Shown here: piece after piece, positions 1 through 64,000 of the stretch
Position numbering within the stretch: position 1 is the stretch's first letter
Layout: every line of letters starts with the position of its first letter
NCBI RefSeq assembly: GCF_900107175.1
Contig: NZ_FNOZ01000001.1
Span: 62,001-126,000 of the forward strand
From: Modestobacter sp. DSM 44400
Lineage (GTDB): Bacteria > Actinomycetota > Actinomycetes > Mycobacteriales > Geodermatophilaceae
Direction: 5' to 3'
DNA: 64,000 bases
Notes under the pieces: generated by a model
What the model was told of the DNA's origin: nothing
Database searches by the model: none
The model's input: only the letters and a program-made list of their open reading frames with translations
Program-made: the position numbers and the translations under genes

Positions 1-378
1 TGCCCGTCTGGCACTGGCCTCGTCGAGCCACAGACTCCTCCTCTGCAATGCCCGGCACGGTTGCCGCGGCGGAATGCTGAACACAGTCCCCGGCCGGGCG
101 ATGGCTGTCGCGAAGCGAGGGCCTGGGTGGCTACTCCGAGACGCGACTCAGACCCCCGGATCTGCGAGAGATCGACGCGTCGGGCTCCGACAGCCCGCCC
201 ATGCGGCAACTACAGCCACCAGTCGATGGCCGAGGCACCAACCACACCGCGCAGTCCTCGCCAGACGAGCGTCGTTTGCCCTGGGGGCGGTGCCGAACCC
301 CATGCTAGCGCCTGTCGGCCCGCGCGAGACTGCGGCGCGACCCGCGGCCCGGACTGTATGCCGATGGATGGTTGCACA
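1..378. other. non-coding stretch before the tRNA
   Basis: I see no recognisable gene here. Short open frames exist on both strands, but none resembles a protein family, none has a convincing ribosome binding site, and base composition is less skewed than in the neighbouring genes. It lies just past the 3' end of a tRNA, the usual integration site for mobile elements, but I found no second copy of the tRNA end and no integrase. Confidence 0.5.
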
Positions 379-421
379 ATCGGAAACTGCCCTCACAGTC
401 ACTGCGAGGCCAATTTCCGAT
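379..421 (-). terminator. hairpin terminator of tRNA-fMet
   Basis: A 16-base-pair stem (arms 379-394 and 406-421) with one G-U wobble and one mismatch encloses an 11-nt loop. On the minus strand it begins with the final A of the tRNA CCA end, so the hairpin abuts the mature 3' end. No long U tract follows, as is common in actinobacteria. The arms are ATCGGAAA...TTTCCGAT at the base. Confidence 0.75.
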
Positions 422-497
422 GGTAGCGGGGGCAGGATTTGAACCTGCGACCTCTGGGTTATGAGCCCAGCGAGCTACCGAGCTGCTCCACCCCGCG
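421..497 (-). tRNA. initiator tRNA-fMet (CAU)
   Basis: This is a 77-nt cloverleaf on the minus strand with anticodon CAT in the loop CTCATAA and an encoded CCA end. Two features mark it as the initiator and not elongator Met: position 1 is C facing U at position 72 (unpaired acceptor end), and the anticodon stem carries three consecutive G-C pairs (GGG/CCC). The T arm GGTTCAAATCC is intact. It charges with Met, is formylated and starts translation at the ribosomal P site. Confidence 0.96.
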
Positions 498-509
498 TCG
501 GTAGTGACC

Positions 510-515
510 ACCATA
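510..515 (-). promoter_or_regulatory. possible -10 box of the tRNA-fMet promoter
   Basis: TATGGT on the minus strand lies 12 nt upstream of the tRNA 5' end, the right place for a sigma-A -10 element. No clear -35 is visible in the GC-rich sequence upstream. Confidence 0.35.
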
Positions 516-552
516 CACGGCCCGCAGCGTCCCGCCCCCCGGCCCCCGCGGT

Positions 553-586
553 CGGCACCGGCGCCCGTCGCGGGGCACCGGTGTCG
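553..586. terminator. hairpin terminator after the UPF0182 gene
   Basis: A near-perfect GC-rich hairpin of about 14 base pairs (CGGCACCGG...CCGGTGTCG, with GCCC/GGGG inside) follows 9 bp after the UPF0182 stop codon on the minus strand. It separates that gene from the tRNA transcribed in the same direction. Confidence 0.65.
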
Positions 587-595
587 GCCGCGCGG

Positions 596-3500
596 TCAGC
601 CCGTCGGCGTGGCCGGCGGTGGCGTCGTCGCCGCGGCGCCCTGTCCGTTGGCCGCCGGGTTGGCCGCCTCGTAGGCCGCGATGGCGGCCTGCAGGTCGGA
701 CTGTGCCTGGCCGATCGCTGCGAAGTTGCCGCTCCGCTGGGCGTCGGCGAGCGCGGTCAGCGCCGCGTTGATGTCGGCCACCGCCCGGTCCCGGGCGGAC
801 GTGTCCGTCCCGTTCCCGGTGTCCGGCGCCGGCGTCGTCGGGCTGGCGGTTCCGCTCGGCGGCGTCGTCGGGGTCGTGGGTGCCGGCGCCGTCCCGCTGT
901 CGGCGGCGGCGTCACCGGCGCCGTCGCCGAAGACCTGGTCCAGCGCCCCGGCGAACGTGTCGGCGTAGCCGACCCGGTCGCCGTAGTTGACCAGCACCTT
1001 CTGCAGCAGTGGGAAGGAGTTCTCCCCGGTGCCGGCCACGTACAGCGGTTCGACGTAGAGCAGCCCGTTGGTGCCGATCGGCAGGGTGAGCAGGTTACCG
1101 AACACCGCCTGGGAGCTGGCGCTGTCGAACAGCGTGAGCTGCGTTCTGACCTCGCTGTTGGTGTTGAAGGACTGGAACACCTGGGTCGGCCCACGGAACT
1201 GGGTGTTGCCCGGCAACTGCAGTACCTGGATCTCGCCGTAGGTCGACGGGTCGCTGGACACTGCCATGTAGGCCGACAGGTTCTCCCGGTTGAGCGCGTT
1301 GAGTGCACTGGTCAGCTGGAAGGTGGCGTTGCCCTCGCTGACCCGCTGGGAGAGCACGTAGTACGGCGGCTGGGAGTCTGCGGTGTTCTCCGTGGGATCG
1401 CTGGGGACCTGCCAGAAGTCGTTGGCGTTGTAGAAGTCCTTCGGGTTGTCCACGTGGTACTGGGTGAGCACGTCGCGCTGCAGCTTGAACAGGTCCTCCG
1501 GGTAACGGAAGTGGCTGCGCAGCTCGTCGCTGATCGCGCTCGACGGCTTGATCGTGCCCGGGAAGGCCTTCGCGTAGGTCTCCAGCACCGGATCGGGATT
1601 GGTGTCGTCGAAGGCGTACAGGTCGACCGTGCCGTCGTAGGCGTCCACGGTGGCCTTCACCGAGTTGCGGACGTAGTTGACCTGGTCGTTGGGCAGGGCA
1701 GACGTGCCCGTGCCGGTGAGGGAGTCGTTGGTCGCCTCACCCAGGCTCTGCAGCGAGGAGTACGGATAGGCGTCCGATGTCGTGTAGGCGTCGACGATCC
1801 AGACGATCCGGCCCTCCACCACCGCCGGGTAGGGGTCGCCGTCCACCTGCAGGTAGGGCGCGGCCTTCTCCACCCGATCCCGCGGATCACGGACGTAGAG
1901 CACCTTGGAGTTGTCGTTGACCGCGCCGGAGAGTAGGAAGTTGCGCTCCCGGTAGTGGATGGCGAACGTCAGCTGCCGGAAGAAGCTGCCGATCGAGACG
2001 CCACCATTGCCGTCGTAGGTGTTGTTCACCTGACCCGCGGAACCGCTCTCCGGCTGGTCGAACTCCCGCGGCGAGTCGTTGCCGGCCGCACCGACGACGG
2101 AGTACTCGTCCGCCCCGTTCACGTTGAGCAGCTCGCCGTAGTAGACGCGCGACTGGTCGACCGGGATGTTCCCCTGGGTCGGCAGGTCGCCGGTGGTGAA
2201 GTTCGGCTCGCCGCCGGCCTCCCCGGAGACGACCTGGTTGGCCGGCGCGGCGACGAACCCGTTGCCGTGGGTGTAGACGGTGTGCTCGTTGATCCAGTTC
2301 GTCTGGTTCCCCGACAGCGCGGACGAGTCCAGCTCACGGGCGGCCACCACGTAGTCCTGCGTCGTCCCGTCGGTCGTGTACCGGTCGATGTCCAGCTTCG
2401 CCGGGAAGCCGTAGACGTTGCGGATCTGTTGGCGGGCCAGGAACGTCGCCTGCAGGACGTTGGGATCCAGCAGCCGGGCGTTGCGGATCGTCTCGGTGTC
2501 GGCGGCGAGGTCGGCCGGCGTCGGCGTGCTGGCCACGTCGGTGCCCGCGTCGGTCCCGGTCTCCTGCCCAGTGCCCGTGTTGGTGCCGTAGTCGACGTAC
2601 TCGATGTCGGACAGGCCATAGGCGTCGCGGGTGGAGGCGATGGCCCGCTCGATGTAGGCCGCCTCCTTCTGGTCCGCGCTGGGCCGCACGACGAACTGCT
2701 GGACGATCGCCGGGTAGGCGACCCCGATGACCAGGCTGGACAGCAGGAGCAGCACCAGGGCGGCGGCCGGCAGCAGGGTGTTGCGGAAGAAGATGTTGGC
2801 GAAGAACGCGATGGCGCAGATCGCCGCCACGAACACCAGGATGTTCTTGGCCGGCAGCAGCGCATTGACGTCGGTGTAGGACGCGCCGGTGAAGACGTTG
2901 CCCCGACCGGAGTAGACCGTGCCGTACCGGTCCAGCCAGTAGGCGACGGCCTTGAGGGCCACGAACAGCCCCAGCAGTACCGACAGCTGGACCCGGGCGG
3001 CGCCGGTGAGCTTCTGCCCCGGCGTCTGCAGGCGCAGTCCGCCGAACACGTAGTGGGTCAGCACCGAGCCGATCAGCGACAGCAGCACGATCGCGAACGC
3101 GAAGCCCAGCGCCAACCGGTAGAAGGGGTAGTCGAAGACGAAGAAGGAGATGTCCTTGCCGAACTGCGGGTCGGTCCGCCCGAAGTCGGTGGCGTTGCGG
3201 AACGTCAGCCAGGTCTGCCAGCTGCCCTGCGCGGCGAACCCGGCGAACAGGCCCAGCACGACGGCGATCCCGGTGAGCACGACCTTGCGGCGTGGCTCCA
3301 GCGACTGCCGGTAACGCTCGAGGTTCTGCTGCTCCAGCGACATCGGGCGGAAGGTCGGGCGGAAGCGGTAGGCCAGGTACACCGCGAGCGCGGTGAGCCC
3401 ACCGGTGGCGAGCCCGGCGACGGCGAACAGCAGGGCGCGGGTCTGCACCTCGGTCCAGAAGACCTCGGTGTAGTTGGTCTCGTCGAACCACAGGTAGTCG

Positions 3501-3622
3501 ACGTAGACGTTGGTCAGCGTGCCGATGACGGTGGACAGCACCAGCAGGACGGCGACGATGCCGATGAACGACTTCGCGCGCCGCGACAACGCCGGCACCG
3601 GCACGGGGGGCCGCATGGCCAC
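596..3622 (-). CDS. UPF0182 family large membrane protein
   Basis: About 1,008 residues, the usual size for UPF0182 (COG1615). About seven hydrophobic segments fill the first 310 residues (roughly 13-38, 57-80, 112-132, 168-195, 210-230, 258-280, 285-310). A large extracytoplasmic domain follows, then a Thr/Pro/Ala-rich linker and a short Ala-rich helical tail. I chose GTG at 3622 because GAGGAG lies 7 nt upstream; GTG 3637 and ATG 3616 are in frame but badly spaced. The M. tuberculosis counterpart by gene order is Rv3193c. Molecular function is unknown for the family. It heads away from the ylbL-type protease gene next to it. Confidence 0.93.
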   Translation of the reverse strand: MAMRPPVPVPALSRRAKSFIGIVAVLLVLSTVIGTLTNVYVDYLWFDETNYTEVFWTEVQTRALLFAVAGLATGGLTALAVYLAYRFRPTFRPMSLEQQNLERYRQSLEPRRKVVLTGIAVVLGLFAGFAAQGSWQTWLTFRNATDFGRTDPQFGKDISFFVFDYPFYRLALGFAFAIVLLSLIGSVLTHYVFGGLRLQTPGQKLTGAARVQLSVLLGLFVALKAVAYWLDRYGTVYSGRGNVFTGASYTDVNALLPAKNILVFVAAICAIAFFANIFFRNTLLPAAALVLLLLSSLVIGVAYPAIVQQFVVRPSADQKEAAYIERAIASTRDAYGLSDIEYVDYGTNTGTGQETGTDAGTDVASTPTPADLAADTETIRNARLLDPNVLQATFLARQQIRNVYGFPAKLDIDRYTTDGTTQDYVVAARELDSSALSGNQTNWINEHTVYTHGNGFVAAPANQVVSGEAGGEPNFTTGDLPTQGNIPVDQSRVYYGELLNVNGADEYSVVGAAGNDSPREFDQPESGSAGQVNNTYDGNGGVSIGSFFRQLTFAIHYRERNFLLSGAVNDNSKVLYVRDPRDRVEKAAPYLQVDGDPYPAVVEGRIVWIVDAYTTSDAYPYSSLQSLGEATNDSLTGTGTSALPNDQVNYVRNSVKATVDAYDGTVDLYAFDDTNPDPVLETYAKAFPGTIKPSSAISDELRSHFRYPEDLFKLQRDVLTQYHVDNPKDFYNANDFWQVPSDPTENTADSQPPYYVLSQRVSEGNATFQLTSALNALNRENLSAYMAVSSDPSTYGEIQVLQLPGNTQFRGPTQVFQSFNTNSEVRTQLTLFDSASSQAVFGNLLTLPIGTNGLLYVEPLYVAGTGENSFPLLQKVLVNYGDRVGYADTFAGALDQVFGDGAGDAAADSGTAPAPTTPTTPPSGTASPTTPAPDTGNGTDTSARDRAVADINAALTALADAQRSGNFAAIGQAQSDLQAAIAAYEAANPAANGQGAAATTPPPATPTG

Positions 3623-3688
3623 GAGCGGTCTCCTCACAGATCAGGGGGTGGCCGGGAGGCCACGGACTACTCGACCGCCACCGGCTCG

Positions 3689-3704
3689 GCGCCGCAGGCG
3701 GCGC
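3689..3704. terminator. possible hairpin after the PDZ/Lon protease gene
   Basis: A perfect inverted repeat GCGCCGC-AG-GCGGCGC sits in the 199-bp gap between the stop of the PDZ/Lon gene and the UPF0182 start, both on the minus strand. It could end the upstream transcript. Without a U tract its role is uncertain. Nothing else is recognisable in this gap. Confidence 0.35.
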
Positions 3705-3821
3705 AGGACAGGTCAGGCGCCCGGGTCCGACTGCTCAACTGATGCCGGCGGTGGTGGGTTCCCGAGGTCACAAGCACACCACGTCCAGCTGGGGAGCCGG
3801 CGTCCCGGCCTCGCGTGCCGT

Positions 3822-4844
3822 TCAGCAGGGGGCCGGGGTGCGACCGGCGCGCAGGTCGGCCAGCGCGGTGAGCGCGTCGTCCAGCGAGGCGACCTTGGCC
3901 ATCGGCAGGCCCGGCTGGGCGTTGGCCAGCGCCTCGGCGCAGTTGTCCGCGGGCACCAGGAAGAGCTCGGCGCCCAGTTCCCGAGCGGAGATGAGCTTCA
4001 GCGGGATGCCGCCGATCGGTCCCACGTCGCCCTCCCCGGTGATGGTGCCGGTGCCGGCGACCACGACGCCCTCGGTCAGGTCGGTGTCCCCCACCAGGTC
4101 CAGGATGCCCAGGGTGAGCATCAGGCCGGCCGAGGGCCCTCCGACGTCGTCGACCCGGATGTCCACGGTGAACGGCGCATCGGGTGATTCGAGCACCAGT
4201 ACGCCCAGCGCCGACCCCTTTCCGGTCGCGGCCTTCCCGGTGGTCACCGTCGTCGTCCCGGGCTCGCCCAGGCGGATGTAGGCGACCGGCATCGACGTCC
4301 CGGGCGGAATGGCCTCGAGCGCCGCGCTGAGTGCGTCGGTGTCGGGCGTCACCGTGCCGCCCACGGACACCAACGCGTCCCCGGCCCGCAGCCGCCCCTC
4401 CGACGGGGAGCCGTCGGCCAGCTCCTGGACGACGACCCGCTCGGGGAAGCCCAGCTCGCCCAGGGCCGCCATCCGGGCGGACTGCTCGGAGGTGAGGAAC
4501 GCCTGCCGGTTCTCCCGCTGGGTCTGCTGCTCGGACTTCCCCGACGGGTAGACCTGTTCGCGGGGGACAACGGTGACCTCGCCGTCGAACCAGCCCTGCA
4601 CCGCCCCGACCAGGGCCAACGGGCGCTGAGGCACGCCGACGGTGGTCAGGTTCAGGTTGCCCGAGGTGTCATTCCGCTCCCGGCCGTCCAGGGAGATGAT
4701 CGGGTGCCCGTCGATGTCCCCGAGGGTGTTGAAGGTGGGGCCGGGCACCTGCGCCACGTAGGGCACCGGCAGCAGCGTGCCGACCACCCCGAAGACGAGC
4801 AGCAGCGCCGCACCGGTGACCAGGGTGGCGATCCGACGACTCAC
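3822..4844 (-). CDS. YlbL-type PDZ-Lon (S16) membrane protease
   Basis: 340 residues. An N-terminal signal anchor (about 8-28) is followed by an extracytoplasmic PDZ domain (about 125-205) and a Lon-type S16 catalytic domain (about 215-335). The Ser-Lys dyad is visible as GGPSAGL (Ser238) and IPLKLISA (Lys283). Such proteins cleave membrane-proximal or secreted substrates; SepM and YlbL are relatives. Rv3194c occupies this place in M. tuberculosis. I chose GTG 4844 because it directly precedes the signal anchor and has a -10 box 8 nt upstream; longer versions would overlap the divergent zincin gene. A Cys is the last residue. Confidence 0.9.
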   Translation of the reverse strand: MSRRIATLVTGAALLLVFGVVGTLLPVPYVAQVPGPTFNTLGDIDGHPIISLDGRERNDTSGNLNLTTVGVPQRPLALVGAVQGWFDGEVTVVPREQVYPSGKSEQQTQRENRQAFLTSEQSARMAALGELGFPERVVVQELADGSPSEGRLRAGDALVSVGGTVTPDTDALSAALEAIPPGTSMPVAYIRLGEPGTTTVTTGKAATGKGSALGVLVLESPDAPFTVDIRVDDVGGPSAGLMLTLGILDLVGDTDLTEGVVVAGTGTITGEGDVGPIGGIPLKLISARELGAELFLVPADNCAEALANAQPGLPMAKVASLDDALTALADLRAGRTPAPC

Positions 4845-4852
4845 GACGGGCG

Positions 4853-4858
4853 AGAGTA
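4853..4858 (-). promoter_or_regulatory. -10 box of the PDZ-Lon gene, near-leaderless
   Basis: TACTCT on the minus strand ends 8 nt before the GTG start. No Shine-Dalgarno lies between, which fits a leaderless or nearly leaderless mRNA. Confidence 0.5.
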
Positions 4859-4981
4859 GGTGACCAGCCTGGGACTCCGCTCGGGCCGCGTCCACACCAG
4901 CCCCGGTGAGGGGCTCCCACGATCCGCTCTGGGCGTACGCGGGGGGCCCGCGGTTCCCGGGTCCAGGACCCCGGGCGCGGT

Positions 4982-4987
4982 TACGGT
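4982..4987 (+). promoter_or_regulatory. -10 box of the zincin gene, leaderless
   Basis: TACGGT is followed by exactly six bases and then ATG. Transcription would start at or next to the A of the start codon, and no ribosome binding site is present. Confidence 0.6.
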
Positions 4988-4993
4988 GGGGCC

Positions 4994-6421
4994 ATGAGCG
5001 ATCAACCGCCGTTTGGCTTCGGGCTCCCCGACCGTGACCCCGAGCGCTCCGGCGGCTCGGGGGGCTCCGGCGGCGGCACACCCGGTGACCCCTTCGGGCT
5101 CGGTGCCCTCTTCGGCGGCGCCGGCTTCGGCGGGCCAGGGGGCGGCTCCCCCGAGGACCTGCTGGGCAAGATGCCGCTGTTTGCCGAGCTGCAGAAGCTG
5201 ATGACCTGGTCGGGGGGGCCCGTGAACTGGGACCTCGCGCGTCAGGGGGCGATCAGCCAGCTCGCCCCCGGCCACCAGCCGACGTCCGAGGCGGAGCGGG
5301 CGGCCGTCGCCGAGGCACTGCGGCTGGCCGACCTGTGGCTGGACGAGGCGACCGAGCTCCCCTCCGGGATGGACCGCGGCCTCGCCTGGTCCCGGGTCGA
5401 GTGGGTTGAGCAGACGCTGCCCGCCTGGGGCGCGCTGATCGACCCGCTCGCCGAGCGGGTCGTCTCGGCGATGACCAGCGCCCTCCCGGCGGAGGCGGCG
5501 CAGATGGCCGGCCCGCTGGCCGGCGTGATGGGCCAGATGGGCGGCGTCATGTTCGGCGCCCAGGTCGGCCAGGCGCTGGGCAAGCTCGCCGACGAGGTAC
5601 TCACCAGCACCGACGTCGGCCTGCCGCTGGGCCCGACCGGCGCCGGTGTGCTGGTGCCGCAGAACGTGGCCGCCTTCGGTGCCGGGCTGGATCGACCCCA
5701 GGACGAGGTGCGGCTGTTCCTCGCGCTGCGCGAGGCCGCGCACCAGCGGCTGTTCGCCCACGTCCCGTGGCTGCGCCAGCAGCTCACCGACGCGGTGCAC
5801 GCCTACGCCCGGGGCATCCACGTCGACCCGGAGGCCATTCAGCGCGGGCTGGACGAGGCGATGAGCGGCATGGAGGGCGGCGTCGACCCCAGCGACCCGG
5901 AGAGCATCCAGCGCCTCCTGGGCAGCGGGCTGCTCGAGCCGGAGGAGACGGCCGAGCAGCACATGGCGCTGCGCCGGCTGGAGACCCTGCTCGCCCTGGT
6001 CGAGGGCTGGGTGGACAGCGTGGTGTCGGCCGCGGCGGGGCCGCGGCTGCCCGGGCACGGGGCGCTCGCCGAGACCATGCGCCGGCGGCGGGCCTCGGGT
6101 GGTCCGGCCGAGCAGACGTTCGCCACGCTGGTCGGCCTGGAGCTGCGGCCACGCAGGCTGCGGGACGCCAGCACCGTGTGGGGCGCGATGGCCCAGCAGC
6201 ACAGCACCGCCGCTCGCGACCGGCTGTGGTCCCACCCGGACCTGCTCCCGACCTCCGACGACCTCGACGAGCCGCTGGACTTCGTGGCCCGCCAGGGCGG
6301 CAGCGACGAGTTCTCCGAGCTGACCGTGCACCTCACCGACCAGCCGGACAGCGAACCCGGCACCGGGGACGACGCCGGGCCGGACGCCGGCAGGGCCAAC
6401 GAGGACCCTCCCCACAGCTGA
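4994..6421 (+). CDS. zinc-dependent metalloprotease-like (TIGR03624/Zincin_2)
   Basis: 475 residues. A Gly-rich, disordered N-terminus (1-55) leads into the helical DUF2342/zincin-like domain. The signature REAAHQRLF lies at 246-254 (Glu247, His250), where a zincin helix is expected; a canonical HExxH is not seen, so peptidase activity is inferred from family naming only. The C-terminal 40 residues are acidic and low complexity. Rv3195 holds this place in M. tuberculosis, divergent from the PDZ-Lon gene as here. It converges on the M48-like gene with a 16-bp gap and no terminator. Confidence 0.88.
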   Translation: MSDQPPFGFGLPDRDPERSGGSGGSGGGTPGDPFGLGALFGGAGFGGPGGGSPEDLLGKMPLFAELQKLMTWSGGPVNWDLARQGAISQLAPGHQPTSEAERAAVAEALRLADLWLDEATELPSGMDRGLAWSRVEWVEQTLPAWGALIDPLAERVVSAMTSALPAEAAQMAGPLAGVMGQMGGVMFGAQVGQALGKLADEVLTSTDVGLPLGPTGAGVLVPQNVAAFGAGLDRPQDEVRLFLALREAAHQRLFAHVPWLRQQLTDAVHAYARGIHVDPEAIQRGLDEAMSGMEGGVDPSDPESIQRLLGSGLLEPEETAEQHMALRRLETLLALVEGWVDSVVSAAAGPRLPGHGALAETMRRRRASGGPAEQTFATLVGLELRPRRLRDASTVWGAMAQQHSTAARDRLWSHPDLLPTSDDLDEPLDFVARQGGSDEFSELTVHLTDQPDSEPGTGDDAGPDAGRANEDPPHS

Positions 6422-6437
6422 GCCGGGACCGGGGCGC

Positions 6438-7091
6438 TCAGTCGGGCTCGCCCGGCTCCTCCACGTCGTCGGCGGGCCCGTCGCCGGGGACGGCGCCGTG
6501 CGGCGTGTCGGGCCGGGCGAACTCGACGCCCTCGAGGAAGCCAAGCGCCCGCTCGGCCTGCGGATAGGCGTGCACCAGCGCCCAGAACCGCTCGTCGTGG
6601 CTGGCCTCGAGCAGGTGGGCCAGTTCATGCACCAGCACGTAGTCCACGACGAACTCCGGCATGCCGCGCAGCCGGCTGGACAGCCGGATCGTCCGGTCGC
6701 TGGGCGTGCACGAGCCCCAACGGCGGTGCTGGTTGTCCACCCACCGCACGCTGGCCGGCACCGCCCGGCCGGCGAAGAAAGTGTCCGACACCGTGGTCGC
6801 CCGGGTCATCAGCTCGCCGTCCGAGGCGAGGTTGCGGTGCCGCCGCTCCTCGCGGGTCTGCAGCTTGGCGACCATCTGGTCGACCCAGCGGCGCTCCTCG
6901 GCGGCGCTGAAGGCCGCAGGGATCAGCACGATGGTGCGACCGTTCTCGCGGTAGGCGGTGACGGTGCGCCGGCGCCGCGCGCTGCGCCGCACCTCCACGG
7001 CCTCGCGGAGGCCCGGGGCAGACGCCGTCCGGGACCGGGCGGCGGGGACGGCGGACACCCCGGTCGGTCGGCGGTCGGGTCGCTGCTCCAC
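6438..7091 (-). CDS. YgjP-like M48/DUF45 metallopeptidase
   Basis: About 217 residues. The catalytic helix reads HELAHLLEASHDERFW: HExxH followed by a third His, the zinc ligand arrangement of YgjP/WLM-type gluzincins. The upstream motif WGSCTPSDRTIRLS is also diagnostic of the family. The C-terminal tail is acidic. I chose GTG 7091 because TACCGT stands exactly 6 nt upstream, giving a leaderless start; GTG 7058 is an alternative. The substrate is unknown. Confidence 0.88.
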   Translation of the reverse strand: MEQRPDRRPTGVSAVPAARSRTASAPGLREAVEVRRSARRRRTVTAYRENGRTIVLIPAAFSAAEERRWVDQMVAKLQTREERRHRNLASDGELMTRATTVSDTFFAGRAVPASVRWVDNQHRRWGSCTPSDRTIRLSSRLRGMPEFVVDYVLVHELAHLLEASHDERFWALVHAYPQAERALGFLEGVEFARPDTPHGAVPGDGPADDVEEPGEPD

Positions 7092-7097
7092 GCACGC

Positions 7098-7103
7098 ACG
7101 GTA
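7098..7103 (-). promoter_or_regulatory. -10 box of the M48-like gene, leaderless
   Basis: TACCGT on the minus strand, six bases before the GTG start, no Shine-Dalgarno. Confidence 0.5.
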
Positions 7104-7143
7104 ACGGGCGACCGCGCCCCCGCCCACCCGAGGACACCCGGTC

Positions 7144-7402
7144 GTGGACAGGTGCACACGGACAGTGGAACGACGCGCGCCGGGGTCCCCCGACCGGTGG
7201 ACCGTCCACAGCCGCCGTGGGGAGGTCGGCGCAGGTGGAGGCCGGGTGAGGCGCTACCGGCGGGCGCCGCCGGGCCTTCTCTCCCGGGGCGGTGCACAGG
7301 GACACACCGACAGGTCCCCACGGTGTCCACACCGCTGTCCACAGCTTGTGGGAACCGGTCCTGGACGGTCCGCACCTGGGTCGTCCAGACCGGCCTGTGG
7401 AC
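7144..7402. promoter_or_regulatory. cluster of GTCCACA motifs in a divergent gap
   Basis: The 353-bp gap between the M48-like gene and the E1-like gene holds no recognisable gene. It carries four copies of GTCCACA (7204-7210, 7325-7331 and 7337-7343 on plus, 7396-7402 on minus) plus TGTCCAC at 7144-7150 on minus. Two read GTGTCCACA and CTGTCCACA, one mismatch from the actinobacterial DnaA box TTGTCCACA. They could be DnaA-type sites or operators for the flanking divergent genes. Confidence 0.4.
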
Positions 7403-7444
7403 GGCGCCCCGTCCGGACCGGTCCGTCCTGGCACCCTGCCAACG

Positions 7445-8533
7445 GTGACCGAGAGCCCGCACCCGCTGCTGCCGCCCGCCACCCCGGTCCTGCGCCTGGA
7501 CGGCCGGACGCTGCAGGTGGGCGGGGTCGACGGGCGCAGCGGCGTCCGCGTGCACCCGGCCGGGCCGGACGTGGGGCAGCTGCTCGCCGGGCTGGACGGC
7601 CGGCGCAGCGAGCGGGCGGTGCGCGCCCAGGCCACCGCCGAGGGCGTGCCCGCCGGCGTGGTCGACGACCTGCTGGCCGGGCTCCGGGCCGGAGGGCTGC
7701 TCTCCGACCTGGCGGCCGCCGACCTGCTCGCCACCGACCCCGGCCCGGCCGCCGCGGCCCGGGCCTCGACCGAGCTGCCCGCGGCGGCGACCGGTCCCGG
7801 CGGCGCCGGACGCTGGCACGCCCGCCGGCTGAGCGCCGTGGTCATCGACGGGGCCACCCGCGTTGGCGCACCGCTGGCCGCGGTGCTCGCGGCCAGCGGC
7901 GTCGGCCGGGTGCACGTCCGCGACCGCGGAGCAGCCACCGCTGCCGACGCGGTGGTCGGCGGGGTGAGCGCCGCCGACGAGGGCCGGCCGCGGGCGCTGG
8001 CCGCCGCGGACGCCGTGCGCCGCGCCAACCCGCTCACCGACCTGCGCCCGCTGCCGACCGACCAGGCACCGGACCTGGTCGTGCTCTGCCGGCCGTGGGC
8101 TGCGGTCGACCCACTGCACGTGTCACTGCACCGCGACGGCGTCCCCCACCTGGTGGCCACCGTGCGCGGTGAGACCGGCGTCGTGGGGCCGCTGGTGCTG
8201 CCTGGCACGACCAGTTGCCTGCGCTGCGCCGACGCCCACCGCCGGGACGACGACCCGGCCTGGCCGCGGCTGGCCGCCCAGCTGGCCGCCGCGGACCCGG
8301 TGCCCAGCGGCTCGACCGTCACCTGCCTGCTGACCGCGGCGACCGCGGCGGTCCAGGTGCTCGCCCACCTCGACGGCGCCGCGGCGCCGGCGGTGCTGGA
8401 GGCGACCCTGGAGCTGCGCCTTCCCGGCCCGCTGCCGGTGCTCCGCCGCTGGCCAGCGCACCCCGCGTGCCCGTGCGGTGCGGCCGCTGCCCGCATGGCA
8501 GGCCGGCAGAGGGGACAATGTCCTCGTGAGTGA
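7445..8533 (+). CDS. E1-like TOMM cyclodehydratase-type protein, orphan
   Basis: 362 residues. The first 90 resemble a small winged-helix RiPP recognition element (three short strands, then helices; my reading). The remainder looks like the ThiF/E1-like fold seen in TIGR03882 bacteriocin cyclodehydratase proteins, with a zinc tetracysteine made of C258-x2-C261 and C342-x-C344. The adenylating ATP loop is not obvious ([21 protein letters not shown] is a weakened Rossmann loop). Rv3196 lies here in M. tuberculosis. No YcaO partner gene lies nearby. The stop overlaps the next start by 8 nt, so it is translationally linked to the ABC1 kinase. Confidence 0.75.
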
Positions 8534-9848
8534 CACCGGTCGGGACATCCCCCGGGGGGCGGCGTCCCGGACGGCGAGGCTGGCTTCCCTCCCGCTCGGG
8601 GCTGCGGGACGAGCCACCCTCGGCATCGGCAAGCGACTGTCGGGTCGCCCGGCGGAGGAGGTCAATGCCGAGCTGCAGCAACGGACGGCCGAACAGCTGT
8701 TCGCCGTGCTGGGACAGCTCAAGGGCGGGGCGATGAAGCTCGGGCAGACGCTGTCGGTCTTCGAGGCCGCGGTGCCCGAGGAAGTCGCCGGGCCCTACCG
8801 CGAGGCGCTGACCAAGCTGCAGGAGGCGGCGCCGCCGATGCCGGTCCGCACTGTGCACGCGGTGCTGGCCCAGCAGCTCGGCGGTCGGTGGCGCGAGCGG
8901 TTCCGTGAGTTCGACGACGCCCCGGCCGCGGCAGCCAGCATCGGCCAGGTACACCGGGCGACCTGGCACGACGGCCGGGACGTCGCGGTGAAGATCCAGT
9001 ACCCGGGCGCCGGCACCGCGCTGATGGCCGACCTCAACCAACTGGCCCGGTTCGCCCGACTGTTCGCCGCGCTGTTCCCCGGCATGGAGGTCAAGCCGCT
9101 GATCGCCGAGCTCAAGGCGCGGGTGGTCGAGGAGCTCGACTACGTCCTGGAGGCCGACTCCCAGCGGGCCTTCGCCGCCGCCTACGCCGACGACGACCAG
9201 ATCGTCGTACCGCGGGTGGTGGCCAGCGCGCCGAAGGTGATCGTCTCGGAGTGGCTGGACGGCATCCCGCTGTCCCGGATCATCGCCGCCGGCACCCAGG
9301 AACAGCGCGACCGCGCCGGGCTGCTGATGGCGGTGCTGCACTTCTCCGGCCCCGAGCGGGCCGGGCTGCTGCACGCCGACCCGCATCCGGGCAACTTCCG
9401 GCTGGTCCCCGACGGCCGGCTCGGCGTCATCGACTTCGGCGCGACCGCGCGGCTGCCCGACGGGCACCCCGAGCCGATCGGCCGGTTGGTGCGCTGGGCG
9501 CTGGAGGGCCGCGCCGAGGACGTGCTCGCCGACCTCCGCGCGGAGGGATTCGTCCGGCCCTCCATCGAGGTCGACGCCCAAGGGGTCCTCGACTACCTGC
9601 TGCCGCTGCTGGCCCCGGTCGCCGCGCCGACCTTCCAGTTCAACCGGGCCTGGATGCAGGAGCAGGCCGTGCGGATCGGCGACCCGCGCAGCGACGCCAG
9701 CCGGCTGGGCCGCCAGCTGAACCTGCCGCCGGCCTACCTGCTCATCCATCGGGTGACCATCGGATCGATCGGCGTGCTGTGCCAGCTCGACGCTCGGGCC
9801 CCCTACCGGGGTGTGTGCGAGGAGTGGCTGCCCGGCTTCGCCGGCTGA
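8526..9848 (+). CDS. ABC1/UbiB-family atypical kinase (AarF-like)
   Basis: 440 residues. UbiB-family hallmarks are all present: KLGQ at 71-74 (KxGQ motif), the Ala-rich loop with ASIGQ at 136-140, the VAVK lysine (155), [11 protein letters not shown] as the catalytic loop and VIDFGA as the metal-binding loop. Members have ATPase/lipid-linked roles, often in quinone or lipid homeostasis. Rv3197 is the positional counterpart. GTG 8526 is the likely start, with GAGGGG about 11 nt upstream and an 8-nt overlap with the preceding gene. Confidence 0.9.
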
Positions 9849-9851
9849 GCT

Positions 9852-9879
9852 GTGTCGTCTGTCATCCTCCGGACGACAC
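9852..9879. terminator. first hairpin after the ABC1 gene
   Basis: An 8-bp perfect stem GTGTCGTC/GACGACAC with a 12-nt loop begins 4 nt after the stop codon. Confidence 0.5.
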
Positions 9880-9911
9880 CCCGGCCAGCAGCCGTCCCTG
9901 ACGCGCGCTGA

Positions 9912-9969
9912 GCCGCTACCTGCATCCCGGCCGGGACCCTCCGGGTCCGCGACCGGGATGCACAGCGGC
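9912..9969. terminator. long bidirectional hairpin between convergent genes
   Basis: Nested stems: GCCGCT/AGCGGC outside, GCATCCCGG/CCGGGATGC in the middle and GGACC/GGTCC inside. It lies between the ABC1 gene (plus) and the small gene downstream of whiB7 (minus), so it can stop both transcripts. Confidence 0.8.
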
Positions 9970-10035
9970 TGACGCCGCGAACGACGGCCGTCCCCGGCTG
10001 GGACAGCGCCGCGATGTGGGTACTCCCCCTGCTCC

Positions 10036-10200
10036 TCACCAGACCGCGTCGCTGGCCCGGGCGGCCCGTCGCGACGCGCGCTCGGCCCGGCGGGCCCAGC
10101 GACGCGCGGCGATCAGCCGACGGGCCCGCGCAGCGGTGTCCGCCTGCGCCTGGAGTTCCCGCATGTGGGTGCGGGCCAGGTCGTGCTCGATCAGGTTCAT
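10036..10200 (-). CDS. small basic conserved protein downstream of whiB7
   Basis: 54 residues, beginning MNLIEHDLARTH and continuing as one long Arg/Ala-rich helix. ATG 10200 has the purine-rich stretch GAGGACGAGAG immediately upstream. I have the impression that similar small Arg-rich proteins occur in other actinobacteria, but I cannot check. It follows whiB7 by 86 bp on the same strand and may be co-transcribed. The charge suggests nucleic acid or ribosome contact; this is inference only. Confidence 0.65.
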   Translation of the reverse strand: MNLIEHDLARTHMRELQAQADTAARARRLIAARRWARRAERASRRAARASDAVW

Positions 10201-10286
10201 CTCTCGTCCTCTGTACGGGGCGCCGTACCACGGCGCCGCTGTGGTGGTGTTGGTGCCTTGCTCGAGCGCGTGCGGGTCCGGGGCGG

Positions 10287-10625
10287 TCACGCCGCTGCCT
10301 CGGCGGTGACCTTCCGGGGGCGGCCCCGCGGCCGCTTGCGGGCGATCACGGCGCCGCGGTCGAAGATCTCCCCACCCCAGACGCCCCAGGGCTCGGCCCG
10401 GTCCAGCGCGCCGGCCAGGCAGGCGCTCCGAACCGGGCACTCGATGCACAGCGTCTTGGCGTGCTCGAGCTGGGCGGGGCTCTCCGCGAACCACAGGTCC
10501 GGGTCCTCGACCCGGCAGGGCAGCGCCCGTCGGGCCGGCGCCGGCTGGAGCTCCCCCGTGGACGCGTGCGTGCGGTCGAGTGCGGGCCGGCGCTGGGACG
10601 CCGGTCGCTCGATCGTGTGCTGCAC
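10287..10625 (-). CDS. whiB7: WhiB7 antibiotic-resistance regulator
   Basis: 112 residues. The four [4Fe-4S] cysteines are C37, C60, C63 and C69, followed by the GVWGGE turn (81-86) and a C-terminal AT-hook RPRGRPRK (98-105), the combination that separates WhiB7 from other Wbl proteins. WhiB7 binds sigma-A region 4 and activates intrinsic resistance genes after ribosome stress. The start is GTG 10625 behind GAGGAGGAG. The leader carries an ORF and an attenuator (see separate entries). Neighbouring uvrD2 and the ABC1 gene match the M. tuberculosis Rv3197A context. Confidence 0.96.
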   Translation of the reverse strand: MQHTIERPASQRRPALDRTHASTGELQPAPARRALPCRVEDPDLWFAESPAQLEHAKTLCIECPVRSACLAGALDRAEPWGVWGGEIFDRGAVIARKRPRGRPRKVTAEAAA

Positions 10626-10656
10626 GGCCGCTCCTCCTCTTCTTCCTCGGTTGCGA

Positions 10657-10683
10657 CCGGTCGACGGGGGCCCCGCCGACCGG
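10657..10683 (-). promoter_or_regulatory. leader hairpin just upstream of the whiB7 RBS
   Basis: Two 13-nt arms (CCGGTCGGCGGGG and CCCCGTCGACCGG on the minus strand), with one G-U pair and almost no loop, fold 10 nt before the purine-rich ribosome binding region. It could be the alternative partner in the leader or limit access to the RBS. Confidence 0.5.
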
Positions 10684-10710
10684 AAGTCGGGTGGAGTCCG
10701 CGGCGGACGA

Positions 10711-10754
10711 GGAAAGACGAAGGCCGCGGATCCCGGTGTCCGGGTTCCGCGGCC
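10711..10754 (-). terminator. intrinsic attenuator in the whiB7 leader
   Basis: On the minus strand GGCCGCGGA-A-CCCGG, loop ACA, then CCGGG-A-TCCGCGGCC forms a 14-pair stem with one A-A mismatch. TTCGTCTTTCC follows as a T-rich run, unusual in this genome. It lies between the leader ORF stop and the whiB7 start, so read-through must be regulated for whiB7 to be made. Terminators in wblC/whiB7 leaders are known from Streptomyces and mycobacteria. Confidence 0.85.
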
Positions 10755-10768
10755 TCGAGGAGGACCAG

Positions 10769-10785
10769 CTGAGCTGCTAGCTCAG
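10769..10785 (-). promoter_or_regulatory. stem-loop carrying the leader ORF stop codon
   Basis: CTGAGCT-AGC-AGCTCAG is a perfect 7-bp stem. The TAG stop of the 109-codon leader ORF spans the end of the 5' arm and the loop. A ribosome stalled at the end of the ORF would melt this stem 15 nt before the attenuator starts. Confidence 0.65.
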
Positions 10786-11106
10786 TGGGTCCCTCGGGGG
10801 CAGGTCACCCGGGGTGCAGCTGGTGGTGCGGTGCGCGTTACAGCCCTGGTAGCCGTCCAGAACGACGACGCCGATCTCCTGCTCGAAGGAGATGCCGGCG
10901 GAGTCGGTGCTGGTGATGTCGAGGGCATCGGCCGGGACCCGGGGGCGGAGGGTGGTCGTGCCGGCGAAGGGCAGGCCGGTCCCGTCCAACGGAGCGGCGG
11001 ACGACGGTGCCGTGCGGACGACCCCGCGCGGGGACGGGCACACGACGACAGCCGGCGTCGGGGCCGCGCCCGCCGCACCGGTCATGGTGATGTCGGTGCT
11101 GCTCAT
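10777..11106 (-). CDS. 109-residue leader ORF of the whiB7 transcript
   Basis: ATG 11106 has an excellent Shine-Dalgarno (AAGGAGG, 7-nt spacing), so this is very likely translated. I recognise no family. The protein is Thr/Ala/Pro-rich with three Cys, one near residue 23 and two near the end (GCNAHRTTSC), and ends in PPRDPLS. Its stop lies inside a small hairpin just before the attenuator, and its promoter is about 107 nt upstream of the ATG. It is probably the regulatory upstream ORF of whiB7. Most leader ORFs are shorter, so an independent protein is also possible. Confidence 0.65.
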   Translation of the reverse strand: MSSTDITMTGAAGAAPTPAVVVCPSPRGVVRTAPSSAAPLDGTGLPFAGTTTLRPRVPADALDITSTDSAGISFEQEIGVVVLDGYQGCNAHRTTSCTPGDLPPRDPLS

Positions 11107-11219
11107 GGGGTCCCCTCCTTCCGGGGTCGAAGTACGGCCTGCCGGCCGCGCTCCCTGTGTCTGCCTGTCCGTGCCTTGCTCGGGTGGTGCTCCTGGTCAC
11201 TCCCAGGTGGTGTGCTCGA

Positions 11220-11249
11220 AGGCTAGGCGAGGTCCCCGAGCCGGGTCAA
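11220..11249 (-). promoter_or_regulatory. sigma-A promoter for the leader ORF and whiB7
   Basis: On the minus strand TTGACC, an 18-nt spacer and TAGCCT make the best -35/-10 pair in the window, preceded by the AT-rich TTAATT. The start site would be near 11213, giving a leader of about 590 nt before whiB7. Confidence 0.65.
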
Positions 11250-11323
11250 CGCAATTAACGGCAGTTCCCTGGAACGGGCGTGTCGACGGCGTCCGCGCAG
11301 CTCGACGACCCGTCGGTCCGGCC

Positions 11324-13345
11324 TCAGTCGGCGAGGGTGGCGAGCACGTCCTCGCCATAGAGCTCGAGCTTGCGAGCGCCGATCCCCGGCAGCCCGGACA
11401 GCTCCCGCAGCGACCCCGGTCGGGCCTCGGCGACCGCCTGCAGCGTGGCGTCGGTGAAGACGACGTAGGCCGGCACCGACGCGGCGGTGGCCGTGCTGCT
11501 GCGCCAGGCGCGCAGCCGCTCGAACCGTTCTCCCGCCTCCCCCTCCAAAACGACCTTGGGGCGCTTGGCCGACCGTTTGGCCAGGGGCGCGCCGTCCGGG
11601 GCCAGGCCGTCGAGGAACCGGCTCCGCGGGCGGGACCGGCGTCCGCCGGGGTTGCGCGCCAGCGACCAGGACAGCGTGAGCTGCTCCCGGGCGCGGGTGA
11701 CCGCCACGTAGAGCAGCCGGCGCTCCTCCTCCACCGCATCGGGCCGGCTCTGCGACTGGGCGATCGGCAGCACTCCGTCGACCAGGCCGACGACGAACAC
11801 CGCATCCCACTCCAGGCCCTTGGCCGCGTGCATCGAGGCGAGCGTGACCCCCTGCACCGTCGGAGCGTGCTGGGCGCCGGCCCGCTCGGCGAGGTGGGCC
11901 ACAAAGCCGCCCAGGTCCAGCGTCGGCTCCTCGGCGACCAGATCGACCGCCAGGTCGACCAGCGCGGCCAGGGACTGCCAGCGGTCGCGGGCCGCGCCCC
12001 CGGCGGACGGGCGGTGCTCCACCCAGCCGGTGGAGGCCAGGACGTCGCGCACCGTCGGCACCAGCGCCCCCGGCTCGCTGCCCCCGGCCGCGGCGCCGCG
12101 CAGCAGCAGCACCGCCTCACGCACCTCGGGCCGTTCGAAGAAGCGCTCGCTGCCCTTGAGGACGTAGGGCACGCCGACGTCGGTGAGCGCGGACTCGTAC
12201 ACCTGGGACTGGGCGTTGATCCGGAACAGCACGGCGATCTCGCTGGCGGGCAGCCCGCCGTCCACCAGCTCCCGGCAGGCGCGGGCCACCGCGGCTGCCT
12301 CGGCCGGCTCGTCGGGGTGCTCGACGAACCGCGGTTCGACGCTGTCGCGCCGCTGGCCCAGCAGGCGCAGGCCGGGCAGGCCCTTGCGCGGCGTGGCCTG
12401 GCCGATCAACTTGTTCGCCAGCCCGACCACCTGCGGGGTGGAGCGGTAGTCGCGCTCGAGCTTGACCACCTCGGCGTCGGGATAGCGGTCGGCGAAGCCG
12501 AGCAGGTAGTCAGGGTCGGCCCCGGTGAAGGAGTAGATCGTCTGGTTGGGGTCGCCGACCACGCAGACCTCGGCCCGGCCGCCGAGCCAGGCGTCCAGCA
12601 GCCGCTGCTGCAGCGGGTTGACGTCCTGGTACTCGTCGACGACGAAGTACCGGTACTGGCCGCGCACTTCCCGGGCGACGTCCCGGTGCTCCTCCAGGGC
12701 GTAGGCGGTGACCAGTAGGAGGTCCTCGAAGTCCAGCGAGCCGTCGCGCTGCTTGGCTGCCTCGTAGCTGCGGTAGACCTCGGCGACCGCGGCCGCCTCG
12801 AAAGGTGCCTCGCGGCCGGCCGCCTTCGCCCGGGCGGGGTAGTCCTCCGGCGTCGCGAGCGTGGTCTTGGCCCACTCGATCTCGCTGGCCAGGTCACGCA
12901 GGCTGGCGCGGTCGGTGGACAGCCGAGCCCGGGACGCCGCCGCCGCGACGACCCGCAGCTTGTTCTCGATCAGTTCGGGCATCGGGCCGCCGAGCACGCG
13001 CGGGGCGAAGTAGCGCAGCTGACGCATCGCCGCGGCGTGGAAGGTGCGCGCCTGCACCCCGCCCACACCCAGCGCCGACAACCGACTGCGCAGCTCCCCG
13101 GCGGCCCGCGCGGTGAACGTCACCGCCAGCACCTGCTCGGGGACGTAGACACCGGTGTGCACCCCGTAGGCGATCCGGTGGGTGATCGTGCGGGTCTTCC
13201 CGGTGCCGGCACCGGCCAGGATGCAGACCGGGCCCTGAACGGCGGAGGCAGCCGCCCGCTGCTGCTCGTCCAACCCGGCGAGCACCTGCTCGGCGGCACC
13301 CGCGGCGTCGGCGTCCGACTGATGGTCGATCTGCGGCATCCCCAC
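11324..13345 (-). CDS. uvrD2: UvrD2-type SF1A DNA helicase with HRDC domain
   Basis: 673 residues. Walker A is AGAGTGKT (about 44-51); VDEYQDVNPLQ is motif II, GDPNQTIYSFTGAD motif III and LERDYRSTPQVV motif IV. A C-terminal HRDC domain covers about 605-673. The mycobacterial protein carries a tetracysteine motif between motor and HRDC. Here that linker has no cysteine. The enzyme unwinds 3'-tailed DNA in repair. I chose GTG 13345, 9 nt after GGAGG; ATG 13339 is possible. Confidence 0.93.
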   Translation of the reverse strand: MGMPQIDHQSDADAAGAAEQVLAGLDEQQRAAASAVQGPVCILAGAGTGKTRTITHRIAYGVHTGVYVPEQVLAVTFTARAAGELRSRLSALGVGGVQARTFHAAAMRQLRYFAPRVLGGPMPELIENKLRVVAAAASRARLSTDRASLRDLASEIEWAKTTLATPEDYPARAKAAGREAPFEAAAVAEVYRSYEAAKQRDGSLDFEDLLLVTAYALEEHRDVAREVRGQYRYFVVDEYQDVNPLQQRLLDAWLGGRAEVCVVGDPNQTIYSFTGADPDYLLGFADRYPDAEVVKLERDYRSTPQVVGLANKLIGQATPRKGLPGLRLLGQRRDSVEPRFVEHPDEPAEAAAVARACRELVDGGLPASEIAVLFRINAQSQVYESALTDVGVPYVLKGSERFFERPEVREAVLLLRGAAAGGSEPGALVPTVRDVLASTGWVEHRPSAGGAARDRWQSLAALVDLAVDLVAEEPTLDLGGFVAHLAERAGAQHAPTVQGVTLASMHAAKGLEWDAVFVVGLVDGVLPIAQSQSRPDAVEEERRLLYVAVTRAREQLTLSWSLARNPGGRRSRPRSRFLDGLAPDGAPLAKRSAKRPKVVLEGEAGERFERLRAWRSSTATAASVPAYVVFTDATLQAVAEARPGSLRELSGLPGIGARKLELYGEDVLATLAD

Positions 13346-13483
13346 GGACCTGATCCTCCCAGCCGCCCCCGCCGTCCGGGGGGAAGCATCCCCAGGCGCC
13401 CGGCGTTGGAGACCTCGGGCCGGCGCCGGGCCATCCGCCCCCCGGGTGGCCGCTGCCGACCGGAACGAGAGAGGATCGTCCTG

Positions 13484-13747
13484 ATGAGCACTCCCGGGAC
13501 TGCCGTGACCATGTACACCACGAGCTGGTGCGGGTACTGCGTGCGGCTGAAGAAGCTGATGCAGCGCGAGGGCATCGAGTACGGAGAGGTCAACATCGAG
13601 CTCGACGAGGGCGCCGCCGAGCTGGTCATGAAGGCCAACGGCGGGAATCAGACGGTGCCGACGCTCGTCTTTGCCGACGGGAGCGCGCTCACCAACCCCA
13701 GCATCGACCAGGTGAAGTCCCAGCTCGCGGGTCTGCCGGGCGCATGA
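13484..13747 (+). CDS. mrx1: mycoredoxin-1 (glutaredoxin-like)
   Basis: 87 residues with a thioredoxin fold. The redox motif is WCGYC (Cys16, Cys19), and cis-proline TVPT and the GSALTNPS loop match mycoredoxins. Mrx1 reduces mycothiol-mixed disulfides, using mycothiol in place of glutathione. ATG 13484 has GAGAGG 9 nt upstream. It is divergent from uvrD2, as Rv3198A is from Rv3198c. Confidence 0.93.
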   Translation: MSTPGTAVTMYTTSWCGYCVRLKKLMQREGIEYGEVNIELDEGAAELVMKANGGNQTVPTLVFADGSALTNPSIDQVKSQLAGLPGA

Positions 13748-13854
13748 TCCCCGGCCCCCGGCCGCTGGCGGGCGACGACCGCCCCCAAGGTTGCTGTGGG
13801 AGTCTCCCGTGCGACGACGCGCCGGCGGCCCCGCCGGCACGGAGGGAGGGTGCG

Positions 13855-14523
13855 GTGAGCGAGACGGTCCGTGGTACGTCGGCGACGTCCGCACCGGCGG
13901 ACGCGTGGCCGGACGACGTCGTCCGCACCCCCGACGGGCTGCCGGCCGTGGTGCTGGTGCGCACTGCTCGGGGCTGGACCCCGCTGCACCCCGCCGAGCA
14001 GCTGGGCGATCTGCCCCTGGTGGAGGGGATGACGCTGGCCGACCTCGTCGCCGAGGAGGCCGGAGCGGTCCCCGAGCCCGGCCGGCAGGCGCGGCTGGCC
14101 GCCCGCAAGGGCCCGGCGCCCGACGCCCCCACCGAGGTCCCCGACCCGAGGGACGCCGAGCTGGCCGAGCTCCGTCGCACCGTCGGCCAGCTGGAGCACG
14201 CCCTGGCCGCGCGGGTCTCGATCGAGCGGGCCATCGGCGTGCTCGCCGAGCGGCACGGCTCCTCCCCGCGCGAGGCCTTCGACGAGCTACGCCGCCGCGC
14301 CCGCGCCCAGGGGCGCCCGGCGCAGGAACTGGCCCGCGAGGTGCTCGACGGACTGCCTGCCCGGGCCGCCGTCCCCGGCCAGCGGACGACGTCAGACCCC
14401 GCGCACGACCACCGCCCGACCGCCGACACGCTCCCGGGGCCGCGGCCGCCCACGGTCCGCCGCGTGACCCGCCGTCCCCGGCCGGCCGCCAGCCCCGGCA
14501 CCGGGGCGGAGGCGCACAACTGA
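13855..14523 (+). CDS. ANTAR-domain RNA-binding regulator
   Basis: 222 residues. The ANTAR three-helix domain spans about 105-160: VSIERAIGVLAERHG, then AFDELRRRAR and a final helix. ANTAR proteins bind paired hexaloop RNA hairpins and prevent transcription termination. The N-terminal region (about 15-75) is not a clear PAS or GAF sensor, and the C-terminal 60 residues are Pro/Arg-rich and disordered. GTG 13855 follows GGAGGGAGGG. The stop overlaps the next gene. Confidence 0.82.
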   Translation: MSETVRGTSATSAPADAWPDDVVRTPDGLPAVVLVRTARGWTPLHPAEQLGDLPLVEGMTLADLVAEEAGAVPEPGRQARLAARKGPAPDAPTEVPDPRDAELAELRRTVGQLEHALAARVSIERAIGVLAERHGSSPREAFDELRRRARAQGRPAQELAREVLDGLPARAAVPGQRTTSDPAHDHRPTADTLPGPRPPTVRRVTRRPRPAASPGTGAEAHN

Positions 14524-15194
14524 GCGCTCCGCGCCCGCTCTTCCCTGCCGCTCTCGCCGAACTGCTGGCCGACCTCCTCGCCGTCGTGCCGGCCGAACCC
14601 GGCGCTCCGGTGCTGCGCGTCGCGCTGGACGGGCCGCAGCTGAGCGCGCCCGCCGGCGGTGTCGCCGGGCCGGATGCGCTGGCGAGCCGGCTGGCCGACC
14701 TGCTGCCTGCCCGCAGCCGGCCTGCGGTGATCGTGCCCGCCGAGGGCTTCTACCGGCCGGCGTCCCTGCGGCTCGAGCACGGCCGCACCGACCCCGACGC
14801 CCGGTACAGCGACTGGCTGGACTCCCGAGCGCTGGCCCGGGAGGTGCTCGACCGCGCCGGGCCGCGCGGCTCCGGGGAGTACCTGCCGGCGCTGTGGGAC
14901 GTGGCGCGTGACCGCGCCGCCCGAGCCGCCTACCGGCCCGCACCGCCCGGCGGGGTACTGCTGGTCCCGGGCTCGCTGCTGCAGGGCCTCGGGCTGGCCT
15001 TCGACGTCGTCGTCCACCTGCGGGTGAGTCCGGCCGCGCGTCGGCGGCGCACGCCGGGCGAGCGAGCCTGGGAGCTGCCCGCCTTCGACCGCTACGACGC
15101 CGAGGTCGACCCCGCCGCGCTGGCCGACGCCGTGGTGCTGGCCGACCACGCCGACCGGCCGGCGTTGGTGCTACAGGGCCGCTTCGCGAGCTGA
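14520..15194 (+). CDS. uridine kinase-like protein lacking the P-loop
   Basis: 224 residues. It looks like the uridine/cytidine kinase family: VALDGP at the first strand, the nucleoside-site segment GFYRPASLRLEHGRTDPDARYSDWLD, VLLVPGSLLQGL and the final HADRPALVLQ. The Walker A is gone: where GGSGKST is expected there is QLSAPAGGVAGPDALA. No ATG, GTG or TTG precedes the conserved part; the frame begins with CTG in a CTGA overlap with the ANTAR stop, while GTG 14586 would trim 22 residues. Confidence 0.65.
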   Translation: MSAPRPLFPAALAELLADLLAVVPAEPGAPVLRVALDGPQLSAPAGGVAGPDALASRLADLLPARSRPAVIVPAEGFYRPASLRLEHGRTDPDARYSDWLDSRALAREVLDRAGPRGSGEYLPALWDVARDRAARAAYRPAPPGGVLLVPGSLLQGLGLAFDVVVHLRVSPAARRRRTPGERAWELPAFDRYDAEVDPAALADAVVLADHADRPALVLQGRFAS

Positions 15195-15200
15195 GCGCGT

Positions 15201-15261
15201 CAAGGGCCCCCTCCCGGGCACCGCCCCGAGCTTGCGAGGGGTGGGGAGGAGGGGGTCCTTG
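15201..15261. terminator. bidirectional hairpin terminator, copy 1 of a 60-bp family
   Basis: Outer stem CAAGGGCCCCCTCC/GGAGGGGGTCCTTG (14 pairs, one G-U) encloses a second stem around GAGCTTGCGA. It separates the convergent uridine-kinase-like and nudC genes. Bases 15207-15266 are 53/60 identical to 32285-32344. Confidence 0.8.
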
Positions 15262-15262
15262 T

Positions 15263-16225
15263 TCAGCTGAACTCGCCGGTCACCCAGCGGTCGATGATGT
15301 GCCGGGCGATGGACACCCCGGGCGGCAATGCCTGCGGACCGGCGCCGGAGCGCAGCTCGTCCCGGCTGAACCAGCGCGCCTCCTCGATCTCGTCGTGGTC
15401 GATGCGCAGCTCCTCGTCCAGCGCCCGGGCGACGTAGCCGAGCATCAGCGACTGCGGGAACGGCCACGGCTGGCTGGTGACGTACCGGACGTCGGTGACG
15501 GCGATCCCGACCTCCTCGGCGACCTCGCGGGCGACCGCTCCCTCGGCGGACTCCCCCGGCTCGACGAAACCGGCCAGGATGGAGAACCGGCCGGCCGGCC
15601 ACACGGCCTGACGGCCGAGCACGCAGCGGTCACCGCCGTCGTGGACCAGCATGATCACCGCGGGATCGGTCCGCGGGAACACCTCGGTGCCGGTCTCCGG
15701 GTCGCGCTGCACCCACCCGGCGCGCTCGATGGTGGTCGCCGCGCCGGACACCGGGCTGAACCGGTTGCGCTCGTGCCACTCCACGATGCCGACCGCCTGG
15801 GCCAGCAGACCGGCGTCCAGATCACCGAGGTCGGCGCCCAGCTCCCGGAGCCCGGCCCAGTGGTCGACGGGCCGGCCGCTGACGGTCAGCGCGCGCTGCC
15901 CTCGGACGGCGGCGTAATGCACGCCCTCGGCCTCGCCGAGGTAGATGGCGCCGGTGGGCATCGCCGGGCGCTCGTCGTAGACCAGCTCGGGGCCGTCCGT
16001 CCCCTCGTGCACCGGGACGCTGCGCTGGTCGTCGACGGTGAGTACCCGCACCGGGCGGCCCTGGGCCGGGTCGGCGAGCGCCCGGGCCAGGTGGCCGCGG
16101 TCATGAGCGGCACGGGAGAGCACCGGCACCGCGTCCGGCGTGGAGGTCGCCGAGGTCGGCCACTCCGCTGTTCTCACCGGCACCGGATTGTCCGCCGGCG
16201 TGCTGCCGCCCGCCGGGACGCTCAT
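15263..16225 (-). CDS. nudC: NAD+ diphosphatase NudC
   Basis: 320 residues. The Nudix box GFVEPGESAEGAVAREVAEEVGI is intact and followed by SQPWPFPQS, the NADH pyrophosphatase signature. It cleaves NAD(H) to NMN and AMP and may remove NAD caps from RNA. The zinc ribbon before the Nudix domain has lost its cysteines: FCPxCG of other NudC proteins is FSPVSG here, and the second pair is missing too. ATG 16225 overlaps the stop of the M16 gene upstream (ATGA). Confidence 0.92.
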   Translation of the reverse strand: MSVPAGGSTPADNPVPVRTAEWPTSATSTPDAVPVLSRAAHDRGHLARALADPAQGRPVRVLTVDDQRSVPVHEGTDGPELVYDERPAMPTGAIYLGEAEGVHYAAVRGQRALTVSGRPVDHWAGLRELGADLGDLDAGLLAQAVGIVEWHERNRFSPVSGAATTIERAGWVQRDPETGTEVFPRTDPAVIMLVHDGGDRCVLGRQAVWPAGRFSILAGFVEPGESAEGAVAREVAEEVGIAVTDVRYVTSQPWPFPQSLMLGYVARALDEELRIDHDEIEEARWFSRDELRSGAGPQALPPGVSIARHIIDRWVTGEFS

Positions 16226-17589
16226 GCCCCCGCCGCCTGAGCGGTGACGTCGACCGGTCCAAGCGCCCGCAGCGGCTCGGTGACGGTGCCGGCGTCGCCG
16301 ACGACCACCGCGGTCAGCCCCGCCGGGTGCAGCCAACGGCGGGACGCCTCCGCGACGTCGGTGACGGTGACGGTGGCCAACGCGCGCTGGTGGTCGGCCA
16401 GCCACTCGGCCGGCAGACCGGCCCCGAACAGCGCCGACAGCGTGCTGGCCAGCCCCGAGTGGGTGGCGGTGCCCAATGCCAGCGTGCCCAGCAGGTAGCG
16501 GCGAGCGGACTCCAGCTCGGGCTCGGTGACCGGGGTGACCGCCATCCGGCCCAGCTCGTACCAGGTCTCCAGGAAGGCCGGCCCGGTCACCTCGGTGGCC
16601 ACGTCGGCCTCCACAACGAATGACGAGCCCGCCATCAGGTGCTCCACGGAGCTCCGCGGACTGTAGGTGTAGCCGCGCCGCTCGCGGATGTTCTCGACCA
16701 GCCGGGAGGAGAAGTAGCCGCCGAACACCATGCTGGCCAGCCGGACCGCCGGCAGCGCCGGATCCGTGCGTGCCGGGGCGGGCCCGCCCAGCCGCAGGTT
16801 GGACTGCACGGCCCCGGGACGGTCCACGACCTCGAGGTGGCCCGGCGCCAGGATCGGAACGGGCGGGGCCACGACGGCGACGCCCTCGGCCGACCAGTCG
16901 GCCAGCGCCGAGCCCACGACGTCGGCGGCCGAGGCCGGGTCGACGTCGCCGACAAGCACCAGCGTGCTGCCGGCCGGGAGCACCCGGTCGCGGTGCAGCC
17001 TGCGCAGGGCGGTGGGGGTGACCGTGCCGACCAGCTCCGGAGCCGGCAGCTGCTGGGCGTAGGGGTGCACGCCGTAGCGGCGCGCGGCCAGCGCGGTGCG
17101 GGCGACGACGCCGGGCTGGGACCGGGCGATTCCGATCCGCTCGACGACCCGCCCCCGCTCGGCCTCCACCTGCGGCCCGGGGTAGGTGGGCCGGCTCAGC
17201 AGCTCGGCGAGCACGCCGAGGACCGCGCCCAGACCGTCGGACAGCATCGTGGTGGAGAACAGCAGCCGGTCGGGGTCGGCGGAGACGGAGAGCTCCGCGC
17301 CGTGGGCCTGCAGCAGCTGGGCGAGCTCCAGCTGGTCGTGCGCGGCGGTGCCGAGCAGGACGGCGCCGGTCAGCACCGAGGTACGGGCGGCGTGGGTCGC
17401 CGCACTGCGCGGCGCCGAGGCCGCGAAGGGGACCCGCAACCGCAGCTCCACCAGCGGCACGCCGGCCCGGGGGACGACGACCAGACGCAGCCCGTTGGGC
17501 AGCGTCCGCTCGTGCACCTCGGGGACCGGCTGCGGCCGGGGGTCGCCCAGCGGCGGCACCAACGAGAGGTCGAGGACGGGTGCACTCAT
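16222..17589 (-). CDS. M16-fold peptidase subunit, non-catalytic
   Basis: 455 residues with the two-lobe M16 architecture (NGLRLVVVPR at the start, RERRGYTYSPRSSVEH in the second lobe). The HxxEH zinc motif is absent: the equivalent region reads AATHAARTSVLTGAVLLGT. It should act as the partner of the active subunit encoded 53 bp upstream, as in mitochondrial processing peptidase. GGAGGTGGGTCG precedes ATG 17589; this RBS is part of a 63-bp repeat. Confidence 0.88.
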   Translation of the reverse strand: MSAPVLDLSLVPPLGDPRPQPVPEVHERTLPNGLRLVVVPRAGVPLVELRLRVPFAASAPRSAATHAARTSVLTGAVLLGTAAHDQLELAQLLQAHGAELSVSADPDRLLFSTTMLSDGLGAVLGVLAELLSRPTYPGPQVEAERGRVVERIGIARSQPGVVARTALAARRYGVHPYAQQLPAPELVGTVTPTALRRLHRDRVLPAGSTLVLVGDVDPASAADVVGSALADWSAEGVAVVAPPVPILAPGHLEVVDRPGAVQSNLRLGGPAPARTDPALPAVRLASMVFGGYFSSRLVENIRERRGYTYSPRSSVEHLMAGSSFVVEADVATEVTGPAFLETWYELGRMAVTPVTEPELESARRYLLGTLALGTATHSGLASTLSALFGAGLPAEWLADHQRALATVTVTDVAEASRRWLHPAGLTAVVVGDAGTVTEPLRALGPVDVTAQAAGA

Positions 17590-17647
17590 CGACCCACCTC
17601 CGGTGACGGAGCGGAACGGCTACGCCGTGCTGTCGAACACATCATCG
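17585..17647 (-). repeat. 63-bp dispersed repeat, copy A
   Basis: 58 of 63 bases match 46735-46797. It covers the start codon, RBS and upstream region of the M16 subunit gene, and the stop codon of the gene before it. Inside is the hairpin ACGGC-GTA-GCCGT. The two genes that share it are unrelated. Confidence 0.85.
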
Positions 17648-18949
17648 GGTTCCTCCGGTCGCGCGCAGCTCGAGGACGGCGGCGGTGTCCGGGGACAGCC
17701 CGCGGGCCGCGGCCTGCACCTGTTCGGGGGTGACCGCGGCCAGCCGGGCGGCCAGCTCACCGGCGAGCTCGGCGCGGCCGTGGATGAGCTCAGCGGCGGC
17801 GAACCCGAGGGTCCGGCCGAGCACCGAGTCGGCCTGCTGGAGCAGTTGCGCCTCCGTGCGGGCCTGGATACGGGCCAGCTCGTCGGCAGGGACCCCCTCG
17901 GTGGCCACCCGGTCGGCCTCCTCGTACACGGCGGCGAGCACCCGCTCAGCGGGCACCTCAGCGGGGTGGTGAACCTGGGTGACCAGCAGCGTGGCGTCCC
18001 GGACGTCGAACGGGTCGCCGAACAGGCCCAGGTAGCTGCTCTGCCCGACCGCGATGCGGTCGGTATGCAGCAGCCGGCGCTCCAGCCGGGAGGCGTCTCC
18101 CTCGCTGAGCAACTCGGACAGCAGCACGGTGCCCAGGTAGGTATCGAAGTCGCCGACCGGGTCGGGCACCCGCCAGCCGATCGCGACGGCCGGCGCGGGG
18201 GCCAGCCGGTCCTCGACCACGCCGTGCCGGGCGGTGGTCGGCGAGGGCTCACCGGTCTCCGGCACCGGCGGGGCGGGGCGGGGCTCCACGGCCTCGAACC
18301 AGCGGCGTACCAGCCGCTCGGTCTCGGCCACGCCGAGGTCGCCGCCGACGCAGAGGACGGCGTTGGCCGGGGTGTAGTACCGGGCGAAGAAGTCGGTCGC
18401 GTCCTCGACGGTTGAGGACTCCAGGTCGACGAAGGAGCCGTAGCCGTCGTGGGTGTTGGCGAAGCTCCCGAAGGCGATCGGCGGCAGCTGCAGCCAGGGG
18501 AAGGCCCCGTAGGGCCGGTTCAGCACGTTGACCCGGATCTCCTCCTTCACCACGTCGATCTGGTTGCGGAGGTTCTCCTCGGTGATCGCCGGCGCGGCCA
18601 TCCGGTCGGCCTCGAGGAAGAGCGCGCGCTCGAGGGCCTCGACCGGCAGGGCCTCGAAGTAGTTGGTGTAGTCCAGGTGGGTAGAGCCGTTGAAAGTGCC
18701 GCCGGCGGCCTGCACGAGCCGGGCGTGCTCCATCTTCGGGACGTTCGCCGAGCCCTGGAACATCATGTGCTCGAAGAGGTGGGCGAACCCGGTGCGGCCC
18801 ACGGGCTCCGAGCGCATCCCCACGTCGTAGAAGACGCTGACGGCCACCACCGGGACGCTCCGGTCCGGGGCGAGGACGACCCGGAGTCCGTTGTCGAGCG
18901 TGAAGCGCTCCACGGGGTGCCGCAGGGTCAGGTCTGCAGCTGCTGTCAC
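17642..18949 (-). CDS. M16 family zinc peptidase, catalytic subunit
   Basis: 435 residues. The inverted zinc motif HLFEH (His57, Glu60, His61) is complete, with the distal Glu in the following VVKEEIRV helix. The second lobe lacks zinc residues, as usual. Members degrade small peptides. GTG 18949 is chosen because TAGGGT stands 7 nt upstream, giving a leaderless start. The two M16 genes and nudC probably form one operon. Confidence 0.92.
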   Translation of the reverse strand: MTAAADLTLRHPVERFTLDNGLRVVLAPDRSVPVVAVSVFYDVGMRSEPVGRTGFAHLFEHMMFQGSANVPKMEHARLVQAAGGTFNGSTHLDYTNYFEALPVEALERALFLEADRMAAPAITEENLRNQIDVVKEEIRVNVLNRPYGAFPWLQLPPIAFGSFANTHDGYGSFVDLESSTVEDATDFFARYYTPANAVLCVGGDLGVAETERLVRRWFEAVEPRPAPPVPETGEPSPTTARHGVVEDRLAPAPAVAIGWRVPDPVGDFDTYLGTVLLSELLSEGDASRLERRLLHTDRIAVGQSSYLGLFGDPFDVRDATLLVTQVHHPAEVPAERVLAAVYEEADRVATEGVPADELARIQARTEAQLLQQADSVLGRTLGFAAAELIHGRAELAGELAARLAAVTPEQVQAAARGLSPDTAAVLELRATGGTR

Positions 18950-18956
18950 ATCCAGG

Positions 18957-18962
18957 ACCCTA
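18957..18962 (-). promoter_or_regulatory. -10 box of the M16 operon, leaderless
   Basis: TAGGGT on the minus strand, 7 nt before GTG 18949, no Shine-Dalgarno. Confidence 0.5.
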
Positions 18963-19016
18963 ACCGCGCCGAACGACACTCCGGTCGTCGGTTCCTCCCA
19001 CGGAGGGGAGCCCAGC

Positions 19017-19907
19017 TCACAACACGTCGACGTCGCCCAGCACCCGGTCGATCACGCCGTAGAGCTCGGCATGGGTGTTGGGGATCGACAGGTACAGCAG
19101 CGCCGGCGCCGGCCGGCCGACGTCGATGAGCAGCAACGCCGCCCGCTCTCCGCTGGCGTCGTACCCCTCGACGTCCCAGGACAGGTCGAACTCGTAGACC
19201 CACGCAGCGGCGCCGTCCACGGTCAGGGCCGCCGACCGGCGCACCGTGCGCTCGTTGGGCCCGGGGTAGTAGTTGGCGCGGACGCTGTCGGCGATCGTCT
19301 GCACCGTGCTCTCCAGGCTGGCCGCGCCCGACCAGCCGTAGCCGTCGACCACCGGTCCCGAGGTGCACTGCGCGATGAACTCGCCCAGGGAGTCCGGCAG
19401 CGTCTCCTGCGTGACGAAGTACTGGCCGGCCACGCTGGCGGTCTCCACCGGCGCGCCCTGGCCGTACTCGTACCAGCCGTCGCCGAGGAACGGATAGGAG
19501 ATCCCGGCGTCGGGATCGACGATGCGCACCGTGCCGGGCGCGAACGTCGGCCCGGCCGGGATGGTGGGCACCGCGGTGGGTGCGCCGGCGTCGTCCCGGC
19601 CTGACCCGCCGGTGAACACCCCCACCAGCAGGAGGACGACCACCAGCGCCAGGACGCCGGCGCCGACGAGCAGCGGGGTTCGCCGCGAACGGCGCGCCGG
19701 GGCGGTGGACGCCCACGGCTGGGACGGCGGGACGGTGGGGTGCGGCGGCGACTGGAACGCGGCTCCGACGGCGACGCCGGGGCCGGCCGGGGTGGTCACG
19801 TCGGACCAGGAGAACCCGTTCCACCAGCGCACCAGGCCCGGAGCGCCGTCCGGATCGGGGTACCAGCCCGGCGCCGCCGTCGCCTGACCCCCGCCGACCT
19901 CACTCAC
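19017..19907 (-). CDS. DUF2510 membrane-anchored protein
   Basis: 296 residues. A DUF2510 module occupies about 10-40 (PGWYPDPDGAPGLVRWWNGFSWSD), then a Pro-rich cytoplasmic linker, one transmembrane helix (about 78-98) and an extracytoplasmic domain of about 190 residues. No enzyme motifs are visible in the outer domain. The GTG start has TAGGGT six bases upstream, so it is probably leaderless. Function unknown. Confidence 0.85.
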   Translation of the reverse strand: MSEVGGGQATAAPGWYPDPDGAPGLVRWWNGFSWSDVTTPAGPGVAVGAAFQSPPHPTVPPSQPWASTAPARRSRRTPLLVGAGVLALVVVLLLVGVFTGGSGRDDAGAPTAVPTIPAGPTFAPGTVRIVDPDAGISYPFLGDGWYEYGQGAPVETASVAGQYFVTQETLPDSLGEFIAQCTSGPVVDGYGWSGAASLESTVQTIADSVRANYYPGPNERTVRRSAALTVDGAAAWVYEFDLSWDVEGYDASGERAALLLIDVGRPAPALLYLSIPNTHAELYGVIDRVLGDVDVL

Positions 19908-19913
19908 GCCGTC

Positions 19914-19919
19914 ACCCTA
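19914..19919 (-). promoter_or_regulatory. -10 box of the DUF2510 gene, leaderless
   Basis: TAGGGT on the minus strand, then six bases and GTG. Confidence 0.55.
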
Positions 19920-19949
19920 TGCGGACGGGACGGCCTCGTCCGGCTGCCG

Positions 19950-20804
19950 TTACCTGCGCCGCGGGTCCAGCCGCCGCAACAGGCGGCGGCCGGCCCGGAG
20001 CGCGGTCGGCGCCGCCTCCGCCACACCCGTCGGGGAGGGACGGTCCGCCGGACGGGACACCTCGATGCCGCTGACCGACAGGACCGCCCGCGCGGCGGCG
20101 GCCATGCCCCCGGCCGACGACCACCGCTGACCGGGGTCGGCGGCCAGGCCCCGCAGCACCACGCCGTCCAGGTCCGGCGGGATGTCCGGCCACAGTGACG
20201 AGGGGGCCGGCGGCTCGGCGGCCGGCAGCGGCGGCCGGCCGGTGAGCAGCTCGAACAGCACCCCGGCCAGCGCGCAGACGTCGGCCCGCGGGCCCGGGTC
20301 GACCGGGAGCGCGAGGCCCAGGCCGGTCACCTGGACGACGTCCGCACCGGCGTTCGCGTCGCCGGACCGAGCGAGCAGCACGTCGGCAGCCGAGAGACGG
20401 CCGTGGACGAGGCCGGCGGCGGAGGCGGCGTCCAGCGCCCGGGCGACCTGGCCGACCAGGTCGACGGCCCGGGCCGGGTCCAGCGCGCCGGACCGGGCCA
20501 GCAGCGAGGCGAGGTCCTCCCCCTCGACCAGACGCGCGGCCAGGAACAGCCGGCCGTCGACCTCCCCGTAGCGCTCGACCGGGACGGCGTGCGGTTCGGT
20601 GAGCCGGGCGGCGGCCCGCGCACACGTGAGGAACCGCTGGCGGTAGGCGCCATCCGAGGTCCACTGCGGGTCGAGCAGCGTCAGCGCGACGTCGTGCCCG
20701 CGTTCGGTGTCGGCGGCGCGGAACACCTGGCCCAGCGCCCCACTGTCGAGCACGCCGAGCACTCGATAGCCGCCGACCTGCTCCCCGACGAATTCCTGGG
20801 TCAT
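19950..20804 (-). CDS. Ser/Thr pseudokinase
   Basis: 284 residues with a Hanks-type kinase fold that has lost the catalytic core. The VAxK lysine is Thr (VALT, 39-42), the HRD loop reads HGRLSAADVLL (134-144), and DFG is replaced by TGLGLA (160-165). The Gly-rich loop and the C-lobe landmarks DVCALAGVLFELLTGRPP and DPGQRW remain. ATG 20804 overlaps the stop of the M20 dipeptidase gene (ATGA), so the two are translated together. There is no transmembrane segment, so it is a cytosolic scaffold or sensor at most. Confidence 0.85.
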   Translation of the reverse strand: MTQEFVGEQVGGYRVLGVLDSGALGQVFRAADTERGHDVALTLLDPQWTSDGAYRQRFLTCARAAARLTEPHAVPVERYGEVDGRLFLAARLVEGEDLASLLARSGALDPARAVDLVGQVARALDAASAAGLVHGRLSAADVLLARSGDANAGADVVQVTGLGLALPVDPGPRADVCALAGVLFELLTGRPPLPAAEPPAPSSLWPDIPPDLDGVVLRGLAADPGQRWSSAGGMAAAARAVLSVSGIEVSRPADRPSPTGVAEAAPTALRAGRRLLRRLDPRRR

Positions 20805-22219
20805 CGCGGGAAGCTGACCCCTGCGAGTTCGCGCCAGAGGTGGGCGGCCGCCTCGGCGCCGCGGTACAGCATGGGCAGCAGCACCCGCTCGTTGGGCGAG
20901 TGGATGCGGTCGGTGGGCAGGCCGGCGCCCAGGAAGACCAGCGGGGCACCGAGGATGCCGGCCAGGTCCGCCTCCGGCCCACTGCCTCCCTCACGGGTGA
21001 ACAGCACCTGATCGGCGTCGGTGTCGAACGCCAGGCCGATGGAGCGCAGCAGCGCGGCCATCGCCGGGGAGTCCAGGTTGCTGGCGCAGGGGCCGACACC
21101 GCCGGCCGGCACGTGCACCTCGGCCTCGATGCCGGCCGGGGTGTTGGCCTCCACCCACGCCCGCACCTGATCGGCGAGGTCGGCCGGCACCTGGTCGGCG
21201 ACCAGCCGGAAAGTGACCTTGGCGTGCGCCTCGGCCGGAACGATCGTCTTGTGGCCGGGGCCGGTGTAGCCGCCCCACATGCCGTTGACCTCCGCGGTCG
21301 GGCGGGCGCCGACCCGCTCCAGGGTGCTGAAGCCGGCCTCGCCGGTGGCCACCCGGGAGGCGGCGGGGCCGGCCAGCCATTCGGCCTCGTCGAAGGGCAC
21401 CCGGCCCATCAGCTCGCGCTCCCGGTCGGTCAGCGGGCGCACCTTGTCGTAGAAACCGGGCAGGGTGACCCGGCCGGACTCGTCGTGCAGGCTGGCCAGC
21501 AGGTCGGCGAGGGCGTGCAGCGGGTTGGGCACCGCGCCACCGAACGAGCCCGAGTGCAGGTCGACCGCGGGGCCGCGCAGGGTGATCTCGGCGTCGGCGA
21601 GCCCGCGCATGGCCGTGACCGCGCTGGGCACGTCGGGGGCGGCCATGCCGGTGTCGCTGACCACGATGACGTCGCAGCGGAGCCGGTCGGCGTGCTCGCG
21701 CAGGAGGTCGGGGAAGTTGGGCGAGCCGGACTCCTCCTCGCCCTCGACGATCAGCTTCACCGTGACCGCGGGGGTGTCCCGACCGGTGGCGGCGAGGTGG
21801 GCGCGCATGCCGAGCAGGTGGAAGGCGACGTTGCCCTTGTCGTCGATGGCGCCGCGGGCGTGCAGCTCGGGGCCGTCGGGGCCCTCGATCCGGGTGGGCT
21901 GGAAGGGCGGGTGCTCCCACAGCTCCAGCGGGTCGACCGGCTGGACGTCGTGGTGGCCGTAGACCAGCGCGACCGGTGCGCCGGCGTCCGCGGAAGGCCA
22001 CTCGGCGTAGACGGCGGGGGCTCCGGCGGTCGGCCAGATCTCCACGGTCGGGAAGCCGGTGCGGCGCAGCGCCTCGGCCAGCCACTCGGCGCTGGCGGCG
22101 ACGTCGCCGGCGCACGCCGGGTCGGCCGAGATCGACGGGATCCGCAGCCAGGCGTCGAGGTCGGCGTGCAGGTCGTCGAGGTGGGTGGTGACGAAGTCGC
22201 GTTCCGCGTTGCTGCTCAC
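20801..22219 (-). CDS. M20 family dipeptidase
   Basis: 472 residues. M20 zinc ligands and catalytic residues are visible: GHHDVQP (His90, Asp92 region), GAIDDKG (metal-bridging Asp), VEGEEESGSPN (catalytic and ligand Glu), and the dimerisation domain between about 215 and 380. It hydrolyses dipeptides or acyl amino acids in the cytosol. TACGGT lies 7 nt before the GTG start. The divergent epoxide-hydrolase-like gene starts 68 bp away. Confidence 0.92.
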   Translation of the reverse strand: MSSNAERDFVTTHLDDLHADLDAWLRIPSISADPACAGDVAASAEWLAEALRRTGFPTVEIWPTAGAPAVYAEWPSADAGAPVALVYGHHDVQPVDPLELWEHPPFQPTRIEGPDGPELHARGAIDDKGNVAFHLLGMRAHLAATGRDTPAVTVKLIVEGEEESGSPNFPDLLREHADRLRCDVIVVSDTGMAAPDVPSAVTAMRGLADAEITLRGPAVDLHSGSFGGAVPNPLHALADLLASLHDESGRVTLPGFYDKVRPLTDRERELMGRVPFDEAEWLAGPAASRVATGEAGFSTLERVGARPTAEVNGMWGGYTGPGHKTIVPAEAHAKVTFRLVADQVPADLADQVRAWVEANTPAGIEAEVHVPAGGVGPCASNLDSPAMAALLRSIGLAFDTDADQVLFTREGGSGPEADLAGILGAPLVFLGAGLPTDRIHSPNERVLLPMLYRGAEAAAHLWRELAGVSFPR

Positions 22220-22226
22220 GGCCCCG

Positions 22227-22232
22227 ACCGTA
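22227..22232 (-). promoter_or_regulatory. -10 box of the dipeptidase operon, leaderless
   Basis: TACGGT on the minus strand, seven bases before GTG 22219. Confidence 0.5.
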
Positions 22233-22275
22233 TCCGGTGGCCCCGCGGCCGCCTGCCGTGGAGTGGCCGGCGGGC

Positions 22276-22281
22276 TAGGTT
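22276..22281 (+). promoter_or_regulatory. -10 box of the alpha/beta hydrolase gene, leaderless
   Basis: TAGGTT, six bases, then GTG 22288. The -10 boxes of the two divergent genes are only 43 bp apart. Confidence 0.55.
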
Positions 22282-22287
22282 GCCGGG

Positions 22288-23136
22288 GTGACCGTGGGCA
22301 TGCAGCAGGTGGACGTCGGGGACCTGACCTTCGACGTGCGGACCGACGGCCCCGAGGACGGCCCGCCGGTGCTGTTGCTGCACGGCTTCCCGGAAACCTC
22401 GCTGAGCTGGTCGTCGGTGACCCCGCTGCTGGCCGAGGCGGGGCTGCGCACCTACTCCCCGGACCAGCTGGGCTACTCCCCCGGTGCCCGCCCCGACGAG
22501 GTGGGCGCCTATGCGCTGCCGAACCTGGTGCAGGTGACCGCGGACCTGATGACGGCGCTGGACATCCCGGTGGCCGACGTCGTCGGGCACGACTGGGGCG
22601 CGAACGTGGCCTGGGCGATGGCGGCCTGGCACCCCGACCGGGTGCGCACGCTGACCGCGGTCTCGGTGCCGCACCCGACCGCGTACACGCTGGCCTTCCG
22701 CGCCGATCCGGAGCAGAAGGAGCGTTCGGGCTACATCAAGCTGTTCTGGCAGGCCGGCAAGGCCGAGGAGGTGCTGCTCGCCGACGGCGCCCGCCGGCTG
22801 CGCCGGATGCTGGACTCTCCGGCGAGCGGCGTGCCGGCCGAGGCGGTGGACGTCTACGTGTCGCAGCTGTCCGCGCCGGGCGCGCTGACCGCGGCACTCA
22901 ACTGGTACCGGGCGATGAGCTCGGGGACGCCGGTGGACCCGGTCAGCGTGCCGACCACCTACGTGTGGAGCGACGAGGACGTCGCGGTGGGCCGGACGGC
23001 GGCCGAGGCGTGCGCCGACCAGGTCACCGGCGACTACCGGTTCGTGGAGTTGGCGGGGATCACCCACTGGATCCCCGAGCAGGCGCCTGAGGCGCTGGCC
23101 CAAGCGGTGCTGGACCGGATCGCCTCGGGTCGCTGA
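22288..23136 (+). CDS. epoxide hydrolase-like alpha/beta hydrolase
   Basis: 282 residues. HGFPE (32-36, oxyanion hole) and GHDWG with Asp102 as nucleophile mark the epoxide hydrolase/haloalkane dehalogenase branch. The acid lies near SDEDVAVG and the catalytic His in GITHWIPEQ. The substrate is unknown. GTG 22288 is set by the leaderless -10 box; ATG 22300 is an alternative. The stop is 2 bp from the convergent GNAT stop. Confidence 0.88.
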   Translation: MTVGMQQVDVGDLTFDVRTDGPEDGPPVLLLHGFPETSLSWSSVTPLLAEAGLRTYSPDQLGYSPGARPDEVGAYALPNLVQVTADLMTALDIPVADVVGHDWGANVAWAMAAWHPDRVRTLTAVSVPHPTAYTLAFRADPEQKERSGYIKLFWQAGKAEEVLLADGARRLRRMLDSPASGVPAEAVDVYVSQLSAPGALTAALNWYRAMSSGTPVDPVSVPTTYVWSDEDVAVGRTAAEACADQVTGDYRFVELAGITHWIPEQAPEALAQAVLDRIASGR

Positions 23137-23138
23137 GC

Positions 23139-23591
23139 TCAATCCAGCACGAGCCTCATCCCGAGGTGGCTCGCCGTGAAGCCGAGCGACTCGTAGACCC
23201 GGTGCGCAGCCGGGCGGGTGGCGTCCGTGGTGAGCTGCACGAGGGCACAGCCCCGTTGCCGCGGCTGCTCGACGGCCCAAGCCAGGAGCTGGCTGCCCAC
23301 TCCCGATCCGCGGTGGGCCACGGCGACCCGGACCGCCTCGATCTGCGCGCGTTCCCCGCCGCGGCGCACCAGGTGCGGCAGGAAGGACAGCTGGAGCGTG
23401 GCGATGACCTCGTCGCCGTCCTCTACCACCACGAGCCGGTGCCGCGGGTCGTCCCGAATGGCGGCGAAGGGCCGCCGATACTGCTCGCGCAGCGGCTCGC
23501 CGGGCTGTTCGCGCCCAGCGCCCAGCACGTCGTCTGCGTACAACGCCACGATCGCGGGGAGGTCCCGCTCCTCGGCGTCCCGGACGATCAC
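23139..23591 (-). CDS. GNAT family N-acetyltransferase
   Basis: 150 residues in a single GNAT fold. Acetyl-CoA loop: VAVAHRGSGVGSQLL (R/Q-x-x-G-x-G/A motif A). C-terminal motif B: RVYESLGFTAS. The GTG start overlaps the adnB stop (GTGA), so it is the last gene of the adnA-adnB operon. The substrate cannot be read from the sequence. Confidence 0.9.
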   Translation of the reverse strand: MIVRDAEERDLPAIVALYADDVLGAGREQPGEPLREQYRRPFAAIRDDPRHRLVVVEDGDEVIATLQLSFLPHLVRRGGERAQIEAVRVAVAHRGSGVGSQLLAWAVEQPRQRGCALVQLTTDATRPAAHRVYESLGFTASHLGMRLVLD

Positions 23592-26500
23592 TCGCCGGCC
23601 CCGGTGACCAGGGCGAGCAGCCCGGCCTCGTCCAGCAGGTCGACCGGGCGCAGCGTGACCCCGGCGGCGACGTGGTGGAAGCCGGCGCTGACCCGTTCCA
23701 CGGGCACGCCGCTCAGCCGCGCCCAGCCGAGCCGGTAGGCGGCCAGCTGCACACCGGTCGCCGACAGCTCGGCTGCGCCCGGCACCGGACCGGTCTTCCA
23801 GTCGATGACCTCGTAGCCACCGGCCCCGTCGCTGTAGATCGCGTCGATCCGCCCGCGCAGCGTCAGTGGCCCCAGCGGCGTCTCGAACGGCGCCTCCACG
23901 TCGACCGGTTGCCGATCGGCCCACTCGCCGGCCAGGAACGCGCGCTGCAGACCGGCCAGGGCGGCGTCCGGCGCGGCGGCCGCGTCGCCGGACCCGGGCA
24001 GCTCGTCGAGGTCGATGAGCCGCGCGGTGCCGAACCGTTCCTCCAGCCAGGCATGGAAGGCGGTGCCGCGGCGGGCCAACGGAGCGGGTGCGGCCGGCAT
24101 CGGCCGGCGCAGTCGACGGGCCAGCTCGCCCGGGTCCCGACGCAGCGCGACCAGCGAGGAGACCGACAGGTGCGCCGGCAGCGGCACGTCGACGGTGCCG
24201 CGGTGGGTCTCGGCGCGCTCGCGGAGCAGCAGGTCGGCGTCCCGCAGCCAGTCGGCGACCAGCGGGTCGTCGGTCGCGCCGAGGGCATCGTCGGTGAGCG
24301 GGTGCGGCCGGCTGGCGGCGACCTGCTCGGCGGCCGCGGTCAGCGCCCGCCGCCGCCCGGCCGACAGCGGGTCGGCCGGCCAGACGCCGACCGGCCACTC
24401 GGCGAGCACCGGGTTATCGGCCTCTTCCGGAGGCGCGGGCGCCCACGCGTCGACCACGCCGGCGCCGGCCTCGCAGGCGTCCCGAACGGCGTGCAGCAGG
24501 GACGACGGCCCGCAGGGCTTCTTGCCGTCCCGCCACCAGCTGCCCGAGCAGACCAGCAGGTGCTTGGCCCGGGTGACCGCGACGTAGCCCAGCCGCACCT
24601 CCTCGGCGAGCCCGAAGTCCTTCCACTCGGCGACGTAGTCGTCCAGGGCGTCGCGCACCGCGGCCTGGTCACCGGAGCCCGGCACCGGCAGCCGCAGCGC
24701 CGGCAGCTCCGCGCGGTCGGTGGCGCGCAACTCGGCCGGCACCGCCCCCGGGTCGCGGATCCAGGAGTCCGAGGCGTCGGTGCGGGCCGGGAACTGGTCG
24801 ACGGTCATCCCCGGCACGGCGACGACGTCCCACTCCAGCCCCTTGGCCGAGTGGCCGGTGAGCAGCTGCACCGCCTCGGGGTTGACCGCCACCTCGCCGG
24901 GCTCCAGGCCGCGCTCCCGGACCTCGGCGTCGGACAGGTAGCCGAGGAACGCCGGCAGCGACGGCAGTTCGGCGAGCTCGGTGAACTCCGCGGCCACCTC
25001 GTGCAGGGCGTCCAGGTGCGCCCGGGCACCGCCGGGGGTCACGTCGGGGTGGCTGGCCAGCTCGGTCTCCAGCCCCAGGACCCGGACCACCTCGTCGACC
25101 AGGTCGGGGAGCGACTCGCCCAGCCGGGACCGCAGGCCGGCCAGCTCGGCGCCGAGCCGGCGCAGCCGGCGGTGCGCTTCTGTCGAGTAGGCCTCGGACC
25201 GGCCCAGGTCGTCGAGGGCCTCGATGATGCTGCCGCGTTCCCGCGGCGGGGCCGGGACGGCCGGGTCCTCGCCGCCGGGCACGCCGTCGGCCGGCGCCTC
25301 CGGAGCGGGCGGTGCACCGGACCCGGGGGCCGTGGCGCGCTCGCGGACGAGGGTGCGGGCGCGAGACTCCAGCGCCGCCAGGTCACGGGGGCCGATCCGC
25401 CAGCGGGCGCCGGTGAGCAGCCGGCCCAGCGCGTCGCCGGCGGTCGGGTCGACCAGCACCCGGAGAATGGCCACCACGTCGGACACCTCCGGCACGTCGA
25501 GCAGCCCACCCAAACCGACGACCTCGACCGGCAGCCCACGTTTCCGGAGGGCGGCGGCGATCCCGGGCAGCTGCGCGCGGCGGCGGACCAGCACCGCGAC
25601 GGTGGGCCGGGTGGTGACAACACCGTCGTCCCCCGGACGACCCCGCGGCCGGGAGCCGTCCCCGTGCGGCTCGCAGCCGCATCCGGCACTCCCCGGGGAG
25701 GCCTCCGGCCCCCCACTCGTCCGGCCGTGCCAGCAGTCCGCCAGCCGGTCGGCAAGCGCTTCGGTCTCCTCGGCGACGGTCTCGTAGAGGCCGCAGTGCG
25801 CCTCGCCCGGGCCGGCGACCGGCGAGGGCGCGAGGTCGGGCAGCGGCTGGTCGGGCTCGGGTAGCGCAGCGGCCACGGTGTTGGCGACGGCCAGGACCGC
25901 CCGGTCGTTGCGCCAGCTGGTGGACAACGTCAGCCGCTCGGCGGGTCGGTCGGGCGTACCGGGGAACGTGCGGCCGAACCGTTCGATGGTGCCCGCGGAG
26001 GCGCCCCGCCAGCCGTAGATCGACTGCCGCGGGTCACCGACGGCGAGCACCGGGTGCCCCCCGGGCCCGCCGAAGAGCGCCTCGAGCATCCGGAGCTGGC
26101 CCACGCTGGTGTCCTGGTACTCGTCGAGCAGCACCACCCGCCAGCGGGCACGCTCCCGCCGGGCCGCCTCCGGGGAGGTGACCGCGACCGTAGCGGCGAA
26201 CGCGACCTGATCGGCGTAGTCGATGGCGCCGGCGGACCGCTTGCGCGCCTCGAACGCCTCCACCATGGGCAGCAGAGCCACCCGGGCCCGCTGACGGGCG
26301 AGCAAGTCGGAGACGTTCTTGTAGACGCCCTTCTTGCGCGGTGCGTCGGCGTAGCCGTGCACCTGCTGCTCCAGCCGCGTCGTCCAGGCCCGCAGCGCGG
26401 CCGGGCTGATGTCGTGCTCGCCCAGCTCGGCAGCCAGTTGCAGGACGTCCTCGGTGGTGGTGACCAGGCCGAGCGCGACGTCGCTCATGTCGCCGGTGTG

Positions 26501-27112
26501 CCCGGCCACCACGGTGGCCGCCTGCCCCCAGCACATGGCCGGGCCGAGCACGCCCGCACCAGGCTCGACACCGATCCGGAGCCCGTGTTCGGCGACGATG
26601 CCGGCGGCGTAGCCGTGGTAGGTGGCCACCGTCGGCGCGGCGACCGCGAGCCGCTCGCGCAGCGCCGGGTCGGTGTCGGGGTGCTGGGCCAGCGCCGCCA
26701 GCCGCAGCCGGATGCGGGCGCCCAGCTCGCTGGCCGCCTTGCGGGTGAAGGTCAGCCCGAGCACCGCCTCAGGAGCGACGAGCTGGTTGGCGACCAGCCA
26801 GGCCACCCGGGCGGCCATGGTCTCGGTCTTGCCCGAGCCGGCCCCGGCCACCACGACCAGCGGCCGGTCGACCGGCGCCTGCACCACCCCGGCCTGCTCG
26901 GGCGAGGGCGCGTAGGACAGCCCGCACCGTTCGGCGACCTCGGCCGGGGTGAGCAGCCGCGGCAGGTCGGGCACCGCGGGGACCACCAGTCCGGGCAGGT
27001 CGAGGGCCAGCTGTTGAAGGACCTCGTCCTGCCCTCCGCTCGCACGCTCGCGAGGGAACCCGGGACGAGGCCACAAGCCCTCAGACGACCAGGGATCACC
27101 AGCGAGGATCAC
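23588..27112 (-). CDS. adnB: AdnB: SF1 helicase-nuclease subunit
   Basis: 1,174 residues. Walker A GAGSGKT (90-96), LLDEYQDTSVGQ (motif II) and GDPRQSIYGWRGAS (motif III) form a UvrD-type motor. The C-terminal 170 residues are a RecB-like nuclease with GRIDAIY and VIDWKTG as the Asp and Asp-x-Lys metal site. With AdnA it makes the actinobacterial helicase-nuclease that resects DNA double-strand ends (Rv3201c by position). A Gly/Cys/Arg-rich insert lies near residue 480. GTG 27112 overlaps the adnA stop by 4 nt. Confidence 0.93.
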   Translation of the reverse strand: MILAGDPWSSEGLWPRPGFPRERASGGQDEVLQQLALDLPGLVVPAVPDLPRLLTPAEVAERCGLSYAPSPEQAGVVQAPVDRPLVVVAGAGSGKTETMAARVAWLVANQLVAPEAVLGLTFTRKAASELGARIRLRLAALAQHPDTDPALRERLAVAAPTVATYHGYAAGIVAEHGLRIGVEPGAGVLGPAMCWGQAATVVAGHTGDMSDVALGLVTTTEDVLQLAAELGEHDISPAALRAWTTRLEQQVHGYADAPRKKGVYKNVSDLLARQRARVALLPMVEAFEARKRSAGAIDYADQVAFAATVAVTSPEAARRERARWRVVLLDEYQDTSVGQLRMLEALFGGPGGHPVLAVGDPRQSIYGWRGASAGTIERFGRTFPGTPDRPAERLTLSTSWRNDRAVLAVANTVAAALPEPDQPLPDLAPSPVAGPGEAHCGLYETVAEETEALADRLADCWHGRTSGGPEASPGSAGCGCEPHGDGSRPRGRPGDDGVVTTRPTVAVLVRRRAQLPGIAAALRKRGLPVEVVGLGGLLDVPEVSDVVAILRVLVDPTAGDALGRLLTGARWRIGPRDLAALESRARTLVRERATAPGSGAPPAPEAPADGVPGGEDPAVPAPPRERGSIIEALDDLGRSEAYSTEAHRRLRRLGAELAGLRSRLGESLPDLVDEVVRVLGLETELASHPDVTPGGARAHLDALHEVAAEFTELAELPSLPAFLGYLSDAEVRERGLEPGEVAVNPEAVQLLTGHSAKGLEWDVVAVPGMTVDQFPARTDASDSWIRDPGAVPAELRATDRAELPALRLPVPGSGDQAAVRDALDDYVAEWKDFGLAEEVRLGYVAVTRAKHLLVCSGSWWRDGKKPCGPSSLLHAVRDACEAGAGVVDAWAPAPPEEADNPVLAEWPVGVWPADPLSAGRRRALTAAAEQVAASRPHPLTDDALGATDDPLVADWLRDADLLLRERAETHRGTVDVPLPAHLSVSSLVALRRDPGELARRLRRPMPAAPAPLARRGTAFHAWLEERFGTARLIDLDELPGSGDAAAAPDAALAGLQRAFLAGEWADRQPVDVEAPFETPLGPLTLRGRIDAIYSDGAGGYEVIDWKTGPVPGAAELSATGVQLAAYRLGWARLSGVPVERVSAGFHHVAAGVTLRPVDLLDEAGLLALVTGAGE

Positions 27113-30100
27113 CGGGTCACCTGCCGGCCCGGCTCCTGCATCGGGCAGCTGCGGCGGAACGCGCAGCGGTCGCAGTCGGCATCGGTGCGGACGGCGAAGG
27201 TACCCGCACCCATGCCCTCGCCCACCGCGGCCAGCAACTCCCCGGCCCAGGTCGCCCCGGCGTCGACGTTCGCGGGGAGCGCCGGCTGGACGTGCTCCTT
27301 GGCCGCCTTCTGGCTGCCGCCCACCTGCAGCAGCGCGGCGCCGCCGGTGGCGGTCCCGTGCTCGGCGAAGGCGCCCTCGGCCACGGCCACCTGGTACGCG
27401 GCGAGCTGACCGTGCTCCTCCACCGACCGCGGCGCGGTCTTGCCGGTCTTGAGGTCGACGACGACCAGCCGGCCCTCCCGGTCGCGCTCGAGGCGGTCGA
27501 CCTGACCGCGCAGCCGGGCGCGGCCGACGACGACGTCGAAGTCCTCCTCGGCGGCGACCAGCTCCCGGTCGGCCCGGGCGTGCCAGGCCAGGAACTTGGT
27601 CAGCATGTCCTGCGCACGGTCCCGCTGCCGCTGGTCGAACCAGCCCGGGCCCAGGTCCAGCCCGTCCAGCTCGGCGTCCAGCACGGCCGGGGCGTCGGCG
27701 GGCGGCAGGCCCTCGGCGACCTGCTGGGCCACGTCGTGCACCGCCGAACCGACCGTGCGGGTGGCCTCCGGCGCCGCCTCCGCACCGACCGAGCCGAGCA
27801 CCCAGCGCAGCGGACAGCGCTGGAAGGTGTCGATGGCCGAGGGCCGGACCGGGACGACGTCGGCCGGGTCGACCAGCGGCGCGTCGTCCGACAGCGGCGC
27901 CAGCCCCCACCAACCGGCCGGGTCGGCACCGGGAACGCGTTCGTCGGCCAGCCGGCGCAGCACCGCGGCCGCGCTGGCCCGCCGCGGCGCCGGGGTGTGC
28001 GGATCGGTGAGGTGGCGGCGCAGCTCGGCGACGAGGGCGGGCAAGGTCAGCTGCCGGGGCAGCGGCGTGTGCCGGCGCAGACCGTCGGCCCCCTCGCCGT
28101 CGGCCGGCGGCGGGACGACCAGGTCGAGGAACCGGGAGACTGCAGTGCCCGCGTCGCCCTCGACCGCACCGTCGACGGCGCTGACCACCAGCCGGCGCCG
28201 GGCCCGGGTGCAGGCGACGTAGAACAGCCGGCGCTCCTCGGCCAGCGCCAGCGTGCGCCGGTCCAGGTTCGCCGGGTCGGTGCCGGCCGCCGCCTCCATC
28301 AGGTCCTCGGCGCCCAGCAGGCTGGCCCGGGTGCGCAGGTCGGGCCACACCCCCTCCTGCACGCCGGCGACGCAGACAAGGTCCCACTCCAGGCCCTTGG
28401 ACGCGTGCGCGGTGAGCAGCCGGACGGTTTCCCCGGCCGGCGCCCGCGCGGCGCCGCCGTCGCCGGGCAGCTGCTGCGCGGCCAGGTGGTCGACGAAGGC
28501 GGACACCTCCGCGTGCGGCAGCCGGTCGACGAAGCCGGCCGCGGCATCGAAGAGCGCCACCACCGCGTCGAGGTCGCGGTCGGCGACCGCGCCGGTCTGG
28601 CCGCCGACTGCGCTGGCCCGGGCCCAGCGTGACCCCAGCCCGGTTGCCTGCCACAGCGCCCACAACAGGTCCTCGGCGCTGCCTCCACCGGCCAGCGCCA
28701 GGCGCCCGGCGTCCAGCACGCGGACCACCCGGGCCGCGGGCCGGGCGAGGTGCTCGGGCACCGCGTCGAGCAGCGTGGCGTCGGTGAGCAACTGAGCCAG
28801 TGGCGCGGACCGGGTGGCCGGGTCCTCCCCGCGCGCGGCCGAGGCCCGCCGGACGGCGCGGCGCATGCGGCGCAGGTCGAGCACGGTGGCCCCGCCCAAC
28901 GGGGATGCCAGCAGTGCCTCCGCGCCCGGCTCGTCCAGCCCCGTCTCGGTGCGGACGGCGTCGGGGTCGGCGTCCGGCCCGGCGAGCCCGGTGGCCGCAG
29001 GCCCGCGGGCCGGGAGCAGGGCGCGCATCACGGCCAGCAGGGGCTGAACGGCCGGCTGCCCGGCGAGCGCGACGTCGTCGGCGGAGACCGCGACCGGTAC
29101 ACCAGCCTGGCTCAGCGCCCGACGCACCGGCCCGAGGCTGGCCGCGGCCGAGCGGACCACCACCGCCATCTCCGACCACGGGACGCCGTCGAGCAGGTGC
29201 GCACGCCGCACGGTGTCGGCCACGAAGGCGGCCTCCACCGCAGCGGAGTCGAACACGTGCACCTCCGCCGACCCCGGGGCAATCCCCTCACCGATCACCA
29301 GCCGGCGGTGCTCCCACGGCCCGGGCAGGCCCTCGGCGACCCGTCGGCTGACGGCCAGCAGCTCGGCGCCCGACCGGCGGCAGACGCCCAGGGACGCACG
29401 GGCGGCCGGGCGGCCGTCGCGGTGCCGGAACCGTTCGGGGAACTCGACGATGCCGCGCGGCTCAGCGCCGCGGAAGGCGTAGATGGCCTGGTCGGGGTCA
29501 CCGACCACGACCAGGTCACCCCCGCCGCCGGCCAGCAGTTCCAACAGCTCGACCTGGGCGGGGTCGGTGTCCTGGTACTCGTCGACGAACAGCCAGCTGG
29601 CCCGCTCACGCTCGCCGCGCAGCAGCTGCGGATCGTCGCGCAGCTCGTCGATCGCGGTGCGGACCAGCTCGGCGGGGTCGTAGCCGCTGGCCCCGCCGCG
29701 GGCGACCGTGGCGAAGAAGGAGACGTCCTGGTACTGCCGGAGGAAGGCCGCCGCGGCCTCCCAGTGCGGCAGCCCGCGCTCCCGGCCCCAGGCGGCGAGC
29801 CGGTGGGCGTCGACACCGCGTTCGGTGGCCCGCAGCAGGAGTTCGCGCAGTTCGTCGCGGAAACCGTCGGTGCCCAGCGCCGCGGCCAGTTCGGCCGGCC
29901 AGCGCACGCCGTCCTCCTCGACGTCGCCGCGCAGCAGGTCGGCCACGACCGCGTCCTGCTCCGCGGAGGTCAGCAGCCGCGGCGCGGGCTCGCCGCGCAG
30001 CACGGCGGCCCGCCGCAGCACCCCGAAGGCGTAGGAGTGGAAGGTGCGGGCGACCGGTTCACGGATGGTGCGCCCGACGCGCGCGGTGATGCGGGTACGC

Positions 30101-30381
30101 AGCTCGGCGGCGGCCTTGCGGCTGAAGGTCAGAACCAGCATTCGCTCGGGGTCGACGCCCGCCTCGATCCGTGCCGCCACCGCCTCCACGATCGTCGTGG
30201 TCTTGCCGGTTCCGGGTCCGGCCAGCACCAGCAGCGGGCCGCCGGCGTGGTCGACCACCGCCTGCTGGGTCGGGTCGAGCCGGGGGCGGACCAGGGGCGC
30301 GACCTCGGGCTGGACGAGCCGGTAGACCGGCGCCCCGCCCGGAGCCGTACCGGTGCCCGCGACTGCTGTCTCTCCCCGCAC
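27109..30381 (-). CDS. adnA: AdnA: SF1 helicase-nuclease subunit with Fe-S cluster
   Basis: 1,090 residues. Walker A is GPGTGKT (55-61) and motif II LFVDEYQDTDPAQ. The RecB-like nuclease domain (about 880-1080) has GQVDRLE and VVDLKTGK as active site, flanked by the cysteines of an AddB-type iron-sulfur cluster: one in RCPLRW before and CDRCAFRRSC after. Rv3202c is the positional counterpart. The GTG start has GAGGG directly upstream, a poor RBS; TCTCAT lies six bases before it and may act as a leaderless -10. Confidence 0.93.
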   Translation of the reverse strand: MRGETAVAGTGTAPGGAPVYRLVQPEVAPLVRPRLDPTQQAVVDHAGGPLLVLAGPGTGKTTTIVEAVAARIEAGVDPERMLVLTFSRKAAAELRTRITARVGRTIREPVARTFHSYAFGVLRRAAVLRGEPAPRLLTSAEQDAVVADLLRGDVEEDGVRWPAELAAALGTDGFRDELRELLLRATERGVDAHRLAAWGRERGLPHWEAAAAFLRQYQDVSFFATVARGGASGYDPAELVRTAIDELRDDPQLLRGERERASWLFVDEYQDTDPAQVELLELLAGGGGDLVVVGDPDQAIYAFRGAEPRGIVEFPERFRHRDGRPAARASLGVCRRSGAELLAVSRRVAEGLPGPWEHRRLVIGEGIAPGSAEVHVFDSAAVEAAFVADTVRRAHLLDGVPWSEMAVVVRSAAASLGPVRRALSQAGVPVAVSADDVALAGQPAVQPLLAVMRALLPARGPAATGLAGPDADPDAVRTETGLDEPGAEALLASPLGGATVLDLRRMRRAVRRASAARGEDPATRSAPLAQLLTDATLLDAVPEHLARPAARVVRVLDAGRLALAGGGSAEDLLWALWQATGLGSRWARASAVGGQTGAVADRDLDAVVALFDAAAGFVDRLPHAEVSAFVDHLAAQQLPGDGGAARAPAGETVRLLTAHASKGLEWDLVCVAGVQEGVWPDLRTRASLLGAEDLMEAAAGTDPANLDRRTLALAEERRLFYVACTRARRRLVVSAVDGAVEGDAGTAVSRFLDLVVPPPADGEGADGLRRHTPLPRQLTLPALVAELRRHLTDPHTPAPRRASAAAVLRRLADERVPGADPAGWWGLAPLSDDAPLVDPADVVPVRPSAIDTFQRCPLRWVLGSVGAEAAPEATRTVGSAVHDVAQQVAEGLPPADAPAVLDAELDGLDLGPGWFDQRQRDRAQDMLTKFLAWHARADRELVAAEEDFDVVVGRARLRGQVDRLERDREGRLVVVDLKTGKTAPRSVEEHGQLAAYQVAVAEGAFAEHGTATGGAALLQVGGSQKAAKEHVQPALPANVDAGATWAGELLAAVGEGMGAGTFAVRTDADCDRCAFRRSCPMQEPGRQVTR

Positions 30382-30421
30382 CCCTCGATGAGACCACGCG
30401 GCACCGACAGTCCCGCAGAGG

Positions 30422-30715
30422 TCACTCCTCGTCCGGCCAGCCCACGGCCGCCAGGTCGACCCGCTGGCCGCGCAAGGGCACGCCCTCGCCCGCGAGCAGC
30501 TCGAGTTGGCGGACCCGGACCGGCTCGGCGGCCGTGCCGTCGGCGCGGACCACCCGGTGCCAGGGCACTGCTCCCCCGCCGCCGGACAGTGCCCGCGCCA
30601 CCCGGCGCGGGCCGACCCCGACCAGCCGGCCGATCGCCCCGTAGGTGCTCACCCGGCCCGATGGGATCGACTCGACGACGTCGTACACCGCCTCGTCGAC
30701 GTCCTCGGATGCCAC
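30422..30715 (-). CDS. alkyltransferase-like protein (ATL)
   Basis: 97 residues, the size of an MGMT C-terminal domain. The DNA-binding helix with Arg finger (RRVARAL, about 38-44) is present, but the active-site PCHR is PWHR: Trp52 replaces the alkyl-acceptor cysteine. ATL proteins bind O6-alkylguanine without repairing it and hand the lesion to nucleotide excision repair. GTG 30715 begins 1 nt after the stop of the preceding gene. Rv3204 is the positional counterpart. Confidence 0.92.
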   Translation of the reverse strand: MASEDVDEAVYDVVESIPSGRVSTYGAIGRLVGVGPRRVARALSGGGGAVPWHRVVRADGTAAEPVRVRQLELLAGEGVPLRGQRVDLAAVGWPDEE

Positions 30716-30716
30716 G

Positions 30717-31541
30717 TCAGCCCTGGTAGTAGGCGTTCTGTTCCCACCAGGCGAACAGGCTGGACAGCTCGGCCCGGGTGCTGTCCGGCGCGGTCACGAC
30801 ACCCTCGGTCAGGTACTCCTCGTCGGGCCAGAGCACCGCGACCCGCCCGTCGTCCAGGATCGCGCAGCCGACGTGCCCGCCGGGCACGCCGTCGGCGGTC
30901 CAGGCGGTGTAGCCGATGCCCGTCGAGCAGTCCTGACCGTCCGCGAACTCAGCGATCCCGATGTCGGTCGCGTCGCCGGCGAAGACGTCGCCGAGGGTAC
31001 GCACGTCCGGGTACAGGTAGCAGTTGGCCCGGGCCGGGTCGGGCCGGGACTGCGCCGCGCCGCACACGGCGGCCCGGGTGTCCCCGTCCCCCTCGGTCGC
31101 GGTCTCCGCGCAGTCGACGAACTCCGCGGGCAGCGTGGCCAGAAACATCTCGGAGGTGACCGACGGGGATGACGAGGTGACGGGCGCGGGCGCGCTCTGC
31201 ACGGTCGGGTCCGACGCCACTCGCTCGACGCCGCCACTGAGGGTCAGCGCAAGCACCGCCCCGAGGGCGGCGAGGAGCACCACCGCCACGATCCCGCCGA
31301 CGAGCAGCCCCTTCTTCAGGACGCTGCCGCCGGGACGACCAGGGCTCTCCCACACGGCCGCCCCGGGCGCCGGGGCGCCGTAGGGCTGCTGCCACTCGTG
31401 CGCCGGCGGTGGTCCGTAGCCGGACGCCGGTGCGCCGGGCGTCGGCGGTGCCGCCCACCCGTCGGCCTGGCCGGCCTCGCCGGGCTGCTGACCCCTGCCA
31501 CCGCCCTGGCCGGGGGTTGGTTCCTGGGGCGGCTGGCTCAT
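30717..31541 (-). CDS. membrane-anchored protein with outer Cys-containing domain
   Basis: 274 residues. A Pro/Gly/Gln-rich cytoplasmic region (1-75) is followed by one transmembrane helix (about 80-102, GLLVGGIVAVVLLAALGAVLALTL) and an extracytoplasmic domain with about five cysteines. The outer domain resembles those linked to Ser/Thr kinases in actinobacteria in general appearance only. ATG 31541 has GAGGA 4 nt upstream; an in-frame GTG lies 24 codons earlier. No function assigned. Confidence 0.8.
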   Translation of the reverse strand: MSQPPQEPTPGQGGGRGQQPGEAGQADGWAAPPTPGAPASGYGPPPAHEWQQPYGAPAPGAAVWESPGRPGGSVLKKGLLVGGIVAVVLLAALGAVLALTLSGGVERVASDPTVQSAPAPVTSSSPSVTSEMFLATLPAEFVDCAETATEGDGDTRAAVCGAAQSRPDPARANCYLYPDVRTLGDVFAGDATDIGIAEFADGQDCSTGIGYTAWTADGVPGGHVGCAILDDGRVAVLWPDEEYLTEGVVTAPDSTRAELSSLFAWWEQNAYYQG

Positions 31542-31629
31542 GGTGTCCTCGGGGTCGGCGGGCTGCGCTCCGGATGCTAGGGGGTTCCCCGGCCGGCCGT
31601 CGCTGTTGGTCACGCCGTCGGCCGGGAAG

Positions 31630-32214
31630 TCATCCCCGCCGGCCGTAGCGGGCCAGCAACCGGGTCAGCGGGTCGGCGTCCGGCGGGACCGCCACCGGCG
31701 GCCCGACGACGCCGGGCACGCCGCCGGGTCCCAGGTGCTGCTCGCCGACGACCAGGGCCGCGGCCACCAGCTCGGCATCCAGCAGGGTGTCCCCACCGGT
31801 CGCGCGGGCGAGGTCCCAGGCGTGCACGGTCAGGTCGGCGGTCAGTCCGGCCAGGTGCTCGACGGCCGGAACCGGTCCACGCGGCGAGTGGACGGTCCGG
31901 TCGGGTTGGTCGTCCAGCGCCCAGGCCGTCAGCGCGGTGTCCGCCGCGGTCTCCCAGGCGGTGAGCAGGTCGTCGCCCCGCAGCACGTCGGTGCCGGCCG
32001 GGACGGCGACCACGTCGTCCGCCAGTTCGCCGGCGAGCACCCCGGCGGTGGCCAACTGCAGGGCGGTCAGGTGGGCGACCAGATCCGCGACGGTCCACCC
32101 GGGCAGCGCGGGGGCGTCCCACTGTTCCGGTTCGACGGCATCCACGCGGTCGGTGACCAGGGCCTGGGCCCGCTGGAAGCGCTCGAGCAGCGCGGCTCGG
32201 GAGGACTCGGGCAT
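31630..32214 (-). CDS. TIGR03086/DinB-like metal-binding protein
   Basis: 194 residues, a four-helix bundle of the mycothiol-dependent maleylpyruvate isomerase superfamily. LPGWTVADLVAHL carries the first His ligand and VHAWDLARATG the second and Asp. Many members are mycothiol-using transferases, so a mycothiol role is plausible, not shown. ATG 32214 is chosen; TTGACT stands six bases upstream, possibly leaderless. Confidence 0.82.
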   Translation of the reverse strand: MPESSRAALLERFQRAQALVTDRVDAVEPEQWDAPALPGWTVADLVAHLTALQLATAGVLAGELADDVVAVPAGTDVLRGDDLLTAWETAADTALTAWALDDQPDRTVHSPRGPVPAVEHLAGLTADLTVHAWDLARATGGDTLLDAELVAAALVVGEQHLGPGGVPGVVGPPVAVPPDADPLTRLLARYGRRG

Positions 32215-32283
32215 GCGCCCAGTCAAGCGCAGCCCCCGGACGCAGCAGGGCCCGGCGCCCCCGAAGGGACCCCGGGCCCGGCG

Positions 32284-32334
32284 GCCCCGTCCAGGGCACC
32301 GCCGGGAGCTTGCGAGCGGTGGGGAGGACGGGGT
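32284..32334. terminator. hairpin terminator, copy 2 of a 60-bp family
   Basis: CCCCGTCC/GGACGGGG outer stem and CACCGC/GCGGTG inner stem around GGGAGCTTGCGA. It lies at the 3' end of moeZ, whose stop codon is inside the family element (32285-32344), exactly as nudC's is in copy 1. Confidence 0.75.
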
Positions 32335-32340
32335 CCTTCT

Positions 32341-33501
32341 TCAGTAGGTCGGCAGCGCCTTGTCGATCCGCGTCGCCCAGGCCGTCACCCCGCCCTGCAC
32401 GTGCACGGCGTCCTTGAAGCCGGCGGCCTTGACCGCGGCCAGCGCCTCGGCCGACCGGACGCCGGTCTTGCAGTGCAGCACGATCGGGCGGTCCTGCGGC
32501 AGCTGGGACAGCGCCCGGCCGGACAGGATCTCGTCCTTGGGGATCAGCTTCGCGCCCGGGATCGAGACGATCTCGAACTCGTTCGGCTCGCGGACGTCGA
32601 TGAGCTCGAAGTCCTTGCCGGCGTCCATCATGTCCTTGAGCTCGTCAACGGTGATCGTCGAGCCGGCGGCCGCCTCCTGGGCCTCCACCGACACGACGCC
32701 GCAGAAGGCCTCGTAGTCGATGAGGCCGGTGATCGGGTCCCCCTCGGGGTCCTTGCGCACCTTGATCTCGCGGAAGGTCATCTCCAGGGCGTCGTAGACC
32801 ATCAGCCGGCCGAGCAGCGTCTCGCCGATGCCGGTGATGAGCTTGACCGCCTCGGTGGCCTGGATCGCACCGACGGTCGCGCACAGCACGCCCAGGACGC
32901 CGCCCTCGGCGCAGGAGGGAACCATGCCGGGCGGCGGCGGGACCGGGTAGAGGTCGCGGTAGTTCGGCCCGTGCTCGTTCCAGAAGACCGACACCTGGCC
33001 GTCGAAGCGGTAGATCGAACCCCAGACGTAGGGCTTGTCCAGCAGCACGCAGGCGTCGTTGACCAGGTAGCGGGTCGCGAAGTTGTCGGTGCCGTCGACG
33101 ATGAGGTCGTACTGGCTGAAGATCTCCTCGACGTTCGAGCTGTCCAGCCGCGTCTCGTGCAGGCGGACGTCGACCAGTGGGTTGATCTCCTTGATCGAGT
33201 CCCGCGCGCTCTCGGCCTTGGACCGACCCACGTCGGACTGGCCGTGGATGATCTGGCGCTGCAGGTTGGACTCGTCGACGGTGTCGAACTCGACGATGCC
33301 CAGGGTGCCCACGCCGGCTGCGGCGAGGTACAGCAGGACCGGCGAACCCAGACCACCGGCGCCGACGGCCAGCACCTTGGCGTTCTTCAGCCGCTTCTGC
33401 CCCTCCATCCCGACGTCGGGGATGATCAGGTGGCGGCTGTAGCGGCGGACCTCCTCGATGGAGAGGTCGGCGGCTGGATCCACCAGCGGTGGCAACTGCA
33501 C
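32341..33501 (-). CDS. moeZ: MoeZ: ThiF-type adenylyltransferase with rhodanese domain
   Basis: 386 residues. The E1-like domain (1-270) has GAGGLGSPVLLYLAAAG as ATP loop and DGTDNFATRY. The rhodanese domain (about 285-386) has active-site Cys344 in LHCKTGVRS. MoeZ adenylates and sulfurates the C-terminus of small sulfur carriers for molybdopterin and thioamino acid synthesis. The zinc CxxC pairs of ThiF are absent, as in mycobacterial MoeZ. GTG 33501 follows AAGGAG by 6 nt. Confidence 0.94.
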   Translation of the reverse strand: MQLPPLVDPAADLSIEEVRRYSRHLIIPDVGMEGQKRLKNAKVLAVGAGGLGSPVLLYLAAAGVGTLGIVEFDTVDESNLQRQIIHGQSDVGRSKAESARDSIKEINPLVDVRLHETRLDSSNVEEIFSQYDLIVDGTDNFATRYLVNDACVLLDKPYVWGSIYRFDGQVSVFWNEHGPNYRDLYPVPPPPGMVPSCAEGGVLGVLCATVGAIQATEAVKLITGIGETLLGRLMVYDALEMTFREIKVRKDPEGDPITGLIDYEAFCGVVSVEAQEAAAGSTITVDELKDMMDAGKDFELIDVREPNEFEIVSIPGAKLIPKDEILSGRALSQLPQDRPIVLHCKTGVRSAEALAAVKAAGFKDAVHVQGGVTAWATRIDKALPTY

Positions 33502-33690
33502 GGGGTGCTCCTTCGCGACTGCGGGTACAGGCAGGACAATCGGCCGAAGCCGCGTTCTTCTGCTCCGCAACAGCCTGACACGCCGTCGTAATCCCACTCG
33601 GCCCACGGTCCGTCGTCCCTAGAGCGACCAGGGACCATCAGTGAACCGCCGAGGCGACCACGTCCCGCCGCGAGGCGGTCCGTGGAACGC

Positions 33691-33729
33691 GGGCAACGGC
33701 TCGACGACCGTCCGGGACGGCCGTTGGCC
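33691..33729. terminator. hairpin after the DUF3152 gene
   Basis: Arms GGGCAACGGC and GCCGTTGGCC (9 of 10 pair) enclose an inner CCGTC/GACGG stem. It lies 27 bp past the DUF3152 stop, upstream of moeZ. The remaining gap to moeZ shows no gene or clear promoter. Confidence 0.55.
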
Positions 33730-33755
33730 GCAGTGTCATCCGAAGGATGGCGATA

Positions 33756-34763
33756 TCACGGATAGGGCCAGGCGTTCTTCGTGCACCCCTGCAGACCGAG
33801 GGTCTGCTGTTCCATGACCGGAGCGACCCGGCCGGGACCGGAGCACTGCTCATGGCCGTGGCCGAGCGCGTGCCCGACCTCGTGGTTCACCACGTACTGT
33901 CGGTAGGTGGCAATGTCCCCGGCGTAGTCGGGAACGGCGGTCTCCCAGCGGGCCAGGTTGATGACGGCGCGCTCGCCGTACCGGCAGGATGTGTAGCCGC
34001 CGGTGCCCACGCCGGGGCAGTACGTCTCCATGGAGGCGGGGCTGACCAGGCTCACCCGGAAGTCGTAGGACCCGGCCGCGGCCTCGGCGGCGCCGACCCG
34101 CTGGAAGGACATCTGCCCGCCGCTGCCCCATGACCGGGCGTCTCCGAGGGTGGCGACGACCGCGTCGGCGAACCCGGCGTCGTCGACGCCGACGCCGTCC
34201 TCGACCTCGACGACGAACCGCTCCAGCGGCCCGCTGCCCAGCACCGGTGAGGTGCCGTCGACGACGGTGACGGTGCCCGCGCCCTGCTCGACGAAGGTCG
34301 GCGCGCTGGGCCCGACCGTCACCTCGGCGGTGGGCCGGCCCTCCCCCTCGGCGACCTGCGGGTCGGCCGTCGTGGCGAGTGCGGTCGGAACGGGTGCGGT
34401 GGTGGACGGCACCGCGGGCTGCGCGGCGGCGGCGGTGTCGGCGCGGCCGGCGGTGTCCTGGGCGTTGGTGGCCGCGACGTCGACGAGGGCGACCAGGGTG
34501 GCCGCGGTGAGCACCGGGATGGCGTAGGCCCGCCAGCCGTAGCGGTGGACGAAGCGGCGGACCCGGCCGGTGGGCAGGTCGTGCGCGCCCTGCCGTCCCC
34601 GGCCGACCGGGTCCCGGCTGGCGACCAGCGGCTGACCCGGGCGCGAGGACCCGCGGGGGTCGGCGGCACGGTCCGGACGGGGCACGCCGGTCAGGCTCTC
34701 ACGGGGGGTCACCGGGCCGGGGCACCTCGGCGCAGGCGGTGCGGCGTCGGACGATCCCGTCAC
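33756..34763 (-). CDS. DUF3152 extracytoplasmic zincin
   Basis: 335 residues. A Pro/Arg-rich cytoplasmic segment (1-75) precedes one membrane helix (about 79-98), a Thr/Ala linker, and a metzincin-like domain with HEVGHALGHGHEQC (His294, Glu295, His298, His304). A metallopeptidase role outside the membrane follows from the motif; the substrate is unknown. The last Cys pair may form a disulfide. Rv3207c is the positional counterpart. The start is GTG 34763, 50 bp after the upstream hydrolase stop. Confidence 0.87.
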   Translation of the reverse strand: MTGSSDAAPPAPRCPGPVTPRESLTGVPRPDRAADPRGSSRPGQPLVASRDPVGRGRQGAHDLPTGRVRRFVHRYGWRAYAIPVLTAATLVALVDVAATNAQDTAGRADTAAAAQPAVPSTTAPVPTALATTADPQVAEGEGRPTAEVTVGPSAPTFVEQGAGTVTVVDGTSPVLGSGPLERFVVEVEDGVGVDDAGFADAVVATLGDARSWGSGGQMSFQRVGAAEAAAGSYDFRVSLVSPASMETYCPGVGTGGYTSCRYGERAVINLARWETAVPDYAGDIATYRQYVVNHEVGHALGHGHEQCSGPGRVAPVMEQQTLGLQGCTKNAWPYP

Positions 34764-34813
34764 ACGGGCCCCGCCCGGCTCGCCCGCGGACGCCGCCGAC
34801 CGGGCCGGACAGC

Positions 34814-35866
34814 TCAGACCGCGGCCGCGGCCCCCGGCTCGGCCGGGCTGCCGATGCTGTCCGCGAGGACGTCCGCGGCGGTGGTGGCGGCGTGCTCGGC
34901 GAGCCCCAGCACCACCCGGGCGGTCGCCTCCGGCGCCTCGAGCATCGCCAGGTGACCTACCCCGGGCTGCATCTGCAACCGGGCGTCGGGCAGCGCGGCG
35001 GCCAGCCGCGGCGCCAGCCGCGGGTCGACCAACCGGTCCCGGTCGCCCCACACCACCAGCGTGGGCATTCGCACCGAGCGGGCCATCCGCCAGGCGTTCG
35101 CCCGGCCGAACCGCAGGTAGGAGGTCATCATCCCGCGCAGGCTGCGGGTCAGGGCCTGCCCGGCCCAGGGCTGCTCGTCACGCCGGCGCATCTCCTCGAT
35201 GGCCTCCTCGAGCCGGGCCGGGGGAACGGCGTCGGGGTTGCCGAAGCACATCCGCACGAGCCCGCGCACCCGCTGCTCGGCGCTCACACCGGCCAGCCGC
35301 TTCTCCGCCAGGGCGGGCACCCCGGGCAGCAGCACGAGGGTGATCGCCCGGTCGAAGGCCGCCGGCACCCGGTACACCGGCATGGCCGGGGAGATGAGCG
35401 TCAGCGTCGCGACCAGGTCGGGTCGTCGGGCGGCGCCCCACAGGCTGACCAGTCCGCCGAGGGAGTTGCCGAGCAGGTGCACCGGGCGACCGCGGCCGGG
35501 ACCAGGGCGGTCGACCACCCACTCGAGCAGGTCCACGACCGCCTGGACGTGCCGGGCGATGGAGTAGCCGCCCCGCGACGGCGGTTCGGACTCCCCGAAA
35601 CCCGGGAGGTCCAGGGCCCAGCCCTCGAACCGGACGGCGAGCAGGGCGGCGAGGTCGGTCCAGTTGGTGGAGGCGCCGCCCAGGCCATGGACGTACAGCG
35701 CCCGCTCCACCGGTGCATCCTCGGAACCGCCTTCGACCGGTCCCGTCCACGGGGTGTAACGGACGAACACCGGCCCCCCGCTCAGGACCACCTGCTTTCC
35801 GGGCCAGGGCGGCACCAGGGCGCCCAGCCGCGGCAGGGGCATCGTGGATTCGGGGGCGGCAGGCAC
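34814..35866 (-). CDS. alpha/beta hydrolase (LipV-like position)
   Basis: About 350 residues. HGLGG (60-64) forms the oxyanion hole, GNSLGG holds nucleophile Ser135, the acid is in WGDRDRLVDP and the His in GVGHLAML. It is an esterase or lipase of unknown substrate. The start is GTG 35866, with TACCGT 7 nt upstream; ATG 35842 is a shorter option. It is divergent from the TetR gene with only 66 bp between starts, so TetR may control it. Confidence 0.87.
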   Translation of the reverse strand: MPAAPESTMPLPRLGALVPPWPGKQVVLSGGPVFVRYTPWTGPVEGGSEDAPVERALYVHGLGGASTNWTDLAALLAVRFEGWALDLPGFGESEPPSRGGYSIARHVQAVVDLLEWVVDRPGPGRGRPVHLLGNSLGGLVSLWGAARRPDLVATLTLISPAMPVYRVPAAFDRAITLVLLPGVPALAEKRLAGVSAEQRVRGLVRMCFGNPDAVPPARLEEAIEEMRRRDEQPWAGQALTRSLRGMMTSYLRFGRANAWRMARSVRMPTLVVWGDRDRLVDPRLAPRLAAALPDARLQMQPGVGHLAMLEAPEATARVVLGLAEHAATTAADVLADSIGSPAEPGAAAAV

Positions 35867-35873
35867 CACGACG

Positions 35874-35879
35874 ACGGTA
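35874..35879 (-). promoter_or_regulatory. -10 box of the hydrolase gene
   Basis: TACCGT on the minus strand, seven bases before GTG 35866. A TAGAGT box for the divergent TetR gene lies at 35918-35923. Confidence 0.45.
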
Positions 35880-35932
35880 GTCGCACCGCGCGAGCGGCCG
35901 CCGGGGTCATGCGCCGGTAGAGTCGCTGCGCC

Positions 35933-36586
35933 ATGCACCCCAGCCGACCCGTACCCGCGCCGCCGGCCAGCCGTCGCACGTCCCGACTGCCCCGCGGCGC
36001 CCGCCGCCAGCAGCTGCTGCGTGCCGCTCAGGACGTGTTCGTCGCCCAGGGTTTCCACGCCGCCGCGATGGACGACATCGCCGACCGGGCCGGGGTGAGC
36101 AAGCCCGTCCTGTACCAGCACTTCCCGGGCAAGCGGGAGCTCTACCTGGCACTGCTGGAGCAGCAGGTCGCCGAGCTGACCGACCGGGTCCGCCAGGCGA
36201 TGGCCGGCACCGAGGACAAACGCGAACGGGTCGACGGCGCGGTCGGCGCCTACTTCGACTTCATCGACGCCGACGGCGAGGCCTTCCGGCTCGTCTTCGA
36301 GTCCGACCTGCGCAACGACGCCGGGGTGCGACAGGTCGTCGAGGACGGTGTACGCCACTGCATCGAGGCGATCGCCGAGGTCATCGCCGTGGAGACCGGC
36401 GCGGACCCGGAGCGCTCGCTGCTGCTGTCCGCGGGCATGACCGGGCTGGCCGAGAGCAGCGCCCGCTGGTGGCTGGCCGGCAAGGGCACGCTGTCCCGCG
36501 ACGAGGCGGTGTCGCTGATGTCCGCACTGGCCTGGCGCGGCATGTCAGGTTTCCCGCGCCGCGACGGCGACCCCGCGGGTGACTGA
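35933..36586 (+). CDS. TetR family regulator
   Basis: 217 residues. The HTH spans about 22-66 (RRQQLLRAAQDVFVAQGF ... DRAGVSKPVLYQHFPGK), followed by a helical ligand domain. Rv3208 sits here in M. tuberculosis. A TAGAGT -10 lies 9 nt before ATG, giving a very short leader. Likely targets are its own promoter and the divergent hydrolase; the ligand is unknown. Confidence 0.9.
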   Translation: MHPSRPVPAPPASRRTSRLPRGARRQQLLRAAQDVFVAQGFHAAAMDDIADRAGVSKPVLYQHFPGKRELYLALLEQQVAELTDRVRQAMAGTEDKRERVDGAVGAYFDFIDADGEAFRLVFESDLRNDAGVRQVVEDGVRHCIEAIAEVIAVETGADPERSLLLSAGMTGLAESSARWWLAGKGTLSRDEAVSLMSALAWRGMSGFPRRDGDPAGD

Positions 36587-36698
36587 CAATCCGCCCGGCG
36601 GGCTCCGTTCGCTGAGGGCGCACCCGCCGCGGCAGGTCCGCCCCGCCGCGCTGCACTAGCGTGGGCAACAGCAGTCCGACCAGAGGAGGCATCCCCGC

Positions 36699-36929
36699 GT
36701 GGAAGTAAAGATCGGTGTCCAACACTCCCCCCGCGAGCTGGTCATCGACAGCCCCAAGACGCCGGACGAGATCGCGGCCGAGGTGTCCAAGGCGATGACC
36801 GGTTCCAAGGACGGCCTGCTCACGCTGGTCGACGAACGCGGCCGCCGCATCGTCGTCCCGACCGACCGGATCGCCTACGTCGAGATCGCCGAGGCCGACT
36901 CACGGCGCGTGGGCTTCATCGCCGGCTGA
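36699..36929 (+). CDS. DUF3107 small protein (TB9.4-like)
   Basis: 76 residues, the full family length, starting MEVKIGVQHSPRELVIDS and containing VDERGRRIVVPTDRIAYVEI. The fold is a small beta-rich domain; the function is unknown although the gene is strongly conserved in actinobacteria (Rv3208A). AGGAGG precedes GTG 36699 by 9 nt. Confidence 0.92.
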   Translation: MEVKIGVQHSPRELVIDSPKTPDEIAAEVSKAMTGSKDGLLTLVDERGRRIVVPTDRIAYVEIAEADSRRVGFIAG

Positions 36930-36941
36930 GCCGTACACGTC

Positions 36942-36959
36942 GCGATCCTTCCGGATCGC
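36942..36959. terminator. hairpin after the DUF3107 gene
   Basis: GCGATCC-TTCC-GGATCGC, a perfect 7-bp stem with tetraloop, starts 12 nt after the stop. Confidence 0.6.
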
Positions 36960-36989
36960 ACCGCGGCCAGGTGACGTTCCCGGCTGAGC

Positions 36990-37025
36990 GGAGTCCCTTC
37001 CCGTAACGCCTCGGGGAGGGGCTCC
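36990..37025. terminator. second hairpin between convergent genes
   Basis: Arms GGAGTCCCTTCCC and GGGAGGGGCTCC pair imperfectly around GTAACGCCTC. It probably serves the minus-strand ferritin-like gene. Confidence 0.45.
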
Positions 37026-37066
37026 TCCCTCCCGTCGGCGTGACTACGGTTTCGCCGGATCTCTCT

Positions 37067-37717
37067 CTACGGGTTGAGGCCGAGCGCCTGCATACGGGCG
37101 CTGTGCGCGGTGGTGATCCGGGTCAGCAACTCGCCGACACCGGCCAGGGAGCCGGTGCCGGTGACGATCAGCTCGGCCAGCCGGTCGTGCTCGGCGATGA
37201 CCGCCTGCGACTGCGTCAGCGCCTCGCCGACCAGCCGCCGGGCCCACAGTGCCAACCGCCCCGCGACCGCCCGGTCGGCCACGATCGCGGCCCGCACCTC
37301 ACGGACGGCGAAGTCCGCGTGGCCGCTGTCGGCCAGCACCTCATCGACCAGCGCGTGGTCGGGCTGGGGCAGGAACGCGGCGATCTCGCGGTAGAAGTCG
37401 GTGGCCAGCCCGTCGCCGACGTAGGCCTTGACCAGGCCCTCGAGCCAGGTGCTGGCGCGGGTCCCGTCGTGGAAGGCGTCCAGCGGGGCGACGAAGGGCA
37501 CCATCGCCTCGACCGGGGTCACGCCCAGCTCCCGCAGCCGCGCGGTCACCCGCTCGTGGTGGGCGACCTGGGCGGCGGCCATCCGGGCCAGCGCGGCCCG
37601 GCCGTCCAGCGTCGGGGCCAGCCGGGCGTCCTCGGCCAACCGGTCGAAGGCGGTGAGCTCGGCGTAGGCCAGCACGCCCAGCAGCTCGACGACGGCTCGC
37701 TGGTCGACCCCGGCCAT
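37067..37717 (-). CDS. ferritin-like, MiaE-type diiron protein
   Basis: 216 residues, a helical bundle with AYAELTAFDRLAEDA (first Glu ligand) and AAAQVAHHERVTARL (His/Glu ligands), repeated later as LVGEALTQSQAVIAEHDRL. It belongs with the MiaE-like ferritin-fold proteins (Rv3210c by position). tRNA hydroxylation is the named activity of MiaE but is not established for this branch. ATG 37717 has GAGGAGGGCCGG upstream. Confidence 0.85.
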   Translation of the reverse strand: MAGVDQRAVVELLGVLAYAELTAFDRLAEDARLAPTLDGRAALARMAAAQVAHHERVTARLRELGVTPVEAMVPFVAPLDAFHDGTRASTWLEGLVKAYVGDGLATDFYREIAAFLPQPDHALVDEVLADSGHADFAVREVRAAIVADRAVAGRLALWARRLVGEALTQSQAVIAEHDRLAELIVTGTGSLAGVGELLTRITTAHSARMQALGLNP

Positions 37718-37818
37718 CCGGCCCTCCTCGGCACTCCTGCGGCGACGGCGGCCTCCCCGGGCGGCGCCCGGGCCGGTGTCACACGGCGGTGCAGCCGAGG
37801 CTAACGGGCTGATCAGGC

Positions 37819-37824
37819 TACGAT
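37819..37824 (+). promoter_or_regulatory. probable -10 box of the DEAD-helicase gene
   Basis: TACGAT in the gap between the divergent MiaE-like and helicase genes. If used, the mRNA would have a leader of about 180 nt before ATG 38013. I see no ORF with an RBS in that leader. Confidence 0.4.
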
Positions 37825-38012
37825 GGAATCGGCGGACCGTCAGGTTCGTTCCGATCAAGCAAGTCCCTGTGCGCTGATGACCGCTGGATCTCCTCCTCGA
37901 GACCGGCCCTCTGGGGCCGTCTCCCGGGCAGTCTGCACCTCGACGCCCGGTCTGCTGGCCGCGTCGGCGCTTGGATCGACCATCCCGGAACCGACCCCGG
38001 GCCCAGCGAACG

Positions 38013-39776
38013 ATGTCGGGAAACGCCCTCCCGGGCACCGACGACGCGCTGGTCCCCCACCAGACCGAGGCGAGAGAACTGACCTCCACCGAGCACACCA
38101 CCGAGAACGCCCCCACCACCCCCGATCTCGAGCACGCCGAGACCGGCGCGCCCGCGCCCGAGCAGCTCGAGTCCGTGATCGAGGAGCTGGGCGGCGCACC
38201 CGTCGCCACCGACAGCCCGCTGTTCAGCGACTTCGACGTGCACGCCGACGTCGTCGCCGCGCTGGCCGAGGTCGGGATCACCCGCACCTTCGCCATCCAG
38301 GAGCTCACCCTCCCGCTGGCGCTGGCCGGCCACGACCTCATCGGTCAGGCCCGCACCGGCACAGGCAAGACCCTGGGCTTCGGCGTCCCGATGCTGCAGC
38401 GCGTCGTCCCGCCGGCCGAGGGCGGCGACGGCGTCCCGCAGTCGCTGGTCGTCGTCCCCACCCGTGAGCTGTGCGTGCAGGTCTCCCGCGACCTGGCCGC
38501 CGCCGGCGCGAAGCGGGGCATTCGGGTGCAGGCCATCTACGGCGGCCGGGCCTACGAGCCGCAGGTCCAGGCGCTGCAGGGTGGCGTCGAGATCGTCGTC
38601 GGCACGCCGGGCCGGCTGCTGGACCTCGCCCAGCAGGGCCACCTGATCCTGGGCAAGGTGAAGGTGCTGGTCCTCGACGAGGCCGACGAGATGCTCGACC
38701 TGGGCTTCCTGCCCGACATCGAGCGCGTGCTGCAGATGGTCCCGGACAAGCGGCAGACGATGCTGTTCTCCGCGACGATGCCCGGCCCGATCGTGAACCT
38801 GGCGCGGGCTTTCATGACCCAGCCGACACACATCCGGGCGCACGGCAACGACGAGGGCAGCACCGTCCCCCAGACGACGCAGTTCATCTACCGGGCTCAC
38901 AACCTAGACAAGCCCGAACTGCTCTCCCGGGTGCTGCAGTCCCGCGACCGCGGCCTGGTCATGGTGTTCTGCCGCACCAAGCGCACCGCCCAGAAGGTCG
39001 CCGACGACCTCGTGGAGCGCGGGTTCGCCGCGGCCGCCGTGCACGGTGACCTCGGGCAGGGTGCCCGCGAGCAGGCGTTGCGCGCCTTCCGCGCGGGGAA
39101 GGTCGACGTCCTGGTCGCCACCGACGTCGCCGCCCGCGGCATCGACGTCACCGGCGTCAGCCACGTCGTGAACTACCAGTGCCCGGAGGACGAGAAGACC
39201 TACGTGCACCGGATCGGCCGCACCGGCCGCGCCGGGAGCACCGGTGTCGCCGTCACCCTCGTCGACTGGGACGACATTCCCCGTTGGCAGCTGATCAACA
39301 AGGCACTCGGCCTGGACTTCGCCGAGCCGCCGGAGACGTACTCCACTTCGCCGTGGGTCTGCACCGACCTCGACGTCCCGGAGACCGCCACCGGCCGGCT
39401 GCCGCGCTCACAGCGCACCCGTGAGGGCCTCGGTGCCGAGACGCTGGAGGACCTCGGGGAGACCGGCAAGCGCCAGCGCACCGGCGGCGCCGGAGTTGGC
39501 CGCGCCGGAGGCAACCACTCCGGCCCGGGCCGCGACGGCGGCGCTGCAGCCGAGGCGACCGAGTCCTCCGCCGGTCCCCCCAAGAGCCGGCCGCGTCGCC
39601 GCACCCGCGGCGCCGGCCCGGCCGCCGAGGGCGCTGCCGCAGCCAGTGACGCGCCGGTGAGCGCCCCGTCGGCCGCCACGGGCGAGTCCGGCGAGTCCGG
39701 CGAGTCCGGCAGCAAGCCCCGCCGCCGTCGCCGCCGGGGTGGCTCCGGTCGCGGCGGTTCCGAGTCCGCCGCCTGA
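38013..39776 (+). CDS. DEAD-box RNA helicase (RhlE-like)
   Basis: 587 residues. An acidic N-terminal extension (1-68) leads into the SF2 core: Q motif near FAIQELTLP, ARTGTGKT (113-120), PTRELCVQ, VLDEADEML, FSATMP and HRIGRTGRAG. The C-terminal 130 residues are Gly/Ser/Arg-rich (with a GES triplet repeat), an RNA-binding tail. It remodels RNA, likely in cold or ribosome-assembly stress. Rv3211 is the positional counterpart. No good RBS precedes the ATG. Confidence 0.92.
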   Translation: MSGNALPGTDDALVPHQTEARELTSTEHTTENAPTTPDLEHAETGAPAPEQLESVIEELGGAPVATDSPLFSDFDVHADVVAALAEVGITRTFAIQELTLPLALAGHDLIGQARTGTGKTLGFGVPMLQRVVPPAEGGDGVPQSLVVVPTRELCVQVSRDLAAAGAKRGIRVQAIYGGRAYEPQVQALQGGVEIVVGTPGRLLDLAQQGHLILGKVKVLVLDEADEMLDLGFLPDIERVLQMVPDKRQTMLFSATMPGPIVNLARAFMTQPTHIRAHGNDEGSTVPQTTQFIYRAHNLDKPELLSRVLQSRDRGLVMVFCRTKRTAQKVADDLVERGFAAAAVHGDLGQGAREQALRAFRAGKVDVLVATDVAARGIDVTGVSHVVNYQCPEDEKTYVHRIGRTGRAGSTGVAVTLVDWDDIPRWQLINKALGLDFAEPPETYSTSPWVCTDLDVPETATGRLPRSQRTREGLGAETLEDLGETGKRQRTGGAGVGRAGGNHSGPGRDGGAAAEATESSAGPPKSRPRRRTRGAGPAAEGAAAASDAPVSAPSAATGESGESGESGSKPRRRRRRGGSGRGGSESAA

Positions 39777-39784
39777 TCTCCGGC

Positions 39785-40939
39785 GTGGGCGGGGGAACCC
39801 GCCGCCGCCCGCCACTGCGGGTAGCGGTCTGGACGGCTGCCGCCGTGGTGCTGGCCGTCGTCGCCGCGCTGCTCTGGCGGGGCTCGGACGCCGCGGCCAC
39901 GAGCAGCACGACCGCCGACGCCGCGTCGGTGCCCGACACCGCGCCGGCCGCCCGGCTGTCCATCAGCTGGTCGGCCGACACCGGTCCGGCACCGCGCCGG
40001 GCGGTGGAGAGCGGCCGGGCGCTGACCACGGACGCGCACGGCCTCATCATGCGCGACCCGATCACCGGCGCGGAGGCCTGGCACTACACCCGGTCCAACG
40101 CGCTGCTGTGCGACGCGACCGCGGTCAACGGGCTGGTCATCGCGGTCTTCCGCACCGCCGGCCGGTGCGACGAGGCGGTCGCCCTGCACGCCGAGACCGG
40201 GGTCCGCGCCTGGTACCGCAGCGTCAACTTCGCGGAGGACGTGCAATTCGCCAGTACGGACGGCATCGTGCTGGCCTGGGCCCCCTCGGGCCTCGCCACG
40301 CTCGACCCGAGCGGCAACAACACCCGCTGGCGGCACGCGGCCTCGACCGGTTGCCGGCTGGTGGGCGCCGACGTCGGCAGCACCGGCGTCGTCCTGCTGC
40401 AGCGGTGTCCGGACGCCGACCTCCAGGTCCAGCTGCTCGATGGGTTCTCCGGCTCGTCCACCTGGACCCGCAGCGTCGACACCGCCGGCGCCCCCACCCG
40501 GCTGGCCGGCGTGGACCGGCTCGTCGACCTCGTCATCGGCGACCGGTTGCAGGTGCTGGCCCCGGCCGACGGCACTCTCCTCCACGAGCTGCTGCTCCCC
40601 CCGCTGTCCGGGTCGTCGGCCACCCGTGAGCCGCTACAGCAGGCCGGGGCCGCCGACGCCGCCCTCGTGTGGGTCCGCGGCACCGTCTACGCCCTGGACC
40701 AGACCACCGGCGCGACGCGCTGGCAGGTGCCGGCCACCGGACTGCCGTCGGTCAGCGGAGCCGACTCCCCCACCGTGCTGGTGCCCGAGGACGGCGCGCT
40801 GGTGCAGCGGTCACTCGCCGACGGCACCGATCTCAGCCGGTCGGTGCTGGTCGCCGACCTGCCGGCCGGCGGGCGCACCTCGGTCGTCGGCCCGGCCGTC
40901 GTCTACGCCACCGAGGACGCGGTGCTCGGGCTGCGCTGA
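39785..40939 (+). CDS. membrane-anchored PQQ-like beta-propeller protein
   Basis: 384 residues. One signal anchor (about 12-32) is followed by repeats of about 40 residues of the type DPITGAEAWHY, AETGVRAWYR and DQTTGATRWQV, the blades of a PQQ-binding-like propeller. Four Cys lie in the outer domain. No catalytic residues are apparent, so a scaffold or binding role is likely. Rv3212 is the counterpart. GTG 39785 lies 8 bp after the helicase stop. Confidence 0.82.
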   Translation: MGGGTRRRPPLRVAVWTAAAVVLAVVAALLWRGSDAAATSSTTADAASVPDTAPAARLSISWSADTGPAPRRAVESGRALTTDAHGLIMRDPITGAEAWHYTRSNALLCDATAVNGLVIAVFRTAGRCDEAVALHAETGVRAWYRSVNFAEDVQFASTDGIVLAWAPSGLATLDPSGNNTRWRHAASTGCRLVGADVGSTGVVLLQRCPDADLQVQLLDGFSGSSTWTRSVDTAGAPTRLAGVDRLVDLVIGDRLQVLAPADGTLLHELLLPPLSGSSATREPLQQAGAADAALVWVRGTVYALDQTTGATRWQVPATGLPSVSGADSPTVLVPEDGALVQRSLADGTDLSRSVLVADLPAGGRTSVVGPAVVYATEDAVLGLR

Positions 40940-41008
40940 GCTCTCGCCCGGAACCGTGCCCGGAGCCCGTCCGGGCACGCTCTGTCGCTGCGAGGCACAC
41001 TCGGGCAC

Positions 41009-41941
41009 ATGGTCCTGCCAGGTGGCTCCGAACACACCGCCCCCGACGACCTCCGCCAGCTCGCCGCCCACCAGGCCGAAGGGGTTCCCTTCCGCGGCGG
41101 CGCTGGCGAGCTGGCCGCGCTGGACACCGGCCCGGGCACCGGGGGAACGGTGCTGCTGGTCGCCGGGTTCACCGGCAGCAAGGAGGACTTCGCTCCGCTA
41201 CTGACCCCGCTGGCCGACGCCGGACTCCGTGTCGTGGCCCTCGACCAACGCGGCCAGTACGAGTCCCCCGGCCCGGGCGACCCGGCGCAGTACACCGTCG
41301 AGGCGCTGGCCGCCGACGTGCTGGCCGTGCTGCGCCGGCTGCGCGCCGAGACCGACGGTCCCCTGCACCTGCTGGGGCACAGCTTCGGCGGTCTCGTCAC
41401 CCGCGCCGCCGTGCTCGCCGACCCGGCCGCGGTCGACTCGCTCACCCTGCTGGGCAGCGGTGCCGGGCGGCTGACCGGCCCGCGGGCCGAGCTGCTGGAC
41501 CACCTGGCCCCGCTGCTGGCGGCCGGCGGCGTACAGCTGGTTAGCGACACCCTCGAGCAGCTGGCGATGACCGACCCGCGGCGCCAGGCGGTGCCCGAGC
41601 CGACCCGGGCGTTCCTCACCGCCCGGTTCCTGCGCAACCACCCGGCCGGGCTGCAGGGCATGGCCGACGCGATGCTCGGCGAGCCGGACCGGGTCGCGGA
41701 GCTCGCCGCCACCGGGGTGCCGGTGCTGGTGGCGCACGGCGCCGCCGACGACGCCTGGACGCCGGCCGCCCAGGCGGACATGGCCCAGCGCCTCGGCGCC
41801 CGGCACGAGGTGATCGACCGCTCGGTCCACTCCCCGGCCATCGAGAACCCGGCGCGCACGCTGGCGGTGCTGCTGGACTTCTGGGGCGCGGTCGCCGCGG
41901 GGCAGGGCAGCCGCGACGACTCGGCAGAGGCGCGTCGATGA
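41009..41941 (+). CDS. alpha/beta hydrolase
   Basis: 310 residues. VAGFTGSKEDF (oxyanion loop), GHSFGG with Ser125 as nucleophile, GAADDAWTP (acid) and a C-terminal HSPAIENP (His). It is a general esterase/lipase fold. The stop overlaps the start of the DUF2236 gene by 4 nt (ATGA), so the two are co-translated. Confidence 0.88.
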   Translation: MVLPGGSEHTAPDDLRQLAAHQAEGVPFRGGAGELAALDTGPGTGGTVLLVAGFTGSKEDFAPLLTPLADAGLRVVALDQRGQYESPGPGDPAQYTVEALAADVLAVLRRLRAETDGPLHLLGHSFGGLVTRAAVLADPAAVDSLTLLGSGAGRLTGPRAELLDHLAPLLAAGGVQLVSDTLEQLAMTDPRRQAVPEPTRAFLTARFLRNHPAGLQGMADAMLGEPDRVAELAATGVPVLVAHGAADDAWTPAAQADMAQRLGARHEVIDRSVHSPAIENPARTLAVLLDFWGAVAAGQGSRDDSAEARR

Positions 41942-42810
41942 CCCGCCCGCCCTCGGTCTCCGAGTTCACCGCCGAGGAGGACCGGCTGGGGTTTTTCGGC
42001 CCCGACAGCGTCAGCTGGCGGATCCACTCCGACCCCAGCTTCTCCGTCGGCGGGATCCGCGCCCTGCTGCTGCAGGCCCTGCACCCGGTCGCCATGGACG
42101 GCGTCCACCAGTTCTCCGAGGGCTTCCGCACGAACCCGTGGCCGCGGCTGACCCGCACCGCCGAGTACGTCGCCACCCTCACCTTCGGCACCCGCCGCGA
42201 GGCCCTCCGGGCGGTGCGCCGGGTGCGCGGCATGCACGCCCCGCTCGCCGGGACGGAAGAGACGACGGGCCGCAGCTACCGGGTCGACGATCCGGACCTG
42301 TTGTTGTGGGTGCACTGCGCCGAGGTCGACTCGCTACTGTCGGTGGCCCGCCGCGCCGGGGTGCCGCTGACCGACGCGGACGCCGACCGGTACGTGGCCG
42401 AGCAGGTCGTCGCCGCCACCCTGATCGGCGTCCCGGAGGTCGATGTCCCCACCACGGTCGAGGAGCTGGCCGCCTACTTCGAGCAGGTGCGCCCCGCGCT
42501 GGCGCTGACCCCACCGGCCCGGGCCGCATACGGCTTCATCGTGCTGCCCCCCATGCCCGGCTGGGTGCAGCTGCTCACCCCCGCCCGCCCGGCGTGGGCC
42601 GGACTGGCCTCTCTCGGAGTGGCCACCCTGCCCACATGGGCGCGCCGGATGTACGGACTGCCCGCTTTCGCGCTGACCGAGCCGGCTGCCACGGCCGCGG
42701 TCAAGGCGCTGCGACAGACGGCGCTGGCCGTCCCGGCACGGGTACGGCAGAACCCGATCGTCCGTGCCGCCCGCGAGCGGGTCGCGGGGCCCGAGCTGCT
42801 CAGCGCCTGA
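41938..42810 (+). CDS. MpaB/DUF2236 family oxygenase
   Basis: 290 residues. Family landmarks: LLLQALHPVAMDGVHQFSEG with the haem/metal-associated His, LTRTAEYVATLTFGTRREA and LLLWVHCAEVDSLL. This family includes the latex-clearing protein and MpaB; an oxygenase role is inferred by family. It pairs with the hydrolase upstream, which could act on its product. Confidence 0.85.
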   Translation: MTRPPSVSEFTAEEDRLGFFGPDSVSWRIHSDPSFSVGGIRALLLQALHPVAMDGVHQFSEGFRTNPWPRLTRTAEYVATLTFGTRREALRAVRRVRGMHAPLAGTEETTGRSYRVDDPDLLLWVHCAEVDSLLSVARRAGVPLTDADADRYVAEQVVAATLIGVPEVDVPTTVEELAAYFEQVRPALALTPPARAAYGFIVLPPMPGWVQLLTPARPAWAGLASLGVATLPTWARRMYGLPAFALTEPAATAAVKALRQTALAVPARVRQNPIVRAARERVAGPELLSA

Positions 42811-42823
42811 AGAAAACCCTTCT

Positions 42824-42880
42824 CCCCGAGCCCTTCGCACGCTCAGGGCACGCCAGGAGAGGGCCGCACGACGCTCGGGG
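42824..42880. terminator. long-loop inverted repeat after the oxygenase gene
   Basis: CCCCGAGC (42824-42831) and GCTCGGGG (42873-42880) are perfectly complementary, flanked by CCTT and AAGG. The loop of 41 nt is long for a terminator. It separates the oxygenase gene from the convergent lysG remnant. Confidence 0.4.
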
Positions 42881-42902
42881 ACGCCAAGGAAGGGGCCGGG
42901 GG

Positions 42903-43810
42903 TCACGGCCCGACGTCCCGGTCCAGCTCCTTGCGCGCGGCGGAGAGGACGGCGGCCGCCACCCGGTCCAGGGACGGCGACCGCAGCCGCCACTGCTGCC
43001 AGTACAGGATGACGTCGACCGCACCGTCCGGGTCCAGCTCGCGGAGGCGACCGGCGTCGGCCGGGGTGCGCTGCAGGTCGGGCACCATGCCCCAGCCCAG
43101 CCCCAGCCGGACGGCGGTCACGTAGTCCGCTGACGAGGGCAAGAAGTGCTGTGGCGGATCGGCGGCCGGACCGGCGCGCTTGCGCAGCCAGCCGTGCTGC
43201 AGGTTGTCGTCCCGGTCGTAGACGACGACCGGCGCGCCGGCCAGCGCCGCAGGGGTGACCCCGTCGGGGAGCCACCGCGCGAGGAAGGCCGGGGTGGCCA
43301 TCGGGCGGTAGCGCATCCCGCCCAACCGGGTGGAGCTGCACCCGGGCACCGGCTCGGCGTGTGCGGTCACCGCGGCCATCACCGTGCCGCGAAGCAAACA
43401 GCGCGCTGGTGTGCTGCTGGCCCTCCCGGTGCAGGTCGAACACGCACGCCCCGGCGAGCGGCGCGAGCGCGGGCAGCACCCAGGTGGCCAGCGAGTCTGC
43501 GTTGACCGCGATCGGCAGCGTGACCGGGCGCCCGGCCGGCAGCTCGGGCTCCCCGAGCTCCCGGACGGCGTCGGCGGTGAACAGGTCGACCTGTCGGGCC
43601 AGCCGTAGCACCGCCTTCTCCGACGCGGTGGCCTCGACCGGCTTGCTGCGCACCAGGAGCACCCGGCCGGTGGCCGTATCCAACGCCTTGAGCCGCTGGC
43701 TGACCGCCGATGGGGGTGACGTGCAGCCTGCGTGCGGCGGCTTCGAGCGTGCCCTCGGTGACGGCCACCTGAAGCGCACGGAGCTGGGCGAGGTCGAGGT
43801 CGAGGTCCAT
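42903..43810 (-). pseudogene. LysG/ArgP-type LysR regulator, two frameshifts
   Basis: Intact pieces read through three frames. The HTH starts at ATG 43810 (MDLDLDLAQLRALQVAVTEG ... HVTP). After a +1 shift near 43711 it continues as SAVSQRLKALDTATGRVLLVRSKPV. After another near 43395 it continues as RGTVMAAVTAHAEPVPG to the stop. Joined, it is a full-length regulator of the LysG/ArgP group, which senses Lys/Arg and switches on the divergent exporter. That exporter is also decayed here. Sequencing error is the alternative, but two genes side by side share the damage. Confidence 0.82.
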
Positions 43811-43879
43811 AAAGCCGCGCTAACGAGGGCTCAGAAAGTTGAGCTGGGCGTCCGACGGCGTCGTCCCTGATCCGGCTCG

Positions 43880-44205
43880 GGCGGCGGAGCGACCGGACTG
43901 GCCGCGACCGTCGGCGCCACTCTGGCGCTGACCTGGCTGAACCCGCACGTCTACCTGGACACCGTGGTGCTGCTCGGCTCGTTGGCCAGCACCTTCGATG
44001 ACCGTCGGTGGTCCTTCGCGGCCGGCGCGGCGGTGGGGCAGCGCCGTGTGGTTGACCACGCTGGGGTTCGGGTGCGCGGCTGCTGCGGCCGGTGTTCGCC
44101 CGACCGGTCGCGTGGCGGGTGTTGGACGCGGTCATCGCCGGGGTGATGACCGCCCTGGCGGTGTCGCTGGCGGTCCGCGGGCTGCGCGACGGCCGAGTCG
44201 CCCGT
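43880..44205 (+). pseudogene. LysE/ArgO exporter remnant
   Basis: Only the C-terminal half is present, in three frames: [20 protein letters not shown] through AAGAAVG, then [11 protein letters not shown] after a shift near 44037, then [21 protein letters not shown] to LRDG after a shift near 44072. The first ~100 residues with the early transmembrane helices and the proper stop codon are missing. The remnant lies divergent from the decayed lysG. It would have exported basic amino acids. Confidence 0.8.
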
Positions 44206-45063
44206 TCAGTCGGACAGCAGCGTGCTGCCGGTGGCGGCGGCGATCAGCGCCTCGTACTGGCCGGGGTCGGTGGTGCAGGCGCCGATCGGGGTGCGCTTGT
44301 TGGTGCCGTGGTAGTCGCTGGAACCGGTCGTCAGCAGCCCGTGGACGGCGGCCAGGTTCCGCAGGTGGTCGCGCTCCTCGGCAGTGTGGTCGGGGTGGTC
44401 GACCTCCAGACCGAGCAGCCCGGCGTCCACCATCGCCGCGATCGCGCCGTCCCCCACCACCCGGCCGCGGGAGCGCGCCATGCCGTGGGCGAACACCGGC
44501 ACTCCCCCGGCGGCGCGGACCAGCCCGATGCCCTCGCGGACGTCGGTGTCGGCCTTGGCCACGTAGTAGGGGCTGCGGTGGTGCAGCAGGGTGGCGAAGG
44601 CATCGTCCACCGAGCTCACCACGCCGGCCTCCACCAGGGCCCGGGCGATGTGCGGGCGGCCGACGACCCCGCCGGCGCTGCGCTCGAGGATCGCCTCCCA
44701 GGCCACGGGGTGACCGTCGGCGGCCAGGGCCACCACGATCCGCTCGCCGCGGGAGAGCCGCTCCTCCCGCAGCCTTGCCCGCTCGGCGACGAAGGCTGCG
44801 TGCAGCGGGTCGAACAGGTAGCCGAGCAGGTGGACGCTGATAGGCGGCTGGTCGTCGGGGAACCAGCGGCAGGACAGCTCCATGCCGGGGACGACGGTCA
44901 GCCCCGCCGGGCGGGCCTCCGCGGCCGGACCCCAGCCCGCGGTGGTGTCGTGGTCGGTGAGCGCGACGACGTCGAGCCCGGCCGCGGCCGCCGTGGACAG
45001 CAGCTCGGCCGGGCTGTCGGTCCCGTCGGAGACCGAGGAGTGGGTGTGCAGGTCGATGCGCAC
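44206..45063 (-). CDS. PHP-domain phosphoesterase
   Basis: 285 residues. Metal-binding motifs: DLHTHSSVSDGTDSP (His6, His8), LTDHDT, GMELSC, GRPHIARALV, HGMARSRG and SSDYHG. The combination matches the YciV/RNase AM type of nucleoside 3',5'-bisphosphate phosphatase or 5'-3' exonuclease. GTG 45063 is placed directly before the first motif. Confidence 0.9.
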   Translation of the reverse strand: MRIDLHTHSSVSDGTDSPAELLSTAAAAGLDVVALTDHDTTAGWGPAAEARPAGLTVVPGMELSCRWFPDDQPPISVHLLGYLFDPLHAAFVAERARLREERLSRGERIVVALAADGHPVAWEAILERSAGGVVGRPHIARALVEAGVVSSVDDAFATLLHHRSPYYVAKADTDVREGIGLVRAAGGVPVFAHGMARSRGRVVGDGAIAAMVDAGLLGLEVDHPDHTAEERDHLRNLAAVHGLLTTGSSDYHGTNKRTPIGACTTDPGQYEALIAAATGSTLLSD

Positions 45064-45121
45064 GGCCCCAGACTGCCGCACGCGGCGGCCGGGCACCCGG
45101 CGACCCGGGACAGCGGCCGGG

Positions 45122-45793
45122 TCAATCGTCGCGTTCGGCGGCCGGCCGCAGCCGTGGGATGGGTGCGGTGTCCCGCCGTCCGGTACGCAGCGGGGCGCCG
45201 TTGCGGGGATCCTCGGCCGCGGACTCGCCGTCGTCCATCGAGCCGCTGCCGTCCTCGTCGTCGCTGACCGGGGTGGTGGAGGAGTCGCTGCCGAACATGA
45301 GCTCACTGACCCGCTTGTAGAGGGCGGCGGCGTGCGGCAGGAAGGTGATCTCGTCCAGGCCCTGCTTCTGGCCGGCGGACTCGAACCGGAAGGTCCCGTA
45401 GCCCAGGATCTGGCCGAAGAACGTCTCCTTCCAGGTGAGGTCGGTGATCCGGCGCAGCGGCATGACCGCGACGGTCCGGATGATCACCCCGGAGGTCAGC
45501 AGCACCCGGCGCCGGGTGATCAGGAAGTGCCGGACCCACCACTCGCCGACGTACAGCCCGAGATAGCCCAGCGCCCCGAGGACGACGAGCAGGCCGACCG
45601 TACTGCTGACCCGGTTGTCCGGGTCCAGCTGCAGCAGCCAGCCCCCGACGAGGAGCACCGGCAGTCCGCGCACCGCGGGCAGGAACAGCACGGCGGGGTG
45701 CCGCCGGGTGGCGATGACGGGTGGTTCACCTGCCAGCAGGTACTTCTCGGCGTCCTTGCCCCACCGGGGGCGGCGCTCGCGGGGGCCGGACAC
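45122..45793 (-). CDS. membrane protein with bacterial PH (bPH2) domain
   Basis: 223 residues. Two membrane segments (about 35-55 and 63-83) precede a YdbS-like bPH2 domain (about 90-170: FLITRRRVLLTSGVIIRTVAVMPL ... FESAGQKQGLDEITFL). The C-terminal 50 residues are acidic and disordered. Function unknown. It follows the 52-residue membrane protein gene by 8 bp. Confidence 0.85.
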   Translation of the reverse strand: MSGPRERRPRWGKDAEKYLLAGEPPVIATRRHPAVLFLPAVRGLPVLLVGGWLLQLDPDNRVSSTVGLLVVLGALGYLGLYVGEWWVRHFLITRRRVLLTSGVIIRTVAVMPLRRITDLTWKETFFGQILGYGTFRFESAGQKQGLDEITFLPHAAALYKRVSELMFGSDSSTTPVSDDEDGSGSMDDGESAAEDPRNGAPLRTGRRDTAPIPRLRPAAERDD

Positions 45794-45801
45794 GGGCCGA
45801 C

Positions 45802-45960
45802 TCAGGCGAGCGAACCCACGAAGGCGGCCAGCGAGGACGCCGCGTCACCCAGGGCCTGGCCGGCGGTGCGGACGATGTTCGCCGAGGACTCCGGCGCCTT
45901 GATGACGTAGAAGACCACGAACGCGATGGCCAGCCAGGTGAGCACCTTCTTCAGGGTCAC
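45802..45960 (-). CDS. small single-pass membrane protein
   Basis: 52 residues: MTLKKVLTWLAIAFVVFYVI is a start-to-membrane helix, then a short Ala/Ser-rich helix. GTG 45960 has GGAG 4 nt upstream. The next gene (PH domain) starts 8 bp after its stop, so the two probably work together at the membrane. No known family. Confidence 0.7.
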   Translation of the reverse strand: MTLKKVLTWLAIAFVVFYVIKAPESSANIVRTAGQALGDAASSLAAFVGSLA

Positions 45961-46115
45961 ACCGCTCCGTTCGCCGGGTGGCGGGACGTGCCGCGGGTGC
46001 AGAGCACCGCGACGACGACGCGACCCGGGTGGGTCACGGCACATGCGTAACAGAGGTCCCACCCGCCGCGCGCACGCCACGCCGCAAGCGGTGACCACTG
46101 CGGGCCCGGCCCGGC

Positions 46116-46739
46116 TCAGCTGCCGGGCAGCAGGTGGTCACTGGGCGGCCCCAGCGGCAGGTCGGGGTAGACCCGCTCACGCAGGTCGAGCAGGCCGAGG
46201 TCCTCGGCGAGCAGCCAGGCGGCGGGGGCCGGCCAGGTGACCAGCCAGAGCCACACCCCGTAGGCCTCCCCCACGAAGGCGGCCCGGTCGTCCCCGGTCG
46301 GCACCGGCCAGAGCGGCACGCGCTGGCCGGCCGCCTTCACCGCAGCGGTCGACGGGCCGTCGATCAGCTCCCCCGGGTCGACACCGGGCAGGCCGGCGTA
46401 GCCGCAGCCCAGGCCGATGCCCGGTTCCTCGGCCGCGAGCACCAGCTCCGCCGAGCCGCCCAACGGCGCCGGGCCGGCGCAGGCGACGACGAGAGCGCGC
46501 GCACCGGGCTCACCGCCCCAGGCCAGTCCGGTGACCGACCAGCCGGCCGCCATCGGGTCGGGGACCCAGGCCGGCACGCGCGCGTCGGCGGTGATGGCGG
46601 TGATCTCGTCGTGCGCGACGACGACGGTGTGATGCATCGGTATCACGGCGGCGTGCAGGTGGCACCAGCCCTCGCCCGGGGTCTCCGGGCGGACCACCAG
46701 GACCTCGCCGCAGCGGGGGCAGACCGCGGAGACGCTCAT
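46116..46739 (-). CDS. DUF6758-like protein with zinc-knuckle start
   Basis: 207 residues. It opens with CPRCG and continues with GEGWCHLHAAVIP, giving Cys/Cys/Cys/His as a plausible metal site. The rest (SGWSVTGLAWGGEPGARALVVAC, GLGCGYAGLPGVDPG) is conserved in actinobacteria as far as I recall. Function unknown. The RBS GGAGGTGGGTCG is part of the 63-bp repeat. Confidence 0.78.
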   Translation of the reverse strand: MSVSAVCPRCGEVLVVRPETPGEGWCHLHAAVIPMHHTVVVAHDEITAITADARVPAWVPDPMAAGWSVTGLAWGGEPGARALVVACAGPAPLGGSAELVLAAEEPGIGLGCGYAGLPGVDPGELIDGPSTAAVKAAGQRVPLWPVPTGDDRAAFVGEAYGVWLWLVTWPAPAAWLLAEDLGLLDLRERVYPDLPLGPPSDHLLPGS

Positions 46740-46797
46740 CGACCCACCTCCGGTGCCGGAGCGGAACGGCTACGCCGTGCTGTCAAGCGCCTCATCG
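46735..46797 (-). repeat. 63-bp dispersed repeat, copy B
   Basis: Matches 17585-17647 at 58 of 63 bases and again covers the start codon, RBS and about 55 bp of upstream region. It holds the ACGGC-GTA-GCCGT hairpin, and in this copy a TTGACA precedes the hairpin. Confidence 0.85.
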
Positions 46798-46881
46798 CCG
46801 CTCACCGTGCTGTCCCGGAGGGCCCACGTCAAGCACCGGCCCGTGGCGCGCGCGACCGCCCAGGTCCGGCCACCGTCGCCG

Positions 46882-46887
46882 TAGCCT
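46882..46887 (+). promoter_or_regulatory. -10 box of the NUDIX gene, leaderless
   Basis: TAGCCT, six bases, then GTG 46894. Confidence 0.55.
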
Positions 46888-46893
46888 CGCCCG

Positions 46894-47331
46894 GTGACGA
46901 GTGGACCGGCCGACGCGGGATCCCAGGAGCTCCCCGAGGTGCCCTGCGTGGGCGCGGTGGTGCGCGACGAGCGGGGGCGGCTGCTGTTGATCCGGCGCGG
47001 GCACGCGCCCAGCCGGGGGTCGTGGTCGGTACCGGGCGGGCGGGTGGAGCACGGGGAGAGCGAGGAGGCCGCCGTCGTCCGGGAGGTCGCGGAGGAGACC
47101 GGCCTGACGGTGACCGCGGGTGCGCTGCTCGGCCGGGTGCGCATCCCGGCCGGCGGGGTGGTGTTCACCGTCGCCGACTTCGCCTGCCGGCTGGCGGACC
47201 CAGAGCAGCGGCCGGTGGCCGGGGACGATGCGGACGACGTCGCCTGGGTGGACGCCGCGGGGCTGGCGGCGCTGGAGTGCACGCCGGGGCTGGCCGAGGC
47301 GCTCGGCGGGTGGGGCGCGCTCCCCCGCTGA
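46894..47331 (+). CDS. NUDIX hydrolase
   Basis: 145 residues. The Nudix box GGRVEHGESEEAAVVREVAEETGL fits GX5EX7REUXEEXGU exactly. Without specificity motifs the substrate (nucleotide sugar, oxidised dNTP or similar) is open. It is a single-gene, leaderless unit converging on the MaoC gene. Confidence 0.9.
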   Translation: MTSGPADAGSQELPEVPCVGAVVRDERGRLLLIRRGHAPSRGSWSVPGGRVEHGESEEAAVVREVAEETGLTVTAGALLGRVRIPAGGVVFTVADFACRLADPEQRPVAGDDADDVAWVDAAGLAALECTPGLAEALGGWGALPR

Positions 47332-47341
47332 GCGCCTCGGC

Positions 47342-47420
47342 CGGCCCGGCGTTGGGTCAGCGCCGGATCGGCTCGGGGCGGCCCGGCGTTGGGTCAGCGC
47401 CGGATCGGCTCGGGGCGGCC
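47342..47420. repeat. 37-bp tandem repeat at the MaoC gene end
   Basis: Two identical 37-bp units (47342-47378, 47379-47415) plus 5 bp of a third. The second unit contains the last codons and stop of the MaoC gene, so the first is a duplicate of that gene end lying beyond the stop. Confidence 0.9.
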
Positions 47421-47900
47421 GGGCTGCTCGCCGCCCCGACTCTCGCCGTAGGAACGCTTGGGCACCATCACCTTGCGGCGGAAGGTGCAGACGACGGTGC
47501 CGTCCTGCTTATAGCCGATGGTCTCGACGTACACGACGCCGCGGTCGTCCTTGGACTTCGACTCGGTCTTGTCCAGCACGGTGGTCTCGCCGTAGATGGT
47601 ATCGCCGTGGAAGGTCGGGGCGATGTGCTTGAGCGACTCGACCTCGAGGTTGGCGATGGCCTTGCCGCTCACGTCGGGAACGCTCATGCCCAGCAGCAGC
47701 GAGTAGACGTAGTTGCCGACGACGACGTTTGTGCCGAAGTCGGTGGTCTCCGCGGCGTAGTGCGCGTCCAGGTGCAGCGGGTGGTGGTTCATGGTGATCA
47801 GGCAGAACAGGTGGTCGTCGTACTCGGTGACGGTCTTGCCGGGCCAGTGTTTGTAGGTCGCTCCGACCTCGAACTCCTCGTAGTACCGGCCGAACTGCAT
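47394..47900 (-). CDS. MaoC-like hydratase
   Basis: 168 residues, a single hot-dog domain. FCLITMNHHPLHLD carries the hydratase-2 Asp/His pattern, and ETTDFGTNVVVGNYVYSLLLG the acyl-binding loop. It should hydrate an enoyl-CoA. ATG 47900 has GGGAG 6 nt upstream. Its C-terminus is encoded in the tandem repeat. Confidence 0.88.
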   Translation of the reverse strand: MQFGRYYEEFEVGATYKHWPGKTVTEYDDHLFCLITMNHHPLHLDAHYAAETTDFGTNVVVGNYVYSLLLGMSVPDVSGKAIANLEVESLKHIAPTFHGDTIYGETTVLDKTESKSKDDRGVVYVETIGYKQDGTVVCTFRRKVMVPKRSYGESRGGEQPGRPEPIRR

Positions 47901-48029
47901 CTGCGCGCTCCCGCTGTCGACATCAGGTGACGGGCGACGCGGTGGCTGCGTGGGCCCCGCGGTCCGGGTGGCGGAACGCGAGCGGCCCGCCACGGAGCAT
48001 CGGTGACCCGTCTGGACGGGCGCCGATCC

Positions 48030-48035
48030 TACGAT
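48030..48035 (+). promoter_or_regulatory. -10 box of the 162-residue gene, leaderless
   Basis: TACGAT, six bases, then GTG 48042. Confidence 0.55.
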
Positions 48036-48041
48036 GGCACC

Positions 48042-48530
48042 GTGCAGCTGCAGATCGCCCCTGACCGGGCCACGGAGGCCGACGTCGTCCGACTGTCGGC
48101 CGGGGGGCGGGCCGCGCGCCTCGCGTCGGCCGCCGTCGTGCTGGCCCTGCTGCTGGTGGGCACGGTCTGGGCCAACGACTCGGCGTTCCCGTTCGGCCCG
48201 TTCCGGATGTACTCGACCCGTGCCGATCCGAACGCCCCGGTCATCTCCACCCGGGTGGTGGGACTGACCGGCGCGGGGGAAGAGGTGCGGCTCAGCGGCG
48301 GCGAGGTGGGACTGCGGCGCGCCGAGTTCGAGGGCCAGCTCTCCCGGTTGGAGGCCGACCCGGAGCTGCTCGGTCTGCTGGCCGACCAGTTCGCCGAGCG
48401 GCACCCCAGCGCACCGGGCCTGGTGTCGGTGCAGGTGGTCCAGCGACGTTTCGAGCTGCGGAACGGCACGCAGACCGGCGCGTTCGAGGACACGGTCCTG
48501 GTCGCCTACGAGCTGGAGGGCTCCTCGTGA
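48042..48530 (+). CDS. single-pass membrane protein of unknown function
   Basis: 162 residues: one membrane helix (about 25-45) and an outer domain beginning NDSAFPFGPFRMYSTRADP. FRMYS is typical of proteins encoded beside HTTM-domain genes, and the next gene is one. The stop overlaps the HTTM start (GTGA), so they form an operon. GTG 48042 is set by the leaderless -10; GTG 48003 is in frame but overlaps it poorly. Confidence 0.75.
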   Translation: MQLQIAPDRATEADVVRLSAGGRAARLASAAVVLALLLVGTVWANDSAFPFGPFRMYSTRADPNAPVISTRVVGLTGAGEEVRLSGGEVGLRRAEFEGQLSRLEADPELLGLLADQFAERHPSAPGLVSVQVVQRRFELRNGTQTGAFEDTVLVAYELEGSS

Positions 48531-49438
48531 CCGGATCGACCTCGACGGCCCCCGCCCGCCCGGCGACGGCGCCGGCCCCGCCGTTGACCGTCCGCTGGTG
48601 GGTCTGTCCGGTGCCGCTGGCCCGAGTCGCGGTGTTCCGGGTGATCGCCTACCTGTTCATCCCGATCGACGTCTTCCTCACCACCGCATGGGTGCGGGCG
48701 CACGCCGACGTGCCCACCGACTACTACCAGCCGCTGATCATCGGCCGCGTGCTGCACCTGCCCACGCCGACCCACACGGTGGTGCTGGTCGTGCAGTGGG
48801 CGCTGGTGGTGGCCGCGCTGGCGGCGGCCACCGGGCGGGCCCCCCGACTGCTGGGCCTGGCCGTCTTCCTCCTCTACGGGGAGTGGATGGTCATCGCGAT
48901 GAGCTACGGCAAGGTCGACCACGACCGGATCGCCTTTCTGGTCGCGCTGGCCGTGCTCCCCACGATCGGGCGCGCCCGCTTCCGCGACCGGCGCCCGTCG
49001 GAGGCGGCCGGCTGGGCGATGGCCGCGGTGTTCGTGGCGGTGATGCTCACCTACTTCTTGGCGGCCTGGGCGAAGATGCGCTTCGGCGGCTGGGACTGGG
49101 CGACCGGCTCCACGCTGACCCGGGCCGTGGTGCGCCGCGGCACCGACCTGTCGGAGTGGACCCTGGACGTGCCGTGGCTGCTGCCCGCGGCCCAGTGGGT
49201 GATGATCGCGTTCGAGTTCAGCTCACCGCTGATGCTGCTGGTGCGCAGCGACCGGGCCCGGATCGGGCTGGTGCTCTTCCTGCTCGGCTTCCACGTCATG
49301 GTCTACGCCGGCGTCGGCATCATCTTCCTGCCGCACTGCATCGCGATCCTGTCGATCCTGCCGTGGGAACGGCTGACCGCGCTGCGGCGACCTGCGCCCG
49401 GCGGCGCCGCCGTGCCGGCGACCGCCGCCGGCAGCTGA
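48527..49438 (+). CDS. HTTM-like polytopic membrane protein
   Basis: 303 residues with about seven hydrophobic segments. PLARVAVFRVIAYLFIPID at the start and the loops around MSYGKVDHDRIAFLVALAVLPTIG and LAAWAKMRFGGWDWATG resemble HTTM (vitamin-K carboxylase-like membrane) domains. Enzymatic activity is not established. It is co-translated with the preceding FRMYS protein. Confidence 0.75.
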   Translation: MTGSTSTAPARPATAPAPPLTVRWWVCPVPLARVAVFRVIAYLFIPIDVFLTTAWVRAHADVPTDYYQPLIIGRVLHLPTPTHTVVLVVQWALVVAALAAATGRAPRLLGLAVFLLYGEWMVIAMSYGKVDHDRIAFLVALAVLPTIGRARFRDRRPSEAAGWAMAAVFVAVMLTYFLAAWAKMRFGGWDWATGSTLTRAVVRRGTDLSEWTLDVPWLLPAAQWVMIAFEFSSPLMLLVRSDRARIGLVLFLLGFHVMVYAGVGIIFLPHCIAILSILPWERLTALRRPAPGGAAVPATAAGS

Positions 49439-49440
49439 CC

Positions 49441-49457
49441 GGCGCCGGCTCGGCGCC
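49441..49457. terminator. hairpin between convergent HTTM and WXG100 genes
   Basis: GGCGCC-GGCTC-GGCGCC, a 6-bp GC stem with 5-nt loop, 2 nt after the HTTM stop and 23 nt from the WXG100 stop. Confidence 0.55.
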
Positions 49458-49479
49458 CTCACCCGACCGACGTTCCGGC

Positions 49480-49773
49480 TCAGATCATCGCGCCGATCCG
49501 GGCTGCCATCTCCGCTTCGTGCTGCTGGTAGGCCGACGCGACGCTGGTCAGGAGCTGACCCATGCCGGTGAGCGCCTCGCTGACGCCCTGGCTGGACAGC
49601 CGCCACTTCTCGTAGAGCTCGCTGAACTGCACAGCGGCCTGGCTGTCGGTCCAGCCCTCCAGCACCGAGCTGTTGATGCCGCTGGACAGGGTGGCGTGCC
49701 GGGACGTGGTGTCCGCGGCCTCGCCCTGGCACTGCCCGGCCATCGTCTGCAGCGTTGCGATGTCGACCTTCAT
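49480..49773 (-). CDS. WXG100-like secreted protein
   Basis: 97 residues, a helix-turn-helix hairpin starting MKVDIATLQTMAGQ. The turn reads GWTDSQA (41-47): Trp is kept but the Gly of WxG is Asp. WXG100 proteins are small dimeric substrates or partners of type VII secretion. The divergent FHA-EccC gene is the obvious secretion ATPase. ATG 49773 follows GAGGAGG. Confidence 0.87.
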   Translation of the reverse strand: MKVDIATLQTMAGQCQGEAADTTSRHATLSSGINSSVLEGWTDSQAAVQFSELYEKWRLSSQGVSEALTGMGQLLTSVASAYQQHEAEMAARIGAMI

Positions 49774-49811
49774 GGCCCCTCCTCGGTCCGGGCACCTCCC
49801 GGTCGGGGCAG

Positions 49812-49874
49812 ACGCTAGGGGCGCCGCGGTTCTCCGTGCGCCGGCTGTCCACAGGCGATCCGCCTGTCCACAGG
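49812..49874. promoter_or_regulatory. WXG100/EccC intergenic control region
   Basis: Two direct repeats CTGTCCACAGG (49845-49855, 49864-49874) flank and share bases with the palindrome CAGGCG-ATC-CGCCTG (49852-49866). A TAGCGT -10 for the WXG100 gene lies at 49812-49817 on minus. The eccC start is 51 nt beyond, without an RBS. It looks like an operator serving both genes. Confidence 0.5.
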
Positions 49875-49924
49875 TCGGTGGCAGAACGATCCGCTGACCG
49901 TCCGACGACGGCACGATCGGCCGC

Positions 49925-52900
49925 GTGCACACCGTTCTCGACCCCGCCGCCCCGGCCCCGACTCTGCCTGCGGCCCCCCTGCGCGGCTCCCGGACGTGGA
50001 CCCTGTGGGCGGCCGACGGCGCTGTCGACGTCGAGGTGGAGGCCGATGACACCGCGACCGTCGCTGACGTGCTCACCGCGCTGGCCGACGTCCTCGGCGG
50101 CGCCGCCCCCTCCCTGTGGGCCGGCTCCAGCCCGCTGCCGGAGGGGACGCCGCTGTCGGCGCCTGCCCTGCGGCACGGCGCGGTGCTCGGCCTGGACCGG
50201 CCGGGGCCGCGCACCGGCACCGGAGACGGCGATCCGGAGACGGCCGGGGCCCTGGAGCTGCAGGTGGTCGGCGGCCCGGACGCCGGCCACGTGCTGCCGC
50301 TCGGCCGGGGCGACCTCGTTGTGGGCCGCGGGGCGGGGTGCGGGTTTCCGCTCACCGACCCCGACGTGTCCCGCCGCCACGTGCTGGTGAGCGTCGGGGC
50401 CGGCCAGGTGACCGTCACCGACCTCGCCTCGAGCAACGGCACGGTCCTGCGGACCCCGGCCGGCCACGTTCCCCTCGGCGACCGGCCGAGCCCCTGGGCG
50501 GTGGGCTCGACGCTGCTGCTCGGCGCGAGCGCCGTGCGACTCAGCGGTCCGCGAGGCGAGCCGCTGGACCGCTCTCCCGCACCGCAGGGCCGGCTGCGCG
50601 TCCGGCCGGTGCACGCCCGCCCGGTGCCGGCGGCAGAGGTCTCCGTCAGCGTCCCGGCGCCACCGCCGGAGACCGCTCGCCGTCGCCTCGGATGGGTAGC
50701 CCTCGCCCTCCCCGCGGTCGGCGGCGCCCTCATGGCCTGGCTGCTCTCCGCGCCGCAGTTCCTGTTCTTCGCGTTGCTCAGCCCGGTCGTGGCCCTGGGC
50801 AGCTGGATCTCGGACCGGGTGTCCGGCCACCGGCTGCGGCGTCGGACCGCCGCCGACTACGCAGCCGAGCTGGCGCGCTCCGACCAGGCGCTCGCCGCGG
50901 CGGTGAGTACGGCCGTCGGCGCCCTCGACGAGGCGTTCCCGGACCCGGCCTTCCTGGCGACCGCGGTCCGCCGGCTCTCCAGCCCACTGTGGTCCCGCTC
51001 CCGCACCAGCTCCGACCTCCTCGTCGTGCGGCTGGGCACCGGCCGCGGCCCGACCGGGGTCACCCGGGCCGGCGCCGACGGCATGCGGACCCCGGTGGCT
51101 GCCGACCACCTGCCGGTGACGGCCGACCTGGCCGCCCTGGGAAGCCTCGGCGTGGTCGGCCCACGGGCGCGCGTCACAGGCGTGGCCCGCGCGCTACTGC
51201 TGCAACTGGTCACGCTCACGCCGCCCACCGAACTGCGGGTCGTGGTGCTCACCCCTGACGCTCACTGCGACGACTGGCGGTGGACCCGCTGGCTGCCGGC
51301 GGTGACCGTCGTCGGCGTTCCCGACCGGGGCCTGCCGGCGGACCTGCCCGACGACCCGGAGCATGGACCTCGAACAGTTGTCCTGCTCGACGGCCAGGTC
51401 GGGGCGGACACCGCCGCGGCGCTCGCCGGTGCTGGGGCGCCGGTCTGTGTGGCCCTGGCGCCTTCGGCGAGCTCCCTGGCCGTGTCCACGGCCGCCTGCC
51501 TGACTGTGAGCGGAGAGACCGGCGCGCGGGGCCGGCTACGGCTGGCAGGCACACCGGAGGAACGGGAGATCACCCTGGACGGCGTTCCAGAACCGGTCGC
51601 CGCCGCCACCGCCCGCTCGTTGGCCGTCGTGGCGCCGCCGGCCATCACCGGCGGCATCCCGGACACCGCTGCCCTCGTCGACCTGCCGGGCGGGAGCCTG
51701 CGGTTCGATCCGGTCGCCGGGCAGCTCTCCGGCCGGTGGGACCGCGGACGGGCCACGCTGGAGTGCACGCTGGGCGCCACTGCGCAGGGCCCACTCGCCC
51801 TCGACCTGTGCGCCCAGGGCCCGCACCTGCTGGTCGCCGGGACCACCGGGGCGGGGAAGTCCGAGCTGCTGCAGACCCTGGTGACCGGGTTGGCACTGCA
51901 GCACCCGCCGGACCGGGTCAGCTTCCTGCTGGTCGACTACAAGGGCGGCGCCGCCTTTGCCGAGGCCGCCGGACTGCCGCACACCGTGGGCATGCTGACC
52001 GACCTCGACCCGCAGTCGACCGTCCGTGCGCTCCGGTCACTGACCGCTGAGCTCACCCGTCGGGAACGGCTGCTCGCCGGGCAGGGCGCGCGCGACGTGT
52101 CGGAGCTGCCGCCCGAGGTACCGCTGGTCCGTCTGGTGATCGTCGTCGACGAGTTCGCCACCCTCGCCGAGGAACTGCCTGGTTTCGTTCCGGGCCTCGT
52201 CGGCATCGCGCAGCGCGGCCGCTCGCTCGGCGTGCACCTGGTGCTGGCCACCCAGCGTCCCTCCGGGGTGGTCAGTCCCGAGATCCGGGCCAACTGCTCC
52301 CTGCGGATCTGCCTGCGCACGACCGACGAGAGCGACTCCCGCGACGTGCTGGGCACCCCACTCGCCGCCTCGATCCCGGCCGGCCGGCCCGGGCGCGCCT
52401 ACGTACGCTCCGGCAGCGAGCCGCCACTGCTGGTCCAGGTGGCCCGGGTGTCGGTCACGGCCGACCGTGGCCGCACCGGGGTCCGCGTCCGGCGTCGCTC
52501 CTGGCCGCCGGAACCCGTCCCGAGCGGACCGGGCGCCCCGCGCCACCAGGGGCCCGGTGACCTCGCCGCCCTCGTCGACGCCCTCCAGCAGCGGGCGCGG
52601 CATGCGGGGCTCACCCCACCCGGCCGGCCGTGGCTGGCCCCGCTGCCGGTCCAGCTGTCGGCCGCGGACCTGGACCTCGGCGCGATGGACGGTGCCGCGG
52701 CGACGGAGCTGCGCATCGGACTGCTGGACTCCCCCGACACCCAGTCCCAGGAGCCGCTGACCCTCGACCTCGCCGACGGGGGTGGCTGGCTCGCCGTCGG
52801 CGGACCGCGCAGCGGCCGCACCACGACCCTGCGCACCGTGCTCGGTGAGGCCGTCCACCAACTGGGTCCGGCGGCGCTGCACGTCCACGTCCTCGACCAC

Positions 52901-54130
52901 GGCGGTGGCGGTCTCGCCGCGGAGGCGGCGGCCCTCCCGCACACCGGCACGACGGTCGCCCGGGATGACCCCCATCGGACGGTGCGGCTGCTCAACCGGC
53001 TACAGGCCGAGGTCGACCGCCGCCGCGCGGGCACCGCGGCCCGGACCCCGGCGCTGCTGCTGCTCGTGGACGGTTACGAGAGCCTGGCGGCGCAGCTCGA
53101 CGACGCCGAACCCGGTAGCGGATCCTCGGCCCTGCTGCGCCTGGTCCGCGAGGGTGCCGCTGTCGGCCTGACGTGTGTGGTCACCGCCGAGCGGGCGGTG
53201 CCGGGCAGCCGTCTCGCCGCGGCGATGCGCACACGACTGGTGCTGCCGCTGCCAGACCGCGCCGACTACGCCATCGCCGGCATCGGGCCGCGGGACGTGC
53301 CGGCGGTCCGCCCGCCCGGGCGGGCACTGGTCGGTGAGGACGCGGTCGAGTGCCAGCTCGCCCAGCCGCGGCCGACCACGCCCGCGCCGGCCCCCTCTGG
53401 CGCGTCGGGCGCGTCGGGCGCGTCCAACGGCCCCGCGGCGATCCGAGTGGTCACCCTCCCCGCCGACCCCGAGCTGCCGCTGCCCGCGAGCCCTCCCTCC
53501 GGTCCCGGCGGGCCGCCGGAGCTGCCCGTCGGCCCCGGGAACGACGAGGGTGAGCCGGTCTCCATCGATCTGGTGCGCACCGGCGGCCTGCTCGTCGTCG
53601 GCCCACCGGGCAGCGGCCGCTCCTCTGCGTTGGCCGCCTTCGGCGAGCACTGCCGGGCGGCCGGGGCGGCCGTGCTCCATCTCGCCCCCGGTCGACCGCC
53701 GTTAGGGGCGGACGCGGGCAGCCACCGGCTCGACCGCGGCGATGCTGCCGGTCTCCGGGAGTGGGCGGCAGCGACGACCGGCCGACTGGCCGTGGTGGTG
53801 GCCGACGACGTGGGCACGCTGCCCGATCCCGTCGCGGACGCCCTTGGCTCGCTCGCCCGGCCCGGCGGCCACCTGGTGGTGCTGGCGGCGGCGAGCGCCC
53901 CGGAGCTGGCCAGCGCGTTCCGCGGCCCCACCGTGGCGCTGCGGCGCAGCCGTACCGCCCTGCTCCTCCGCCCAGCGCCCGGGGACGCCGAACTGCTCGG
54001 GCTCCGCGTGCCGCGCACACCAGTGCCCACCCGGCCCGGCGCCGGCTGGCTGGTCGTCGGCGGTGGCGTCACCCGCGTTCAGGTGGCCCGGCGGCGCACG
54101 GCCGGCAGGGTCCCCACGCGGGGGGCTTGA
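49925..54130 (+). CDS. FHA-EccC type VII secretion ATPase
   Basis: 1,401 residues. An N-terminal FHA domain (about 115-200; GRGAGCGFPL, DVSRRH, SSNGT) binds phospho-Thr. Two membrane helices (about 258-295) follow, then three FtsK/SpoIIIE ATPase modules. Module 1 is intact: GTTGAGKS (about 638-645) and IVVDEFATLAEEL (about 738). Module 2 (GGPRSGRTT, about 957) and module 3 (GPPGSGRSS, about 1225) have Arg for the Walker A Lys. It drives export of WXG100 cargo. Other ESX components are not in the window. Confidence 0.9.
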   Translation: MHTVLDPAAPAPTLPAAPLRGSRTWTLWAADGAVDVEVEADDTATVADVLTALADVLGGAAPSLWAGSSPLPEGTPLSAPALRHGAVLGLDRPGPRTGTGDGDPETAGALELQVVGGPDAGHVLPLGRGDLVVGRGAGCGFPLTDPDVSRRHVLVSVGAGQVTVTDLASSNGTVLRTPAGHVPLGDRPSPWAVGSTLLLGASAVRLSGPRGEPLDRSPAPQGRLRVRPVHARPVPAAEVSVSVPAPPPETARRRLGWVALALPAVGGALMAWLLSAPQFLFFALLSPVVALGSWISDRVSGHRLRRRTAADYAAELARSDQALAAAVSTAVGALDEAFPDPAFLATAVRRLSSPLWSRSRTSSDLLVVRLGTGRGPTGVTRAGADGMRTPVAADHLPVTADLAALGSLGVVGPRARVTGVARALLLQLVTLTPPTELRVVVLTPDAHCDDWRWTRWLPAVTVVGVPDRGLPADLPDDPEHGPRTVVLLDGQVGADTAAALAGAGAPVCVALAPSASSLAVSTAACLTVSGETGARGRLRLAGTPEEREITLDGVPEPVAAATARSLAVVAPPAITGGIPDTAALVDLPGGSLRFDPVAGQLSGRWDRGRATLECTLGATAQGPLALDLCAQGPHLLVAGTTGAGKSELLQTLVTGLALQHPPDRVSFLLVDYKGGAAFAEAAGLPHTVGMLTDLDPQSTVRALRSLTAELTRRERLLAGQGARDVSELPPEVPLVRLVIVVDEFATLAEELPGFVPGLVGIAQRGRSLGVHLVLATQRPSGVVSPEIRANCSLRICLRTTDESDSRDVLGTPLAASIPAGRPGRAYVRSGSEPPLLVQVARVSVTADRGRTGVRVRRRSWPPEPVPSGPGAPRHQGPGDLAALVDALQQRARHAGLTPPGRPWLAPLPVQLSAADLDLGAMDGAAATELRIGLLDSPDTQSQEPLTLDLADGGGWLAVGGPRSGRTTTLRTVLGEAVHQLGPAALHVHVLDHGGGGLAAEAAALPHTGTTVARDDPHRTVRLLNRLQAEVDRRRAGTAARTPALLLLVDGYESLAAQLDDAEPGSGSSALLRLVREGAAVGLTCVVTAERAVPGSRLAAAMRTRLVLPLPDRADYAIAGIGPRDVPAVRPPGRALVGEDAVECQLAQPRPTTPAPAPSGASGASGASNGPAAIRVVTLPADPELPLPASPPSGPGGPPELPVGPGNDEGEPVSIDLVRTGGLLVVGPPGSGRSSALAAFGEHCRAAGAAVLHLAPGRPPLGADAGSHRLDRGDAAGLREWAAATTGRLAVVVADDVGTLPDPVADALGSLARPGGHLVVLAAASAPELASAFRGPTVALRRSRTALLLRPAPGDAELLGLRVPRTPVPTRPGAGWLVVGGGVTRVQVARRRTAGRVPTRGA

Positions 54131-54131
54131 A

Positions 54132-54145
54132 CCAGCCGACGCTGG
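54132..54145. terminator. hairpin between convergent eccC and DUF6912 genes
   Basis: CCAGC-CGAC-GCTGG, a 5-bp stem with tetraloop, right after the eccC stop; a second short GCC/GGC pair lies 8 nt on. Confidence 0.4.
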
Positions 54146-54166
54146 GACGCCTACAGGCGCGGCGGC

Positions 54167-54670
54167 TCACAACAGCTCGAGCGCGGGCCCGATCTCCTGG
54201 GTGGCGTACCAGGCCAGCTCGTGGCCCTCGGCCTGGTCGACGACGAACTGGGCGTCCTCGCTGCCCAGGTCGGCCTCGAGCACCACCGAGACCGCGGCGG
54301 CCACGTCCTCCTCGGCCTCGGCTCCGTCGACGTGCGCGCTGGCGATGTCCGACATCGCCACGTCGACCCGGACCCGGGCGGCGCCGGCGTCCGCGGCGTC
54401 GTCGTCGATCGGGGTGACCGCGGCGTCCGGCACGTCGGCGGCGAGCACGACCCGGCGCCGGGCCGCGCCGGGGTCCACGTCGATGAGCCGCAGGCTGGCC
54501 CGGGCGGCCGCCAGCAACGCCGCATACTCGAGCTCCTCGTCGGTGTCGCTGAGGGGGTAGTGCTCCCGCAGCTCGGGGGTCACCGCGAAGACGGTGACCG
54601 GCTGCTCGAGCCGACCCTCGTCCAGCAACCGCTGCAGCACGGTCGTCGTGGCCGGCAGGTACACGCGCAC
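54167..54670 (-). CDS. DUF6912-like protein
   Basis: 167 residues starting VRVYLPATTTVLQRLLDEG, with AVTPELREHYPLSDTDEELEYAALLAAA and an acidic C-terminal half. I recall the MRVYLPAT start from a conserved actinobacterial family (DUF6912); the function is unknown. GTG 54670 follows GGGAG by 9 nt; GTG 54664 is also possible. Confidence 0.78.
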   Translation of the reverse strand: MRVYLPATTTVLQRLLDEGRLEQPVTVFAVTPELREHYPLSDTDEELEYAALLAAARASLRLIDVDPGAARRRVVLAADVPDAAVTPIDDDAADAGAARVRVDVAMSDIASAHVDGAEAEEDVAAAVSVVLEADLGSEDAQFVVDQAEGHELAWYATQEIGPALELL

Positions 54671-54752
54671 TCGGTTCGTCTCCCTCGTCGTCGGACAGGG
54701 AACCGTAACGTCGCGCGGCCCGGCGATCGTTCCAGCGCCCACCCCCGGGAGC

Positions 54753-56147
54753 TCAGGTGGCCGTCTCGACGAGGAAGGCGACCTCCTGCTCGATCAGGTC
54801 GGCCAGCACGTCGACGTCGCTGAGGCTGTCCCGGTCGGCGTTCAGCCCGACGTAGACGGTGCCGTCGTAGCTGGTCATGCCGATCGCCAGGCCCTGCCCA
54901 CGGACCAGCGGGACGACGGGGAAGACCTCAACCATGCGGGCGCCGCCGGCGTAGAGCGGGGACTGCGGGCCCGGCACGTTCGTGACCACCAGGTTGAACA
55001 GCCGCCGGGACAGGCCGCTGGCCGCTCGGGCGCCCAGGGCATGCAGCGTCGGCGGCGCGAACCCGGACAGGGCGCTGAGGGTGTCGGCCCCCACGGACTT
55101 GCCGTTCCCCGTGAGCCCGCGCATGGCGTAGCTGATCCGGGCCAGCCGGACCCGGGGGTTGGGTTCACCGACCGGCAGGTCGACCAGGAGGGAGGAGACC
55201 TGGTTGCCCGCCTCGTCGTCCTCGCCGCGCACCGACACCGGTACCAGCGCACGGACCGACGTGGACCCGACGACCGGCTCTCCCCGGGACAGCAGCCACT
55301 CCCGCAGCGCGCCGGTGACGACGGTGAGCAGCACGTCGTTGACGGTGCCACCGTGCGCCTTGCGCACGGCCTTGACGTCGTCGAGTGAGGCGCGGGCCAC
55401 CGCGAAGCGGCGCTGCCGGCCGATCGGTGCGTTCAGCGGGCTCACCGGTGCCGGTCGGATCGCGGTGCGCGCCGCGGCCGCGAGCACCCCGCCGGCCACC
55501 CCCGCCCAGCGGGCCGCGGTCGCACGCACGTCGCCGGCCGCCGTCCGGGCCGTCTCCACCACCGCGGAGGGCCGTTGCAGGTAGTCCTCGACCGCCTCCC
55601 AGACCAGCGCCACGGAGCCCGGCGGTCGGCGGGGCCGCCAGTCGGGAGCCTCGGCCGGCGCCTCCGCACCGTCGGGGCTCAGGTCGAGAATGACCTGACC
55701 GATGTCGATCGCGCCGAGCCCGTCGACCAGGGTCGGGTGGGTCTTGGTGATGACCGCGGTGCGGTCCCCCGCCAGCCCCTCGACCAGGTACATCTCCCAC
55801 AGCGGACGACGGTGGTCCAGCGGCCGGGCGGTCAGCCGGGCGACCAGGTCCATCATCTGGTCCTCGCTGCCCGGGCGGGGCAGCGCCGACCGGCGCACGT
55901 GGTAGCTGATGTCGAAGTCCGGATCGTCCACCCAGACCGGGTTGGCCAGGTGGCCGGGCACCTCGAGCACCCGCTGTCGGTACCGCGGCACCAGCGGCAG
56001 CCGGGCGCTTACGAGATCGACCAGCGCGTCGTGGTCGAGCACTCCCGACGGGCACTCGAGCACGAGTACGACACCGATGTGCATGGGCGTGTCCGGGTCC
56101 TCCAGGTAGAGGAACGACGCATCCAGTGGGGTCAGCCGTTCGACCAC
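54753..56147 (-). CDS. WS/DGAT acyltransferase with altered active site
   Basis: 464 residues of the wax ester synthase/diacylglycerol acyltransferase family: LTPLDASFLYLED at the start, PLW after the motif, NDVLLTVVTGALREWL and TNVPGP in the second half. The catalytic HHxxxDG is HPTLVDG here (137-143): the second His, the general base, is Pro138. It may be inactive or have another role. GTG 56147 has GAGGAGG 5 nt upstream. Confidence 0.9.
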   Translation of the reverse strand: MVERLTPLDASFLYLEDPDTPMHIGVVLVLECPSGVLDHDALVDLVSARLPLVPRYRQRVLEVPGHLANPVWVDDPDFDISYHVRRSALPRPGSEDQMMDLVARLTARPLDHRRPLWEMYLVEGLAGDRTAVITKTHPTLVDGLGAIDIGQVILDLSPDGAEAPAEAPDWRPRRPPGSVALVWEAVEDYLQRPSAVVETARTAAGDVRATAARWAGVAGGVLAAAARTAIRPAPVSPLNAPIGRQRRFAVARASLDDVKAVRKAHGGTVNDVLLTVVTGALREWLLSRGEPVVGSTSVRALVPVSVRGEDDEAGNQVSSLLVDLPVGEPNPRVRLARISYAMRGLTGNGKSVGADTLSALSGFAPPTLHALGARAASGLSRRLFNLVVTNVPGPQSPLYAGGARMVEVFPVVPLVRGQGLAIGMTSYDGTVYVGLNADRDSLSDVDVLADLIEQEVAFLVETAT

Positions 56148-56256
56148 GTGACCCTCCTCACTCGGGGAGCCCCACGCTACGGCGGTCCCGGTAGCGCCGG
56201 GCGACCGGCCATCGGCGCGCACCAGAGCGCACCGGAGCGCACCGGCGCGCGGACGC

Positions 56257-57537
56257 TCAACGCCGGCCGGTGCGGCGCCGCGCGGACGGGTCCGGCAGTC
56301 CGGCCAGCTCGGCGGCCAGCGCCCGCAGCGCGGTGCGCAGCCCCGACCCGGGCGCCACCTCGGCCAACGTGCGGCCGGCAGCGAGCGCGGCGTCGGTCGC
56401 CCGCCGGTCGGCCGGCAGGAACGACCGGACCGGCCGTCCGGAGAACCGCTCGACGGCCGCGGCGATCTCCCGCCGCGGATCGCCTGGCACCGGGCCGCGC
56501 CGTACCTGGTTGACCACCACGAACGGCTCGACCTCGGGCAGGACCTCGCGCAACTCCCCCAGCGCGCGCACCGTGCGCTGCAGCGCGACCGGGTCGGCGC
56601 CGCTCACGCATAGGACCTCGTCGGCCTCCTCGAGCACGGTCAGCGTCGCCCCGTTGCGCCGCGGCGCCGCCGTGTCGAAGGACAGCTCCTCGTCCTCCTC
56701 GACGCAGAAGGCGCAGTCCACGACAGTCAGCTGCGCCAGGTGACGCGCCTCCGCGAGCACCGACAGGAGCGCCTGCGGCCGCAGCTCCGGCCAGCGGTCG
56801 GCCCGGGCCAGCCCGGTGAGCACGCGCAGGCGCGGATGAACGGCCCACGCCAGCCGGGCCAGCGAGCCGACGTCCAGGATGCCGGAGCCAGCCTGCCGCG
56901 CCGCCGCCGCGATGCCGGGTGACTCGTCCAGCAACCCCAGCACCTGGGCGACGACACCGCCGTAGACGTCGGCATCGACGAGCAACGAGGAGGTCCCCAG
57001 GCGAGCGGCCTCGTCGGCCAGTGCGACGGCGACCGTCGTCCGGCCGGGTGCCCCGGTGGGCCCCCACACGGCGATCACGCGGCCACGGACGGCGCCCTGG
57101 CCGGCCGGCTCCGGTGGTACGCCCAGGGTGGGCAGTGCGGCCCGCGGGTCGGCCAGCTCCCGCCCGGCGCCCGGCGCACCGCCGACCGCCTCGCGCAGCG
57201 CCCGGGCGATCACCTCGGGTTCGGCGTCGGCGGGGAGCACCCGGGCGACCCCCATCTGACGCAGCCGCTCCGATGCCGCCTCGTCGCCCGGCTCGACCAG
57301 GCCGACCACGGCCACGCCCGCGGCCGTCAGCCGCGCGACCGCCGCGCCGTCCAGCCGGCGCAGCTCCGCCGACAGGAGGGCGGCCTGCCCCGTCCCGGTG
57401 GCCGCCGCGGCCAGCAGCTCGGCAACGTCCACGCAGCGCCGGACGACGGTGACCCCGTGGTCGTCGCGGTCCAGCGCACCGACCAGCTCTGACTCCCAGG
57501 CGGCCCCGGTGACGGCGGTGAAGACCTGCAGCGACAT
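56257..57537 (-). CDS. CpaE/ParA-like P-loop ATPase
   Basis: 426 residues. A receiver-like N-terminal domain (1-120) without phospho-acceptor pattern is followed by a MinD/ParA fold: GPTGAPGRTT (159-168) is the deviant Walker A, with Arg166 for Lys, then LLVDADVYGG and VVDCAF. It corresponds to the soj/CpaE relative Rv3213c. The start overlaps the SAF gene stop by 1 nt (TGATG). Pilus or septum assembly is the family theme; not shown here. Confidence 0.85.
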   Translation of the reverse strand: MSLQVFTAVTGAAWESELVGALDRDDHGVTVVRRCVDVAELLAAAATGTGQAALLSAELRRLDGAAVARLTAAGVAVVGLVEPGDEAASERLRQMGVARVLPADAEPEVIARALREAVGGAPGAGRELADPRAALPTLGVPPEPAGQGAVRGRVIAVWGPTGAPGRTTVAVALADEAARLGTSSLLVDADVYGGVVAQVLGLLDESPGIAAAARQAGSGILDVGSLARLAWAVHPRLRVLTGLARADRWPELRPQALLSVLAEARHLAQLTVVDCAFCVEEDEELSFDTAAPRRNGATLTVLEEADEVLCVSGADPVALQRTVRALGELREVLPEVEPFVVVNQVRRGPVPGDPRREIAAAVERFSGRPVRSFLPADRRATDAALAAGRTLAEVAPGSGLRTALRALAAELAGLPDPSARRRTGRR

Positions 57538-58262
57538 CAGCCGGTCGGCCCCGTGTCGACCGCGGTGCCGGCCGCGTCCCGGACCACCACGACCAGGCCG
57601 CGGCCGCCGATGAGGCCCAGCACGTCCGCGGCGTCGCCGGCCGGCACCGAGACCACGACCTGCACCGTGGTCGTCGCCGTGGACAGCACCCCGTCGCCGC
57701 GTCCGGACACCGCCTGCACGGGGGCGGCGGTGACTATGCGGTCGACGTCCCCGCCGGCCGCGGCAGGTGCACCGGCAGCGGGATCGGCGACGGCGTAGAC
57801 GTCGACCAACTGCCCGCGGGTCAGGCTCGGGGGCACGTAGCCGGCCTGAACGGGAAGGGCGAGCTGCACCCGGCCGGTCGGCTCGTCCAGGGCCGAACGG
57901 GGCAGCAGCTCCCCGACCCGCACCGCCCGGGAGAGCACTCGACCCTCGGGACGGGTGCTGGTGGCGAGGTAGGCGCGGGCGACGTCGTCCAGCCGGACCG
58001 AGACCGCCACCAGGTCGTCCCGGTCCAGCACGGTGCCCGGACCCAGATCGGCCGTGGCCGCCCAGACCGGCACGGTCGCGTCGGACGCGGTGACCACGCG
58101 GGCGCCGACGAGCACCGAGCCCAGCACGAGGAGGACGCCGAGGACCAGGCGCAGGTCCAGCCACCGCGGTGGCCGGACGCGCCGGGGTCGTGGACCGGCC
58201 GGCACCGGGTCGTCGACGCCGCCCGGGCGGACCGCTCCCGGCGTCGGGCTCCGTACTGCCAT
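57537..58262 (-). CDS. SAF-domain membrane protein (CpaB/RcpC-like)
   Basis: 241 residues. One membrane helix (about 38-57), then a SAF domain (about 70-130: VWAATADLGPGTVLDRDDL...), then a second beta domain. It resembles CpaB/RcpC, the periplasmic pilus assembly component. ATG 58262 has GGGAG 6 nt upstream. It is translationally linked to the CpaE-like ATPase; no pilin or secretin genes are nearby. Confidence 0.83.
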   Translation of the reverse strand: MAVRSPTPGAVRPGGVDDPVPAGPRPRRVRPPRWLDLRLVLGVLLVLGSVLVGARVVTASDATVPVWAATADLGPGTVLDRDDLVAVSVRLDDVARAYLATSTRPEGRVLSRAVRVGELLPRSALDEPTGRVQLALPVQAGYVPPSLTRGQLVDVYAVADPAAGAPAAAGGDVDRIVTAAPVQAVSGRGDGVLSTATTTVQVVVSVPAGDAADVLGLIGGRGLVVVVRDAAGTAVDTGPTG

Positions 58263-58364
58263 GCCCAGCTCCCGTCCGCTCCCGAGCGCGCCGGCCACGT
58301 CGTGACCGTCCGACTGCGCTGCGGGAGGGAGATCATGACCGACGCGCGGCACTCGGCGCAGCCG

Positions 58365-58390
58365 TTGTCCACACCTTCGGATGACATCCG
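58365..58390. promoter_or_regulatory. DnaA-box-like site and palindrome upstream of the HTH gene
   Basis: TTGTCCACA (58365-58373) is a perfect actinobacterial DnaA box, 5 nt before the 13-bp palindrome CGGATG-A-CATCCG (58378-58390). Both lie between the divergent SAF and HTH genes. Confidence 0.45.
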
Positions 58391-58437
58391 GAGCCGGCTG
58401 CCACACTGTCGGCACCTTCGACGGGAGATCCACTCTG

Positions 58438-58677
58438 ATGGCCACGCAGCGCTTCCTGACCCTCGACGACGTCGCGGAGATCCTCAACGTGTCGTGGTCG
58501 CAGGCCTACGCGCTGGTGCGCCGCAAGGAGCTCATCGCCATCCAGATCGGCGGCCGCGGGCAGTGGCGGGTGGAGACGGACGAGCTGGAGCGCTTCATCC
58601 AGCAGAAGTACGCGGAGGCCCGCGCGGGGGTCGTCGAGGCGGCCGCCGAGGACACCGAGGTCGACACCCCCCGCTGA
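58438..58677 (+). CDS. excisionase-fold (MerR-like) HTH protein
   Basis: 79 residues: TLDDVAEILNVSWSQAYALVRRKELIAIQIGGRGQWRVETDELERFIQ is the winged HTH of small excisionase/BldC-type proteins, with a short acidic tail. It is not BldC by sequence. ATG 58438 follows GGGAGA by 9 nt. It could regulate the divergent SAF-CpaE operon or itself. Confidence 0.87.
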   Translation: MATQRFLTLDDVAEILNVSWSQAYALVRRKELIAIQIGGRGQWRVETDELERFIQQKYAEARAGVVEAAAEDTEVDTPR

Positions 58678-58699
58678 CCGGTCGGACCGCCCGGGGGCG

Positions 58700-59269
58700 T
58701 CAGTCCAGCGCCGGCCGGACGGTCCGGACGACGGCCACGGCCGCGAGCGCCACCGCCCGCACCCCCGTCACCGCCCCACGGCGGCGCGGCTCGTCGACCG
58801 GATGCTCGGCGAGCTCGAAGAAGTCCGCGCCCACCCGGTCGACCGTCCCGCTGAGCGTGCTGCCGTCGTCCAGGAGGCACTGCACCGTCGCCCGGTCCCG
58901 GGCCAAGCCCCGCAGCGCACGCCGCAGGTCCAGCCGACGCGCGACGGCGCCCAGTTCCCCGGTCACCGCGGTCTCCGCGCCGAGGCCGCCGACGGCCCGC
59001 ACCGCGCCGGCCGCGACGAGCACCTCGCGCTGCTGGTCGTCGAGGAGCAGCAGCCAGTCGACCCCGACGTCGAGGAGCCGGCCGGTGACCTCCCCCGCGC
59101 CGCGGCAGCTCAGTGCCACCGGCCACCCCTGCGCCGCGCGGAGCCGGTCGGCCAGCCGGAGCGCGCCGTACTCCGCGCGCGCCCGGGACGCCCGTTCGCC
59201 CGCACCGTCCTCGGGGTCCTGGGCGGCGAACTGCGCCTCCAGGTCCGCGAAGAGCTGCTCCCACCGCAC
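58700..59269 (-). CDS. conserved hypothetical protein
   Basis: 189 residues. It starts MRWEQLFADLEAQFAAQDPE and has a central small-barrel-like region (GRLLDVGVDWLLLLDDQQREVLV, DDGSTLSGTVDRVGADFFELAEH). No motif of a known enzyme. Leaderless start: TAGCCT six bases before GTG 59269. Confidence 0.75.
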   Translation of the reverse strand: MRWEQLFADLEAQFAAQDPEDGAGERASRARAEYGALRLADRLRAAQGWPVALSCRGAGEVTGRLLDVGVDWLLLLDDQQREVLVAAGAVRAVGGLGAETAVTGELGAVARRLDLRRALRGLARDRATVQCLLDDGSTLSGTVDRVGADFFELAEHPVDEPRRRGAVTGVRAVALAAVAVVRTVRPALD

Positions 59270-59275
59270 ATCGAC

Positions 59276-59281
59276 AGGCTA
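59276..59281 (-). promoter_or_regulatory. -10 box of the 189-residue gene, leaderless
   Basis: TAGCCT on the minus strand, six bases, then GTG. Confidence 0.55.
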
Positions 59282-59297
59282 GTCGTCCACAAACCCA

Positions 59298-59315
59298 TGC
59301 GTTTGGTTGCGTTTG
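59298..59315. repeat. 10-bp-spaced direct repeat in a low-GC gap
   Basis: TGCGTTTG occurs at 59298-59305 and 59308-59315, one helical turn apart, in the AT-richer gap before the LysM gene. It may be a regulator site. Confidence 0.35.
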
Positions 59316-59360
59316 CCTGTGTTCGTGGTGTTTGGTCATCGGCGGAAAGAGGAGGTGTCG

Positions 59361-60123
59361 ATGTCCTTCGTGCGCTGGACGACGACCTGCCTGGTCATGG
59401 CCGCCACCGCGTGGCTGCTGGGCGCGCTCGGTCCGACCGCCGGGCAGGTCCGCGCCGCCGCCACCGCCCCGCAGGCCCTCGTCGACACCGCCGGCCCCGA
59501 CGCCCTGCTGGTGGTCGCCGCGGCGACGGCCGGGTGGCTGTGCTGGGGGTGGGGCGTGCTGGGGCTGGCGCTGACCGGGCTGTCCGCACTGCCCGGGGTG
59601 GGCGGACGGGCTGCTGGGCTGGTGCTGCTCGTGGTGCTGCCGGCCAGTGCGCGCCGGGCCGCCGCGGTGGCCGTGGGTCTCAGCCTGGCGGCCGGCGCAC
59701 CTACGTGGGCGTGCACGGCACCGTCCGGCACCGCACCGTCCGGCACGGCCGCCGTCACCGCCCTGTTCCCTGCCGGCGTCGGCGGTCTGGCCCCGGCGTC
59801 GCTGGAGACCGACTGGCCGGTCGCCGAGCCGTTCGAGCGCGGAGCCGGTCCCGGGCAGCGGCCCGCCGAACCGCCCGACTGGCCACCGGCTCCGCCCGCG
59901 CCGCCGGGATCCAATGACCCGGCCGCGGAGCACGTCGTCCTGCGCGGCGACTGCCTGTGGGACATCGCCCGCCGACGCCCTGGCCCGGCAGCGACCGGGG
60001 ACGCCGGTCGACGACGCCGAGATCGCCACCGAAGTGCACGCCTGGTGGCAGGCCAACGCCGCCGTCATCGGCCCCGACCCGGACCTGCTACGGCCGGGCC
60101 AAGTGCTCCGGGCGCCGCGGTGA
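59361..60123 (+). pseudogene. membrane LysM protein, one frameshift
   Basis: The N-terminal frame encodes three hydrophobic segments and a Pro-rich linker up to VVLRGDCLWDIA, the start of a LysM domain. The rest of the LysM (ADALARQRPGTP ... VIGPDPDLLRPGQVLRAPR) continues in the -1 frame after GCCC near 59968. One surplus C explains the break. With it removed the product is about 253 residues. ATG 59361 has GAGGAGG upstream. Programmed shifting is possible but unsupported; sequencing error or recent mutation is likelier. Confidence 0.8.
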
Positions 60124-60175
60124 ACTGCGCGGTCCCCCGTCCGTCCGACCCCGTCCACGTCCCTGGAGAAACGCC

Positions 60176-60760
60176 ATGAGCGCACCGCCGATCCCCGCCG
60201 CAGCCGGTCCCGCAGCCGCACTCTCCCGCTCGGGCGACGACCGCGGCCGCCTGCACCTGGTCCTGGTGCGCACCCCGGGGCCGCCGCTCGAGGACGAGCG
60301 GGTGCCGGTACGGCTGCTCGTCCCCGGCCGGCCTCGCCGGCGCTCCGCCCCACCGCCGGGTCCGCGGCCACTGATGGACCAGCCGCTCCGCCGGCCGGGG
60401 AACGAACCGGACTTCGGCCCGGCGTTGAGTCGCCGGGCCGACCTTCCCGAGCCGGGGCCGGCCGCGCGGCGCCTGGTCACCATCGCCCTGGAGGCCTTCG
60501 CCGGACGGCGCCCGATGTCGCAGCTGCAGCCGGCGGTCACGCCCTCGTTGTTCACCGTGCTCATCGCCCGGCGGAAGCCGCGCTGGTGCCTCGACGGGAC
60601 GACGGCGCTGCGGATCAGCTCGGTCCGCGTCTCCGAACCCGTCGACGGCGTGGCCGAGGTGAGCGCGGTTGCCCGGCGCGACGGCAGGGCGCACGCCGTG
60701 GCGGCCCGGATGGAGGGCATCGACGGGCGGTGGCGCTGCACCGCTCTCCAGGTCGGCTGA
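60176..60760 (+). CDS. Rv3235-like protein
   Basis: 194 residues. A Pro/Arg-rich first half is followed by a cystatin-like domain (ALEAFAGRRPMSQLQPAVTPSLFTVL ... VSEPVDGVAEVSAVARRDGRAHAVAARMEG) typical of the Rv3235/DUF6459 family found near secA in actinobacteria. Function unknown. ATG 60176 follows GGAG by 7 nt. Confidence 0.85.
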   Translation: MSAPPIPAAAGPAAALSRSGDDRGRLHLVLVRTPGPPLEDERVPVRLLVPGRPRRRSAPPPGPRPLMDQPLRRPGNEPDFGPALSRRADLPEPGPAARRLVTIALEAFAGRRPMSQLQPAVTPSLFTVLIARRKPRWCLDGTTALRISSVRVSEPVDGVAEVSAVARRDGRAHAVAARMEGIDGRWRCTALQVG

Positions 60761-60814
60761 CCGCCGTGGGAGCCGGTGCGGCATGCGGAGCATCCCGCAC
60801 CGTCGCTCCGGCGG
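60761..60814. terminator. bidirectional hairpin before secA's end
   Basis: Inner stem CGGTGCGG/CCGCACCG and outer stem CCGCCG/CGGCGG lie between the convergent Rv3235-like and secA genes. Confidence 0.65.
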
Positions 60815-60874
60815 AACAGCAGGGCGCTCGGCGCAGCCGAGACCTAGCAGGTCCCGATCGTGACGCAGTCGCGA

Positions 60875-63940
<3,066 letters not shown>

Positions 63941-63946
63941 GACCCC

Positions 63947-63952
63947 AGCGTA
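63947..63952 (-). promoter_or_regulatory. -10 box of secA, leaderless
   Basis: TACGCT on the minus strand, six bases before GTG 63940. Confidence 0.5.
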
Positions 63953-64000
63953 GGCGGCCGAGCTGGGAACGGGTTCCGGCGCGGCCGAGAGCGGTACCCG

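Follow-up and report, generated by a model that had tools for sequence, protein, structure and literature searches.

A whiB7 leader of the Geodermatophilaceae as a probable uORF-mediated transcription attenuator with a candidate macrolide-arrest motif

Attenuators at whiB7/wblC genes that operate through an upstream open reading frame (uORF) were reportedly described by Burian and Thompson in 2018 and by Lee, Lee and Roe in 2022. WhiB7 controls intrinsic resistance to ribosome drugs in actinomycetes, many of which its uORF senses. In the published scheme, a uORF and a terminator are accompanied by an anti-terminator whose sequence overlaps the two (PMC10727445). The leader we analyzed resembles the known whiB7/wblC attenuators, as excerpts of three accounts present them (PMC10727445, PMC11550727, PMC13393426), in having a long uORF leader, a terminator, an overlapping anti-terminator and an AT-rich box 5' of the -35 element. 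In a paper of 2025, stalling of ribosomes by antibiotics inside this uORF is described as untested (PMC12121999).

Likenesses extend to other regulatory peptides. Passages on the Bacillus subtilis tlrB (yxjB) leader (PMC6851288) describe macrolide arrest at a +X+ motif (R-Y-R in tlrB), transcription attenuation and a pause that synchronizes RNA polymerase with the ribosome. In tlrB, however, the motif is C-terminal in the leader peptide, the stalled ribosome itself blocks termination, and pausing is NusG-dependent and occurs between leader peptide and gene, whereas in the leader described here the motif is in mid-uORF, induction would use an anti-terminator and pausing is putative. ErmDL, according to parts of PMC8298421, likewise carries an R-L-R macrolide/ketolide arrest motif in a regulatory peptide, but at codons 6-8 of a short peptide controlling ermD; here the motif lies far inside a long uORF, and the control would be of transcription. 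The ilvB1 attenuator of Mycobacterium tuberculosis, in the portions of PMC13236596 that describe it, shares the use of a uORF, an upstream stall that leads to an anti-terminator and a ribosome at the stop codon that leads to a terminator, but is proposed to sense branched-chain amino acids via specific codons in a short leader.

The window, meaning the whole 64,000-nucleotide stretch of DNA that was analyzed, comes from a 5.0 Mb genome. On the minus strand a promoter is followed by a uORF of 109 codons, then by the stop-codon stem, the terminator and a third hairpin, and finally by whiB7. The original prediction, made from the sequence alone, had named all of these parts, including the Shine-Dalgarno (SD) sequence that leads the ORF, and each was found where it had been placed. 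The features are as follows.

11253..11258, minus strand: AT-rich box TTAATT, 3 nt 5' of the -35; candidate WhiB7 autoregulation site (sequence)
11220..11249 (read 11249-11220), minus strand: promoter TTGACC-18-TAGCCT (sequence, family comparison)
11107..11122, minus strand: uORF Shine-Dalgarno region GGAAGGAGGGGACCCC (sequence)
10777..11106, minus strand: regulatory uORF, ATG start, 109 codons and stop (ORF call, family conservation)
10969..10983, minus strand: GTGLP element GGGACCGGCCTGCCC, uORF codons 42-46; putatively pause-like (nucleotide conservation)
10939..10947, minus strand: R54-P55-R56, motif of the +X+ macrolide-arrest type (motif enrichment)
10740..10812, minus strand: predicted anti-terminator hairpin (folding)
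10769..10785 (read 10785-10769), minus strand: stop-codon stem CTGAGCT-AGC-AGCTCAG, the tip of the anti-terminator (sequence, folding)
10722..10754, minus strand: hairpin of the intrinsic terminator, 14 pairs with a single A.A mismatch (sequence, folding)
10721-10711, minus strand: T-rich run 3' of the terminator, an imperfect U-run (sequence)
10657..10683 (read 10683-10657), minus strand: third hairpin (sequence, family comparison)
10639-10631, minus strand: SD-like sequence of whiB7, GAGGAGGAG (sequence)
10287..10625, minus strand: whiB7, GTG start, encoding a WhiB protein (Pfam WhiB, E 2.9e-16)

The sequence GGAAGGAGGGG stands directly 5' of the uORF ATG. When folded, the nascent RNA of the window forms one long hairpin (10812-10740) in which the last ~11 uORF codons, in the tail at 10812-10780, pair with the terminator 5' arm (10754-10740) and the stop codon lies near the apical loop; the 7-bp stop-codon stem noted earlier is present, but only as the tip of this longer predicted anti-terminator. 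The terminator reads GGCCGCGGA-A-CCCGG ACA CCGGG-A-TCCGCGGCC, then TTCGTCTTTCC. Its 14 pairs and T-rich run are there as had been claimed. The U-run is an imperfect one, and no site was listed by strict terminator or sigma-70 consensus scans. The 127-nt region of stop stem and terminator folds at -63 kcal/mol (z -4.5), and 0 of 200 shuffles were equally stable. Rfam gave no family at gathering score on the leader, the sole match being a miRNA family on the plus strand (E 0.21), far under that score.

Upstream of the promoter is a long helicase-like ORF (11324-13894, minus strand), presumably of the UvrD type judging by its motifs; it shares the strand of whiB7 and ends 74 bases short of the whiB7 -35 element. 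On the plus strand an ABC1-family kinase gene (8478-9848) converges on whiB7, with macrolide-binding ATPase MABP-1 as its best NCBIfam model at 535.8 bits against a cut-off of 800, and 7292-8533 encodes a ThiF-like protein that scores 31.6 bits with a TOMM leader-binding model, short of its cut-off of 36.9.

We compared the leader with its relatives in a homologue search of 112 genomes, the family (Geodermatophilaceae) being taken as 12 genera. A whiB7 match was found in 107 family genomes, 100 of which were taken for leader analysis. The family sample comprised 105 loci, five of them second copies within a genome, and a uORF was called in 97 of the 100 genomes, the exceptions being L049, L067 (where a contig end cuts the locus) and L097. 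L057 and L058 were excluded from later sets, and 11 of 28 initial uORF matches, which did not adjoin whiB7, were dropped. Outside the family, uORFs were called by SD score and position only, so that wrong calls are possible; this gave a uORF in 49 of 51 named loci, in 58 of 60 loci of an order sample (one longer than 135 codons was excluded from the pooled motif test) and in 59 of 60 loci of a class sample (three longer than 140 codons were excluded).

The best WhiB7 match per family genome, own copy excluded, is 65-89% identical to the window's protein, in which the AT-hook-like stretch is weak (E 0.023; 14.9 bits vs a cut-off of 17.4). A promoter of the form TTGACC-17 to 19 nt-TANNNT is present in 85 of 97 family leaders, with an 18-nt spacer in 73 of these 85 and the last C of TTGACC in 84; exact TTAATT stands 3 nt 5' of the -35 in 52 of the same 85. 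A published figure legend also places the WblC box 3 nt 5' of the -35 (PMC7157823), and from its sequence and position the TTAATT box is likely a site of WhiB7 autoregulation. The locus has WhiB7 downstream, an SD-led uORF in a long leader kept in relatives, an intrinsic terminator between the two, an anti-terminator overlapping uORF and terminator (predicted by folding) and the AT-rich box. We read the leader as a transcription attenuator of the whiB7/wblC type that would be turned on by an anti-terminator when a ribosome is held upstream, and give this reading a probability of about 0.85. Anatomy, folding and family conservation support the original prediction to the extent that it proposed a whiB7 leader with a uORF and an intrinsic attenuator, a kind known to sense ribosome inhibition. 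The mechanism class is already known, and the locus adds one more whiB7/wblC uORF attenuator to it.

The anti-terminator was sought in nascent RNA spanning 50 nt 5' of the stop codon through the end of the terminator 5' arm. Each leader was folded singly because RNAalifold on a MAFFT alignment of family leaders did not recover the anti-terminator, the helix register being shifted between two sequence types. In the single folds the terminator-arm apex pairs with the uORF tail at >0.5 in 90 of 91 distinct family leaders; base-pair counts taken from these folds can mix registers. Tails shuffled with dinucleotides kept paired in this way in 241 of 1820 cases; they were weaker by a median of 11.4 kcal/mol, and 13 of the 1820 were as stable. 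Apex and tail types match: CCCGA goes with CUCGGG in 61 leaders and CCCGG with CCCGGG in 25; 2 leaders are mixed and 3 are of other types. The match may reflect only one or two evolutionary events. Exchanging tails between the types weakened pairing in one direction (mean -33.5 vs -38.2 and -40.5 for the types' own pairs), and the opposite exchange gave -42.5, stabler than the own pairs.

At equilibrium the full transcript favors the terminator by a median of 15.5 kcal/mol (92 leaders), with the terminator stem in 91 of 92 full-length folds, and the direct-path barrier from anti-terminator to terminator has a median of 11.1 kcal/mol (92 leaders). Since the terminator wins at equilibrium, the anti-terminator can act only kinetically. 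Other sampled families of the order show a similar layout: in every group the arm paired more, on average, with the real tail than with shuffled ones, though the margin was small in some (f2, 0.64 vs 0.56). The named loci were mixed: 17 of 49 had no detected terminator, and 24 of the 32 that had one paired at >0.4.

The uORF had been called unusually long, a description that does not hold: 109 codons are ordinary in the family (64-134, median 102, 97 leaders), and uORFs of the order sample (n=58) range from 48 to 148 codons. Unlike the 24 named Mycobacterium and Mycolicibacterium uORFs called here (41-67 codons), which belong to different genera and differ in sequence, it has the size of the rest of its family and of family f33 (90-109 codons, n=7). 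Across 23 independent close pairs, the uORF body differs at codon positions 1/2/3 in 229/246/214 cases (1969 codons, with a position-3 GC of 0.914, a bias that itself reduces change at position 3), compared with 32/34/130 for the whiB7 core in the same pairs (1035 codons). By this comparison the body shows no overall amino-acid constraint.

One peptide pattern in the body is nevertheless strongly enriched. [RK]x[RK], the +X+ motif, occurs in 91 of 97 family uORF bodies (it is absent from 6), compared with 31.9±4.5 for shuffled peptides, and 0 of 1000 shuffles reach the count. Other spacings are at chance ([RK][RK], 35 vs 32.3; [RK]xx[RK], 23 vs 31.8; [RK]xxx[RK], 29 vs 31.4). Its forms include RLR (57), RPR (12) and RPK (6); among 595 stretches of 85 residues from ordinary proteins of the window, [RK]x[RK] is found in 59% and RLR in 8%, the latter compared with 59% of uORF bodies. 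Among control patterns, G.G exceeds shuffles (88 vs 67.0), an excess that fits the GTG element; A.A, L.L and V.V lie close to chance, and the depleted patterns are [DE].[DE], P.P, PP and pairs of aromatic residues. After redundancy removal at 50% identity the motif remains in 19 of 21 family uORFs (shuffles 6.5±2.0; 0/1000) and in 42 of 58 from the rest of the order and the named loci (26.6±3.4; 0/1000); at 40% identity the counts are 4 of 6 in the family (54/1000 shuffles) and 12 of 16 outside it (0/1000). The class sample gives 31 of 36 non-redundant uORFs (16.4±2.6; 0/1000), the order sample alone 40 of 57 (27.0±3.5; 1/1000), and Mycobacterium 21 of 24 (5.7±1.9), with KHR in 17 of the 24. 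When five families outside the Geodermatophilaceae with at least 4 uORFs each were tested singly, the motif was enriched in f4 and f8 and not in f15, f16 and f2.

In R-L-R the wobble positions of the leading Arg and of the Leu are free, and together with the enrichment this argues for selection on [RK]x[RK] at the amino-acid level. Family motifs end 29-93 codons 5' of the stop (last 17 codons excluded), and a ribosome held there would therefore leave the anti-terminator free. In named uORFs chosen by KHR, RRR, KRR or HKR, which come from Mycobacterium and a few other sources, 22 of 24 motifs end 13-20 codons 5' of the stop, nearer the arm, and may have a different mode of action. On balance we lean slightly toward drug-induced stalling at the +X+ motif.

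The +X+ part of our reading, but not the attenuator itself, has a competitor in the view that the uORF senses overall elongation speed only, with no specific role for +X+ or GTGLP. Such a timer would agree with a body that lacks codon-position constraint and varies in length from 64 to 134 codons, and excerpts of published work report that the whiB7 uORF responds to several ribosome-drug classes (PMC12121999) and to amino-acid starvation (PMC11550727). It does not account for an enrichment of +X+ that is specific to one spacing in the family, order and class samples, nor for the free wobbles within R-L-R, and we put it well short of even odds.

The body also contains an element that is conserved at the nucleotide level. 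GGSAYNNNTNTGYCC is present in 58 of 97 uORFs of the family, 14 of 107 from the rest of the order and 14 of 59 in the class sample; shuffling codons gave means of 0.09, 0.04 and 0.04, and the reverse strand had no match. The low counts outside the family mean that the strict form is absent from most non-family uORFs. The peptide pattern of the element is matched by 12 of 59 class uORFs (0.9 expected), and because the third codon ends in T in all 12 while encoding Gly, Ser, Arg, Ala, Asp or Thr, selection acts on the nucleotides. A score matrix for the element was trained on 51 family uORFs and then applied to a family set that included them. The invariant bases fit the Escherichia coli pause logo (-10G, -1Y, +1G, as given in part of PMC10268239). 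At pause position -3 most copies carry T, but the one in the window (10983-10969) carries C. Polymerase may pause at this element, which on the sequence evidence we hold at somewhat less than an even chance. No consistent base-pairing partner was found for the GTGLP element (50 copies; paired fraction 0.70 vs 0.67 upstream). Elsewhere, the exact element has 13 matches in 7 genomes (5 in whiB7 uORFs, 7 in long open frames, 1 in a short frame), and the window's uORF copy, which differs by one base, is not among them. At L260 (G132:C70:7008) the element lies in a short open frame, MGTGVP..., outside whiB7.

Control might instead be translational, the third hairpin or another fold masking the whiB7 ribosome-binding site. 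A strong hairpin occupies the third-hairpin interval in 93 of 97 family leaders, with the CGGTCGGCGG arm in 11 of 12 inspected, and in the window it ends 17 nt 5' of the SD-like sequence. That sequence lies outside the hairpin, however, and the 75-nt stretch has no exceptional stability (z -1.33, equalled in 24 of 200 shuffles), which makes this form of control improbable.

The direction of the attenuator was modeled by masking -15 to +15 nt around a ribosome, the steric effect of a ribosome between both arms being ignored. Tail-arm pairing >0.5, seen in 90 of 91 leaders with no mask, was kept in 71 of 91 when the mask lay exactly on the stop codon and in 1 and 0 of 91 when it lay 5 or 10 codons 5' of it. 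Because these latter masks abolish pairing, a ribosome within about the last 10 codons would free the terminator and turn whiB7 off, in agreement with passages on the published whiB7/wblC scheme (PMC10727445, PMC11550727); the ON state should require a ribosome held upstream of the uORF end. The original prediction had a ribosome stalled near the uORF end melt the stop stem and alter the folding of the terminator, read here as switching whiB7 on. Its structural premise stands, in that the stop codon sits in a stem contiguous with the anti-terminator. Its direction does not fare as well: with a ribosome placed 5-10 codons 5' of the stop, the anti-terminator is lost and most of the terminator 5' arm is unpaired, giving OFF, and the family +X+ motifs outside the excluded last 17 codons end at least 29 codons 5' of the stop. 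Induction by an end-stalled ribosome is thus very improbable.

The uORF tail changes at half the rate of the body (0.057 vs 0.117 per nt), and several of its wobbles are fixed (AGC 87/87, ACC 92/92, CTC 63/64, AGA 61/65), those of Gly and Pro not being so. With these wobbles fixed, the conserved end of the uORF resembles an RNA arm and not an arrest peptide; a C-terminal arrest peptide (PPRDPLS) was rejected on the same grounds and on the identity of the segment with the anti-terminator arm. That the uORF codes for a small protein with a function of its own, or for the precursor of a modified peptide (RiPP), as its length, strong SD and the nearby ThiF-like ORF (7292-8533; TIGR03882 at 31.6 bits, under the cut-off of 36.9) might suggest, is scarcely credible, and the RiPP precursor was rejected, given a product that matches no Pfam or NCBIfam family at E up to 0.1, a body without codon-position constraint and a Cys stretch (GCNAHRTTSC) that is absent from the other aligned rows inspected (about every fourth of 97) and from the further relatives inspected.

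Under the attenuator reading, transcription would start near 11213 and a ribosome would then begin the uORF. An unhindered ribosome would occupy roughly the final 10 codons during synthesis of the terminator, opening the uORF-tail arm, so that the terminator forms and whiB7 stays off. If the ribosome were slowed or arrested upstream, the uORF tail would pair with the 5' arm of the terminator while the 3' arm has yet to emerge, and this anti-terminator would delay the terminator and let polymerase enter whiB7; WhiB7 would then raise the activity of its own promoter via the TTAATT box. The uORF body would be mostly an amino-acid-neutral track with a single stall site that is likely tuned to drugs (RPR in this leader, RLR in most family relatives), and the pause-like element 5' of that site could let the first ribosome catch up. 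Anatomy, alternative hairpins, conservation and motif enrichment come from sequence comparison and folding; the direction and timing of the switch we infer.

The literature searched (titles, abstract openings and some passages, with Lee 2022 outside coverage) held no mention of a +X+ motif or pause element in whiB7 uORFs, and the novelty of either in print is unproven. For the Actinomycetes as a whole we suggest tentatively, at barely under even odds, that whiB7/wblC uORFs carry a programmed +X+ macrolide-arrest triplet 5' of the anti-terminator, that many also carry the pause element GGSAYNNNTNTGYCC, which would load and synchronize the first ribosome, and that the remainder is an amino-acid-neutral track. 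The comparison divides an RNA-constrained tail from a free body, yields a candidate pause element and points to codons 54-56 here and to RLR, KHR or RER in other lineages. If this is true, a master regulator of intrinsic resistance would be a general elongation timer and a dedicated macrolide sensor at once.
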